This document shows positions 1 to 56,704 of a stretch of DNA of 56,704 bases, piece by piece; positions within the stretch are counted from its first letter, which is position 1, and each line of letters starts with the position of its first letter. The notes below the pieces were generated by a model. It ran no database searches, was not told where the DNA came from, and saw only the letters and a program-made list of their open reading frames with translations. The stretch lies in assembly GCA_030592645.1 (NCBI GenBank), contig JAUVIR010000011.1, forward strand, positions 1 to 56,704. The letters run 5' to 3'. This DNA is from Candidatus Fermentibacterota bacterium. Lineage in GTDB: Bacteria > Fermentibacterota > Fermentibacteria > Fermentibacterales > JCC-6. The position numbers and the translations under genes are program-made.

Positions 1-223
1 GTCCCCAGCATGAACCGGAATATCGCCCTGTATCTTCCCAGGTTACATTCACAACATCGAGTCCGTGACCGCTTGCCATCTTTATGACACTCTGATCCCA
101 TACCATCTCCGATACCCTTTGAACTACTTCCCGATAGTTATCATCTCCAGATCTGCCGGGACAGAAGTATCCCGCTACCGAAACAGAGAGAATCATCAGT
201 GATGTCATTGCATTCAGAAACAT
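1..223 (-). CDS. N-terminus of a secreted hypothetical protein (truncated by window start)
   Basis: Minus-strand frame from the ATG at 221-223 reads MFLNAMTSLMILSVSVAGYFCPGRSGDDNYREVVQRVSEMVWDQSVIKMASGHGLDVVNVTWEDTGRYSGSCWG and is open to the window edge. GGGAGG RBS upstream. Signal-peptide-like N-terminus. Confidence 0.6.
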   Translation of the reverse strand, partial: MFLNAMTSLMILSVSVAGYFCPGRSGDDNYREVVQRVSEMVWDQSVIKMASGHGLDVVNVTWEDTGRYSGSCWG

Positions 224-382
224 TTTCAACCTCCCGTGTTGTATTCACTGCTGTTACAAAAACAGCGTGTGAATTATTCCATCCGGAAGGAAGGTGTTTC
301 AGTAGCTTAAGGTTGACAGAAGCTCAGGATAGAGTTTAATTGTTTAATGAATCGCAGTTATTGAACCAATCAGGGGGGGAAA

Positions 383-895
383 ATGGAGAAAAACAAGCTC
401 TTCAATCAGGGCAGAAGTCTTCTTGAGCCTGAGATGCTTCCTTTCTACGAAGTGGTGGAACTCAGCGGCGGTGACGCGATGATGTTTCAGGGAGAATTAA
501 CAACAGATTTTTTCATCGTTAAATCCGGGAAGATGCAGGTAATCGAAAGCAGCGGCGGCAAGGCGGTCGTTCTTGACACCCTTGGAGCGGGAGATTCATT
601 TGGTGAAATGTCGTTCTTTGATGAAGGGGGACGGTCTGCCACTGTCCGGTCATCCGGGAAATCAGTTCTCTGCAGGCTGACACGAGAGCATCTTGCCGAT
701 ATGGCCAGGATGCAGCCGCAGCTTGCTATGGAGTATCTTGTTATTCTTGGAAAACTGATTTCGGGAAAACTCCGTCGGATCGATAAAATGATAGCCGGTA
801 TCACCGGGGATCAGAAGGTAAAGAAGGATCCTGACCTGAAGAAACTGGTATTCAATATCAAAAGAGCTATGAAGAGCAGGAAAGATATATTCTGA
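383..895 (+). CDS. Cyclic nucleotide-binding domain protein (no obvious output domain)
   Basis: cNMP-binding fold signature: FFIVKSGKMQVIE...LGAGDSFGEMSFFDEGGRSATVRSSGKSVLCRL. GGGGGG RBS-like stretch upstream. Confidence 0.8.
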   Translation: MEKNKLFNQGRSLLEPEMLPFYEVVELSGGDAMMFQGELTTDFFIVKSGKMQVIESSGGKAVVLDTLGAGDSFGEMSFFDEGGRSATVRSSGKSVLCRLTREHLADMARMQPQLAMEYLVILGKLISGKLRRIDKMIAGITGDQKVKKDPDLKKLVFNIKRAMKSRKDIF

Positions 896-946
896 TTGAA
901 TAAGCGGCGAAGCTCAGCTCCGCCGCCCTTCCGGAAGAGAATCTGC

Positions 947-1720
947 CTAGAATACGTTGAACAGCCTGAGGTAATCGATAAGCTGATACTCGAAAGAGAG
1001 AAGGTCCGCTCCGTTGGTGAATACGCTGTCTACGTAAACTTCAACGTAATGATTGTTGTCCAGCTGCACGAATATCCAGTTGAAATCGGTTACCTGTACA
1101 GAATCGACCCAGTCTGCGGAACCCGCTTCAGGAGCTACGTTTCCGTGGCATCCCCTTGGGCAAAGCTTCGTATCGCTGCCGCCTGGATACTGCGCAGGGT
1201 CATGATTGCCCGAGTAGATGTAAACCATGTTATTCGCCAGTCCTATGTAGATATCCTGAGCGAATCCTGCTGAGTCGGCGCAACCGATTCCCCAGCCTGT
1301 ACCATCATCGTAGAAAACAAGACCGTTTGTTGTTGAATCAGTCCTGAGTTCCCGTTCAAGAATGGAAGATTCCGCCCTTGTATCAACTCTGTTCGAGAAG
1401 CCTGAGGAAGTGTTAAGTCCTTCGGAAGCATTTAGCTCATAGTATCCGGTAGATGTTGCTACATGAGTCCAGGTTGTATCCGCAGTACTTCCTTTTTCAT
1501 CCCAGTTACCGGGTACAGTTGTGGCATAATAGATGTGATATCCATCCACCTCAACATCCAGTGCGTCCCAGACCAGAACCACTGAATCCCCTTTCGATGC
1601 TGTCTCATCGATTATGAGATTCTGCACATTGGGAAGCGTCCCCGATGGTGCCGAAGGATCGTTCGAACACCCGGCGAAAACGATGGCCAGAATAACTGCT
1701 GCGGCAAGATACTTTTTCAT
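947..1720 (-). CDS. Lipoprotein with fibronectin-III-like region
   Basis: Start at the internal Met (MKKYLAAAVILAIVFAGC) with GGAG upstream. Lipobox FAGC. Paralogous to 9270-10064. Confidence 0.65.
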   Translation of the reverse strand: MKKYLAAAVILAIVFAGCSNDPSAPSGTLPNVQNLIIDETASKGDSVVLVWDALDVEVDGYHIYYATTVPGNWDEKGSTADTTWTHVATSTGYYELNASEGLNTSSGFSNRVDTRAESSILERELRTDSTTNGLVFYDDGTGWGIGCADSAGFAQDIYIGLANNMVYIYSGNHDPAQYPGGSDTKLCPRGCHGNVAPEAGSADWVDSVQVTDFNWIFVQLDNNHYVEVYVDSVFTNGADLLSFEYQLIDYLRLFNVF

Positions 1721-1828
1721 GACAATCTCCAATCAGTTACTGAATTTCATTTATGATAACAATATTCAACGATTTCCCGCAGAAACAATCCCCTTGCCGA
1801 ATAGTAAACATTTGTTTACATATATATC

Positions 1829-4705
1829 ATGAAATATGTTATTTCGCCCGTTCGAAGCTGGTACTCGTTCAGGTACGGTATAGAATCCCCTGCATCACTG
1901 GCAGCCGCAATTGCCCACCGCGGTTATGCCGGAGGGATTCTCACGGATTCCGGTATCGTGACCGGTCAGCTTGAATTTGCTGCGGCATGCAGGAAAAATG
2001 GAATCACCGGGGCTGCGGGAGCTCTACTGACGATCAGAAGACTGAAGATAACTTTTACGGCAATTGAAGGGGGATGGAGTGATCTCTGCAACCTTATAAC
2101 CTCCATTAAGGTTCCGGAGCGGGTCTCAACCGGGGAAATACTGGCAGCATGCAGAAAAGTGGCAGCGATAGTTGATAAGCCTTCCGCAGCAAGGGTGCTG
2201 GTGAATGAAATGGGGTTCAAAGGACAGGTATTCGTCTCTGTTTTACCCGAGTTCATGTCCGGAAGGAAAGTAAACTCGGCAGAGCGTGAGATCCTTGATC
2301 AGAGATGCCGCCCTCTGGCATCCTGGCCGGTTGTATTTACTGATTCGCGCAGCATTGAAGCTCACAGGATTCTGCGCGGCGGATATCTGGCCATCGAGAA
2401 AAGGAATCCGGATCCCTGTGAATTTGCCGGTGAGAACAATGTGCTGCCGGATGTTCTCATGTTCGAAAAAAGTTTCAGCGGAGCGGAACATTCATTGATG
2501 GAAAACAGGCGGCTCTCAGAATTGATTTCAACAGAACCTTCGGTAGCAGGTAAAACAAGGAAGAGGATCCTTTCGGAGGAAAAGATGCTTGCCGGGATCG
2601 TGAAGCAAAGGTTGAGATCCCTGTACAATGCAAGCCCGTCCGCCCTTTGCCGGTTGGAAATGGAACTGGGAGTCATATGCGAAAACGGGCTTGCCGGCTA
2701 TTTCCTCAGGTTTTACGAGATTATAGAGTACTGCAGAAGCAAAGGTATCGCAGTATCAGCCAGGGGTTCAGCCGGGGGCAGCATCATCGCGTACCTTCTG
2801 GGCATATCCATAATCTGTCCCATTCAGCATGACCTGTCGTTTTCACGATTTTTTAACATTCTCCGTTCGAGACCTCCGGACATAGACCTTGATATCGACA
2901 GCTCAAGGAGGGATGAAGTAATAAAGTGGTTTCTCAGGAAGGCGGGGAGGTACGGGGCGGCTGTTTCGCAGATAGTAACCCATCGCTCGCGGTCTGCATT
3001 CAGGGTTGCGGCATCAGGCCTTGGCATCAGCAGCAGGGAGATCGACAATCTCACCAAACTTCTCCGTTACCATGATAATGCCGTCTGGAGCAGACCAGCT
3101 GCTTCTGAGGCACTCAGGAATTCAAAGCTTATCCGGAATATTCCTTCCCACCTGGCGCCCCATCCGTGCGGACTTGTCTGCACAGCTGAACCGGTAGACA
3201 CCCTTGTGCCCCTTCAACCGAGCTCTGGCGGGTACGATATAACCCATTTCGACAAAGATGGGATTGAGGAGATAGGGCTTCTGAAAATGGATCTGCTTGG
3301 CCAGAGAGGGCTCACAACAATATCCCTTGCATGCTCGGCGCTTGGAAAGGATCCGATGAGTATTTTCCGCAGGGGGGGGAGTATTCCGGAAGCTGCCAGG
3401 AACCTCCTGGATTCCGGCAGGACAATAGGAGTAGTCCATGTAGAATCACCGGCTATGAGGGGGCTGCTGAAGGAGATGAAAATACGTACAATGGAGGATG
3501 TGGCAAGAGCTCTCGCGCTGGTAAGACCCGGAGCATCTGCCGGCGGCGGAAGAAAGGATTACCTTGACCGCATACATTCGGAATCGATTCACAATTCCCT
3601 TCTTCCCGAACTGCGCCCGGTTCTTAAGGAGAACCTTGGAGTAATGCTCTACCAGGAAGACGTATCCAGGGCCGCAGAAGTGCTTCTGGGAAGCGATGAA
3701 GCTTCTTCCGACCTTTTAAGAAGGAGACTCAGAAAGAAGCTGGTCGATAAAGGAGAGATCATCTCGATCTGCAGACGCAGAGGAATGAAAGCGGCAAAGG
3801 CGGAAACCGTCTGGGAAGTGCTCTCCAGCTATGCCGGTTACGGTTTCTGCAAAGCTCATGCGTTTACATATGGCGCCGTTTCCTGTGCGGCGGCGCTTCT
3901 CAAGGCGGAACATCCCGCTCTTTACATGGCTTCTGTCATGGCTGCCGGCGGCGGTTTCTACAGCCCGAGAGTTTACCTTGAAGAGGCAAGAAGGCTTGGG
4001 GTTTCGTTCATGCCTCCGGGAGTCAACAGCGGGAAGTGGCTCACCTGCGAGAGAGATGGAAAAATAGTTCCGGGATTTCATCATCTAAAGGGAATGGGGA
4101 GCAGGGAATACGAGAAACTGAGAGACGGCAGACCGTACAGATACCCGTTTGAATTACTCAAAGCAGGCTGCGGAATGTCTCTGTGCAGAAACATGGCTGC
4201 AGCGGGTTGTTTCCGGGAAACAGGTTATCCGCCGCCAGCTGCGCTCCTGCAGCTGGAGGCAGGTGATGGCGGGTTTTTCCCCGGACTGCCGCCTGGTACG
4301 CCTGATCTGCCCGATTACTCCACTCGAAACAGTGTTGCCATGGAACTTGGTCTGCTCGGTCTCCCGCTTTCAGCATCTCCTCTGGAGTTGATCGCCCGTC
4401 CGGAGGGGACTGTCCCGCTGGGGCGAACAGGGTCATCGGGCAGCATAAGTATCTGGGGGAGGTTCGTTACAGGGAGAAGGCTTGCCGCTGGCGCAGGTTT
4501 TCTTATGCTTGAGGACAATACTGGAGTTGCGGATGTATTTCTACCATCACCGCTTTTCAGGAGGGCGGAGACTATTCTTGTCCGTTCTGAAGCTACCATT
4601 ATAGTATGGGGCAGGGTAGAAAGGGGGGGCAGGATCCGGGGAATATCAGTGGAAGCCGGCCCGCTTTCAATAGTTCCTCTGGAGCTTGAACCGCCGGAGA
4701 AATAG
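1829..4705 (+). CDS. DNA polymerase III alpha subunit / DnaE2-like polymerase with degenerate PHP domain
   Basis: Polymerase motifs: ARGSAGGSIIAYLLGI, PPDIDLDIDSSRRDEVI, KMDLLGQRGLTTI, YQEDV. C-terminal OB-fold GFLMLEDNTGVADVFLPS. N-terminal PHP-like region lacks the usual His residues. Confidence 0.85.
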   Translation: MKYVISPVRSWYSFRYGIESPASLAAAIAHRGYAGGILTDSGIVTGQLEFAAACRKNGITGAAGALLTIRRLKITFTAIEGGWSDLCNLITSIKVPERVSTGEILAACRKVAAIVDKPSAARVLVNEMGFKGQVFVSVLPEFMSGRKVNSAEREILDQRCRPLASWPVVFTDSRSIEAHRILRGGYLAIEKRNPDPCEFAGENNVLPDVLMFEKSFSGAEHSLMENRRLSELISTEPSVAGKTRKRILSEEKMLAGIVKQRLRSLYNASPSALCRLEMELGVICENGLAGYFLRFYEIIEYCRSKGIAVSARGSAGGSIIAYLLGISIICPIQHDLSFSRFFNILRSRPPDIDLDIDSSRRDEVIKWFLRKAGRYGAAVSQIVTHRSRSAFRVAASGLGISSREIDNLTKLLRYHDNAVWSRPAASEALRNSKLIRNIPSHLAPHPCGLVCTAEPVDTLVPLQPSSGGYDITHFDKDGIEEIGLLKMDLLGQRGLTTISLACSALGKDPMSIFRRGGSIPEAARNLLDSGRTIGVVHVESPAMRGLLKEMKIRTMEDVARALALVRPGASAGGGRKDYLDRIHSESIHNSLLPELRPVLKENLGVMLYQEDVSRAAEVLLGSDEASSDLLRRRLRKKLVDKGEIISICRRRGMKAAKAETVWEVLSSYAGYGFCKAHAFTYGAVSCAAALLKAEHPALYMASVMAAGGGFYSPRVYLEEARRLGVSFMPPGVNSGKWLTCERDGKIVPGFHHLKGMGSREYEKLRDGRPYRYPFELLKAGCGMSLCRNMAAAGCFRETGYPPPAALLQLEAGDGGFFPGLPPGTPDLPDYSTRNSVAMELGLLGLPLSASPLELIARPEGTVPLGRTGSSGSISIWGRFVTGRRLAAGAGFLMLEDNTGVADVFLPSPLFRRAETILVRSEATIIVWGRVERGGRIRGISVEAGPLSIVPLELEPPEK

Positions 4706-4736
4706 ATTTCGAAAATCATGCGGGAAGGATACACAG

Positions 4737-7115
4737 ATGGCTATCAGCCCAATCAGACCAGAAGAACTCAGATGGAAATGCCCACCGGAAGCTCTTGATT
4801 TCAAAACTACAGCTGACATAAAACCCACCGGAGAGATTGTGGGTCAGGAAAGGGCTATCAAGGCTCTCAAACTGGGGCTTGAAATCCATTCAATAGGGTA
4901 CAACATGTTTGTAACAGGAGTATCCGGAACCGGGCGTGAAACAACTATAAAGAAAATTCTGGAAAGTATAGACACGACCACCGATGAGCTGAGAGACATA
5001 ATGTACGTTCGAAATATGGAGGATCCCAGAAACCCGCTGGCACTCACTTTCCCTGCCGGAGACGGCGCCAGATTCGTTACAGCTATGGATGAATGTGTAC
5101 AGCTTCTAAAAAGCAACATTCCAACTGTCCTGGGCAGCGAAAAAGCTGACATGGAAAGCAGAGCGATAAGAGCAACCTACCAGGACAGGAAAATAGCTCT
5201 TATGGATGATATCAAGAAGGAAGCTGCCGAGGCCGGCTTCTCCATTGTCAATGTACCCGTCGCGCCGGGGGAATTCCGACCGGATGTCCTTCCACTTATA
5301 GAAGATGAAACTGTCACTTTTGATACACTTCAAAAAATGATGGACGAAGGGAAGCTTAAAGAGGAAGATCTCAGGAAGTACATGGAGCTGCATGAAAAGC
5401 TTTTCAAGAAACTCACAAATGCCTTCAGAAAAACCCGCGATATGGAAATAGAAATCCAGACCAAACTTGAGAAAATGTACCGCAGGCTCGTAAAACCTAC
5501 GATATCAGGAATTGTTTCCATTCTTAAGGAAATTGGTGACGATAAGGCAGACAAATGGGCTGATTCGATAGTAGAGATCATTCTGGAGAATCTCAAGGAT
5601 TTTGCTGAGAGCTCTGAGGCTAAGGACCCATACGTTCTTTTTACACCAAATCTGATTCTTGATAACGCCGGTAAGACCAAACGGCCGGTTGTGATAGAGG
5701 AGTTTCCCGATTCAATAAGCCTTTTCGGAAACATCGATCGAGTTGTCGTTGACGGAAAACCCTACAGCGATCATACCATGATCAGACCAGGTGCCCTGCA
5801 TAAGGCTGATGAAGGTTACCTTATCATGAATGCCCTTGATCTGGTCAGATCGCCGGATCTATGGCAGAGACTTATTCAGACCCTCAGGAACCAGACTACC
5901 GTAATAAGGAGTCATGATCCTATGGGTCTGTATCCGGTTCATCTTCATCCTGAACCGATTGATACCAATGCCAAGATCGTTCTGATAGGTTCCTCGAAGC
6001 TCTACTATCTTCTCGCTTCCTATGAGCCGGAATTCGGCCTTCTCTTCCGGATAAGGGCTGCTTTCGATTTTACGATGGATTCCACAAATGAGAATATCAG
6101 CGACTTTGCCAATGTTATCGCAGGTATCTTAAAAGCGGAAGACCTTCTTCCCATGGATGCAGGTGCAGTGGCCGCTGTTGTGGAGGAAAGTATCAGGATG
6201 ACCGGCCTTCAGGACAGGCTTTCACTGGAGTTCAACAGAGTTACCGACTATCTCCGCCAATCAAACTATTTTGCCAGACAGAAGAAAGATTCAATCGTTA
6301 CAGTTGACCATGTCAGGGAAGCGATTCGGGAAAAGGTCAACCGGTTGAATCTCAGTGAGTCTTACGCGACCCGCCGGATAATCGATGATACGATAATGGT
6401 CGATACTCATGGCGAAAAAGTTGGACAGGTAAACGGGCTTGCCGTGTATCAGGGCGTTGATTACTCCTTCGGGTTGCCGGCAAGGATTTCCACAAGAGTT
6501 TCAGTCGGCAGAAAAGGGCTGATAAATGTAGAGCGTGAGTCTGACATGTCTGGAACCACTCATACAAAAGGAATGCTGATAATAGCCGGCTTCATACAGG
6601 GTAAATTCGCAAGGGAATATCCTCTTTCCCTCTCTGCCAGCGTAGTATTCGAGCAGAGTTACGGTGGAGTTGACGGGGACAGCGCATCCTCAACTGAGCT
6701 TTACGTATTGCTCAGCGCGCTGTCGGAGATTCCAGTAAGGCAGGAGATTGCAGTAACAGGTTCTGTTAACCAGTTCGGAGAAATACAGGCTATAGGCGGG
6801 GTTAACGAAAAGATAGAGGGATTTTTCCGTGTTTGCAGCGGGAAAGGGCTAACGGGAACCCAGGGAGTAATGATCCCGAAAGCGAACGTTAAGGATCTTC
6901 AGCTTCGCGAAAACGTCATTGATGCTGTAAGGGACGGCATGTTCCATATATACCCCGTAGAGTTTATTGAGGAGGGTGCGGAACTTCTCATGAGAACAGA
7001 GGCGGGAAAGATATTAGGTGATGGAACGTACCCTTCCGATACTATTTACGGAAAGGTGGACCGCAGGCTGAGGCAGATGGCAGCAACGCTGAGGAAATTC
7101 TCCTCCCACAATTGA
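4737..7115 (+). CDS. Lon-family ATP-dependent protease (LonB/AAA_32-type)
   Basis: GQERAIKALKLGLEIHSIGYNMFVTGVSGTGRETTIKK N-terminus. C-terminal Lon protease domain with Ser-Lys dyad context (GGVDGDSASSTELYVLLSALSEIPVRQEIAVTGSVNQFGEIQAIGGVNEKIEGFF). Confidence 0.9.
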   Translation: MAISPIRPEELRWKCPPEALDFKTTADIKPTGEIVGQERAIKALKLGLEIHSIGYNMFVTGVSGTGRETTIKKILESIDTTTDELRDIMYVRNMEDPRNPLALTFPAGDGARFVTAMDECVQLLKSNIPTVLGSEKADMESRAIRATYQDRKIALMDDIKKEAAEAGFSIVNVPVAPGEFRPDVLPLIEDETVTFDTLQKMMDEGKLKEEDLRKYMELHEKLFKKLTNAFRKTRDMEIEIQTKLEKMYRRLVKPTISGIVSILKEIGDDKADKWADSIVEIILENLKDFAESSEAKDPYVLFTPNLILDNAGKTKRPVVIEEFPDSISLFGNIDRVVVDGKPYSDHTMIRPGALHKADEGYLIMNALDLVRSPDLWQRLIQTLRNQTTVIRSHDPMGLYPVHLHPEPIDTNAKIVLIGSSKLYYLLASYEPEFGLLFRIRAAFDFTMDSTNENISDFANVIAGILKAEDLLPMDAGAVAAVVEESIRMTGLQDRLSLEFNRVTDYLRQSNYFARQKKDSIVTVDHVREAIREKVNRLNLSESYATRRIIDDTIMVDTHGEKVGQVNGLAVYQGVDYSFGLPARISTRVSVGRKGLINVERESDMSGTTHTKGMLIIAGFIQGKFAREYPLSLSASVVFEQSYGGVDGDSASSTELYVLLSALSEIPVRQEIAVTGSVNQFGEIQAIGGVNEKIEGFFRVCSGKGLTGTQGVMIPKANVKDLQLRENVIDAVRDGMFHIYPVEFIEEGAELLMRTEAGKILGDGTYPSDTIYGKVDRRLRQMAATLRKFSSHN

Positions 7116-7127
7116 GGTCGGTAGGGC

Positions 7128-7208
7128 AGGGTCGGACATAACAACGTACAATTACCATATATGAGTACAAGTAATCGTTGGCAAGTGTACGTTGTTATGT
7201 CCGACCCT
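7128..7208. repeat. Perfect 23-bp inverted repeat flanking a 35-bp spacer
   Basis: AGGGTCGGACATAACAACGTACA (7128-7150) and its exact reverse complement TGTACGTTGTTATGTCCGACCCT (7186-7208). Inner ATTAC/GTAAT arms at 7151-7155 and 7171-7175. Confidence 0.9.
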
Positions 7209-7221
7209 AGTATATTCCTGT

Positions 7222-8391
7222 ATGAAAAAAGTATTTTCTTCCTCATGGGGACAGCTTGAAAAAGGCGGTTCTAACGTTGGCGATGAAGCGATATTCGCTT
7301 CTCAGGTCAGAGATATCTGCTCTCTCGAGGACATCCGGATAGGAGTCATGTCCGGCGTTCCAGAGAAAACTGAGAAGGTTTACAATGCGAAGCCTTTCGA
7401 TGTCTCAAAGGGTAAACTCCGTGCGATGACACGCGGCGTCAGGTGGAGCGATGTAGTGATTGTCGGTGGGGGTGAACTGGCCCAGGACAGATCATCACTT
7501 CTTTACACTCCTTTCAATCTGCATCCAATCAGACTTGCCAGGCATTTCGGAAAACCTGCTTTTGCATGGTCAATCGGGATCGGTCAGGGAAATGAACTTG
7601 CGAGATGGACCCCTGGTCAGCTTCGGAAATGGCTTGGCTACTGCAGCGGAGTTACCGTGCGGGACAAACCTTCTCTGGACATTCTTCTTAACCTCGGACT
7701 TGACCCGGAAAAAGTCAGGTTAGCCTCAGATTCCACATTCACTCTGGCAGGTGACTACGCACAACCTCACACTGCATCTGAAATTCTTGGTGTAGCCGTA
7801 AGGAACGTATCCAACAGACAGGGTAATATTCTGCCCCTTGAGATAAGGAGAAAACTCGGTTTATACAGGGAACCGGATGTCACCGGTATCAGAAAACAAT
7901 GGGCAGACCTCCTTGACAGACATATAGATACTCATGGCGGGGAGATACGCTTCTTCCCTTTCCACACCGGAAGCCTCTCGAATTCTGACGATTCTGAGTG
8001 TGAAGCTGTAATGGCAATGATGAAACACAGTGATCGTGCGACAGTGATCATGCCCACCGGTATCAGGAATTTTCTGACAAAGATATCCGAATGCAGGGTA
8101 ATTCTCACAGTGCCTCTTCACGGATCGATCCTTGCTCTGGTCACCGGCACCATTCCTATTGCCGTACCGTACGCCTCCAAAGGTTACAGATTCATGGAGG
8201 AAGCAGGTATTGCAGACCTTACCGTCGACTCTTCTTCAGACAGCTGGGATGAGGAATTGAGCATTCTGCTCGATAGAACCTGGGACACTTCTCAGAATAT
8301 CCTGCAGGCTCTGTCAGAAAAGAGGAGTGAACTCGCTGAGAAATGTACACTGAACCTTGAGCTTTTCAGGCGAACATGTCTGCAGACATAA
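7222..8391 (+). CDS. Polysaccharide pyruvyl transferase family protein
   Basis: MKKVFSSSWGQLEKGGSNVGDEAIFASQ, VVIVGGGELAQD, GVTVRDKPSLDIL and VPLHGSILALVTGTIPIAVPYASK are typical of the family. Confidence 0.8.
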   Translation: MKKVFSSSWGQLEKGGSNVGDEAIFASQVRDICSLEDIRIGVMSGVPEKTEKVYNAKPFDVSKGKLRAMTRGVRWSDVVIVGGGELAQDRSSLLYTPFNLHPIRLARHFGKPAFAWSIGIGQGNELARWTPGQLRKWLGYCSGVTVRDKPSLDILLNLGLDPEKVRLASDSTFTLAGDYAQPHTASEILGVAVRNVSNRQGNILPLEIRRKLGLYREPDVTGIRKQWADLLDRHIDTHGGEIRFFPFHTGSLSNSDDSECEAVMAMMKHSDRATVIMPTGIRNFLTKISECRVILTVPLHGSILALVTGTIPIAVPYASKGYRFMEEAGIADLTVDSSSDSWDEELSILLDRTWDTSQNILQALSEKRSELAEKCTLNLELFRRTCLQT

Positions 8392-8404
8392 CCGGAATTC
8401 CAGC

Positions 8405-9220
8405 ATGATACCGGGAATCCACGTTTCCGTTAATGGAGGACTGGACAAGGCGCTTGATACACTCACAGAACTGGGGCTGCCCTGCGGTCAGGTGTTCACA
8501 TCAAACCAGCAACAGTGGAAGGGTCGCGCTGTCAAGGAGATGGAGATAGAGAGGTACAGCAGCAGGTCGATCACAATTATTTCTCACACCTCATACCTTA
8601 TCAATCTTGCCTCAACGAACGAAAGGGTTGTTAAGCTCTCAGTCCCCGCTCTTGAAGCCGAGCTTGAAAGAATGCATTTACTTGGAATCAGATGGTGTGT
8701 TCTGCACCCCGGAGCCCATCTCGGCGCAGGAGAGGATGAAGGGATCGGTAAGATCTCATCAATGGCCCGAAAGATACTGCTCAACTCACCTGCTGATACC
8801 GGAATCCTTTACGAGAACACCGCCGGACAGGGAACCACATTAGGATATACTTTCGAGCAGCTTGCACAATTACTTGAACAAACCTCCATGCCTGAACGGA
8901 CCGGGATCTGTTTCGATACATGTCATGCCTTCGCCGCCGGTTACGATCTCTCTTCCGAACGGGCTGTCCGGGAAACCATGAGTAAGTTCAGCGATACCGT
9001 GGGAATTGAAAAGATTCTTGCTTTTCATATCAATGATTCAAAGGGAGAATGCGGAAGTCATAAAGACCGTCATGCCTCCGTAGGAGAAGGACTGATAGGT
9101 CTTGCCCCCCTTCGCTTTCTTGCCTCGATGCCGGAATTCAGAGATATACCCGGAATAGCGGAAACACCCGGATCGGACAGTGACAGGGCACAGGATATTG
9201 AAAAAGTTGTTAATCAATAG
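8405..9220 (+). CDS. nfo: Deoxyribonuclease IV (AP endonuclease IV)
   Basis: GIHVSVNGGLDKAL, HTSYLINLAS, VLHPGAHLGAG, LYENTAGQGTTLGYTFEQL, GICFDTCHAFAAGYDL, FHINDSKGECGSHKDRHASVGEG. Confidence 0.93.
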   Translation: MIPGIHVSVNGGLDKALDTLTELGLPCGQVFTSNQQQWKGRAVKEMEIERYSSRSITIISHTSYLINLASTNERVVKLSVPALEAELERMHLLGIRWCVLHPGAHLGAGEDEGIGKISSMARKILLNSPADTGILYENTAGQGTTLGYTFEQLAQLLEQTSMPERTGICFDTCHAFAAGYDLSSERAVRETMSKFSDTVGIEKILAFHINDSKGECGSHKDRHASVGEGLIGLAPLRFLASMPEFRDIPGIAETPGSDSDRAQDIEKVVNQ

Positions 9221-9269
9221 TGTTCAGCATTAGTCCCCGTAGGGACAAGCTATTTGTAATCGACCAGGA

Positions 9270-10064
9270 TCACCAGCTCTGATTAAAGACTCTGACGTTC
9301 CTGATGGGCTGTAACTCCCCTTCGATGAGCAGTGTATCTGTAACGGTCAATGTATCAGGAACAGTACTGAAAGCACCGAGCTTGCAGTAGTATCCGTTAT
9401 CAAGTGCAAGGAAGAAGTTACCTCCGTAGTCGATACTGTCCCGCCACAGGGTACTGTCATTTGGGGGCGGAGCAACAAAGCCGATACCTGGTGACACACT
9501 CGTTTCCGCTCCACCGGGCCATAATAGACGATGAGCGTTTCCCGAGTAGATGAACCTGTCTCCTCCAAGCGTATCAAATGCAACAATGAAATGCTGATGA
9601 AAATCCGGAGAGGATGGATCACCGGAAACGAGAGAGTCTCCCTCAGTATCAATCCGGAAGCCTACTGATACTCCAGAGAAATACTGTCTTATCTCTGACA
9701 GCTTATCCGTTCTGGTATTGTCTGACAAACCCGTGTTGGATGAAGTATCATCCCCGTTGAACGCCATGACGGTGTAGAATGCAGACCGGTCAGCGATATG
9801 AACTGCAATATTCTGATCGACTGCTTCGAGCAGCATCCAGGGTTCTCCCGGTTTGATTCTGCTCCAGAGGAGATACCCTTCGATCTGTATACCGGTCAAT
9901 GCTGTCCAGGTTACTACTATGGTATCACCTTCACTTGCAATCGAATCAATTGTAATCCCGGTAACTATCGGAAGCGTGCCGGTTATTTCCGTGGCAGAAT
10001 CACCACAGGCTGAGTATAAAGCAATGAAGACCAGCATTATTATAGATGCTACCCATATTCTCAT
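9270..10064 (-). CDS. Lipoprotein with fibronectin-III-like region (paralog of 947-1720)
   Basis: Lipobox LYSAC. Shares GTLPxVxxxxIDxxASxGDxxxVxWxAL...GY with the other lipoprotein. Confidence 0.65.
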   Translation of the reverse strand: MRIWVASIIMLVFIALYSACGDSATEITGTLPIVTGITIDSIASEGDTIVVTWTALTGIQIEGYLLWSRIKPGEPWMLLEAVDQNIAVHIADRSAFYTVMAFNGDDTSSNTGLSDNTRTDKLSEIRQYFSGVSVGFRIDTEGDSLVSGDPSSPDFHQHFIVAFDTLGGDRFIYSGNAHRLLWPGGAETSVSPGIGFVAPPPNDSTLWRDSIDYGGNFFLALDNGYYCKLGAFSTVPDTLTVTDTLLIEGELQPIRNVRVFNQSW

Positions 10065-10303
10065 GATAATCCTCCAATGAACAGATATCTTGTTTCATAC
10101 CGATGGATACTCTTTCCTCTGTGCTGCTTTGTCAATCCTGCTGATCTCTGAATTAGATCGGAATTAACTAACCTGAACGGCAATCAGATTGAATAAGGAT
10201 TTAAGTGTGAAAACAGAATTGCTTGACTGCGCCCTGCAATATGAACATTCTTCAGTTACCTGTATATTGAATCCTCATACCGAAATGTTTGCGGAGGAAG
10301 AAA

Positions 10304-12289
10304 TTGAAAAAAACTACACTCTTGATTCTGTTTGTATTAGTTACCCTGTCATTCGCAGCTCCATCAATCCATGGAATTCCCGGTCTTTTCCGTGTGAACA
10401 GTGCCATACCGCTGGGCTTTAATCAGATGTCATTCGCTCTTGGTCTTACTTACTGGACCGCGGCTGATGAGTACAGGAATTTCATCTACCACAGTCATTT
10501 CCTCCCCAGAACTCTTCTTTTCCCTGAGCTTACAAATGTGGAGCATACCGGACAGGGTAGATTCAGCATTACATACGGAGTGTGGGATTATATAGATCTT
10601 GCGATGAATGCAGCGTATTCCAGCACCTTTTTTGAAAGGGGTCTATACGAAGAGCGTTCAACAGGACACTGGGAAGAAATTTATGGGTTTGAGGGTTTTA
10701 ACCTTCTTCTTCATGGCGGGTATAATCCTATCGAAAACCTGAAGGATGTTGTCTGGTTTGGCGGGGATATCCGTCTTGGACTTTCTTCGGCGGATACAGC
10801 CTTCATGCATAACGATGATGACCCGGATGGAATGTGGCACACCGGGCAGCTGATAAGCAACATTCGCAGACCATTCACAACAACGGGAAATAGCAGCTTT
10901 GGCATGGATCTTCTGGTTACAGGTGATTTCACCCGCTGGATCCCTATGGCGCCGGTCAAGGTGCATCTTAATTTAGGATATGCGAAGTATAAACAGAATT
11001 ACCATTTTACTGATTTCAAGGTTATGACGGAAGTTGAGGGATGGTCTTATTCGGATTCCACTGTTGTAGATATTGAGGTGGCGGATGGCATTTTCAACTT
11101 CGGCATCGGACTTGAGGTTGCAACACCGCACTTTGACATTTTCCTGGAATACACAAACCAGAATATTACCAGCAGGGACAACGCTTCGGTATCCTATTTT
11201 ACACCTGGAATGAGATTCAAAAGCGTTTCAGGTTCATACCTGGATGTTGCCTTCGATCTCAGTACAAGCACATTTGATCCATCTTATTACGATCTCGGTC
11301 ACGGCCTTTACCAGACGGATAGCGTTGTTACGGAGGCTCAGCGGGCCCAAAGAGCTCCACTGCCGATAGGCGGAGTATTCGATTGGGGCGTGAGCCTTAC
11401 ACTGGGATTCTCATCAGATATGGTAACCGATGAAGGTCGAACCGATACGGCGACCTTGAGTGGAACCGTGACTGATTCTCTTACCGGCGCCGCAGTCTTC
11501 GCAACTATCACATTCCCCGGCGTGGCTATCCCCAATGTCACAAGTGATTATATCAGCGGTTTCTACACTCATAATATCCCATCAGGAGAAGTTCCGGTGA
11601 CAATTGTCGCACCCGGATACAGGAATGCAAGCGCGACCATAGTTCTTGATCGCAATGAAACGGTCACGCTTGACTTCGCTATGCTTCCGAACCGAGGTTC
11701 GGTCACAGGCTCCCTCAGAGATGGGCAGGGCAGACCCATCGCTGGTGCTACGGTAACGATTGGAAGCACTGTGCCGGTCACTGTAACAACCAATGAAGCA
11801 GGGGTCTTCGCGGCTGATGTTGAAGCTGGAACCTGGCCGATAACCGTAGCGGCAGAGGGATACATTTCTGATAACAGGTCTGTGTCTTTCTTTGCAAATG
11901 AAACGGTGAATGTTTCCTTTGATCTTCGGGATGCACTCCGTGAGGGTGCTGTTTTAAGCTTTGATAATATCTATTTCGCCTCCGGTAGTGCAACGCTGAA
12001 ACCTGAAAGCTACGGCATACTGGATAGTGTTGCCATCCTTCTGAGAAATAATCCAACTTCAAGAATACAGATATCAGGACACACAGACAGTGACGGCAGT
12101 GAAGCATCAAACCAGACCCTAAGCGAGCGGCGTGCTCAATCGGTTTACCAGTATCTGGTCAGTACAGGTATCGCAGGCAACAGGCTCACTACAACAGGTT
12201 ACGGAGAATCAATACCTGTGGTACCTAACAACTCCGCAGCCAACAAAGCCAAAAACCGAAGAATCGAGTTCCTGGTCCTCAGCATTTAA
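10304..12289 (+). CDS. OmpA-family protein with carboxypeptidase-regulatory-like repeats
   Basis: Probable TTG start (MKKTTLLILFVLVTLSFA signal peptide) preceded by GGAGG. Two CarboxypepD_reg-like repeats. C-terminal OmpA domain ILLRNNPTSRIQISGHTDSDGSEASNQTLSERRAQSVYQYLVSTGIAGNRLTTTGYGESIPVVPN...NRRIEFLVL. Confidence 0.85.
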   Translation: MKKTTLLILFVLVTLSFAAPSIHGIPGLFRVNSAIPLGFNQMSFALGLTYWTAADEYRNFIYHSHFLPRTLLFPELTNVEHTGQGRFSITYGVWDYIDLAMNAAYSSTFFERGLYEERSTGHWEEIYGFEGFNLLLHGGYNPIENLKDVVWFGGDIRLGLSSADTAFMHNDDDPDGMWHTGQLISNIRRPFTTTGNSSFGMDLLVTGDFTRWIPMAPVKVHLNLGYAKYKQNYHFTDFKVMTEVEGWSYSDSTVVDIEVADGIFNFGIGLEVATPHFDIFLEYTNQNITSRDNASVSYFTPGMRFKSVSGSYLDVAFDLSTSTFDPSYYDLGHGLYQTDSVVTEAQRAQRAPLPIGGVFDWGVSLTLGFSSDMVTDEGRTDTATLSGTVTDSLTGAAVFATITFPGVAIPNVTSDYISGFYTHNIPSGEVPVTIVAPGYRNASATIVLDRNETVTLDFAMLPNRGSVTGSLRDGQGRPIAGATVTIGSTVPVTVTTNEAGVFAADVEAGTWPITVAAEGYISDNRSVSFFANETVNVSFDLRDALREGAVLSFDNIYFASGSATLKPESYGILDSVAILLRNNPTSRIQISGHTDSDGSEASNQTLSERRAQSVYQYLVSTGIAGNRLTTTGYGESIPVVPNNSAANKAKNRRIEFLVLSI

Positions 12290-12342
12290 CAGAACCTGGA
12301 GGGTTCAGCTTTGGTAATCCAGTCCCGGCAGGTTCAATCGAA

Positions 12343-13395
12343 ATGAGTGTTGCGATAACAGCGGATGTTCATCTATCTGCCGATGATACGCATCCTGAAC
12401 GATACAATGCTCTTGTGGATATTTTCGATAGCCTTGTTAAACAGGATATCAGCACACTCATAATAGCCGGGGATCTCTTCGATAAGGATTGCAGCAATTA
12501 CTCGCGGTTTGAGGAGATCTGCAGACAATACCCGCAGATAGACATTCACATAATCCCCGGTAATCATGATCCTGACATATCACAGAGCGTTATCGTAGGG
12601 GAGAATATCAGGATATTCGATTCTCCCGCACTCGAAGAAATTGATGGTCTGAGTTTTGTTTTCATACCCTATTCACCAACCGCAGGGATGGGTGAAAATC
12701 TTGGCGAGATCAGGCCTGACAAACGCTGGGTTCTTATTGGTCACGGAGACTATTTCGGCGGAATGAAACAGCGTAATCCTTATGAAAAGGGGACTTATAT
12801 GCCCCTGTACAGGAAGGATATTGAGAAGTTTTCACCCTGGAAAGTTTTTCTTGGGCATATTCACAAACCAATGAGTACGGAAAATTTATTCTATCCAGGT
12901 TCGCCCTGCGGAATTGACATCAACGAAACCGGCAGAAGGCAGTATCTTGTATTCAACACCGCAACGGGACATGTCACCTCGGAAACAATACGAACTGATG
13001 TGATCTATCTGCAGGAGAAATTTCTGGTTATTCCTGATGATAACGAAATAGACAGGCTTCGAAATGACGCTGAGAGAAGAATCGAAGACTGGCGTCTGAA
13101 CGGGGAGGACAGAAAAAGAGCCAGGATCAGGATCAAAGCCACTGGATACACCAGTGACAGAGAAATGATCATGGGATGTCTGAAAGATGTATTCGCAGGG
13201 TACAATTTCGTTAAGGATGAGGAACCTGATATCTCCTTGCTTCACATCGCAAAGGACACCCGTAGAAACGCTATCGCCCGGAGGGTTCTGGAGCTGATCG
13301 AGGAAATGGATTGGAAATTCGGTGGAAATGAGCCTGAAAAGGAAGAAGTCATCGAAAAAGCCCTGTCGGTCATATATGCGCGGGATAGCCGATGA
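12343..13395 (+). CDS. Metallophosphoesterase, SbcD/YhaO-like DNA repair exonuclease subunit
   Basis: Motifs TADVHLSADD, IIAGDLFDKD, IIPGNHD, GHGDYF, LGHIHKP. Overlaps the next gene's start. Confidence 0.85.
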   Translation: MSVAITADVHLSADDTHPERYNALVDIFDSLVKQDISTLIIAGDLFDKDCSNYSRFEEICRQYPQIDIHIIPGNHDPDISQSVIVGENIRIFDSPALEEIDGLSFVFIPYSPTAGMGENLGEIRPDKRWVLIGHGDYFGGMKQRNPYEKGTYMPLYRKDIEKFSPWKVFLGHIHKPMSTENLFYPGSPCGIDINETGRRQYLVFNTATGHVTSETIRTDVIYLQEKFLVIPDDNEIDRLRNDAERRIEDWRLNGEDRKRARIRIKATGYTSDREMIMGCLKDVFAGYNFVKDEEPDISLLHIAKDTRRNAIARRVLELIEEMDWKFGGNEPEKEEVIEKALSVIYARDSR

Positions 13396-15518
13396 TGGGT
13401 ATCCGTATCGACAGAATATCAATTAACCGCGGGGGTCCTCTGAAGGGCGATTTCACGCTGGAACCTCAAGGTCTGAATCTCATCTGGGGCCTCAACGAAA
13501 CTGGAAAAACCTATATCGTTGAAGCAATGATCAATTTTTTCTTCAAGACCGGGAATAAGACTCCCTGGATACTGAAAAGAACTAAATCACAGGAGCCGAC
13601 AGTCAGAGAGTGGAAGCCCGGGGGAAAGATTCTGGTTTCCGGCCTGGAGGATGAAACTACAGTCTTCACCTCCGGGAGCAGCAAGCTTGAGGATTTCAGG
13701 AGTTCCGGCAGCCATCTCCCGCAAGAACTGTTCCGACTTATGGTTGTCCGGGCAGGAGATACAAGAATTTCCTCCACGGGGGATGGAGCGGGTGACAACA
13801 TTCTCAGAACCTGCCTCTCCGGGAAGGGTGTTCTGGACGAGATTGAGAAAGTCATACCGAAAACCGTCAGAAAAGCCACTATAGAAAATGGCACAATTGA
13901 TATGAATCGTGCAGGGCTTCAGGATGACAGGCTGAAGGCGGAGAAGAAAAGAAACGAGCTGGAAGCGCTTCAGCTGGAAGTTGATGAAAATGCCTCACTC
14001 TGTGCTGTCAATTCACTTGAGAGGTCCAGAGACAAGATACAAGAACAACTCAGTGAGCTGGAAGATGCAAAAAAACATAGAGCTTTCATACTGGACGAAG
14101 AAGCAGAGAAACTTGAGCTGGATATGCGTGAGCTTCCTTCAGAGCAGGATCTGATAAGACTGGGCACTGACATCAGTCTTTATAGAGCTGAATTAAAGAA
14201 ATTTACCGATATCGAGAAAGAACTCGATAATGCTGCCAATGAAGAGGATAACTACATCTGGATAAATAAGGCAAAGGATGAATACCTTTCACATACTGAA
14301 GTTCCTCGGAATAGATCCCTGAAAGATAAGGTCAGCCTTGCTCTGCTGTTCTTTTTCATATTGCTGACCACAGCAGCCGGGTTTTTCAGCAGACCTCTGA
14401 TGATCATTGCTGCCGCAGGGGCGGTAATCTGCCTGATCGTTCGTATCAGGAATAAACCCGAACCGGTCTCCTCATCGGATGAACTGCGCCGTAAGAAATT
14501 GGAGCAGGAGTTCAGCAGAAGATTTCAGCGGGAACTGACGGACTCCGCCACACTGCAGGTTGAGTGCCAGAGGATGGAAGCGGCGCATATTCAATCTGAG
14601 AGCCTCAGGAAAAACAGAATAGATCTCAAGAGGGATATTGAAGCAAAGGAAGCAAGTATTCTGTCCAGGCTTCACGCCATTACCGGGGAGGAAGTTCCCG
14701 GTAACAACTTGGATTTAAGAATAGAAGAGATCAGGAAAAACAGGAAAGAAATCCAGAAAAATATCAATTCTCTCAATATTGACCTCTCTTCACTCAACAT
14801 TCATAAGGATTCCTATCTGCCTGATCCTCCTTCTGAGAAATGGGATAAGAGACGATATCTGAAACTCGAGGAGGAGCTTAAGGCTGTATCCGAGGAATTG
14901 GAGCGGGAGAAGAACAGTATAAAAACCCTTAAAACGGAAATTTCAGTGGCTACGGGAAACAGAGGTGATATCAGGGAGCTTCTGACAGCTCTGGAGGACA
15001 CGATAGAAACCGCTGAAAACCAGTACAAGGATAGTACTGCACGAATTCTGGCCGAGAGCTCTGTTTACAGGGCTGTATGTGAATTCCGCTTACAGGAGAA
15101 CGAAAGGCTGGACGAAGCCCTGGGATCCGATGAAGTTATTTCTCCGCTTCAGAAGATCACCGGACACTACAATGGATTGAGAATGGACAGCAATGGATAT
15201 CTTCACCTCGCAACTTCTGAAGGTGAGGAATTCCCTCTGTCACAATTGAGTACAGGTGCCGCTGAGCAGGTTTACATCGCTCTCAGAACAGGATTCGCTG
15301 AACTCACAATGGGTGAGACAGCATTTCTTATCTTTGATGATGCGTTCCAGCATTCCGACTGGGAGCGCAGGAAAAACCTTGTCAGCCATGTTATCAAGCT
15401 GGCCCGGAGCGGCTGGCAGGTTTTCTATTTCACTATGGATGATCACTTGAAGAAACTTTTCGATAAATCAGGTAAAGATATCGGTCAGGCCGGATACACC
15501 TCCACCAGGCTGAACTAG
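13392..15518 (+). CDS. SbcC/Rad50/YhaN-like ATPase with central transmembrane hairpin
   Basis: Walker A GLNETGKT, coiled coil, hydrophobic hairpin LALLFFFILLTTAAGFFSRPLMIIAAAGAVICLIV, signature LSQLSTGAAEQVYIALR, Walker B FLIFDDAFQ. Confidence 0.8.
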   Translation: MMGIRIDRISINRGGPLKGDFTLEPQGLNLIWGLNETGKTYIVEAMINFFFKTGNKTPWILKRTKSQEPTVREWKPGGKILVSGLEDETTVFTSGSSKLEDFRSSGSHLPQELFRLMVVRAGDTRISSTGDGAGDNILRTCLSGKGVLDEIEKVIPKTVRKATIENGTIDMNRAGLQDDRLKAEKKRNELEALQLEVDENASLCAVNSLERSRDKIQEQLSELEDAKKHRAFILDEEAEKLELDMRELPSEQDLIRLGTDISLYRAELKKFTDIEKELDNAANEEDNYIWINKAKDEYLSHTEVPRNRSLKDKVSLALLFFFILLTTAAGFFSRPLMIIAAAGAVICLIVRIRNKPEPVSSSDELRRKKLEQEFSRRFQRELTDSATLQVECQRMEAAHIQSESLRKNRIDLKRDIEAKEASILSRLHAITGEEVPGNNLDLRIEEIRKNRKEIQKNINSLNIDLSSLNIHKDSYLPDPPSEKWDKRRYLKLEEELKAVSEELEREKNSIKTLKTEISVATGNRGDIRELLTALEDTIETAENQYKDSTARILAESSVYRAVCEFRLQENERLDEALGSDEVISPLQKITGHYNGLRMDSNGYLHLATSEGEEFPLSQLSTGAAEQVYIALRTGFAELTMGETAFLIFDDAFQHSDWERRKNLVSHVIKLARSGWQVFYFTMDDHLKKLFDKSGKDIGQAGYTSTRLN

Positions 15519-15533
15519 CGCAGAGGGAGAAAT

Positions 15534-15959
15534 ATGAAAACGGTCTTGTCGGTAATAGTGGTTATGATTTCTTTTGAGGCTTCCGGAGCAGTTAGCGAGG
15601 GCTCCCTCTTTCCCGAGGATGCGCTTCTTATCAGTGATACTGTTCAGGAATATCTCAATGGAGAATTGATAGTGAATATTGCCGGGACTGATTCATCACT
15701 TGTACTCTTCATAGCTCTTGGCGGGGAATGGACCGGGGATACTGATCAGTGGGCGGAGCTGATAATTATATCTTCGTGTACCGCTTCTATCGATCTTCAG
15801 CGCAGCTGGAATATCAGGGATATAGCCCTATCATTCGGCAGCAGCTGGTGCAGACTACCGATGGATGAGATAATGGAAATCATCGATGACGATCTTGATG
15901 AATCAGAACTCCTTGAGAGATTCCAGGCGATAACCGAGATTTACACCATGAATAATTAG
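15534..15959 (+). CDS. Secreted hypothetical protein
   Basis: ORF with signal-like N-terminus. Its TAG stop lies at the edge of the GGGACGGAGG palindrome. Confidence 0.5.
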   Translation: MKTVLSVIVVMISFEASGAVSEGSLFPEDALLISDTVQEYLNGELIVNIAGTDSSLVLFIALGGEWTGDTDQWAELIIISSCTASIDLQRSWNIRDIALSFGSSWCRLPMDEIMEIIDDDLDESELLERFQAITEIYTMNN

Positions 15960-15998
15960 GGACGGAGGTAATTAGAATTTCTAACTACCTCCGTCCCC
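15956..15998. repeat. GGGACGGAGG palindromic repeat, copy 1
   Basis: TTAGGGACGGAGGTAATTAGAATTTCTAACTACCTCCGTCCCC. Near-perfect inverted repeat. Confidence 0.8.
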
Positions 15999-16006
15999 AA
16001 TTGCGG

Positions 16007-17050
16007 CTATTCCTCCAGGGATTTTAGGAATTTAGCAAGCTGCTCATTGTAAAAAACGTTCTCCGGATCCAGTTCCAGAGCCTTCCGCTCCCATTCGACA
16101 GCCATCTCATAATCTCCCAGGGCGAAATATGATTCAGCAAGAGTGTCCATGATATTCGCGTCTTCAGGTTCCATATCGATGGCCATCATGGCTATCTCAA
16201 CAGCCTTTTGGGGATGGAGCTGTCTGATTGCAAGTTCCCATGCAAGGCCGTTCAGGGTCTGTGCATCCACTTCATCTGATGCCAGATAATCATCCATAAT
16301 GAGAATAGCGTATTCGGTTTCGGGGGAGCCGGCATCTATGTAGACCGGAAAAACGAACCACATGCACCACTTGGAGTATATCCTCTGAAGATCACCAAGC
16401 GGATCCTCTGAATCTGCAACTCTGATATCAATGAGAAAGTTGGAAGAACCCTGGTAGCCGCCGTTCTCCCTGTAAACGACCATGGCTGCCGATTGCCTGC
16501 CCCTGCTGTCCCCTCCGGCGGCATCTCCTGCCAGAAGTGCTGCCAGGAGCCTGTCTCCAAGGGAACCTTCTTCGTTAATGAAAGCTTTTTCCATCTCTTC
16601 GATCACTTCAGGACCTGTAAGTATGTTTCCCTGAATTGCGTAGCCCGGACCTGTTATACTGCCGGCCCAATCCATGGTTTCACTGCCTGTGAATGAAGCT
16701 GAGTTACCCTCCGCATCCACGATTCCAAGCTGCCTTACCTCCCTTTCGGGGTCGCTTCCCAACAGGTTTTCCAAGGCCTCTTCCGCCGTTGCTCCAGTTC
16801 TGAGGATTTCAAGCCCAACCGGCCCGAACATCGCATTTGTCTGGGCCTGGGTGGCAACCGCACCTGTCCCCGGTTCTCCCCACGGAACTATGTATCCTAC
16901 ATCAAGAACTTTAGATGCCACTGCAACTCCGAATTCACCTGTCAGTGTATCCATCCCGACTATGGAAAAGGTTGAAGTGTAAATTTCTCCGGGGCTGACT
17001 GTTGAGCTTCCGGGAACCAGAAGAATTACTGACAGTAAAATCTGCACCAT
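16007..17050 (-). CDS. DUF1028 domain protein with C-terminal TPR repeats
   Basis: STFSIVGMDTLTGEFGVAVASK...AVATQAQTNAMFGPVGLEILRTG...QLGIVDAEGNSASFTGSE... matches the DUF1028 family. TPR-like tail. Confidence 0.8.
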   Translation of the reverse strand: MVQILLSVILLVPGSSTVSPGEIYTSTFSIVGMDTLTGEFGVAVASKVLDVGYIVPWGEPGTGAVATQAQTNAMFGPVGLEILRTGATAEEALENLLGSDPEREVRQLGIVDAEGNSASFTGSETMDWAGSITGPGYAIQGNILTGPEVIEEMEKAFINEEGSLGDRLLAALLAGDAAGGDSRGRQSAAMVVYRENGGYQGSSNFLIDIRVADSEDPLGDLQRIYSKWCMWFVFPVYIDAGSPETEYAILIMDDYLASDEVDAQTLNGLAWELAIRQLHPQKAVEIAMMAIDMEPEDANIMDTLAESYFALGDYEMAVEWERKALELDPENVFYNEQLAKFLKSLEE

Positions 17051-17071
17051 AACAACATCTCCATTCATTAT

Positions 17072-17137
17072 TAGGGACGGAGGAGGGGGACGGAGGTAAT
17101 TAAGATATCTAATTACCTCCGTCCCCCTCCGTCCCTA
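17072..17137. repeat. GGGACGGAGG palindromic repeat, copy 2 (nested)
   Basis: TAGGGACGGAGGAGGGGGACGGAGGTAATTA-AGATATC-TAATTACCTCCGTCCCCCTCCGTCCCTA. Confidence 0.85.
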
Positions 17138-17146
17138 TTTATAGGA

Positions 17147-17563
17147 TCAGCAGCCTCCGCATCTAACAGCAAGGAATATCACTACAGCAATACCACCTAG
17201 ACCCAGGAGCCAGAAAAATCCTGTTATCGAACCGCAGCAGCCGCGTCCAGTGCTCTGAAGAGCCTCCGGAATGATATTTCCATCTTCCTCCACTGCATAT
17301 TCCTCTTCAACCTCCATTCCATCCTCACGGATCTTGGGTCCGGGATCGTGTGGGGGTTTTACGAAGCGGTTCTTCTGTTCATCTGCTCTGTAAGTTTTTC
17401 CTGCTTTTGACTTCGAAGCGCTCTTGGCACGTTTCCTGGTAAATAAGGATGTTCCCTTTTGAGATGGTTTCTTTCTTCTGGCTGATGACATCCCTGAAAA
17501 AACACTTCTCGAGGAACTGCTCCGGGATTTCCGGGCCGAACCTGACTTACGCATTTTCTTCAA
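17147..17563 (-). CDS. Small basic protein with C-terminal transmembrane segment
   Basis: Lys/Arg/Ser-rich N-terminus and a single C-terminal TM helix ending LAVRCGGC. No recognised family. Confidence 0.5.
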   Translation of the reverse strand: MKKMRKSGSARKSRSSSSRSVFSGMSSARRKKPSQKGTSLFTRKRAKSASKSKAGKTYRADEQKNRFVKPPHDPGPKIREDGMEVEEEYAVEEDGNIIPEALQSTGRGCCGSITGFFWLLGLGGIAVVIFLAVRCGGC

Positions 17564-17606
17564 TCTGTACCTCCATATAGCAGAAGCGGATTATAACAAT
17601 ACTTAG

Positions 17607-18464
17607 CTACCTGTTGACCAGCTGGCAGTTAATAAGGCCAACCATGCTGAAGGATTCGTCATCGACAGTTCCGCGAATTTGTGTACCTGCACGGTTGTCA
17701 ATCATTATGGCGTTCGTTTCCTCTGGGATCTCTTCCGCCATCTCGCAGGCTACGCATTTTGAATAGGTATCATCCGGGTCGCTTAAATCCACTCTGATGG
17801 AGGATCCGTAAGAAGAAGATGATGTAGTCGTGGAATGGTAGTAACCTTCCACGATAACATCTCTGCCCAGCCATACATTGAACATTTCGAAGAACTCACT
17901 GATCAGTATGGGAGTTTCTCCATCGTAGACGTAAGGGCTGGTAATTAATCCTGACTGAGCCGGAGGCGCATCTTCAATAATAACTCCATCGACAAGTTTT
18001 AGATCACCGGTCCAATAATACTCAACCGTACCTGTTACTGTGACAAGCTGATCGGTTCTGACTGTAATGCCAGGGAAATCCGTAAAGGATATTGCAGCAA
18101 GAGCTTCTCTATCACCAGGAGCAGCCACAAGCTCAAGTTTGTCTTCAACGATCATAGTATCGATGTAGGAGATACGTGGATAACCCTCTAGTGTAATTTT
18201 CTTTCCGTCCCAGGCGTAATAGGCTTGGTAAAGTGCCACAGCGTTGACAGGTGTTTCGGCAGTGATGAGCGAGGGATCAAGTGTCCCTTCGGGGTACAGG
18301 GGGGGCGGAGCAGTTTCAACAGGTGTTTCATCTATGGTGACCTCCTGATCATCATCAACCGTATGGGAGTCTGTCCCGTCAGGTTGTGAAGCGGGTTCTT
18401 CGCTGCCGCCACAGGCCAGAAGAAGAAGCCCTGTTATTAAAAGAAATACTGCAGTTTTTTTCAT
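17607..18464 (-). CDS. Lipoprotein of unknown function
   Basis: MKKTAVFLLITGLLLLACGGSEEP lipobox. GGAGG-like RBS. Confidence 0.65.
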   Translation of the reverse strand: MKKTAVFLLITGLLLLACGGSEEPASQPDGTDSHTVDDDQEVTIDETPVETAPPPLYPEGTLDPSLITAETPVNAVALYQAYYAWDGKKITLEGYPRISYIDTMIVEDKLELVAAPGDREALAAISFTDFPGITVRTDQLVTVTGTVEYYWTGDLKLVDGVIIEDAPPAQSGLITSPYVYDGETPILISEFFEMFNVWLGRDVIVEGYYHSTTTSSSSYGSSIRVDLSDPDDTYSKCVACEMAEEIPEETNAIMIDNRAGTQIRGTVDDESFSMVGLINCQLVNR

Positions 18465-18528
18465 TTTTCCTCCATTTGAGAATGACTGATCTGAACATGG
18501 ATAAACTACATGTAATGGAAATCTGAAG

Positions 18529-19884
18529 TCAACTGCCAGGTTTCTTCCTGCGCATTATTATCATGAAGACGTTGGCAATATTAACCTTCGCGTATTGATT
18601 GAAACGGCGTACCAGTATGCCCATTGATGTCGAATCAGGTTCGTGAACCCATGACAGGGGGACCTCAGCCGTAAACCGCGCAATTGCCGTGATAAGAAAC
18701 AGCACCTGCTCCGGATAGAGGTACCTGCCCAGCAATGTGAAACCATCGGGCATGAATACACCGGAAGCAAGCATAGTAAGCATCATTGCAGTGCATGAAA
18801 GCGCGTTGAAAACTCCCGAGTACATCTGCCTGTACTTATCCGGCGCAATCGCAAGAACCATGTTCGCAGTAACTATTCCCACGCATGACCACATGATACC
18901 TGTAAAGAAAGCTTCGATGTAGATGAACCAGTAGCTGTCCGGCGACAGGAAGATCCAGATAAGGGGATTCAGCGTGCCAAGAAGCAGGGCAAGTCTCATC
19001 GCCGGCTTGTTGCCGTGTCGGTCAATGAACCTTCCCCAGGGACGAATAGCGATCTGAGCTCCAGCTGTGGCGACAGTGCCATATAGCAATATCTGAACAA
19101 CATCCATCTGAAGTTTCTGCATCATGAATGGCTGCCAGAAGGGAGCGCCTATTCCCACTGCAAGCATCCACCATATACCGAAAATTACAAGATTACGGAA
19201 ATTCCTGTCTTTGAACGGTATAGTGAGCATTGAACGGAATGATTCCGATTCTATTTCCTTGGGTTCTTCCGGCTGTTTCCTGAGAATCAGCATCCCTGCA
19301 AGGCCGATGACCCCGGCTGCAGAGAAAACTCCCAGAAATGCCCATGGAAGTGCGGAGGTATCATGAAAATGGTCAACTGCTGCGCCAAAAACAAAGGAGG
19401 CAAGCACCCCTGCTATCATAAGTATCTGGTTACGCTGCGCGAAGAAACGGCCTCTCATTTTCCTCGGGACCATATCCGCTATCCAGCCCATCCACATGTT
19501 CGCACTGACAGCCAGAAGGGCGGAGTAGAGCAGGTATACACCCAGAACCATCGGCAGAGCTGTGCTCGCTGCAAAAAGCAGCGGGATTATCCCGAGAAGC
19601 GGTGCCATAGCCCTTCCGAGTGATGTGAGGGTTAGTATGATGGGCTTTCTCTCTGTTCGCCTTTTTGTAATTGCAACGCCAAGAGGCTGAAGAGCCTGCG
19701 CGAACTGACCAATAGCTGATAGGATTCCGAACTGGACAGGAGATGCTCCCAGCATTACTGCGAGTTTGGTAATAAATACCGAACCGGCTCCTGCCAGACT
19801 TGTAAATACTTGCGAATAAATACCTTCCTGGGTCGATATCCGGAAGGTATCGCGCAACTGGGAGCTGCTCCTTCTGTTTTTCAT
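18529..19884 (-). CDS. MFS transporter
   Basis: About 12 hydrophobic segments. MFS loop-like sequences (ITKRRTERKPIILT, RGRFFAQRNQ). Confidence 0.8.
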   Translation of the reverse strand: MKNRRSSSQLRDTFRISTQEGIYSQVFTSLAGAGSVFITKLAVMLGASPVQFGILSAIGQFAQALQPLGVAITKRRTERKPIILTLTSLGRAMAPLLGIIPLLFAASTALPMVLGVYLLYSALLAVSANMWMGWIADMVPRKMRGRFFAQRNQILMIAGVLASFVFGAAVDHFHDTSALPWAFLGVFSAAGVIGLAGMLILRKQPEEPKEIESESFRSMLTIPFKDRNFRNLVIFGIWWMLAVGIGAPFWQPFMMQKLQMDVVQILLYGTVATAGAQIAIRPWGRFIDRHGNKPAMRLALLLGTLNPLIWIFLSPDSYWFIYIEAFFTGIMWSCVGIVTANMVLAIAPDKYRQMYSGVFNALSCTAMMLTMLASGVFMPDGFTLLGRYLYPEQVLFLITAIARFTAEVPLSWVHEPDSTSMGILVRRFNQYAKVNIANVFMIIMRRKKPGS

Positions 19885-20022
19885 CGGCGGAACATAACTT
19901 CGGAAGGGGAATAAACCATAACTTAAACTTGTAGTTATGAGTGATTGACTTGAAAGGCTCTCCCTGTCATTTTCTCATTGGAAGCTTATTCAGGGTTATC
20001 AGGAAGGTTGGAAGGAGCATGT

Positions 20023-20640
20023 ATGTGGTACATAGCGGCAGCGATTGTTTTACTTGCGACATCGGGTGTTTACGGTTTCAGTAGATTAAGATCTGATGGT
20101 ACTGAGAAATCCAACCCCGTTAGCGGTGTTTTCGACAGGCTTACAATCAAATCTCTTTCCATGGATCAGATAAACATCCTTCTGGCAAGGCTTGAGATAG
20201 AGGAACCGCCGGAGCCTGTTAGAGGGGCTATGTGCTACGAAGCGATGGCATACCCGCTTGTGGCTGAGTATATCTGCCCGGTATGCGGCGAAAAAACCAT
20301 CTACAACGATTTCCAGACCGGTTTCATAGAATGGGAACTGCAGGCATGCAGGAGAATGGTGGAATCCTTGAATGAGTATACAGTGTTCGACATATCCCTG
20401 GATGAAACCCAATTCTGTGATTTCTGCTCCGATTCCTCTGATGAGGAACCTGTTCTTCTCCTCAGAGTAGCTTCAACTGATTTTACTGAAGCAGTTAATG
20501 GTATTACCATACATGATCTCAGAATCCTGGATTCGTTTCTTCAGGGGAACCTTTACTACCTTACTTCCAATGAATCACAGTTCCCTCTTCAGGATTGTTC
20601 CGATAGAATAGGGCAGCTGCTTGGCGCTTCCGATAACTGA
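20023..20640 (+). CDS. Membrane-anchored Cys-containing protein with zinc-ribbon-like CPVCG motif
   Basis: AGGAGC RBS before ATG 20023. N-terminal TM helix. CPVCGEKTIY and FCDFC motifs. Stop overlaps the downstream radical SAM start (ATGA). Confidence 0.65.
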   Translation: MWYIAAAIVLLATSGVYGFSRLRSDGTEKSNPVSGVFDRLTIKSLSMDQINILLARLEIEEPPEPVRGAMCYEAMAYPLVAEYICPVCGEKTIYNDFQTGFIEWELQACRRMVESLNEYTVFDISLDETQFCDFCSDSSDEEPVLLLRVASTDFTEAVNGITIHDLRILDSFLQGNLYYLTSNESQFPLQDCSDRIGQLLGASDN

Positions 20641-21707
20641 TGAGAATCAGATCGAAGTCCTTTCTTCCGTCAACCGCTGTTCTTGAGCTGACCTACCGCT
20701 GTAACCACAATTGCCTTTTCTGTTCTTGCCCCTGGTTTTCTGAGGATAGTGGATTTGAAGAGCTTCGGGAACTTGATACGGCGCAGTGGAAATCCGTGCT
20801 CGATGAACTATGCAGATGCGGAGTTTCGAGCCTGGCGTTCACCGGCGGGGAAGCCCTGCTAAGAGATGATTGTATTGAACTGCTGGAATACGCATCATCC
20901 TTAACCGTTGATAAGACAGAGACTGTGGATGGATCACTTATAACCCGCTGCGTACATCCGGAGATCTACCTTCTGTCAAACGGTTATCCGGTGAACACCG
21001 AAGTTCTTGAATCTCTGGCCCGGCTGAATATTCGATTGAGCCTCAGTCTTCCGGGCCTTTCAACCTACGAGGAGCATACCGGACATGACCACGCCGATCT
21101 GGTGCTGGATGTTTTCAGACAGACTTCGGATATGGGAATATCCACTACCGTGAACAGTACCGTTACCGCTCTGAACCTTCATGAACTGAGGGAAACGCTA
21201 TCAGCAGCGTTACTGGCAGGAGCCGGTCAGCTGCTGATGAACAGATTTCTTCCGGGAGGCCGCGGGCTTCGGAATGCCGACAAACTGGCCCTCAGCGAGA
21301 ACCAGGTTCTCAAAATGCTTGGAGCGGCTGACGATGTTCTTACCAGAGCCGGAAGGTACGGCAACCTTGGAACTGAAATACCCCTCTGTGTCCTCAATAA
21401 GGTCGAGTTGAAGACGCTTGAAGCGGGGACTCGATGCTCCGCTGCTCAGGGATTCTTTGTTATCGGGCCATCAGGTTTTGTCAGGGTTTGCAACCATTCG
21501 GAGAAAAGGCTCGATCATTTTCTTAACTGGAAGAATCTGAAGAACAACGACTACTGGAACACATTCAGAATGAGAAAGTATCTTCCCTCCGAGTGCAGCG
21601 ATTGCAGCCTGAAACTTGACTGTGACGGCGGGTGCAGAGAAGCAGCTCACATAACAGGGGGTAGCGTAGATTCAACCGATCCGCTGCTGTTGACGATTCC
21701 CTGTTAA
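20640..21707 (+). CDS. Radical SAM protein with SPASM-like C-terminus
   Basis: CNHNCLFC (CxxxCxxC), FTGGEALL, C-terminal cysteines CSDCSLKLDCDGGC. Confidence 0.85.
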   Translation: MRIRSKSFLPSTAVLELTYRCNHNCLFCSCPWFSEDSGFEELRELDTAQWKSVLDELCRCGVSSLAFTGGEALLRDDCIELLEYASSLTVDKTETVDGSLITRCVHPEIYLLSNGYPVNTEVLESLARLNIRLSLSLPGLSTYEEHTGHDHADLVLDVFRQTSDMGISTTVNSTVTALNLHELRETLSAALLAGAGQLLMNRFLPGGRGLRNADKLALSENQVLKMLGAADDVLTRAGRYGNLGTEIPLCVLNKVELKTLEAGTRCSAAQGFFVIGPSGFVRVCNHSEKRLDHFLNWKNLKNNDYWNTFRMRKYLPSECSDCSLKLDCDGGCREAAHITGGSVDSTDPLLLTIPC

Positions 21708-21777
21708 ACGTATTAGTCTATCGTTTCAAGATTCAGAACTGGAAATCACTACTTTGTCCGGTATTAAGGAGAATGAT

Positions 21778-22200
21778 ATGGAAAAACTGCAGTGGAATGA
21801 CAATCTGTCGGTGGGTGTTGAACTGATAGATTCCCAGCATAAAAAGTGGATTGAGTACTACAACAGTGCAGCCGGGGCCCTCCATTCAATGCAGGGATCA
21901 GCAAGGATAGCCAGCACACTTGGGTTCCTTATCGACTACACGGAGGAGCATTTCGCGACAGAGGAAAAGCATATGCAGAAGCACGCTTATCCAGGTTATG
22001 AGGACCACAGGGCGATACACCAGGAGCTGCGCAGGACTCTGTCCGGCCTTGTGGAGGACTACGAGGAGGATGGTGTGACCAATCCCCTTGTTGATTCCAT
22101 AGATACCTTCCTTCGAAACTGGCTTATCAATCATATCATCGATGTTGATATGAAATTCGGAGCCTACCTCGAGGAAGAGGGGATCTCTCTGTCGGAATAA
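21778..22200 (+). CDS. Bacteriohemerythrin
   Basis: DSQHKKWIEYYN...EEHFATEEKHMQKHAYPGYEDHRAIHQEL...WLINHIIDVDMKFG carries the hemerythrin His/Glu/Asp ligand pattern. Confidence 0.92.
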   Translation: MEKLQWNDNLSVGVELIDSQHKKWIEYYNSAAGALHSMQGSARIASTLGFLIDYTEEHFATEEKHMQKHAYPGYEDHRAIHQELRRTLSGLVEDYEEDGVTNPLVDSIDTFLRNWLINHIIDVDMKFGAYLEEEGISLSE

Positions 22201-22345
22201 ACGCTTATCCGGATTTCCAGACAGCACTGAGCGAAGCTTTGCCGATAACGTTTATTTTAACTCTTGACGATATTACTATTCTGTATGTATTCTATCGTCT
22301 GAGTGTGTTCACAGAGTGCTATTTTCTCTGAACAGGGGGGATTCT

Positions 22346-22762
22346 ATGAAAATTAAGTGGTTGATTCTAATTGCTGTTCTTACCGGAACCATCGCTTTCT
22401 GGGGTTGCGGCGGATCCAACCCAACCGGTCCAGTACCATATACAACAGAACTTGAAGGTACCTGGGTTCTTGACGATTCCTCGTACCAGCTGACCTTTAT
22501 CTTCCTGGACAGTAACTGGACCGTTCAGGTCGATACAGACACATGGAAAGGTACTTTCACTCTGAATACTGCACTTACACCAAAGTATATTGATCTGATG
22601 TGCACCACAAGCCCAGATACCAGCCAGATCGGCACAACTTCCCTGGGGATTTATTCGCTTAACTCGACAGCCACTGTCTGCACAATGGCTATCGCTGATT
22701 TCGGTGATACTGTAAGACCCATAGACTTCGGCACTGACCCGATGATCCTTAACAAACAGTAA
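22346..22762 (+). CDS. Lipocalin-like lipoprotein
   Basis: Lipobox AFWGC. LEGTWVLDDSSYQLTFIFLDSNWTV resembles lipocalin-like folds. Confidence 0.55.
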   Translation: MKIKWLILIAVLTGTIAFWGCGGSNPTGPVPYTTELEGTWVLDDSSYQLTFIFLDSNWTVQVDTDTWKGTFTLNTALTPKYIDLMCTTSPDTSQIGTTSLGIYSLNSTATVCTMAIADFGDTVRPIDFGTDPMILNKQ

Positions 22763-22780
22763 GAACTATGTGACCTGAGA

Positions 22781-22806
22781 AAATGGGCTGCGGACGCAGC
22801 CCATTT
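22781..22806 (+). terminator. Strong hairpin, likely transcription terminator
   Basis: Perfect 11-bp stem AAATGGGCTGC-GGAC-GCAGCCCATTT just after the 22762 stop. Weak T-tract. Confidence 0.65.
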
Positions 22807-23029
22807 CCACATTTCTGATAAAACCACATAAATACCATACAGCGATATCGCTCTACGCCCGGCGAAACCTTAATAGTATCCGAAGACAGAACCGGCCGGT
22901 TCGCAGCAACTGCTAACGGTGTAAATGGATGACATTGCAAGGGAACCTGATCGAACATATGGAATAGTATCTGTGTAAGTTTGGTATTATCTTAACACAT
23001 GGATGACTTTCACAGAATCGGGAGATGAC

Positions 23030-24595
23030 ATGAGAATACTGATGACACTGGTAATAGTGCTGTCAATACTGACAGCTGCATGCGGAAGCGGAGTCGCGAC
23101 CCCCGGCAACGTAATAAGAAGCGCCCTGCCGGAGAAAACACATACACTTTCAGATGCCTGGCCGATGGCCGGCAGCGCCCTTTTCGCTCAGGGCTATCCT
23201 GTTCAAACGGATACATATACTGCTGTCCATGATATATCCGGAAGCGGCGTAATCGTTATTGATGTAAGAAGCCACGATTTCGACCCCATAGCCGTGGTAA
23301 TCGACGGAGATGGAAACCCTGTTGCCTTCAGCACCAGCTGGAAAGGGAACAACTCAAGGATAGTGCTTGATGGAGCCCCATCAGGGGGAGAACTCCTGAT
23401 CTTTTCACCAGATGATACCAGGGGTCTTTACGATGTCATTATTGAAGAAGGAACTCCTGAGGATCTTACATCCTTCATCAATGCCACCGATTTTTCCGGT
23501 GGAATAATAACGGGCTGGATCGAAGCGGACAGCTACAATCCCTACCTTTACAACATTCTGAGAGAAGCTCTCGAAAACGATGTCTACATTTATAACTACT
23601 CCCAGGCGGAACTCATTCCTTTCACAATAGAGAGCGAAGAACTGGTTTCAATATCACTTGAATCCGACGAGTTTGATCCATATCTGGTTCTATTGGCCGT
23701 CGAAGATGGAACTTACACATTCGTGGAATACAACGATGATTACAGCGGCTCTTACTCCAGAATAGTAAGAGAACTGGATACTGGAGATTACATCGCACTT
23801 GTCATGCCCTACTCCAGCGGAAGTAACGGCAGATTTACTCTTGTGATGGAAGTCATCGATGAGGAAGCAATGGAACAGGTTGAAATTGCCGCTCCTCTTA
23901 TGGATGTGGACTACATCTCTGAAATAATCCCTGACAGAAATTTCGCACTCGCCTGGTGGTCTGGTATGTCAGACAACTGGGAAGTGCCCGGGTTCCTCAC
24001 TCCCTTCACTCCGGTGGCAGCTTTTACGTTTATTGTTGAAAGTACTGCGGTTTACGAGCTGAACGCTTCCGGTGACATAGATGTATGCCTTACCCTCCTC
24101 AAAAGCGATGCTGAAGGCAACATACAGTACGTCGCATCGAACGATGATTACCCGGACATCGGCTCTGACTCAAGAATTACTCAACCTCTCCTTCCGGGTG
24201 ATTACATTGCCCTTGTATCACCCTACAGTGGTTCGAGTGCAGATGAAGTGATCTTCTCATGGTCCGAAGATGATGAGGGCATAAGCACCCTGTCGGTCGG
24301 CAGATCAACGGAAGCGTACGCGCCTTATGAAACCGAAACCATCATGTACATGCTCAATCTTCAGGCAGGCACCAGTTATTCAGTATCCGTTGAAAGTGAA
24401 GAACTGGATACTGTTGTAACACTGATTCTGCCGGACGGAGAGAATCTTTACGACGATGACGGCGGGGATGGATCCAACTCCCTTCTGCACTTTACCGTCA
24501 ACGAACGCCAGGCCGGAGAAAGTTTCCTTATAGTCGGAAAATACTCCTCGGGAGAAGGAACTTTTACAATTCTGCTTGAAGAAACATCCAGATAG
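23030..24595 (+). CDS. Lipoprotein with repeated pre-peptidase C-terminal (PPC)-like domains
   Basis: Lipobox LTAAC. Repeated ...DPYLVLLAVEDGTYTFVEYNDDYSGSYSRIVRELDTGDYIALV... units typical of PPC domains. Confidence 0.65.
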   Translation: MRILMTLVIVLSILTAACGSGVATPGNVIRSALPEKTHTLSDAWPMAGSALFAQGYPVQTDTYTAVHDISGSGVIVIDVRSHDFDPIAVVIDGDGNPVAFSTSWKGNNSRIVLDGAPSGGELLIFSPDDTRGLYDVIIEEGTPEDLTSFINATDFSGGIITGWIEADSYNPYLYNILREALENDVYIYNYSQAELIPFTIESEELVSISLESDEFDPYLVLLAVEDGTYTFVEYNDDYSGSYSRIVRELDTGDYIALVMPYSSGSNGRFTLVMEVIDEEAMEQVEIAAPLMDVDYISEIIPDRNFALAWWSGMSDNWEVPGFLTPFTPVAAFTFIVESTAVYELNASGDIDVCLTLLKSDAEGNIQYVASNDDYPDIGSDSRITQPLLPGDYIALVSPYSGSSADEVIFSWSEDDEGISTLSVGRSTEAYAPYETETIMYMLNLQAGTSYSVSVESEELDTVVTLILPDGENLYDDDGGDGSNSLLHFTVNERQAGESFLIVGKYSSGEGTFTILLEETSR

Positions 24596-24651
24596 AAGAG
24601 GTTTATCAGGGGTGTCAGTTCCAGCAGATTCTTAGCATGAAAGGTGGTTAG

Positions 24652-24915
24652 ATGCAGGTCAGCAATATCTGCAGAAGTCTGTGCATAACCATGCTGCTTA
24701 TTTCATCCCTTGCGGCGGCTGATGCCATGGATCCCCCCGATATTCATGCGCAGACTCTTTACGACTACGCTTACGATACACTTACATGCATATCGCCGCA
24801 TCTCTGTTATGGGAGAAAATCCTCGAGTACAGACAGGCTCTGGAGTCAATTCGCGAGTACGGAATGTGTGAGATTCTGTATCCTCTGGACAGCCGGGACA
24901 TAGGTGGCAGGTAAC
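24652..24915 (+). pseudogene. Small secreted protein gene, apparently frameshifted
   Basis: Signal peptide and YDYAYDTLT in one frame. Coding-like MHIAASLLWEKILEYRQALESIREYGMCEILYPLDSRDIGGR* continues in another frame from 24786. Confidence 0.35.
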
Positions 24916-24930
24916 GCTGTGCTTTGCGGC

Positions 24931-26166
24931 TTACTGCTTCTCAGGGAGCAGGGATCTCATGTTGACTGTTGAAGGGATAACGGGATAGTCAATTACAACC
25001 CTGTATGTCCTGAACTTTGAGGGATCCCACTTAAGCTTGAGAAATACATCCTCTATCATGTCGGTATACCATTGTATGTATGGTGTATAGGTAGCCTTTA
25101 TCCCCATTCCGAGTTTATGGATGGAAACATTCATAGGAAGGCAGCTGTGGGGGTTTCGGAATTCTGCCGGCATTGCCCAGTCGTATCCTGTAAACTCGCC
25201 GAATATAAACAGCTCCGGGTCAAGAGGGCCGATCAGGTCGACGTGGACTATCTGATCGAAAATAAGCCTCTCCACGGGTGTTCTGGCTCTGACCAGAACC
25301 TCTCTGTACCTGTCTTCCCTGGTCCTGTAACTTTTAAAGACATCGCGGGTTATCTGAGCCGTAATACACGTAATTGATTCTGTATTGCCGATAGGAGCTT
25401 CCTCAAGTTCATGTACAGTGCGCCCCGCCCGTTTACGGGAACTTACAACATTAGGCAACGGTTCCGAACAGAAGCTGTAGTAAAATGGCACACCCATGGG
25501 GTTGTTCGAATCAGGATCTCTTTTCTCGATGGGCTCGACCTTTATCATGCCTTTCGGAATATTGTCATCATCCGTGAAGTAAGCCCATTCAAGCAGCCAT
25601 GGGACATTCGGCCTGTTCCTTTTGAAATCGATAAAGCCTCTGATGCTTGCTATATCATGGTTTTCTCCATCGGCCGAGGGAGAGAATATCCATGTGCACA
25701 GCTGTGTGCTTGCCTGCGCTCCGAGAAGATGGCTGTATGCAGTAAAAGCCGCCTTCTGTTGAGACAGGTAGGCTTTGGATCGGCCCTTGTCAGAACAGGA
25801 GAGCAGCATCAGGTCGAATTCCTTCCTGCTGTCAGCATGCTTTTCAACCAGCATGTCGAATTTTTCGCAGGCCTCCTTTGCTTTTTGAAGAAGTTTCTTT
25901 GAGGTACCCTGTTTTCTGCAGCTCTTCATGAAAGTTGTGCAGGCAGCTTTACCCGGTACGAACTGAGCAGCAATAAAAGGATCTACTTCACAGGCGACGT
26001 TGTAGATCTTCCAGCCGAGTTTTTTATCTATCTTCAGTTTTTTGTAAACATCCTTGGGGTTATCAAGAGAGATATCCAGCGAATAAAGTATATCACCAAG
26101 CGCGTTTTTCATGAGGATTATAACTGGGTCTAAATCCTCACTGAAACAAGAATCATTATGATTCAT
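24931..26166 (-). CDS. Hypothetical protein of unknown family
   Basis: Long ORF. Start chosen at MNHNDSCFSEDL with GGAGGGA upstream. No family recognised. Confidence 0.6.
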   Translation of the reverse strand: MNHNDSCFSEDLDPVIILMKNALGDILYSLDISLDNPKDVYKKLKIDKKLGWKIYNVACEVDPFIAAQFVPGKAACTTFMKSCRKQGTSKKLLQKAKEACEKFDMLVEKHADSRKEFDLMLLSCSDKGRSKAYLSQQKAAFTAYSHLLGAQASTQLCTWIFSPSADGENHDIASIRGFIDFKRNRPNVPWLLEWAYFTDDDNIPKGMIKVEPIEKRDPDSNNPMGVPFYYSFCSEPLPNVVSSRKRAGRTVHELEEAPIGNTESITCITAQITRDVFKSYRTREDRYREVLVRARTPVERLIFDQIVHVDLIGPLDPELFIFGEFTGYDWAMPAEFRNPHSCLPMNVSIHKLGMGIKATYTPYIQWYTDMIEDVFLKLKWDPSKFRTYRVVIDYPVIPSTVNMRSLLPEKQ

Positions 26167-26373
26167 CAGTAGAACTCCCTCCGGAACAGTATTAGATCGA
26201 ATATGTCTATTGTAAGGAAAAATATCAAGGCGAAGATAATTTCTGGATATTGTTTGATATTCGGTTCTTGACACGTTTCCGGAAACAAGAGATATTTGTT
26301 CACTGATAGAATTCCTTCTGAATTCGCTATGCATTGTTAAGCTCTGAGATTATCCCTTTTCCTTGGAGCTTCA

Positions 26374-26400
26374 GCCCCGGATCATATAGCGATCCGGGGC
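26374..26400. other. Perfect 10-bp hairpin between divergent genes
   Basis: GCCCCGGATC-ATATAGC-GATCCGGGGC. No T-tract on either side. Confidence 0.7.
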
Positions 26401-26477
26401 GCCCATATTGCTGGAGTGGATAGTGGCACTGTACAATTACGTAGTTAAATACTATGTATATTCTGAAAGGAGATATT

Positions 26478-27473
26478 ATGAAAATACTGCTCTTCTTACT
26501 TCTGGTTCTTGTGACAGTATCGTTTTCGGCTGAGAGGGTTGTGCTGTGGGAGTATTTCACCCAGACCGGTTGACCCGCATGTTCCAGCGGCTGGCCAGCT
26601 GTTAAGACTGCTCTTAACCCCTTTGTCGCCTCCGGGGATCTTGCACCCCTTTACCTGTTTTACAACGGTCCGGGGGCAAATTCGTTCTGTTCCGGAAGAT
26701 TCAGTTTCTATGGCGTGACAGGTACGCCAACAGTGAAAATCGATGGTTCAGCAGCAAGTTACAATCCGTCAACATACGCGTCTGCTATCAACGCTAGGCT
26801 TGCTGTACCTGCGTACATCGATTTTGATATCAACTTCGTGGGTGATGCCTCCGGAGGCATGGCATACTACAGTATCACAGCCGAACAGGAGCCTGCCGAA
26901 ACTTACACCATCAAAGTATGGTCTGCGATCCTTGAGGATCACGAAATGGCTAACTCCAGCTGGGGTGGCTACAATGGGCAGGAGATGATGTGGATTCCGG
27001 TTGCGTATCCACTGGGTTCCCAGGGGAAGGTTCTGAACTTCACCGGGCCATATCCACAGACCATCAGTGTAGCCGGCTCCTATACGCTGAATCCGTCACT
27101 GCACCCATTCAATAACCTGAATGTAGCCACTTTCGTTCAGTACGCTTCGGGAACACGGAAAGTGCTCAATGCAAACTTCATGGACCTTCCGGATTCTGCC
27201 ACGGGTGTATACGGTGATGAGACCGCTTCGGGATCTGTAGCTGTGCTGAACGTTGCTCCAAATCCGAGCAATGGACACCTTTCTATAAACTGCCTGCTTC
27301 CCGCGGAGGAAACAGGAACAATCCAGGTATTCGATATTACCGGACGAGTTGTTGAGAGTTTTCCAGCCGATGAAGCTGCAAGTGCTTTCATCGAGGAAAG
27401 CGGAGTCTACTTTGTGCAGCTTACCACCAGCAGCGGCGAGATCATCAAACGCCGGCTCTCAATAATCCGTTAG
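26478..27473 (+). CDS. Putative selenoprotein: secreted thioredoxin-fold protein with UxxC motif and T9SS-type sorting-like C-terminus (TGA at 26571-26573 read as Sec)
   Basis: ATG 26478 preceded by AAAGGAGAT. Signal peptide MKILLFLLLVLVTVSFSA, then ERVVLWEYFTQTG-[TGA]-PACSSGWPAVKTALNPF...FYGVTGTPTVKIDG...VAPNPSNGHLSIN...FDITGRVVESF...IIKRRLSIIR*. The only in-frame stop in 331 codons is that TGA, at a redox Cys position. Confidence 0.8.
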
Positions 27474-27494
27474 TAACTCTGTTCCAGTATGAAT

Positions 27495-27516
27495 GGGGCG
27501 GTCGACCGACCGCCCC
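27495..27516 (+). terminator. GC-rich hairpin downstream of the putative selenoprotein
   Basis: Perfect 9-bp stem GGGGCGGTC-GACC-GACCGCCCC followed by GCTTT. Confidence 0.6.
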
Positions 27517-27521
27517 GCTTT

Positions 27522-27629
27522 AATAGGGACGGAGGGAATTTATTTTGGAAGGTGAAATAATATGATAATACGTACCGTCATATACGCGTATTATTTGCCG
27601 ATTTCAAATAAAATACCTCCGTCCCTATT
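27522..27629. repeat. GGGACGGAGG palindromic repeat, copy 3 (about 108 bp, nested inverted repeats)
   Basis: AATAGGGACGGAGGGAATTTATTTTG...CAAATAAAATACCTCCGTCCCTATT with inner ATAATACG/CGTATTAT arms. Confidence 0.8.
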
Positions 27630-27724
27630 TATTTGAGTATAATACTGATACTGAAGTAATTATCGATCCACTTCTATGACGAATGCCGCGCATCACGTTC
27701 GGGATTCATTTTAAGGAGATAAAA

Positions 27725-29074
27725 ATGGAGAACGGAAGAATGCGGATTTCTGATGATATTTACAGCGAAATGAAATCGGCTGCTCTGAAAATAAAGACTG
27801 ACGAACCCTTGAGAAACAGTATCCTGAATATGGGTCTGGATGAGACTGCCCTGAACCATGTTTCGCAGATAAACATGCAGCATACGTTCTCCCATGATCT
27901 GAAGACAGGTAAGATAACCGCGCAGAATAAAAGCGGAAGATGCTGGCTGTTCGCAGGGCTCAATACCATGAGGCATAAGATCATCGAGAATCTGAATCTG
28001 GCTGATTTTGAGCTGTCCCAGAGTTATCAGATGTTCTTCGATAAGGTAGAGAAAGCTAATTACTTCCTCGAGAATATCATTGATACCATTGAGGAGGATA
28101 CAGATTCCAGAGTAGTGATGTGGCTTCTGAGCTCTCCTCTTAATGACGGCGGGCAGTGGGATATGTTCACCAGCATAGTCGAGAAATACGGTGTCGTTCC
28201 CAAATCAGCCATGCCGGAAACCTATCACAGCAGCAACTCGGCTCGGATGAACAGGATTCTTACTCTTAAATTGAGAGAATACGCTTCAATCCTGAGGGAA
28301 ATGCAGTGCAATGGTAGGGGTATCAGCGAGCTTCGATCCGAAAAGAAAAAGATGCTGATAGAGTTCTATAGATTGTGCACGATGTTCCTTGGTATTCCCC
28401 CGGATGAGTTTACCTTTGAGTACACCGATAAAGAGAGGAAGTTTCACAGGGATGCCTGTATAACGCCGATGGAATTCTACAGGAAGTATGTGGATACTGA
28501 TCTGAGCAGTTACGTCAGCATTATCAATTCACCCACAGATGATAAGCCATTCAACCGTACCTACACTGTTAAGTACCTTGGGAATATTGAAGGGGGTAAC
28601 CTGGTTACATATCTCAACGTTGAAATGTCGGTTCTCAAGGATATGGTTCAGAGGCAGCTCAAGGATGGGATTCCAGTCTGGTTCGGGTGCGATGTCGGCA
28701 AATACATTTCCAGGGATCGGGGAATTCTGGATATGGATATCTACGATTACGAGGGTGTCCTCGGAACAGAATTCAGTCTGGATAAAGCCGGGAGGCTGGA
28801 TTACGGTGAAAGCGTTATGACCCATGCAATGGTGTTCACAGGAGTGAACATCAGGGATGACGGTTCACCGGACCGATGGAAAGTAGAGAACAGCTGGAGT
28901 GACAAATATGGTGATAAAGGGTATTTCGTAATGAGCGACAGCTGGTTTGATGAATTTACGTATCAGGCGGTTATCAACATAAAATACCTCTCGGACGAAC
29001 AGAAGGAAGTTCTGAAAACAGAACCCATTGTACTGAATCCCTGGGATCCTATGGGATCACTCGCTTTGCACTGA
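27725..29074 (+). CDS. C1-family cysteine aminopeptidase (bleomycin hydrolase / PepC-like)
   Basis: NKSGRCWLFAGLNTMRHKI catalytic Cys motif. Downstream MTHAMVFTGVNI (His) and VENSWSDKYGDKGYF (Asn) motifs. Confidence 0.92.
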   Translation: MENGRMRISDDIYSEMKSAALKIKTDEPLRNSILNMGLDETALNHVSQINMQHTFSHDLKTGKITAQNKSGRCWLFAGLNTMRHKIIENLNLADFELSQSYQMFFDKVEKANYFLENIIDTIEEDTDSRVVMWLLSSPLNDGGQWDMFTSIVEKYGVVPKSAMPETYHSSNSARMNRILTLKLREYASILREMQCNGRGISELRSEKKKMLIEFYRLCTMFLGIPPDEFTFEYTDKERKFHRDACITPMEFYRKYVDTDLSSYVSIINSPTDDKPFNRTYTVKYLGNIEGGNLVTYLNVEMSVLKDMVQRQLKDGIPVWFGCDVGKYISRDRGILDMDIYDYEGVLGTEFSLDKAGRLDYGESVMTHAMVFTGVNIRDDGSPDRWKVENSWSDKYGDKGYFVMSDSWFDEFTYQAVINIKYLSDEQKEVLKTEPIVLNPWDPMGSLALH

Positions 29075-29084
29075 CCGGACAGGC

Positions 29085-29705
29085 TCAGGTCTGGACACAT
29101 ACGTTGATCCCGAAATGTTTGTCCAGATAAAATGCAAGACGTTCCTTCGCATCTTCCTCACACTTGCCGCAGGAGGTGCCCACCTTTGTCATCTCCTGAA
29201 GCTGATAGTAATTGCGAGCTCCCTCAAGTACGGCATGTTCGATCTCTTCCTCAGTGATATTGAGACATTCGCATACGATTCTTGATTCTGCATCGTGAAC
29301 CTTTTCGAACATACCGTGTCCGCGATAATAGTTATTGATGGCCTCTGCAAGGGCTTTGTCTCCGAGTACAGAGCAGTGAACCTTGTTGTCCGGAAGGCCG
29401 CCCAGTTCGTTCATAATATCCACGTTGGTGATATTGCGTACATCTTCGAGGGACATTCCCTTTATCATCTCGGACAGGACCGATGTGCTCGCTATGGCGC
29501 TTGCGCATCCGAAGGTCTTCCATCTGCAGTCGGTGATCGTAAGAGTATCGGGGTCTATCTTCAGATAGAAGATCATCTCATCACCGCATTTTATGTTGCC
29601 TGTCTTGCCTTCGGCATCGAACTGGAAATCCTCGTCGTCGAACATGATGTTCCTGGGGTTCATGAAGTGATCTTTGACCTTTTCCGTGTAAAGCCAGGAG
29701 CTCAT
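29085..29705 (-). CDS. NifU/IscU-type Fe-S cluster scaffold with BFD-like [2Fe-2S] domain
   Basis: YTEKVKDHFMNPRN, GNIKCGDEMIFYLKI, TFGCASAIASTS, NKVHCSVLG. C-terminal CECLNITEEEIEHAV...GTSCGKCEEDAKERL. Confidence 0.9.
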   Translation of the reverse strand: MSSWLYTEKVKDHFMNPRNIMFDDEDFQFDAEGKTGNIKCGDEMIFYLKIDPDTLTITDCRWKTFGCASAIASTSVLSEMIKGMSLEDVRNITNVDIMNELGGLPDNKVHCSVLGDKALAEAINNYYRGHGMFEKVHDAESRIVCECLNITEEEIEHAVLEGARNYYQLQEMTKVGTSCGKCEEDAKERLAFYLDKHFGINVCVQT

Positions 29706-30883
29706 CGTTCACCTCCGTAAACAGTGGACATTCTTCGCAGTTTCTTGACGATCCGGGGAAGAACATCCAGAACGTAATCAACCTCTTCGCGGGTTGTCGA
29801 CCTTCCCATGCTGAATCTGAGAGAGCCATGTGTGAATTCAATTGGAAGGTCCATTTCCAGGAGGACATAGGATGGGTCAAGGGATCCTGACGCGCATGCG
29901 GAACCGGTTGAAACCTCTACCCCCTCGTAGTCAAGGTAAAGAAGAAGTGCTTCCCCTTCAACCCCTTCAAAGGAAACATTAAGTGTAGAGTGAATGCAGT
30001 ATGCAGGATCACTGTTGAAATGGATGTTCTCGATCCGGCTCTCTATTCCTTCTCTTAGTATTCTGTTAAGCCCGGTCAGACGTTCAGATTCCGCTTTCAT
30101 CTCGCTGGCGCGGAGTTCAACCGCCCTTCCAAGACCTACGATGCCGAGTGTGTTCTCGGTACCTGCCCGCCTCCCCATTTCCTGATGGCCGCCCCTGATC
30201 AATGGGCAGAAGGGAGTGCCCTTTTTCACGTACAGAGCTCCAACCCCCTTTGGACCATAGATCTTGTGAGCTGAGATGGTGAGGAAATCAACATCAAGCT
30301 TTTTGACATCCAGGGGTATTTTACCAACCGCCTGTACAGCATCTGTATGGAACATTGCCCCCGAGGCATGCGCTATTTCAAGAGCTCTTTCGACATCCTG
30401 AATTGCGCCTGTTTCGTTGTTCACCATCATAATGGACACAAGCGATGTATTCCCCGATACCGCCTGCTGCAGATCGTCCATTCTAACAAGCCCTCTTTTG
30501 TCCACACCTATGCGCTTAACAGTGGTTCCTCTGTTTTTGAGACATTTCGATGTCTCAAGGATGCAGGGGTGCTCAATAGTTGATATAACAAGGTCGCTCT
30601 CAACCGGTGCATGCAGGCTGCATCGGGCTCCGCTGCAGCTTACCAGTGAAAGCACAGTGTTATTAGCCTCCGAGCCGCTTCCAACGAACATGATCTCTTC
30701 CGGGTCAGCGTTTATAAGCCCGGCAACCTTCTCCCTGGCATCTTCGATAAGAGTTCTGGCCCTTCTTCCATCTTCGTGAAGACTGGAAGGGTTTCCGAAC
30801 ACGTCGATTGATTCGATAATTGCTTTCTTTACCTCAGGATGAAGAGGTGTTGTAGCGTTGTGATCAAGATATATCCTTTGCAT
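29702..30883 (-). CDS. Cysteine desulfurase, NifS/IscS-like
   Basis: YLDHNATTPLHPEV, GSGSEANNTVL, HTDAVQAVGKIPLDV, LTISAHKIYGPKGVGALYV, STGSACASGSLDPSYVL. Overlaps the downstream scaffold gene (ATGA). Confidence 0.95.
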   Translation of the reverse strand: MQRIYLDHNATTPLHPEVKKAIIESIDVFGNPSSLHEDGRRARTLIEDAREKVAGLINADPEEIMFVGSGSEANNTVLSLVSCSGARCSLHAPVESDLVISTIEHPCILETSKCLKNRGTTVKRIGVDKRGLVRMDDLQQAVSGNTSLVSIMMVNNETGAIQDVERALEIAHASGAMFHTDAVQAVGKIPLDVKKLDVDFLTISAHKIYGPKGVGALYVKKGTPFCPLIRGGHQEMGRRAGTENTLGIVGLGRAVELRASEMKAESERLTGLNRILREGIESRIENIHFNSDPAYCIHSTLNVSFEGVEGEALLLYLDYEGVEVSTGSACASGSLDPSYVLLEMDLPIEFTHGSLRFSMGRSTTREEVDYVLDVLPRIVKKLRRMSTVYGGER

Positions 30884-31184
30884 TGCATCTCCCTGAATTA
30901 AAAACCGGATTCCGGCAATATCCTATTTCTATATCTACATTATGTTCCAGCCTGCTCCGAAATGCAACCGTATTTTGAGGGCATTCCGGGATATGGTAAA
31001 TGCCCGGGATTGCGATTTCTTCGAAGGTGAACTGTTCATGACTGATTTCGAAATAGATTCCATTGATGCTGTTAATCCGAATACAAGTGCAAATACTTTT
31101 GCCTGCCGTGCCCACCCCAAATTTCACAGAGTATCCGGGGAGCCATAAAGACCGAATTCTAGATCAAGCTGACTGCATAAGTTT

Positions 31185-31210
31185 GGGGGCACTGATAAGT
31201 GTCCCCTTTT
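31185..31210. terminator. Stem-loop with T-run
   Basis: GGGGGCACT-GATA-AGTGTCCCC (9 bp, one GU) followed by TTTT. Confidence 0.5.
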
Positions 31211-31440
31211 ACTTTACGTAACTTTTCTGAAGAACTTCTTCGATTATTTCAACAGCTTTGCTGACTCCGTCCTCCTGTTCCATCCTGCTGCCTATTTCTG
31301 CGAATTGTTTTTGAACAGGGGATCTTCCTTAAGCTTTTGCATTGCATCAGTTATCCCCCTCGCTTCCCCATGATTGAATTCCAAATCTCATCCAGCTCCT
31401 CCGATTGTTTTCGTAAGCAGGCATAATAATCCCCGAATAT
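31207..31440 (-). pseudogene. Degraded coding remnant (possibly glycosyltransferase C-terminus)
   Basis: Minus-strand frames give coding-like pieces broken by stops/frameshifts: DYYACLRKQSEELDEIWNSIMGKRGDN*, GEARGITDAMQKLKEDPLF, QKQFAEIGSRMEQEDGVSKAVEIIEEVLQKSYVK*. Confidence 0.4.
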
Positions 31441-31570
31441 TCACATCGCAAATTCAGAAGCAGCAAGAACATCAGCTTGATCACATTGAGAAATGAGTGC
31501 GAATTTTTGACAATATTTCAGATGGGCATATACTTACAGAGTATCCATTTCCCGAAAGGCGGCCTCCATA

Positions 31571-32719
31571 ATGAAATGCTTCACTTGTTCGTTCGTGATT
31601 GCGTTCTTCTTTGTTTCTTCAGCATCTGCACAGGATGATTCGGTCACACTGGGAGAGCTAGCTTCAGAACTCTTTGAATCCTACGAGAGCCAGCCGGGAA
31701 TTCTTGTTCAGGACGCGGCATTGTGCTATCAGGATGGTGATTATGAGAAAGCAGCAGAGTACTATATTCTGGCCCTTGAGGCGGATCTGGATGATAATCC
31801 AATAACCCTCTTTAACCTTGCCTGTTGTTACGGGCTGCTCGATGAGCCGGAACTTGCCGGGAAGGCCCTGCTGCAGTCCGCCCTGGCGGGATTCGACAGA
31901 CCTGAGCTTATAGAGACCGACACCGATTTTTCATCTGTAATCGATAGCGAAGTGTTCAATGATTATGTGCTCGAAGCCATGGCTGTCATGGAAGAAACCA
32001 GAGAGCGCAGGAGTATTGAAGTGCTTGGCGACAGGCTTTTCCTGCAATATCCTTCAATGCAGACTGCAAGAATCCACGTTCCTGATAATTACGGTCCGCA
32101 GGAGCGGTATGACCTCGTCCTTGCGCTTCACGGTTACGGCGGAGATGTCGCCGAGTTTTCCTCCAGATGGACTGCATTTGATGAAGGAAACTTCATCTTT
32201 GTTTCTCTCCAGGCGCCCTACGCCTTTGAGCAGAACGGCAGGACCGTATTCAGCTGGACAGTCCACGGTTCCAGTGAGTGGGAGAGGGGGGATATGCCCC
32301 CGGAACAGAAGCGGGAGATGTTCGGTAATTCCCTTGAATTATCTTCGGATATGATCCTTGCATGTCTGGATGACATTAAAAGCCGATACAGAATTGACAG
32401 TATTTACCTGCTCGGATTCAGTCAGGGCGGCATAATGGCATACTGGACCGGTTTCGAGAATCCATCGATCTTTGCGGGTATTGCCACCTACAGCGGAGTG
32501 ATAGACGAAGAACTCTTTCCCGAAGGGATAATCGAATCAGCTGCTGCCCTTCCGATATTCATCGGCAGGGGCATGCAGGAAGATGACAGGGCGATTAATG
32601 CGAAAGATCTCCTAACCGATGCCGGGTACGATGTTACATTCTTCGAGTACGATGGCGGGCATTTCTTTCCGGATGAGGGTCTGCGCGCTGTTGAGGATTG
32701 GATACGGGAAATTCAATGA
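31571..32719 (+). CDS. Secreted TPR plus alpha/beta-hydrolase (esterase/PHB depolymerase-like)
   Basis: Signal peptide. DLVLALHGYGGDVAEF. Nucleophile elbow LLGFSQGGIMAYW. C-terminal GGHFFPDEG. Confidence 0.8.
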   Translation: MKCFTCSFVIAFFFVSSASAQDDSVTLGELASELFESYESQPGILVQDAALCYQDGDYEKAAEYYILALEADLDDNPITLFNLACCYGLLDEPELAGKALLQSALAGFDRPELIETDTDFSSVIDSEVFNDYVLEAMAVMEETRERRSIEVLGDRLFLQYPSMQTARIHVPDNYGPQERYDLVLALHGYGGDVAEFSSRWTAFDEGNFIFVSLQAPYAFEQNGRTVFSWTVHGSSEWERGDMPPEQKREMFGNSLELSSDMILACLDDIKSRYRIDSIYLLGFSQGGIMAYWTGFENPSIFAGIATYSGVIDEELFPEGIIESAAALPIFIGRGMQEDDRAINAKDLLTDAGYDVTFFEYDGGHFFPDEGLRAVEDWIREIQ

Positions 32720-33411
32720 GCGGCTTTATTGAGGCATGGCAGCAGAAACTGTTCGGCAGCCTCAGAGCATTCTGCGGCAGCGATATGGCGGACAGGATAA
32801 TGAAGGGATACGAAAGCATAACCAGTGAAACTGAAACTGAGGAAACAATCAGATGGACTGCTGAAACTATCCGAAAAATAGAGGATGAGTGTTCTCCGGA
32901 AATGCTGCACGGCATTATGACAGCATGTTCCTGTCCATTCCCCAGAACCAAACTGCAGAAACTTCGAAGGATATATCTTGAAACTGGAGATGTTGAAACG
33001 GTGATCAAAGCGCTTCAGCAGCAGCTGGAGGATTCACTGAGAAAAGGGATGCTCCTGGAAGATGCCATAGTCGACCGGATTGTAGAATTGGGATGGGGGG
33101 TTGCCGGGAAGCTGGATGGCAACCGAATAGTAATTACCAAGATACCCAAGAGCGGCAATCTCCGGGAGTACATGAACGAAAGAGACCCTCAGAAGAAACG
33201 GGAACTTTACTGTCACTGCCCGAGGGTAAGACAGGCGGTACAGCTGGATATAGAACTGCCCTCAGCCTATTGCCTCTGCGGGGCAGGATACTACCTCCAG
33301 ATATGGGAGACAATCCTTGAGAGAAAAGTCAGAGTAGAGGTTATGAGATCCGTCTGTTCAGGTGCTGAGCTGTGCTCATTTGCTGTCCATCTTCCCGAGG
33401 AGTGCATATAA
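32716..33411 (+). CDS. Conserved-looking Cys-rich hypothetical protein
   Basis: ATGA overlap with the esterase gene. C-rich motifs ACSCPFPRTK, YCHCPRVR, YCLCGAGYY. Confidence 0.6.
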   Translation: MSGFIEAWQQKLFGSLRAFCGSDMADRIMKGYESITSETETEETIRWTAETIRKIEDECSPEMLHGIMTACSCPFPRTKLQKLRRIYLETGDVETVIKALQQQLEDSLRKGMLLEDAIVDRIVELGWGVAGKLDGNRIVITKIPKSGNLREYMNERDPQKKRELYCHCPRVRQAVQLDIELPSAYCLCGAGYYLQIWETILERKVRVEVMRSVCSGAELCSFAVHLPEECI

Positions 33412-33465
33412 ACGAATCCACCGAAGAATGGTCTCATCCCGTCCAGGAATTATGAATGGTTGAAT

Positions 33466-36400
33466 ATGGATAGGAACCTTGCCGAAATCATCCGTGAAGA
33501 CATCGACAGACTCTGCCGAATTTCCGTTGTAAAACCTTCGCCGACAGAGAGGCTGCTGGAGGGTGAACGGCGGAACGTTGCTATACTCTTTCTTGATATA
33601 AAGGGATTCTCATCACTATCGGAAACACTGGATCACGAAACCGTTCATCTGATCATCGATGGCGTTATGGGTGCACTTGCCAGGGTTGTTGAACTTCACG
33701 GCGGATATGTAGATAAGTTTGAAGGTGATCTGATAATGGCCCTGTTCGGAGCCCGTAATTCAGCTGAATACGACTCAATCAGAGCCGTAACCTGCGGTCT
33801 GCGAATGCTGGAGACACTTCAGGAGGCTAATGGAGTACTCTCAGAAACAGGGATTAACCTTGAAGCAAGGGTTGGGATCAGTGCAGGCAATGTAACGGTA
33901 GCTCCAGATCCATCCGGGCATTTGACTGCAACAGGTGATGAAGTCAATCTCGCTAGAAGGATGGAGTCAGCGGCGGAACCGGGCACAGTTCTTGCCACAT
34001 CCGGTGTGCAAAGGGACTGCAGCAGGCATTTTAACTGGGGATCGGAAGGAGCAATCAAAGTAAAGGGTTTCGGCAGGCTCATAGAAACGTTCAGACCTCT
34101 CGATACAAGAGTTGATCCGGGAGATGAATTCCATTGGGGATCGGAAGGAGCAATAGGTTTTGTAGGTAGAGGCAGGGAGGTCAAAGATCTGGAGATCTTC
34201 TTCCGCGAGTACCTGGAAAGGTACCATGAAAGTAATGCGGATTATCAGGTGAAGCATTCAATGATTACACTTGAAGGAAGTGCAGGAATAGGGAAGTCCA
34301 GACTTATTCGTGAATTTCTGTCTGGATTTCAACAGGCAGGCGGAGTCAGAATACTTGAGGGCTCTACCGCTTCCTTTGCGCAACCTCCCTATAGAGTGTG
34401 GACCAGTATTCTCCAGAAGCTGTTAGGTTTCGGTCGCTCGATGGACATAACTGATAGTAAGTTGGAAAACACATTACGCGAGGTACTGCAGACCGACGAT
34501 CTATCCGATAGGCTTCAGCGGGGGATACCATTTATAGCAATGCTGCTTCCGAACTGTTTCGATGCCAATCGTCTCCGGAAGATCAATGATACTGCTCTGC
34601 ATAGCGAAACTGTGAGTGCTATTGGAAGCCTGCTTGATGCTCTGGCGCATATGAGCCCGCTGATCCTTCTGATGGAGGATATTCACAACATCGACGAAGT
34701 GTCACTTAGTACACTTGAATCAATAATTTCTGGAGTTCACTGCGGGAAACCCATCATGGTGGTCTTTGTGCGTCGCCGGGAACCCCCCTCATTTTACACA
34801 GATATTTCTTCAATTAGTGACGCAGCCTGTGTCTTCCATAACATCCTTCTGGAGGAAATGCCTGACAAGGATCTCACACGGATGATCGAGGAAAGACTTG
34901 AAGACGTTACGCCCATGGTCAGCCACTTGCTTCTTGACCGTTCCCGTGGAAACCCTTACTTCCTGGAAGAAATGATAAATTACCTGATTGAATCGGGTGC
35001 CATTTCAAAGAGAGAGGGAATGTTCGACTTCTGTACGGATACCGGGAACATTCATGTTCCTCCTTCTCTGGACGGTCTGCTGCAGTCAAGAATAGACCGG
35101 CTTCCACTTAATCTTAAGATTGCACTTCAGTGCGCATCCGTTCTTGGACACGAAATCTCTCTGGATATCTATGCGTCAATGGTAAAGTGTCTGCATGTAG
35201 ATATTGATCCTGAAGTCAATCTGATCGAGCTTGAGCAGCGGGGCTTTATGAAGCGTTCTCAGGATCAGGATAGCACAGTATACCGCTTCGGAAGCCTTCT
35301 TATGAAGGATGCCGTATATGCACTGCTTCTTCATTACAACAGACAATTGCTTCACAGCATAGCTGCCCGTGTGATTATTGATGATCCTTTCTTCTCCCCC
35401 GAAGAGAGAGCGCCTGCACTGGCCATACACCTGTACATGAGTGGTGAAACCGCTAAGGCAGTAAAATGGGGAATGAAGGCTTTGCTCTCATCTGCCCGCG
35501 CTTCAGAAAACAATGAAGTACTTGAATGGACATCGCGTCTTCTAAAATGGATCGAGATGAAGGAAGAATCTACTTTAAACAGTGATGAAGTAGTGAATAT
35601 TCTTCAGCATCGACAATCTGCACTACTGCACCTTGGAAGGATAGAGGAGGCAGGCTCCATCCTGGACAGGATAAACAGCATTGCAGGAGCGGATGTGGAT
35701 GATCGAATCCGTATAAGTGCATTGAATTCTTCGGTCAGATTTTACATCGTTCGTAACAAGGTTGAAGAAGCGGCTGCGCTTCTCAAGCGTGCCGGGAACT
35801 TGAACAAGGGAAGGTATCCGCAGGAGCAAGCTGCAACAGTTTACCTGCAGGGTATTCTGAAGCGAAATGAAGGATTGGATTCACAGGCGGAAAAGCTGTA
35901 CAGGAGGGCGCTTACAATCGCGGAATCCGTCGGCGATAAGAGCCTTCTCGGGCATATTCTGGGAAGTCTCGGAATCGTCACAAGGGTACTTGGGTCCGAT
36001 GAGGATGCAATGGAACTCTATCAGTCCTCTCTCTCGATTCATAGAGAAATAGGGAACAGGGCGGATGAGATCACCGTGCTTTACAATATCGCGAATATTT
36101 ACTGTGACAGAGGTGAGTTGGAAGAGGGCGAGAAAAACTATATCCAGGTTATCCAAAATGCTGAAGAGACCGGAAGCATGAGGATACTGGGCAATGCGCT
36201 TGGCGCTCTGGGTACGGTCTATAGCGAGATGGGGGATCCGGGTAAGGGGTTAGAATATCTATCGAAGGCTGAGAAGATATTCAGGCGTATAGGGGATTTC
36301 CATGAGGTTGCCTGGCATATCACCAATAAAGTGGAGATTCATATCGAATCAGAAGATTGGGATAAGGCCTGGTCTAACCTGGCAGAATCAATGGAGTTAT

Positions 36401-36804
36401 CGGAGAAGTACGGTCCTGAACCCATGACTGGATACAATCATTCTCTGCTGGCCAGGATACTGCTGAAAAGAGATGAGTGCAGCAGGGCCAGGGAATCAGC
36501 TGAGAAGGGATTGAGAATACTCAGGGAAACAGGTTCTCCCTTTGATATTGTCGTAGCCATCGTAAGCATGGGGTTGGTCGAAGCTGCAGGAGGACATCTG
36601 GAAAAGGCTTCAGCTGCCTATTCTGAAGCCAGAAACATTATTACTCAGCATGACCTGTTGGGGAATCTGTCAGTCGGGCTGCAGCAGCTCAGGGCAGTTC
36701 TTATGGAATCCGGAGTTAAAGATAAAGATATACCGCTGCCGGCAAACTGGAGAGACCGCAGGGTCGAACCTGCTGTCAGTCCAGTCCGAGCAGACCTCTC
36801 CTGA
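33466..36804 (+). CDS. Class III nucleotide cyclase - AAA ATPase - TPR signalling protein
   Basis: Cyclase: VAILFLDIKGFSSLSETLDHE, GGYVDKFEGDLIMALFG, GDEVNLARRME. Walker A LEGSAGIGKSRLIREF. C-terminal TPR array. Confidence 0.88.
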   Translation: MDRNLAEIIREDIDRLCRISVVKPSPTERLLEGERRNVAILFLDIKGFSSLSETLDHETVHLIIDGVMGALARVVELHGGYVDKFEGDLIMALFGARNSAEYDSIRAVTCGLRMLETLQEANGVLSETGINLEARVGISAGNVTVAPDPSGHLTATGDEVNLARRMESAAEPGTVLATSGVQRDCSRHFNWGSEGAIKVKGFGRLIETFRPLDTRVDPGDEFHWGSEGAIGFVGRGREVKDLEIFFREYLERYHESNADYQVKHSMITLEGSAGIGKSRLIREFLSGFQQAGGVRILEGSTASFAQPPYRVWTSILQKLLGFGRSMDITDSKLENTLREVLQTDDLSDRLQRGIPFIAMLLPNCFDANRLRKINDTALHSETVSAIGSLLDALAHMSPLILLMEDIHNIDEVSLSTLESIISGVHCGKPIMVVFVRRREPPSFYTDISSISDAACVFHNILLEEMPDKDLTRMIEERLEDVTPMVSHLLLDRSRGNPYFLEEMINYLIESGAISKREGMFDFCTDTGNIHVPPSLDGLLQSRIDRLPLNLKIALQCASVLGHEISLDIYASMVKCLHVDIDPEVNLIELEQRGFMKRSQDQDSTVYRFGSLLMKDAVYALLLHYNRQLLHSIAARVIIDDPFFSPEERAPALAIHLYMSGETAKAVKWGMKALLSSARASENNEVLEWTSRLLKWIEMKEESTLNSDEVVNILQHRQSALLHLGRIEEAGSILDRINSIAGADVDDRIRISALNSSVRFYIVRNKVEEAAALLKRAGNLNKGRYPQEQAATVYLQGILKRNEGLDSQAEKLYRRALTIAESVGDKSLLGHILGSLGIVTRVLGSDEDAMELYQSSLSIHREIGNRADEITVLYNIANIYCDRGELEEGEKNYIQVIQNAEETGSMRILGNALGALGTVYSEMGDPGKGLEYLSKAEKIFRRIGDFHEVAWHITNKVEIHIESEDWDKAWSNLAESMELSEKYGPEPMTGYNHSLLARILLKRDECSRARESAEKGLRILRETGSPFDIVVAIVSMGLVEAAGGHLEKASAAYSEARNIITQHDLLGNLSVGLQQLRAVLMESGVKDKDIPLPANWRDRRVEPAVSPVRADLS

Positions 36805-37348
36805 GCCCTCCATTGGGAGGATCATCTCCCAGCCAGATCGAGAAGAACACAGATGCGAAATCACTTCCATCGATGGTGCCCATGGATGTACCCTTCACCG
36901 AAACTTCCAGACCGGTGTCGGGAATGTAGGTGAACATCATCTCCTGACCATCCTTCATCTCAGACATCCATGAATTCAGAGATGTTATCCTGCTTTCATA
37001 AATAGACAAATCATCTCCGCTGTTCTTTATGAATCCTTCAGCCCAGGCGCCAGCTATATCTCCGCCGCTTACGTCACGGACAAAATGAAGAATAAGACGC
37101 TTTGTCTGGTCCGACTCACAGATGGCGTACCCATCGCTTCCCGTGTGTTCAAGGTAGAGTGCTGCAACGTAAACGTCCACATTGAAGATAGTAGCTTCCC
37201 TTTTTCCGAGGCCATTCAGAAGCAGGTTGACCCCGTTCACTGTTATAGCATCCTGAAACTCTATATCGTTCATTTCCATTGCATGAGACGATATGACAGT
37301 CATCATCAGTATCAAAGAAAGTGCAGTCATCGATATTCTCAGCTTCAT
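36776..37348 (-). CDS. Chalcone-isomerase-like domain secreted protein
   Basis: Signal peptide. VNGVNLLLNGLGKREATIFNVDVYVAALYLEHTG resembles the chalcone isomerase-like family. Tail overlaps 33466-36804 antisense by 29 bp. Confidence 0.65.
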   Translation of the reverse strand: MKLRISMTALSLILMMTVISSHAMEMNDIEFQDAITVNGVNLLLNGLGKREATIFNVDVYVAALYLEHTGSDGYAICESDQTKRLILHFVRDVSGGDIAGAWAEGFIKNSGDDLSIYESRITSLNSWMSEMKDGQEMMFTYIPDTGLEVSVKGTSMGTIDGSDFASVFFSIWLGDDPPNGGLRRGLLGLD

Positions 37349-37382
37349 AATTCCTCCTTGAATGAAGAGATTTTGTGGAAAG

Positions 37383-39302
37383 TTATTTGATTTCGGAGAA
37401 CAGTTCGTTTACGGCATTCAGAAGTTGTGCCATCGAATAGGGTTTTGACAGGAATTTGGACCTGTCAAGGTGCTTGTATATATCTCTGTCGTTCTGTCCT
37501 TCTTTGTACCCGCTGCAGAATATGAGTGGTATATCCGGCCGTACTTCACGAATCCTCTTTGCCGCTTCGTAACCGCCGAGAATCGGCATTATCACATCAA
37601 GCACGACAAGGTCAACGCTGTCGGGCGAATCAGTGACCAGAAGTACGGCTTCTTCTCCGTTTGCCGCTGTGATAACTTCGTGTCCTGCTTCGGATAGGAC
37701 ATCGCTTGTCAGATTTCTTACACTCTCGTCGTCCTCTGTGATAACGATAGTTTTAGATGTTTCGACAGTGATTTCATGCTCGGGAAGCAATTCCTCGATA
37801 ATAGAATCCTTTTTTACCAGAGGGAGGTAAATCAGGAATACCGAACCATTTTCAGGTTTGCTGTTGGCAGTTATTATCCCGTCATGCTGTGATACGATTC
37901 CATAAACAGTTGACAGTCCAAGCCCTGTACCAGCCGTTATCCCCTTTGTGCTGAAGAAAGGTTCGAATATTCTGCTCAGTGTTTCTTTATCCATACCGCA
38001 GCCTGAATCGGATATGGATAACAGCGCATAGTAACCCTGATCATTCGAGGAGTATGTTCTGCAGAATTCGCGATCAAGGAAAACCCGCTTGGTTCTTACG
38101 AGGATCTTACCGCTCCCGGACATTGCATCCTTTGCATTGAGGAAGATATTCAGGAGCATCTGCTCTATCATATCCTGGTCACCGTTGATGTAGACAGTTT
38201 CAGTCGATGCCAGGAATTCAAGTACGATATCCTCTCCTATAACTCTCTGAAGTGTGGTCATATGTTCGCTGATTATCTCATTAAGATTAAGCAGCCTGGT
38301 AACTGTCTGCTGGTTACGGCTGAATGTCAGAAGCTGGGTGACCAGGGAGTCTGCCCTCTTACCTGCCTGTATAACCTGCAGCAGCATTTCCTGAACCGGG
38401 TTGTCCTCTTCAAGTGCCCCCTGAGCCAATTCCGCGTAGCCGTTGATTACCTGTAGAATATTGTTGAAATCGTGTGCGACTCCACCCGCAAGCTGTCCTA
38501 CCGCCTCCATTTTCTGAGCCTGGCGCAATTGTTCCTCAAGAGAATGTCTGTTGGATAGATCCCTCAGGAGAGCCACATGAGCCTGTTCGCCATCGTATTG
38601 TATTGTCGAGACGCTGATCTCGGCAGGAATGATATCGCCATCCTTCCTCAGAATTTCGATATCGAACAATGATGGAGAGTCCTTCCCGGCTATTCTGTCA
38701 TTCAGATATTTCTGCATTACCGGTTTGTACTCGGCTGAAATGAAATCCAGAATGTTAGATCCATAGAATTCCTCTTCCAGGTAGCCGGTTATCCTCCTGG
38801 CTGTTTCGTTGACGAAGACGATTATTCCATCTTTATAAACTATTAAGGAATCGTTGCTGTTATCGACTACGGATCTGTACATAGCGTGATTCTTTGCAGA
38901 TCCATCGCTGCCGCCACCGGATTCGCTGATCAGATGGCCAGAAATCAGAATACACATTACAATGCCATCTTCATCCCTGACAATTCTGTTGTTCAGGTCA
39001 GCATTTTTTTCGGTTTCACCACTGCAGAGAATCATGTAATTTTGCTTGAAAACGGGTGTTTCAGAGTCATGCAGATTGGATTGGAATTCATCCAGGATAT
39101 GTTTCCTGGATGTATCGGAAATGAAATCCTCGAACCAGTTTCTTCCTGTTATTTCATCAGCGGGGTTACCCAGAATCTCTCTGCCGCGGCTGTTTATGAG
39201 AATAATCGTCCCCGTACGGCTGATGAACAGGACAAGTTCATCTGAATCCCGTAGAACATCATCAATGGACATATATGAGAGAACAGAACCGGTACTATCC
39301 AT
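37383..39302 (-). CDS. PAS-domain hybrid histidine kinase with C-terminal receiver
   Basis: Two PAS-like domains, GGVAHDFNNILQVI (H box), DSGCGMDKETLSRIFEPFFSTKGITAGTGLGLSTVYG, receiver LVVLDVIMPILGG. Confidence 0.93.
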   Translation of the reverse strand: MDSTGSVLSYMSIDDVLRDSDELVLFISRTGTIILINSRGREILGNPADEITGRNWFEDFISDTSRKHILDEFQSNLHDSETPVFKQNYMILCSGETEKNADLNNRIVRDEDGIVMCILISGHLISESGGGSDGSAKNHAMYRSVVDNSNDSLIVYKDGIIVFVNETARRITGYLEEEFYGSNILDFISAEYKPVMQKYLNDRIAGKDSPSLFDIEILRKDGDIIPAEISVSTIQYDGEQAHVALLRDLSNRHSLEEQLRQAQKMEAVGQLAGGVAHDFNNILQVINGYAELAQGALEEDNPVQEMLLQVIQAGKRADSLVTQLLTFSRNQQTVTRLLNLNEIISEHMTTLQRVIGEDIVLEFLASTETVYINGDQDMIEQMLLNIFLNAKDAMSGSGKILVRTKRVFLDREFCRTYSSNDQGYYALLSISDSGCGMDKETLSRIFEPFFSTKGITAGTGLGLSTVYGIVSQHDGIITANSKPENGSVFLIYLPLVKKDSIIEELLPEHEITVETSKTIVITEDDESVRNLTSDVLSEAGHEVITAANGEEAVLLVTDSPDSVDLVVLDVIMPILGGYEAAKRIREVRPDIPLIFCSGYKEGQNDRDIYKHLDRSKFLSKPYSMAQLLNAVNELFSEIK

Positions 39303-39436
39303 AACAAGTATCCCGCCTGGCTTGCATGTTTATACTCGTATTATTATCTCACATTCAGCCGGAAATCGCAATACATGATCTGCATTACATCATGAAACCC
39401 TGTGTATCAGGAATTTCATGCTGTCGATATTCATCT

Positions 39437-40145
39437 TCAGTCAATCAGCAGCTGTTCTCTTGCCCACTGAAGCTGGGCTATTCCAAATCTGTAATCATCC
39501 GCAAGTTCGGGATATTTTTCGAACCCCTCTTCAAATGCTCTTATTGCCCTATCGTACTGATCGTCATCGTTGCCGCACATTTCCCTTGCCAGGCCGAGGT
39601 AACCGTGGGCAAGGATAAGTTCAAACCCGGCCTCGGAAGTCAGTCCGAGAGGTCTGCCCTGATCGACTGTGTACTGCTGTGCGTGATTGAGAGATGAAAC
39701 GGGATTGTATACAGCTTCCTCTGGTCTGCCCAGGGAAAGCTGATGCATTCCCGCAGCCCAGAAGGCGGTAAACAGCAAAAAGTCACCCTTGTTCAGTTCC
39801 TGCCGCCAGGTTACACACTGCAGTACTGCTGACAAACCGCGCTATAGTAGCGAGGGAATTCGGCGCGTTGTTCGCCTGTCCCATTGCTTCGGCGATTCCA
39901 GCTTCTGCGACCGCTGCGATATAATCCAGATTCTGACCTTCCCATACGCTGAAAACAATGGCCTCACGGGCAAGCTGATATAGCTGAAGCCTCTGCGGCG
40001 GATCGAATTCCTCGATATACTCTATCAGAGCATCGGGTCCGTTACTGACAATTAGCGTGCAGAGTGAATCTCCAGCATTTTCGGGAATTGCCACCTCTCC
40101 GTAAACTGAGCCGCAAACAAGAAAAAATGTCGTTAACAACCTCAT
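39437..40145 (-). pseudogene. TPR-like secreted protein gene split by a +1 frame change (programmed frameshift or indel)
   Basis: ORFs 39783-40145 and 39437-39835 join in sense as ...CNLAAGTEQG|DFLLFTAFWAAGMHQLSLG.... The junction reads GAA CAA GGG TGA C. Confidence 0.6.
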
Positions 40146-40230
40146 TTATACTAACCTTCTCCCAGATTTGAATGGAACAATTATTCGCAGGTTAAATGCA
40201 ATGCATAATGAACGATAATCATTAAAATAC

Positions 40231-41112
40231 TCATAGACTGACAATGGCAACCCCTGCAACTGCCACAAGCGCCCCGGCAATTTCAAGGGCTCGTACTTTC
40301 TTGCCCATCAGGAATATCTCGGGCAGAATAATGAATACGGGGACCATAGCCATAATCGTTGATGCTATTCCAACTTCTATCAGCCTTATTGCAATAAGTG
40401 ACAGGGATACTCCAAGAAATGGACCGAAGAATGAACCAATTGCAAGAAATTTCATCGCAGTTTTATCGCGAAGAGCAAGTTTTACTCTGCCGGTGAGACC
40501 CGCGAGGGGCACTATCAGGATGAAAACGGCCAATGCTGCGATGATCCTGATCTGGGTCGCCGCAAAGGCGTTGTAATTTCCCATACCGTATTTGCTCAGT
40601 ACAAGCCCGAAAGCTTGAGCTGCAGTACCGCACAGTGCGAGAAGGATGCCGGGAACGGAATGTGCCAGCGCAATCTTCCCTGTGCCTTTGATAAGGATGA
40701 CCATGCAGATACCCGTTACTGTGATTGTAATACCAAGCCAGTGTTTCAGAGAGAGGGTTTCATTAAGCACCATCAGACCTGTCAGCGCAGTAATGGGAGG
40801 GACAAGAGAAAAGATCATCATTGAGATTCTGCTTCCAATAAGGATGAAGGCTCTGAAGAGGCATAGATCTCCGATGACGAAACCCACAATACCTGAAATA
40901 CCGAGCCAGAGCCATTCAAAACCGCCCGCATCGGTGGGAAAGATTTTTCCCCTCGTGACAAAGGAGTATGCAGACAGGAAGATCAGCCCTGCGAGAAGAC
41001 GGAGTATGTTGACAGGAAGAGAACCCACCCGCTTTGCCGAGGTCTCGAAAGACATGACTGTAACCGTCCAGCATACGGCTGTTGCCAGAGCTGCAAGTTC
41101 ACCGGCTCCCAT
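40231..41112 (-). CDS. EamA/DMT superfamily transporter
   Basis: Ten hydrophobic helices in two EamA-like repeats (GIVGFVIGDLCLFRAF; LIAIRLIEVGIASTIMAMVPVFIILPEIFLMGKK). Confidence 0.85.
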   Translation of the reverse strand: MGAGELAALATAVCWTVTVMSFETSAKRVGSLPVNILRLLAGLIFLSAYSFVTRGKIFPTDAGGFEWLWLGISGIVGFVIGDLCLFRAFILIGSRISMMIFSLVPPITALTGLMVLNETLSLKHWLGITITVTGICMVILIKGTGKIALAHSVPGILLALCGTAAQAFGLVLSKYGMGNYNAFAATQIRIIAALAVFILIVPLAGLTGRVKLALRDKTAMKFLAIGSFFGPFLGVSLSLIAIRLIEVGIASTIMAMVPVFIILPEIFLMGKKVRALEIAGALVAVAGVAIVSL

Positions 41113-41255
41113 GTTGGATAGCTCCCTTCAGACAGAACTTCCGCGCAGAGGTATTATAAACGATTCAACCTTGCTATAGTCCCGCATGCACTGTAAATTC
41201 ATGTCCAGGCCATCTGAAGAGAGGGGCTATCCTGGTTGAGCATGAACAGAAATCG

Positions 41256-44200
41256 TTGCCGGCTGAGATAACCGGCATCCTTGAAGAAAGTCTTTCCAGA
41301 TATGCAGGGAAGGAAAGGCTGGTATCGGGGAAAACTCGAAGGCTGAGGAAGGGGGAAAGGCGTAGAGTTGCCGTTCTCTTTCTTGACCTGGAAGACTTCA
41401 CCAGACTGAGTGAATCCCTGGATCATGAGATAGTGCATACTCTTATCAACCGGATAATGGGCTTTCTTTCCTCTGTGGTGGAATCCTTTGGCGGGTATGT
41501 CGACAAATTCGAGGGTGACAGGCTGATGGCGCTCTTCGGCGCAAAGGCGTCGGCGGAGAATGACAGCGCAAGAGCCGTTAGCTGTGCACTCCGGATGCTT
41601 GACATCCTGGAGGAGGTTGGCCCCTTATTTCCCGGCAGCGATTGCATAGCAGCCAGAATAGGTATAGACTTCGGTTCAGTCACCGTAGCGCCGGATCCGG
41701 GTGGTCATTTAACTGCCATGGGTGTATCTGTAAATCTTGCATCACGTATCGAAGAACTGGCCAGCCCGGGATCGATAATGGTTACACAAGAAGTACGGAA
41801 GGAATGTGGAGAACTCTTCAGATTCAAAGAGCATGGAACTGTTGATATCCGCGGTATCAGTTCTCCTGTTAAACTATTCATTCCCCTTGGACCGGGAAGC
41901 ATTCAGATCGAGAGGTGGCAGAGGGCACGTAGGTTATCAGACGCCCCAATGGTTAACAGAGTTAAGGAGACAGAAACACTGATGTCGGCTTTGCGGAAAG
42001 CTTTCGGAGAGAAGAAGAAACCCGTTCTGATAAGGATAACAGGGGAAGCGGGAATAGGTAAATCCAGGCTGCTTCACGATTTTCTTCTTCAGGTTTCCGG
42101 TGCGCAGATACTTCACGGGCATGCCAGGCCCTATGTCCGGACACCTTTCTGGATATGGATAGACATTTTAAGGGAATACCTGAATGTCGAGAATGAAACA
42201 TCTGAAGAGATCAAAGTGAAGGTTCTGGAGTTCGCTGAAGACTGCAGTGATAGGGCGATGCGTGTCAAATTGAAGCAGGTGTCACGGATTATTGCCGATC
42301 TCCTGTCTCTGACCAGGACCGATCCAATGGATGAAATGCCTGAGGTAAGCCGAATCAGGACGGTAGCCATAAGACTGATGCTGGATGCAATAAGCCTCAA
42401 AGGTTTCACTATCCTTGTTCTGGAGGATATGCACTGGATTGATGAACCTTCGATTAAAGTCCTGCAGCTGTTTCTTGAATCCGGAAGAAACTTCAATCCG
42501 ATCATGGTCGCTGCGACTGAGAGACCATCTGAGAGAACCTTTGAAATTGAGGACAATGATTGGAGAATAATCACTCTTGAAGCGTTTTGCAGCGATGATA
42601 TCAATTCGATCACAAGTTACATAATCTCAGACGATCAGGGTGGCGGATCCTTCGAAGAAGATCTTGAGGACCTTATCACCAGAGGAGCAAGGGGAAATCC
42701 CTTTTACGCTGAGGAGCTGGTTCTGGGGCTGATCGATTCAGGGGGGATTCAGCCTCATGGAAACTTGCTGTGGGGTCTGTCCCTGAAGGCGGATCAGGTG
42801 GACATCCCGTCTTCAGTTCAGTCGCTGATTCAGGCCAGAATAGATAAACTCCCTCGCGATGAGCGGAAAATGCTCCAGCTGGTATCGATAATCGGTGTTG
42901 ATTTCAGAGTACCTGTGCTTGAGCGGATGCTTGCGGATCTGGAACTTGATATTGATCTGGACAGAACACTGGATGCTCTTATCAGCAAAGGATTTCTTGC
43001 CAGAGCCGAGAGCGACAGGATCTCCTTCAGACATGATCTGGTTCAGAGGTCGGCATACAGTACTATGCTGATGCACAACAGGAGGATAATACACCGCTGC
43101 ATCGCGGAGGCTCTTGAAATACTCTATCCCGATGAAGCGTCCGCTCTGGCGCCGATCCTGTTCAATCACTGGAGAGCTGCCGGTGATGATGAAAAAACAC
43201 TTGAGTGGGCTCTGATGGCTCTTGAGAGTGCTGCCGCGAATGCCCAGAATGAAGAAATGCTGAGCCTCGCAGCAGTTATACTCGACCTTGCGTCCGATCA
43301 TTCCAGAGAGGATCAATGGCTTGCCAGCATGAAAGCGCTTAAAGCAAAACATGAGGTTCTGGTCAGATCTGGCAGGCTTTCAGAGGCTTCCAGGATCATC
43401 GATAGGATGCTTGAGAACGCCCGGGATCGAAGTAACCCTTTGATCGAAGCGCAGGCACTCAGAGCGAAGTGTATCCTGCTTCGGGAACTGGGGGAAATGG
43501 ATGAGATCGACAGCCTGTTCGAGCTCGCGCTGAATAAAGCTGATGAAGCTGGTCAGGAAAGGCTGAAGGCTCTTATTTACGGCAGTCTTGCCAACTACCT
43601 GTCCGATACGGGGAGAAGCAGCGAAGCGCTTGAATACTATGAGAAATCTCTTGCGATACACGTTAAACTTAGAAGCAGCAGTAATATATCAGCCATTCAT
43701 TCGAACATAGGCAACCTGCTATCGAGAACTGGAAGTATGGATAAAGCTGAAGCAAGCTACCTCGAATCTGTCAGGATCAGTAAGGAAATAGGCAACAGGT
43801 ATTCGGTTGGTTACGCTCTCAATGGTTACGCTATCGTTTTCGCCAGAAAAGGAGATCTTAAGAAAGCGGGAGAGTTGTTTGAAGAAGCGCTTGAATGCCA
43901 GATCGATATAGGCAACAAAGCCCTTTCCGCCAGCATACTCAATAATCTGGGAATTCTGGCACGGATGCAGGGTGAGTTTGACCGATCCCTTGATTTCAGG
44001 CTGAGATCCCTTGAACTGGCCCGCTCCGCCTGCAGTAAAAACTCCGAATGTATTGCGCTGCTTAACATCGGTAACATTTACAGGTTGATGGGAAATATTG
44101 AACCTGCAATTAAATACTGCAGAGAGTCCAGAGAAATATCTGTTCAGATCAACGATCCCTTCAGCCTTTGCCATTCCCTCAGTATCGAAAGCATGGCGGA

Positions 44201-44372
44201 GATTGAGGTGGGGAACCTGGAACCTGCCCTGAAACTTTTTGATCAGGCAGTTGAGCTGATAGAAAAGTACAACATGAAACAGGGAACGATCGAGGATTTC
44301 GATGAGCTGGTGGAGATGCTCCGTTCGAAGAATATCAGCTGCAGACTGCCCTTTGATTGGCAGATAGATTAG
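41256..44372 (+). CDS. Class III nucleotide cyclase - AAA ATPase - TPR signalling protein (paralog of 33466-36804)
   Basis: VAVLFLDLEDFTRLSESLDHE, GGYVDKFEGDRLMALFG, VSVNLASRIE, Walker A ITGEAGIGKSRLLHDF, TPR array. Probable TTG start at 41256. Confidence 0.88.
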   Translation: MPAEITGILEESLSRYAGKERLVSGKTRRLRKGERRRVAVLFLDLEDFTRLSESLDHEIVHTLINRIMGFLSSVVESFGGYVDKFEGDRLMALFGAKASAENDSARAVSCALRMLDILEEVGPLFPGSDCIAARIGIDFGSVTVAPDPGGHLTAMGVSVNLASRIEELASPGSIMVTQEVRKECGELFRFKEHGTVDIRGISSPVKLFIPLGPGSIQIERWQRARRLSDAPMVNRVKETETLMSALRKAFGEKKKPVLIRITGEAGIGKSRLLHDFLLQVSGAQILHGHARPYVRTPFWIWIDILREYLNVENETSEEIKVKVLEFAEDCSDRAMRVKLKQVSRIIADLLSLTRTDPMDEMPEVSRIRTVAIRLMLDAISLKGFTILVLEDMHWIDEPSIKVLQLFLESGRNFNPIMVAATERPSERTFEIEDNDWRIITLEAFCSDDINSITSYIISDDQGGGSFEEDLEDLITRGARGNPFYAEELVLGLIDSGGIQPHGNLLWGLSLKADQVDIPSSVQSLIQARIDKLPRDERKMLQLVSIIGVDFRVPVLERMLADLELDIDLDRTLDALISKGFLARAESDRISFRHDLVQRSAYSTMLMHNRRIIHRCIAEALEILYPDEASALAPILFNHWRAAGDDEKTLEWALMALESAAANAQNEEMLSLAAVILDLASDHSREDQWLASMKALKAKHEVLVRSGRLSEASRIIDRMLENARDRSNPLIEAQALRAKCILLRELGEMDEIDSLFELALNKADEAGQERLKALIYGSLANYLSDTGRSSEALEYYEKSLAIHVKLRSSSNISAIHSNIGNLLSRTGSMDKAEASYLESVRISKEIGNRYSVGYALNGYAIVFARKGDLKKAGELFEEALECQIDIGNKALSASILNNLGILARMQGEFDRSLDFRLRSLELARSACSKNSECIALLNIGNIYRLMGNIEPAIKYCRESREISVQINDPFSLCHSLSIESMAEIEVGNLEPALKLFDQAVELIEKYNMKQGTIEDFDELVEMLRSKNISCRLPFDWQID

Positions 44373-44381
44373 AGCTTCGGT

Positions 44382-46784
44382 TTATTCATCCAGGATTTTA
44401 CGCAGCAGGTCTGAAAGCTGACTGATGGAATATGGTTTCATCATGACCCCAGCGAAGCCATACATGGAGTAATCAGCCATAACCGGTGCATTAGAGTACC
44501 CGCTGGATACAATCGCTTTCACATCCGGATCTATCTTATGCAGTTCTTCCATGGTTTCCATCCCCCCCATGCCGTTGGGTATTGTAAGATCCAGAATTAC
44601 TGCGGTATAAGGTTCTGTATTGTTCATGGCTGCTTTATACTTTTCAATTGCTTCGATTCCGTCGACTGCGCTGTCAACTTTGTAACCGAGTCTGCTGAGC
44701 ATGGTCATGACGGTCTCTCTGACAAGTTCCTGATCATCCATTACGAGTACTTTTCCCCCGGAGAGCTTTTCCGGTCCAGATTCCTGAGTATCGGGGGTCA
44801 GGGCAGGCTGATCAGACGGAATGTATATTGTAAATGTGCTGCCTGTACCTGCTTCTGTCTGAATCCTAATGTACCCGCTATGTTTCCTGATTATCGAATA
44901 TGAGGTTGCAAGACCGAGCCCCGTTCCGTTCTGCTTCGTTGTGAAAAACGGATCGAATACTTTGCTGAGGTGTTTATCTTCAATGCCGCAGCCATTATCC
45001 TTTATTGCAATTGAAACGTACTGGCCTGCGGGAATAGCAACAGGATTGTTATCGGGCAACCGGATATTCTTCGCGCTGATGTTGATACAGCCTCCACCCG
45101 GCATAGCCTGTTTTGCATTTATCACGATATTACTGATGACCTGCCCGATCTGTTCTCCATCGACGATAACCTGTTTAAGATCATCTGCAATGGAATACTC
45201 GGCAGTTACACTGGAACCGCTCAGTGCAAAATCAGCTGAGTTTCTGAGAATTCCGGCTATCGACAGCAGTGACTTGACAGGATCTCCTCCCATGGAGAAT
45301 GTGAGAAGTTGCCGAGGGAGATTGGATGCCTGACTGGCTGCGTGTTCGGAGCTTGTCAGGATCTCGTACAGGTCACAGCCCGGTTCAACCATTGTTCTTG
45401 CGAGTGAGATGTTTCCCATTATTGCTGTCAGAAAATTGTTGAAATCGTGGGCGATGCCTCCGGCGAGAAGTCCCAGGGATTCAAGCTTTTCGATTTTCTT
45501 CTGTTCATCTTCCAGTTTTTTCAGGATTGTAATATCCCTTGCAACTCCGAGTATTGCGTTTTCACCGCTGTAGGTGAAACTTCGAATGGAAAACTCGATA
45601 TGTCGAAGTTCACCATCCCCTCTTATCAGTCTGACAGTGAATACGTTTGGAATATCGGAGAAGCCTTCTTTAACAATTCCGTTAGCGTTGACCATACATC
45701 TGTCATCGGGGTGCAGGAGCTCTGAGAACTTCATCTTCAGAAGTTCATCTCTGGGGTATGTCATCAGGTCACATAGTCTATCATTGACGAATAGAAAACG
45801 GTTGTTACCGTAGATGTAAATACCGTCATGGCTCTGTTCTACAAGAGTGCGGTACTTTTCTTCGCTCTCCTTCAGCTTTGCTGTTCTCTCTACGACTATT
45901 TCCTCAAGGTGGAAGCGATGTATCGCGAGTTCATCTTCAACCTGTTTCCGTCCGGTGATATCCCTTACCGTAGCTTGAAGGAGCGCTTTTCCCTTAAGCT
46001 CTATCCTGCTTAGAAGAACAGTTGCTGGAAATTCTTCACCATTGAGTCGCTTGTGAGTCCATTCAAAATAGTTGGATCCGTTCTCAATAGCTCTCTCGAT
46101 CATTTCTTTTGCTTTAAGACCGGATATCTGTCCATCAGGCTGGTACTCCGGCGAAAGAAGCCAGGGCTGCTGTGAGGTGAAGTCGGTTTCATTCTTGCAT
46201 CTGAACATTTTTATAGTAGCCGGGTTTCCCGCGGTGAAGGACCAGTCAGGAGGTTCAAGGATCATGATGGCATCGCGTGATGTTTCATAAAGGGATTTGT
46301 ACTTTTCCTCGTTTAATCTATGAATTCTTTCAGCCTTTTTCTGTTCCGTGATATCAAAAAAGCTTAGAAGCAGAAGCCGCTCAGAATTACTCCTCTGATG
46401 AACATCGGTTGCGTTCAGAGACATAGTCCGCTCACCGATGTGGATCAGCTTCAGATTGACCTCGTACCCGTCGAAATCCCTGTGAATTGAAAGAAGCTCT
46501 TCCAGAAGGTTCCTGAGTCCTTTGATGTCAAGAAGATTGTTGCCGATATCGTAAACGGAGACATCCTTAATGCTTGATGATTCGATATCGAACATCTCGG
46601 AGAAGCTTTTATTTGCGAATACGCATTTCAGCTCGGAATTCAATATGAGAATAGGCTCTGTTATAGCGGCGATCATGTTCTTGAAAAAATCGATGCACTC
46701 CTCGGCATTCAATCCATCAATGGGACAGACACCACACTGTATGCCAGTATCAGGCAACTGTTCTTTGTGCTCTGACGGTTTCAT
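44382..46784 (-). CDS. PAS-domain hybrid histidine kinase with C-terminal receiver
   Basis: Multiple PAS domains, GGIAHDFNNFLTAIMG, DNGCGIEDKHLSKVFDPFFTTKQNGTGLGLATSYSI, receiver AVILDLTIPNGMGG. Confidence 0.93.
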   Translation of the reverse strand: MKPSEHKEQLPDTGIQCGVCPIDGLNAEECIDFFKNMIAAITEPILILNSELKCVFANKSFSEMFDIESSSIKDVSVYDIGNNLLDIKGLRNLLEELLSIHRDFDGYEVNLKLIHIGERTMSLNATDVHQRSNSERLLLLSFFDITEQKKAERIHRLNEEKYKSLYETSRDAIMILEPPDWSFTAGNPATIKMFRCKNETDFTSQQPWLLSPEYQPDGQISGLKAKEMIERAIENGSNYFEWTHKRLNGEEFPATVLLSRIELKGKALLQATVRDITGRKQVEDELAIHRFHLEEIVVERTAKLKESEEKYRTLVEQSHDGIYIYGNNRFLFVNDRLCDLMTYPRDELLKMKFSELLHPDDRCMVNANGIVKEGFSDIPNVFTVRLIRGDGELRHIEFSIRSFTYSGENAILGVARDITILKKLEDEQKKIEKLESLGLLAGGIAHDFNNFLTAIMGNISLARTMVEPGCDLYEILTSSEHAASQASNLPRQLLTFSMGGDPVKSLLSIAGILRNSADFALSGSSVTAEYSIADDLKQVIVDGEQIGQVISNIVINAKQAMPGGGCINISAKNIRLPDNNPVAIPAGQYVSIAIKDNGCGIEDKHLSKVFDPFFTTKQNGTGLGLATSYSIIRKHSGYIRIQTEAGTGSTFTIYIPSDQPALTPDTQESGPEKLSGGKVLVMDDQELVRETVMTMLSRLGYKVDSAVDGIEAIEKYKAAMNNTEPYTAVILDLTIPNGMGGMETMEELHKIDPDVKAIVSSGYSNAPVMADYSMYGFAGVMMKPYSISQLSDLLRKILDE

Positions 46785-47010
46785 GAGAAGCTCATCCTTC
46801 GTTTTCAGAATGCGATAACTGGAATACCCCTCTTAACTGGATTATTATTTAATTCGGCTATCATATACTATCTACATATGCACAAAAGCAAGCCCTGATT
46901 TCAGCATGGACTCCGAGTCCATAGCATGAATGCTGTTTACCTCGTATTTTATCATCCGGATGTACAGAGTGGAGGTCACAGAATTACAATGAAGCAGGAT
47001 GGATTTATCT

Positions 47011-47460
47011 ATGAATGAAATTGTATACAGATCTATCGGAACAATACACACACCGTACTCGAATATGGCTCCGTTTCAGGCAGAAGAAGACGATACGGAG
47101 GGTTCCTTTGTTCTTGAACTCCTGCCGGAATACGAAACAGCACTTGAAGATCTTGAATGTTTCAGATACATCATAATTCTTTTTCATCTGGACAGGGCGA
47201 GGGGGTACAACGGCTCAAATACCGCTCACCCGCCCTCACTCAAAGGCGGGACGGTAGGGCTGTTTGCCAGCAGGTCTCCCAACCGGCCGAATCCCATCGG
47301 ACTTGATGTCGCGAGATTGCTTAAAATAGAAGGAAGGAAAATATACACTTCCGGCTTAAGCGTTCTTGATGGTACACCGCTGATCGATATAAAACCATAT
47401 ACAAAAACAGATTCAAAATCTGATCCGGGAGATGGATGGGCCTATCGTCAACCTGTATAA
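47011..47460 (+). CDS. trmO: tRNA (N6-threonylcarbamoyladenosine37-N6)-methyltransferase TrmO/TsaA-like
   Basis: YRSIGTIHTPYSN...FHLDRA...GLFASRSPNRPNPIGLDVARLLKIEG...SVLDGTPLIDIKPY. Confidence 0.9.
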   Translation: MNEIVYRSIGTIHTPYSNMAPFQAEEDDTEGSFVLELLPEYETALEDLECFRYIIILFHLDRARGYNGSNTAHPPSLKGGTVGLFASRSPNRPNPIGLDVARLLKIEGRKIYTSGLSVLDGTPLIDIKPYTKTDSKSDPGDGWAYRQPV

Positions 47461-47474
47461 TAAATATGGTTGAC
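47447..47474. promoter_or_regulatory. Candidate BirA operator overlapping the birA-bio promoter
   Basis: Perfect palindrome GTCAACC-N14-GGTTGAC. Right half extends to GGTTGACAA. Contains TATAAT at 47456-47461 and TTGACA at 47470-47475. Confidence 0.7.
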
Positions 47475-47533
47475 AATAATTGCCTTATCGTACATACTCA
47501 CCTCTGAGTTACTACAAGTATAAGTTAAATATT

Positions 47534-48556
47534 ATGGTATCATTCAGATATGGAGGGTACAGGGTGATCGGCAATAGTGGCAGGATTCTAAAGATACTCA
47601 GGAACAGTCGGGATTATACATCAGGTGAGGATATATCTGCAGAGCTTGGTGTATCCCGTTCAGCTGTATGGAAAAACATCGGGAAACTGCGAGAAAAGGG
47701 CTACATTATCGATGCTGTCTCCAACCGTGGATACCGGCTCTCGGAGGGTATAGATCTACCCATCAGTGATGAGATCCATCGGTATCTTGATACAGAATGT
47801 TTCGGCAGCGAAATTGTTTACATGGATTCCGTGGATTCAACCAACAGCCTGGCTATGACACTTGCTGCCAGGGGGGCTGCTCACGGTACAGTTGTCACCG
47901 CAGATCAGCAGATAAACGGCAGGGGCAGAATGGGAAGAGAGTGGATTTCACCCCCCGGAAGCAATCTATATCTCTCCATCATTCTACGGCCACGGGTTTC
48001 TCCAGCTGATGCATCGCAGATACCTGTTCTATCTGTTATCGCATCTGTCAGAGCTCTTGAACGTATGGTGTCAGATCTTCCTTTCGGGATAAAGTGGCCA
48101 AACGATATTCATTGCCGCGGCAGAAAGATCAGCGGTACTCTGTGCGAAATGAAGGCAGAGATCGACAGGGTGAATTACGTTGTGGTAGGCACGGGAATCA
48201 ATGTTAATCTGAAGCCATTCGATGATTCTATCCGGGATCTTGCTACTTCACTGTCAATAGAGACAGATACTGAGTATTCAAGGGTAAGGCTTGCGGCATT
48301 CCTGCTGGAAGAGTTCGAAAAGGTATACAACAGTTGGCTGATCGAGAGTAACCTTGGGTTCATCATCGATGAGTGGGACGATCATTCCCTGCTGAAGGGC
48401 AAGCAGGTTGACGTAAGAACCGTAAACAGGGTTGTCAGCGGAATAGTTGCAGGAATCACGACAAATGGAGCCTTGAAGCTTGAGCTTCCAGATGGTGCGG
48501 TACGTTTAGTGTACGCCGGGGATGCCACTCTGCATGGAGCTTCGCAAGGCAACTGA
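47534..48556 (+). CDS. birA: Biotin-protein ligase / biotin operon repressor
   Basis: N-terminal HTH (SGEDISAELGVSRSAVWKNIGKLREKGYIIDAVSNRGYRL). Ligase motifs STNSLA, QINGRGRMGREWISPPGSNLYLSI, IKWPNDI, GTGINVN. Confidence 0.93.
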   Translation: MVSFRYGGYRVIGNSGRILKILRNSRDYTSGEDISAELGVSRSAVWKNIGKLREKGYIIDAVSNRGYRLSEGIDLPISDEIHRYLDTECFGSEIVYMDSVDSTNSLAMTLAARGAAHGTVVTADQQINGRGRMGREWISPPGSNLYLSIILRPRVSPADASQIPVLSVIASVRALERMVSDLPFGIKWPNDIHCRGRKISGTLCEMKAEIDRVNYVVVGTGINVNLKPFDDSIRDLATSLSIETDTEYSRVRLAAFLLEEFEKVYNSWLIESNLGFIIDEWDDHSLLKGKQVDVRTVNRVVSGIVAGITTNGALKLELPDGAVRLVYAGDATLHGASQGN

Positions 48557-48568
48557 GCTGATAAGAAT

Positions 48569-49504
48569 ATGCAGTCAGTCAGCCCGGCCGGAGCCATGGA
48601 TATCCTGCTTACACCACAGGGCCGGATTCAATCATTACTAACACTAAGCGAGGGCATTAGAGCAGTCGAGGGACCTTCCGGTAAGATTTCGCTCTGCAGT
48701 ATAATCAACGCGAAATCGGGTGACTGCACTGAAGACTGCTCCTTCTGTGCCCAGTCATCCTTCAGTTCATCCCCGCACAAGTCATACCCGATGATGGATG
48801 GCTGCCGGATACTTTCTGCGCGGGAAAAAGCCTTTGAACATGGCGCTGGGCATTTTTCAATCGTGACCAGCGGCCGTTCCCCGACTGAAAAGGAACTGGC
48901 TGACATATGCGAAACAATATCGAGAGGGGAAAATGAGAAACCCTTCTGGTGCGCATCCCTCGGGATTCTTTCCCTGCGACAGCTGAGGCTTCTGAAGAAT
49001 GCAGGTCTTTGGCGGTATCACCATAACCTGGAGACTGCACGAACGTACTTCCCCGAGATATGCACAACACATACATGGCAGGAGAGGGTTGATACTGTAC
49101 GCATGGCAAAAGCGGCCGGACTGGAAGTCTGTTCGGGAGGGATCATTGGTCTCGGCGAAAGTCTTGAACAGAGGGTGAGCATGGCCTTCGGGCTTCGGGA
49201 GCTGCAGGTTGATTCGATCGCGCTGAATTTTCTCATTCCGCTGGAGGGTACAAGAATCAATCCCAGAAAAGAGAATATCTCACCGGCCGATATGCTGAAG
49301 ACTGTTATCATGTTCGGAATGGTCTGCCCTGATTCCGAACTGCGCCTCTGTGCAGGCAGGGGAATGCTTGCCGAATATGAGAAGGAGATATTCCGGGCTG
49401 GAGTTGCGGGGATAATGACAGGCGATCTTCTCACAATCTCCGGATCAGGGTTTGGGGAGGATATTGAGCTGCTGGAAAGTGCGGGAAGGGTTCCGACCGA
49501 ATGA
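48569..49504 (+). CDS. bioB: Biotin synthase
   Basis: SGDCTEDCSFCAQS radical SAM motif, YHHNLETA, CSGGIIGLGES, TGDLLTISG. Confidence 0.95.
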   Translation: MQSVSPAGAMDILLTPQGRIQSLLTLSEGIRAVEGPSGKISLCSIINAKSGDCTEDCSFCAQSSFSSSPHKSYPMMDGCRILSAREKAFEHGAGHFSIVTSGRSPTEKELADICETISRGENEKPFWCASLGILSLRQLRLLKNAGLWRYHHNLETARTYFPEICTTHTWQERVDTVRMAKAAGLEVCSGGIIGLGESLEQRVSMAFGLRELQVDSIALNFLIPLEGTRINPRKENISPADMLKTVIMFGMVCPDSELRLCAGRGMLAEYEKEIFRAGVAGIMTGDLLTISGSGFGEDIELLESAGRVPTE

Positions 49505-50619
49505 GAAGATATGGAGGGGACCTGGCCAGAATCGAAAGGGAAGGTCTTACAAGGATGCTGCATCTAAGAAAATCGGATATGCTGGAGTTCTCCTCAAACG
49601 ATTATCTGGGTCTGGCAGATCATCCAATGCTGAAAGAAGCATCCATGAGGGCTATTGAACAATACGGTTCCGGCGTCGCTGCATCCAGACTGATGTCGGG
49701 CAATATCGGTCTTCATGAAGAGCTGGAGAAGCGTCTTGCCCGGTTAACCGGTATGGGATCAGCTCTGCTTTTTGGAAGCGGGTATCTGGCGAATACCGGG
49801 CTTCTCAGTGCGATAACATCCAGGGATGATCTTCTGTTTGCGGACAGATTGAACCATGCCAGCCTGGTGGATGGAGCACTGCTGAGCAGGGCCGGTGTGT
49901 TCAGGTACCGCCATTGCGATACGGATCACCTGGAACACTTCCTCGCGAACAGAACATGCAGGGGAAATCGTTTCATCCTAACCGATTCGCTCTTCAGTAT
50001 GGATGGGAATATCGCTCCGCTTCGGAAGCTTGCGGAACTGTCGGAGCGATACGGCTGTGATCTCATAATTGATGAAGCCCACGCAACAGGAGTTTTCGGG
50101 AATGGGGGCGGGATATGCAGAGAGCTCGGGATAAAACCTCACGCTGTGACAGGTACGCTGAGTAAAGCTCTTGGAAGCTACGGCGGATTTGTCGGAGGTA
50201 ATACAGATCTTATTGAGTATCTGATTAACAGCGCAAGAACATTCATATATTCCACAGGATTGCCTCCAGCTGCACCCGCAGCTGCCCTCAAAGCCCTGGA
50301 TATTATCGACTCACAGCCCGAATCGGGAAGAAAACTGCTGGGTCTGGCATCCGAATTCAGAGGGATGATAGAATCCGCCGGTTTTTCTACAGCACCATCA
50401 GAATCACAGATAGTGCCTGTTCGAGTGGGAGAGAACCGCGATGCCGTCGCTCTCTCGAAATACTTGAAGAGGAACGGTGTTTCAGCTGTAGCCGTACGAC
50501 CGCCTACTGTCCCCACCGGCACGGCACGGATAAGATTTTCAGTTACACTCGGTCATTCCCTGGAAGATTTGCGTTACGCAGCCGGGAAACTGGACTCTTT
50601 TAACGGTGGTGTTCAGTGA
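49501..50619 (+). CDS. bioF: 8-amino-7-oxononanoate synthase
   Basis: FSSNDYLGLADHP, GSGVAASRLMSGNIGLHEELE, DSLFSMDGNIAPL, DEAHATGVFG, GTLSKALGSYGGFVGG. Confidence 0.95.
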   Translation: MRRYGGDLARIEREGLTRMLHLRKSDMLEFSSNDYLGLADHPMLKEASMRAIEQYGSGVAASRLMSGNIGLHEELEKRLARLTGMGSALLFGSGYLANTGLLSAITSRDDLLFADRLNHASLVDGALLSRAGVFRYRHCDTDHLEHFLANRTCRGNRFILTDSLFSMDGNIAPLRKLAELSERYGCDLIIDEAHATGVFGNGGGICRELGIKPHAVTGTLSKALGSYGGFVGGNTDLIEYLINSARTFIYSTGLPPAAPAAALKALDIIDSQPESGRKLLGLASEFRGMIESAGFSTAPSESQIVPVRVGENRDAVALSKYLKRNGVSAVAVRPPTVPTGTARIRFSVTLGHSLEDLRYAAGKLDSFNGGVQ

Positions 50620-51305
50620 TACTTTATCTTGTGTCTGGCTGGGCAGCAACAGGTGCTGTCTGGAAACCTGTTCTGAAGAATCTTACGGATAAACTGGACA
50701 TAGAGCCGGTTGACTGGCGGGAAGCTATCAATGGGGAGCTGGACAGGAGAATAGCTGAAAACACTGAAAGGTGCATTGTGGCGGGCTGGTCAATGGGAGG
50801 ACAGATAGCCCTGCGGGCCGCGGAATTGAATCCCGGCAAAATCGCCGGTCTGTTCCTTGCATCCTCCATGTGCTGCCTTGTTGAGCGGGGCGGAAAACCG
50901 GGAGTTTCCAGGGATGTTCCGGAAAAGATCAAGGTTATGCTGGAGCGGAACAGAAAAGTATATCTGAGAGCTTTTTTTGCGGAATGCCTCTGCCCCGCAA
51001 AAGATACTTGCGTCATTGCAGACCTGCTGGAAGAATCCGATTCCATAACCATGGAATCTCTGATGTCAGGGTTGGAATACATGACCCACACAGATGCCGG
51101 TCTTACCCCCGATATCCCGCTGATGATGGTTCATGGCAGAGATGATAGAGTGATCCCTCCCGAATGCAGCGAATACATCATGAGGAACACCTCCCTTTCC
51201 CGCGGTGCATACATTGAAAATGCGGGGCATCTCCTGCCCCTTATAAAACCAGAGATAGTGGGGGATCTGCTGAATGAACTCATTGAATACAGCATCGCCC
51301 TGTAA
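50616..51305 (+). CDS. bioH: BioH-like pimeloyl-ACP methyl ester esterase (alpha/beta hydrolase)
   Basis: VSGWAATGAVW, GWSMGGQIALRAAE, HGRDDRVIPP, ENAGHLLPL. Located between bioF and bioC. Confidence 0.75.
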   Translation: MILYLVSGWAATGAVWKPVLKNLTDKLDIEPVDWREAINGELDRRIAENTERCIVAGWSMGGQIALRAAELNPGKIAGLFLASSMCCLVERGGKPGVSRDVPEKIKVMLERNRKVYLRAFFAECLCPAKDTCVIADLLEESDSITMESLMSGLEYMTHTDAGLTPDIPLMMVHGRDDRVIPPECSEYIMRNTSLSRGAYIENAGHLLPLIKPEIVGDLLNELIEYSIAL

Positions 51306-52080
51306 GGAAGCCGTTGAATACAGTTTCTCGATGGCAGCCGGTCTGTACGACAGGTATGCGCGCCATCACAGGATTATCGCGAAGAGATTAATTGATTTTG
51401 CTCATCCGGACGCTGCTGCCGGCTCGATCCTCGAAATCGGTTGCGGTACGGGAATTCTCACGGAAAAGCTGCTTGACCGTTTTCCTGCGTCTTATGTAAC
51501 AGCGCTGGATATTTCTCCGCGTATGGTGGAGCAATGCAATAGTAAACTGAATCATTCGGGGCGCCTGTCGTTTCTTGTTACCGATGCTGAAGAGTACTGC
51601 CGAATTGGACATAGGTACGATCTTGTTGTTTCAAGCTGTTCTCTTCAGTGGATCCACGACAGGAGAGGTCTCGCACAGAGCATATATGCGATGCTGGAGG
51701 CCGGCGGAATGTGTCTAATGGCTATTCCCCTGCGGGGAATGCTGCATGAACTTGTGGAAAGCTGTTCCTGCGGAGCCCGAAGTGTGATGCGCCAGCTGGA
51801 TCTGGATACTGGAGAGGAATGGATAGCCCGTTTCGAGAACAGCGGAATGGATATCCTGTCAACTTCAGTTGAAAATATTTCCTGCTTATACGATCATCCG
51901 CTTGAAGTACTGAAGGCGATTAGAGGAATTGGAGCCGGTATCAACCAGAGCTCCGCATTTCTGAAACCAGGAGGTATGAAGAAGATGACGGAGTACTACA
52001 GCAGGCATTTTGAGGTTGCTGATTCTGGCAAAGTTTCCTCAACGTACAGAATTCTATACTTTCTCGGAAAGAGGATGTAA
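51274..52080 (+). CDS. bioC: Malonyl-ACP O-methyltransferase
   Basis: SAM-methyltransferase motif ILEIGCGTGILTEKL, SSCSLQWIHD. Operon context. Confidence 0.88.
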   Translation: MNSLNTASPCKEAVEYSFSMAAGLYDRYARHHRIIAKRLIDFAHPDAAAGSILEIGCGTGILTEKLLDRFPASYVTALDISPRMVEQCNSKLNHSGRLSFLVTDAEEYCRIGHRYDLVVSSCSLQWIHDRRGLAQSIYAMLEAGGMCLMAIPLRGMLHELVESCSCGARSVMRQLDLDTGEEWIARFENSGMDILSTSVENISCLYDHPLEVLKAIRGIGAGINQSSAFLKPGGMKKMTEYYSRHFEVADSGKVSSTYRILYFLGKRM

Positions 52081-52082
52081 GC

Positions 52083-52796
52083 ATGCGCGGCGTGTTCGTA
52101 ACCGGTACCGGCACAGGAGTCGGCAAGACAGTGGTTGCCGCCGGGCTGCTGAAGGCTTTAATCGATTCCGGAGTCTCCGCTTTCCCCGCCAAACCTGTTC
52201 AGACAGGATGCACGGAGATCGATGGAGTACTCTCGGCTCCTGATCTTGAATTCAGCCTTAAAGTCGCGGATCTGTCGCCCGACGAAGATCTGATGGATCT
52301 GATGTGTCCATTCCGGTACAGCCTGGCATCTTCACCCCATCTCGCTGGAAGGATGACCGGTGTATATGCTGACGTAAACACTATCATCGAAAAGATGGAT
52401 CAGTTGTTTGAGAAATGCGACTTCCAGGTTGCCGAGGGTGCCGGAGGGGTTCTGGTGCCGCTTAATGACAGCGAAAAAATGCTGGACCTTATGGTTGAAC
52501 TGGGCTGGCCTGTAGTTCTCGCTGCAAGGGGAGACCTGGGTACTATCAATCATTCCCTGCTGTCGCTTGCGGTTCTGAAGAACGCAGGATTGCAGATCGC
52601 GGCAGTAGTTGTGAACCACCTTACAGAAGATGTTTCAATAGTAACAAGAGATAATCCGAGGGCAATAGCTCATTACGGAGAATCGGTCCGGATCGTAGAG
52701 ATCCCGTATGTGCGGAACCAGGAAGAACCAGCCAGTAATTCTTCTTTCATGGAAAGTATGTCCAGGTTAAGCAGGATTGTCATGGAGCGGCCATGA
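52083..52796 (+). CDS. bioD: ATP-dependent dethiobiotin synthetase
   Basis: VTGTGTGVGKTVVAAGLLKAL, KPVQTGC, VAEGAGGVLVPL, ARGDLGTINHSLLS. Confidence 0.95.
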   Translation: MRGVFVTGTGTGVGKTVVAAGLLKALIDSGVSAFPAKPVQTGCTEIDGVLSAPDLEFSLKVADLSPDEDLMDLMCPFRYSLASSPHLAGRMTGVYADVNTIIEKMDQLFEKCDFQVAEGAGGVLVPLNDSEKMLDLMVELGWPVVLAARGDLGTINHSLLSLAVLKNAGLQIAAVVVNHLTEDVSIVTRDNPRAIAHYGESVRIVEIPYVRNQEEPASNSSFMESMSRLSRIVMERP

Positions 52797-54226
52797 ACAG
52801 AACGGAGACTCTTAGGGGGAAAGATATCAGCCATTTCTGGCATCCCTATACCGATATCAATTCTCTTGAACAGAAAGAGTTTCCCATCATTGAAAAGGCC
52901 GAAGGCGTCTACCTGATAGATACCGAAGGACACAGGCTGCTTGACGGAATAAGTTCCTGGTGGTGTGTGAACCTCGGACACAGCCACCCTGATATTGTCG
53001 GTGCCATCAGAAAACAGTCGGGCATTCTTCAGAATTCCATCACCGCCGGTATGTCACATACGAAGGTCATCAGGCTTTCGGAGAAGATAGCCACAATAGC
53101 GCCCGGGAATCTTTCAAGAGTCTACTATGCATCGGACGGAGCCTCTTCGGTTGAAGCTGCGATGAGGATATCACTGCAGTACTGGTGGAACCGCGGTATG
53201 AAGGAGAAAAGAAAGATGATATCTCTCTCCGGCGGGTACCACGGTGATACTCTCGGTTGTGTGGGGCTGGGTTACATAAACAGGTTTCATCGATCGGTAG
53301 AGCATGTTGTAAGAAAATCAATTACAGCTGAATCGCCGCATTGTTTTCGCTGCAGATACCACAGGAAGCCGGAGGATTGCGAATTGGAATGCTTCGCCTC
53401 GATGGAGAAGGCTATCGTTGAGAATGCTGATTCCGCAGCCGCGGTGATAGTTGAACCAGTCTGTCAGGGTGCCGCGGGTATGAGGATCTATCCCCCGGAG
53501 TATATTTCGAGATTAAGGAAACTATGTGATGAGAACGCTGTGCTTCTTATTCTTGATGAAATCGCGGTGGGGTTCGGCCGGACCGGCAGAATGTTCGCGT
53601 CGGAGCTTGCCCGAATAGTGCCGGATATGATGTGCATTGGAAAGGGGCTTACCGGAGGGACACTTCCAATGAGCGCCGTTGTTGCGTCAGAAGAAATTTA
53701 CGATGCCTTCAGAAGTGATTCCCGAATGGACAGAACCTTCTACCACGGTCACACATTCTGCGGTAATCCCATAGCCGCAGCCGCCGCATGCGCTGCCATA
53801 GAGGTATATGAGCGGGATAATGTGCTTGAAAATGTCGAGATGCTTGCGGAAATGCTCTCAGAAGCATTCCGCAGGTACAGGAGCATCCCGGGAGTTCACG
53901 GGTCCACTGCTCTCGGCTGCATGAGCGCACTGGAAATAAGCGAAGATAACGGCGGCGCGAGAACCGCTCTTGCGATTGCCGATACTGCCCTCAGAAATGG
54001 GCTTTTCATCCGCCCGCTGGGTCCGGTTCTGTATCTATGGCCTCCCCTGGTTACAACAAGGATGGAAATGGAGACAATGCTGCATATCTTCGAAGAAGCC
54101 CTTATTAAGAATCTTCTTCAAAAACAAATACATCCGCTGCAAAATCAAAACGAGAAAAGTAATTCATTTAATAGTATTGACAGGAGAAAATATTTGAATT
54201 ATACGAATCGTATGTTTCATGGATAA
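52793..54226 (+). CDS. bioA: Adenosylmethionine-8-amino-7-oxononanoate aminotransferase
   Basis: HFWHPYTDINS, DGISSWWCVNLGHSHPDI, LILDEIAVGFGRTGRMFA, CIGKGLTGGTLPMSAVV, YHGHTFCGNPIAAAAA. Confidence 0.95.
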   Translation: MNRTETLRGKDISHFWHPYTDINSLEQKEFPIIEKAEGVYLIDTEGHRLLDGISSWWCVNLGHSHPDIVGAIRKQSGILQNSITAGMSHTKVIRLSEKIATIAPGNLSRVYYASDGASSVEAAMRISLQYWWNRGMKEKRKMISLSGGYHGDTLGCVGLGYINRFHRSVEHVVRKSITAESPHCFRCRYHRKPEDCELECFASMEKAIVENADSAAAVIVEPVCQGAAGMRIYPPEYISRLRKLCDENAVLLILDEIAVGFGRTGRMFASELARIVPDMMCIGKGLTGGTLPMSAVVASEEIYDAFRSDSRMDRTFYHGHTFCGNPIAAAAACAAIEVYERDNVLENVEMLAEMLSEAFRRYRSIPGVHGSTALGCMSALEISEDNGGARTALAIADTALRNGLFIRPLGPVLYLWPPLVTTRMEMETMLHIFEEALIKNLLQKQIHPLQNQNEKSNSFNSIDRRKYLNYTNRMFHG

Positions 54227-54288
54227 TTGCCATAACCATTAGAATAACATATGGTTAAGGTAGGTATATAGGGGTGGGATGGTTGATC

Positions 54289-55752
54289 ATGAAGAATCTG
54301 TCAGTTCTTCTGCTTTCTGTAGCTGTGTTTCTGCTTGTTCCGGGTGTGTCTGAAGGTTCAGACGGCTCGATCGTAGCCTGGGGGGACAACTACTACGGCC
54401 AGTGCAACGTGCCCGCGCCCAACGAGGGTTTTGTGGCGATTGCTGCGGGACAATACCACAGCCTCGGCCTGAAGGAAGACGGCTCGATAGTGGTATGGGG
54501 TGACAACGGATACGGCCAGTGTAATGTACCCGCGCCCAATGAGGATTTTGTGGCGGTTGCAGCAGGAGGCTATTTCAGTCTCGGACTGAAAGCAAACAGC
54601 TCGATAGTGGCATGGGGTCACAACAACTACGGTCAGTGTAATGTACCGGAACCCAATGAGGGTTTTATGGCGGTTGCTGGGGGTTACACTCACAGCCTCG
54701 GTCTGAAGGAAGATGGCTCGATAGTGGCTTGGGGAGCTAACAATTACGGCCAGTGCAATGTACCCGCGCCCAATGAGGGTTTTGTGGCGATTGCCGGGGG
54801 AAATAATCACAGCCTCGGCCTGAAGGAAGACGGCTCGATAGTGGCCTGGGGATTGAACAATTATGGCCAGTGCAATGTACCCGCGCCCAATGAGGATTTC
54901 GTGGCGGTTGCTGGGGGTTATGGTCACAGCATTGGCCTTAAGGAAGCCGGCTCGATAGCGGCATGGGGTTACAACACATACGGCCAGTGCAACGTGCCCG
55001 CGCCTAATGAGGATTTACTGATGGTTGCTGGGGGAGACTGGCACAGCCTTGGGCTGAAGGCAGCCGGCTCGATAGTGGCCTGGGGTCGGAACAACGGCGG
55101 CCAGTGCAATGTGCCCGCGCCCAATGAGGGTTTCGTGGCGGTTGCCGGGGGAAACTACCACAGCCTCGGCCTGCATGCGTATCTTCATGTCATAGAGCCG
55201 GACAGCTCGACCATATGGACTCAGTATGAAACGGACCTTCCCGTTGGCTGGGCAGGTGTATACTGCGACAGCGTAAGTATTGTTCTCTACGACGGAGCGG
55301 TATTTATTGACACTCTGGCAGCATCAGCGCCTAACACCGGTTCCTGGGTCTTCAGCGGTCCCGTACCCATGAGCTGGGATCCGGGCATTGAGTACATGAT
55401 CTATATACAGGACGATCTAGGCTATTCCGGCTGGAGTGATGAGTTCACTGTTGCGCCGCCTGTTCCGATTGGTGGCGATGAATCCACTGGTACCTGCAAT
55501 TATGCTTTACATAATGCAGCGCCAAATCCTTCGTATGGAATGGCGCTTGTTGCATTCGAAATCCCTGAGATTGTTGATGTCTGTATAACTGTTTACGATA
55601 TTTCCGGAAGAGTTGTTACTGAGCTGGCGTACAGCACACTGACTCCTGGCATGCACGAGGCGATTATAAGTGATCTTCACGCAGGGCTATACGTTGTACG
55701 CATGCAGGCCGGCAATTTCATAGACTCCGAGAGGATGATCGTAATTCGATGA
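54289..55752 (+). CDS. Secreted RCC1-like seven-repeat protein with T9SS-type/FlgD-like C-terminal domain
   Basis: Signal peptide. Seven 39-aa repeats GSIVAWGxNxYGQCNVPAPNExFVAVAGGxxHSLGLKxx. C-terminal NAAPNPSYGMALVAFEIPE...VYDISGRVVTEL...GLYVVRMQAGNFIDSERMIVIR. Confidence 0.85.
   Translation: MKNLSVLLLSVAVFLLVPGVSEGSDGSIVAWGDNYYGQCNVPAPNEGFVAIAAGQYHSLGLKEDGSIVVWGDNGYGQCNVPAPNEDFVAVAAGGYFSLGLKANSSIVAWGHNNYGQCNVPEPNEGFMAVAGGYTHSLGLKEDGSIVAWGANNYGQCNVPAPNEGFVAIAGGNNHSLGLKEDGSIVAWGLNNYGQCNVPAPNEDFVAVAGGYGHSIGLKEAGSIAAWGYNTYGQCNVPAPNEDLLMVAGGDWHSLGLKAAGSIVAWGRNNGGQCNVPAPNEGFVAVAGGNYHSLGLHAYLHVIEPDSSTIWTQYETDLPVGWAGVYCDSVSIVLYDGAVFIDTLAASAPNTGSWVFSGPVPMSWDPGIEYMIYIQDDLGYSGWSDEFTVAPPVPIGGDESTGTCNYALHNAAPNPSYGMALVAFEIPEIVDVCITVYDISGRVVTELAYSTLTPGMHEAIISDLHAGLYVVRMQAGNFIDSERMIVIR
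54364..55182 (+). repeat. Seven tandem 117-bp in-frame repeats
   Basis: Recurring ggctcgatagtggcatgggg...ggccagtgcaatgtacccgcgcccaatgag with 117-bp period. Confidence 0.9.
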
Positions 55753-55810
55753 TCAGGTGATCCTAGAGATCTGGGATTACTGGAATATTAATTGACACTG
55801 ATCAATCAGA

Positions 55811-56704
55811 TCAGTTTTTAGGGGATTTCCTGATATCGGACAGAGTGTAAATCAGGTTGAGGATTGAGAGGGCTGAGATATTCGCATCAATCTGGTAAGA
55901 CCTGACTCCGGGATGAATTATGTACAGATGTCTTAGCCCTAGATCTTCAATCGCTACACGCATGGATTTTGTTGTACGGACATTATCAGTGAACTTGAAC
56001 TCGAAACCCAGTCTTGCTCCTTCAGGACTGAGCAGAAGATCAAGCTCCGCACCGCCATGGGTAGACCAGAAGTAAGCGTCTCTGTCACCTGTGACCGACA
56101 ATATCTGTTCAAGCGCGAAGCCCTCCCAGGATGAACCTGCTTTGATGTGTGACAAAAGGTCTCTTCTTGTCCTGATGGAAAGGAGAGAATGAAGAATGCC
56201 CGAATCCCTGATGTATACCTTGGGAGACTTGACCTGCCGCTTTTTGATGTTCACATGCCAGGGCTGCAACTGACGGACGACCAGGGCTCCGGAAAGGATA
56301 TCGAGATAATTCCTTGCAGTCTTTTCATCCCGACCCAGCGATCTTGCGAATTCTGCAGCATTCCATATCTGGCCATGGTAATGAGCGACCATAATCCAGA
56401 ATCGTCTCATGCTTTCAGGGTGAACTGAGAAACCGAATTGCCGTAAATCCCTCTCCAGAAAAGTCCTTGCAAAGTTGTCTCTCCATCTGAAACTTGAGTC
56501 CTTGTCTGCAGCAAGGTACGATCTTGGAAAACCACCGCGGAGCCATAGCTTTTCCCAGTTGTCTGGAGTGATTTCCTTAAGGTTAAATCCCCCCATGTCT
56601 ACGAAACCGATTCTACCTGCAAGAGTTTCAGAGACATCTCTGACTATTCCAGGTGATGCGCTCCCTAAAATCAGATAGCTGGCGTGGTGAGATGTATCAT
56701 CCAC
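55811..56704 (-). CDS. AAA-family ATPase with DUF4143 (5' end beyond window)
   Basis: LWLRGGFPRSYLA, FARTFLERDLRQFG, KSPKVYIRDSGILHSLL, GSSWEGFALEQIL, GAELDLLL. Frame open to the window edge. Confidence 0.85.
   Translation of the reverse strand: MDDTSHHASYLILGSASPGIVRDVSETLAGRIGFVDMGGFNLKEITPDNWEKLWLRGGFPRSYLAADKDSSFRWRDNFARTFLERDLRQFGFSVHPESMRRFWIMVAHYHGQIWNAAEFARSLGRDEKTARNYLDILSGALVVRQLQPWHVNIKKRQVKSPKVYIRDSGILHSLLSIRTRRDLLSHIKAGSSWEGFALEQILSVTGDRDAYFWSTHGGAELDLLLSPEGARLGFEFKFTDNVRTTKSMRVAIEDLGLRHLYIIHPGVRSYQIDANISALSILNLIYTLSDIRKSPKN

Follow-up and report, generated by a model that had tools for sequence, protein, structure and literature searches.

A predicted selenoprotein of Fermentibacterota with a thioredoxin fold and a T9SS sorting domain

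Results

The gene and its in-frame TGA codon

The analysed DNA, a stretch of 56,704 nt (the window), contains at 26478–27473 one gene whose codon 32, TGA, is very probably read as selenocysteine (Sec). The product is in all likelihood a selenoprotein of Fermentibacterota (genus Ca. Aegiribacteria) with a SelB-dependent Sec32, which would be exported by the T9SS and act as a surface U32–C35 oxidoreductase, the Sec form of the HBP35/Omp28-like thioredoxins. The computed support comprises the exchange between TGA and Cys, the covariation of the SECIS hairpin, the Sec machinery, the fold, and the sorting domain, and the recoding of the codon 32 TGA is strongly supported.

The genome of the window (G000) is 2.58 Mb in size and 93% complete. 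The closest relatives of the window protein are from Candidatus Aegiribacteria and Candidatus Fermentibacteria (candidate division Hyd24-12) in the phylum Fermentibacterota. Direct reading of the frame indicated that the TGA is its single internal stop, and the start codon, the ribosome-binding site, and the length of 331 codons given in the first-pass annotation were all recovered when the sequence was read again (Table 1). Ordinary ORF calling yielded just a fragment of 252 codons with a GTG start (26715–27473), as had been stated there. TGA is the terminator of 16 of the 32 large ORFs in the window and is therefore used without global reassignment, in agreement with the earlier view that genome-wide recoding is unlikely. 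Further TGA sites of the UxxC/CxxU type were looked for throughout the window, but none was convincing as a selenoprotein, and the remainder resembled chance frames.

Table 1 Positions of the gene and of its predicted features in the window.
Feature	Position	Strand	Basis
Whole selenoprotein gene (predicted), T9SS-tagged HBP35/Omp28-like thioredoxin-fold protein with Sec32	26478–27473	+	331 codons and TAG at 27471–27473
Shine-Dalgarno motif AAAGGAGAT, ~3 nt 5' of the ATG	26466–26474	+	Sequence; orthologs are preceded by the same motif
N-terminal signal peptide (predicted), residues 1–18, MKILLFLLLVLVTVSFSA	26478–26531	+	Read from the sequence; helix 2–15 in the model; A18 invariant in 44 members
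Thioredoxin-fold domain, residues ~20–110, UxxC at 32–35, cis-Pro loop GTPTVKIDG (P84)	26535–26807	+	Model mbf921e52e740; Foldseek match to HBP35 (5y1a); PDB profile matches to thioredoxins
In-frame TGA, codon 32, U32 of U-P-A-C	26571–26573	+	46 unique TGA members at the column, Cys in paralogs; tRNA-Sec, selA, selB, and selD in the genome
bSECIS hairpin, 7-bp stem 26586–26592/26597–26603, loop GGCC 26593–26596	26586–26603	+	19 nt after the TGA; published criteria and covariation
Beta-sandwich (Ig-like) middle domain, residues ~112–238	26811–27191	+	Secondary structure of the model; Foldseek
T9SS type A C-terminal sorting domain, residues 259–326	27252–27473	+	TIGR04183 and PF18962 above cut-offs

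Conservation of the TGA codon

Genes from related genomes were translated with TGA left open and aligned. TGA was present at exactly the codon-32 column in 50 aligned genes from 27 Fermentibacterota genomes (46 unique genes after duplicate removal and 4 added later), while 26 paralogs have Cys at this position. Of the first set of 78 frames, in which some overlapping loci were counted twice, 49 had TGA and 26 had Cys, whereas 3 partial genes lacked a residue at this column; a count by hand gave 51 TGA copies in 27 of the 42 Fermentibacterota genomes. Among 60 related genomes, most near-full-length orthologs (down to ~40% identity) had exactly one in-frame TGA, and all close orthologs (59–81% identity over the whole length) had exactly one TGA, at the same codon. 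The open frame with its TGA is well outside what chance would give. The codon-32 TGA is also present in independent assemblies of other species. The TGA column is aligned with the first Cys of the CxxC motif of the paralogs (CGPC, CGYC, or similar), and when TGA is read as C, neither C32 nor C35 varies in the alignment of 44 rows. The first-pass annotation had placed the TGA at the first Cys of a CxxC motif and had proposed a search for homologs with Cys or Sec there; the homologs carry one or the other, and the Cys of the paralogs agrees with this placement.

Comparison with the nearest orthologs indicated purifying selection on both the 5' and 3' sides of the TGA (pS of 0.35–0.71 and pN of 0.00–0.16). 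Several family members use TGA both as the Sec codon and as the final stop. In the tree, the Sec copies were divided into two groups, and most of the Cys copies came together in a single large group. The Cys gene L056, however, was placed inside the Sec clade, which indicates at least one switch between Sec and Cys. The genome of the window also encodes a paralog of the window protein with Cys in place of Sec (CGPC; L045:813–1823, G000:C39), which is without the SECIS hairpin. In other Fermentibacterota, two or three Sec copies were found in tandem (G039:C41:15906–19223, G040:C31:5740–9119, G022:C107:18736–20857, and G021:C12:161084–163193).

SECIS hairpin

A search 3' of the TGA, as proposed in the first-pass annotation, identified a covarying hairpin that lies within all of the published limits for bSECIS elements: a loop of 3–9 nt, a stem of 4–16 bp, a G in the first two loop positions, a distance of 16–37 nt from the UGA, and an MFE of ≤ −7.5 (PMC13188914). 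The window hairpin has a 4-nt loop, a stem of 7 bp, a distance of 19 nt, and a fold energy of −12.5 kcal/mol, a stability that is not unusual for its composition (z = −0.84). Because Rfam searches at the gathering threshold and at E values up to 10 gave no match to the hairpin, the element was judged by the published criteria and by covariation.

When 42 genes were aligned without gaps, the nucleotides at +13 to +19 relative to the TGA paired with those at +24 to +30 across a 4-nt loop. In these genes, 92.9% of the stem cells were paired, and compensatory changes on both sides were observed in four of the seven pairs. The covariation of the stem was 0.369 compared with a mean of 0.186 for shuffled data (0 of 500 shuffles were as high), and the values of slid versions of the stem were far lower. 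RNAalifold returned the same stem minus one pair. On average, 6.5 of the 7 stem positions were paired in the TGA genes as against 2.8 in the Cys paralogs, which lack the hairpin, and a few divergent members pair solely in a shifted register.

Selenocysteine machinery

The source genome encodes SelA, SelB, SelD, and tRNA-Sec, the set used as a criterion for bacterial selenoproteins, and every gene for which the first-pass annotation had suggested a search (selA, selB, selC, and selD) is thus present. Specifically, selA (511 bits) is on the same contig as selB (344 bits) and directly 5' of it, tRNA-Sec was detected with 75 bits (gathering score of 47) and with a UCA anticodon by ARAGORN, and selD scored 322 bits. 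The selD gene of G000 (L087, G000:C25:33494–34420, − strand) also codes for a selenoprotein; its in-frame TGA lies in CAG-U-AGK, in agreement with the UxxK Sec motif listed for SelD. Of the 27 Fermentibacterota genomes in which a TGA copy occurs, 26 have selA and/or tRNA-Sec; the exception, G004, is 67% complete.

Fold, predicted export and comparison with HBP35

The AlphaFold2 model (mbf921e52e740), calculated from the family alignment, had a mean pLDDT of 88.6. The first helix following strand 22–28 begins with the UxxC motif, and Pro84 is nearly invariant. The model, Foldseek, and the PDB profile matches agree on the thioredoxin fold with a cis-Pro loop that had been recognised in the first pass. 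In the C-terminal part of the model, a flexible linker (residues 242–251, low confidence) is followed by a small beta domain. The suggestion of a T9SS-type sorting domain at the C-terminus was borne out by scores over the cut-offs for TIGR04183 (39.3 bits, cut-off of 23) and PF18962 (32.4 bits, cut-off of 27), and TIGR04183 was matched by all 44 aligned members. PHROGs gave no match for the window protein.

The top PDB fold match in Foldseek was HBP35 of Porphyromonas gingivalis (5y1a), with an E value of 3.3e-15, a TM score of 0.57–0.60, and a high rmsd; as the TM score is 0.57 with a high rmsd, the packing of the domains differs or is uncertain. HBP35 was also the top sequence-profile match (over residues 21–319), in which its CxxC motif corresponds to U32 and C35. 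HBP35 (PG0616/PGN0659, 344 aa) and the window protein are similar in length and have in common a signal peptide, a thioredoxin domain with a redox motif, a middle beta domain, and a T9SS C-terminal domain, and thus the architecture and fold of the latter are HBP35-like. However, HBP35 has Cys where the window protein has the predicted Sec, and the sequence identity is ~16%. HBP35 has been described as a Por-secretion-dependent surface protein (PMC3120885). The recombinant protein reduces insulin, and mutation of C48 and C51 abolishes this activity; both the disulfide reductase activity and hemin binding are known for HBP35 only (PMC2907840).

The search for T9SS genes in G000 covered the translocon and the sortase, and both an SprA-like gene (433 bits) and a PorU-like gene (430 bits) were found over the cut-offs. 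The T9SS cargo features recognised are a signal peptide (from the sequence only), a sorting domain over the cut-off, and genes for the translocon and the sortase in the genome. The sorting domain and the T9SS genes predict a surface location for the window protein.

Relationship to known selenoprotein families

An inventory of 119 prokaryotic selenoprotein families (2026) includes the "hypothetical protein GOS_C" with the model NF045500 (PMC13188914), a thioredoxin-fold UxxC protein found in 2008 in marine metagenomes (PMC2398784); the NCBIfam name of this model is "Omp28-related selenoprotein". The window protein had no match to NF045500 at E ≤ 1, and none of the genes in 42 Fermentibacterota genomes reached its 200-bit cut-off, while 25 of 44 family members matched it weakly. 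PF11551 (Omp28) was matched at E ≤ 0.1 by 29 of the 44 members, with a best value of 6.3e-12. The window protein matched no selenoprotein model, which would favour a wholly new family, but this reading was rejected since its relatives match NF045500.

The window lineage shares the thioredoxin-like fold and the UxxC motif with NF045500/GOS_C and differs from it in being compact and T9SS-tagged. As for the Omp28 family (PF11551 and NF033782), relatives match PF11551 whereas the window protein itself does not; NF033782 is named as an outer membrane lipoprotein family and, to current knowledge, has Cys. Sec-containing thioredoxin and the DsbA/DsbG-like selenoproteins also have UxxC at a thioredoxin-fold active site but are different families. 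A T9SS sorting domain is described for none of the 119 families of the inventory. The literature searched, in which subscription papers were few, did not link Fermentibacterota to selenoproteins or selenocysteine, nor Omp28 to selenoproteins, although an earlier mention is possible; the lone paper found for T9SS and selenoprotein concerns a CRISPR array of P. gingivalis. The window lineage may fairly be placed in a family whose Sec form is already known, as a new branch with a T9SS tag. The first-pass annotation had regarded the protein as an unusual selenoproteome member. The T9SS-tagged branch is unreported in the literature searched, but the novelty was overestimated, as an Omp28-related selenoprotein (NF045500/GOS_C) already exists.

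Wider relatives and gene neighbourhood

Longer proteins, often of ~690–850 aa, with the same N-terminal domain occur in a second phylum-level group of 39 genomes around G048, and 20 genes that were inspected carry TGA in place of the first Cys of the CxxC motif. The Sec-bearing, mostly longer relatives in this group are L138, L151, L160, L161, L163, L165, and L171–L184. tRNA-Sec was found in 11 of the 12 second-group genomes with TGA copies; in G082, which has two TGA copies, it was searched for and not found. Six second-group genomes of one family (G069–G074) unusually have two tRNA-Sec genes each over the Rfam cut-off. A relative with TGA at the first active-site Cys (FMANWUPAC) is located on a Phycisphaerae contig (L137:3001–3345). 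SECIS-like hairpins, inspected as single sequences in the second group and L137, were visible in many but not all of the wider relatives.

In the window, the gene is followed on its 3' side by genes (29085–30883) for a NifU-like protein (BFD-like [2Fe-2S] domain) and a class V aminotransferase (NifS/IscS-like), whose order is conserved in close relatives. A cysteine desulfurase could also mobilise selenium. These downstream genes and the upstream region 24931–26334 are syntenic in close relatives. The conserved neighbours were considered as functional partners, but the pattern resembles general synteny and does not point to a partner.

Discussion

In the proposed mechanism, SelB with Sec-tRNA(Sec) would bind to the hairpin just 3' of the UGA, and Sec would be put in at codon 32 in place of termination. 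The signal peptide would direct the protein to the general secretory path for passage of the inner membrane, and the T9SS would recognise the C-terminal domain and bring the protein across the outer membrane. At the cell surface, the U32–C35 pair would work as a thiol-disulfide oxidoreductase. The actual insertion of Sec and the surface location, as well as the catalytic direction, the substrate, and the reductant, are what we infer; the simplest guess is that the protein reduces surface disulfides, by analogy with the reduction of insulin by HBP35 in vitro.

The fragment given by gene callers (26715–27473) is what a pseudogene or a sequencing error would leave, with the TGA as a nonsense mutation or a misread TGT/TGC and with either the product starting at GTG 26715 or nothing made. 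This explanation is very improbable, because the same TGA occurs in dozens of genes and in independent assemblies, selection acts on both sides of it, and the hairpin covaries; moreover, the fragment would be without the signal peptide and the redox motif. We give as little credence to a genome-wide reassignment of TGA or another suppressor tRNA, by which the residue would be Trp, Gly, or Cys. The paralogs have Cys, and Cys at the UGA would thus fit the alignment alone, but TGA ends half of the large ORFs in the window and several members of the family itself, and the full Sec machinery and the SECIS are in place.

A refinement of the Sec reading is that partial readthrough is regulatory, so that the full-length surface protein tracks the selenium supply and the Cys paralog serves in scarcity. 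UGA readthrough in general depends on the selenium supply, and the separate Cys paralog (L045) in the same genome is in line with such a role. We regard this refinement as unlikely, since nothing separates it from ordinary Sec insertion.

Beyond the single gene, the window protein probably belongs to a phylum-wide and repeatedly duplicated family of T9SS-exported selenoproteins, whose Sec relatives extend to two or more other phylum-level groups and which would be engaged in extracellular selenium redox chemistry (thiol-disulfide or other). The finding adds a clear, covariation-backed selenoprotein lineage to an uncultured phylum for which none was reported in the literature searched. In standard annotation, all genes of this kind would be split or missed, and the active site would be lost. 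As Sec insertion is joined to a T9SS tag, the selenium redox site would face the cell exterior. Sec and Cys paralogs occur in the same genomes and a Cys copy is nested in the Sec clade, and therefore the benefit of Sec over Cys is directly testable in this family.
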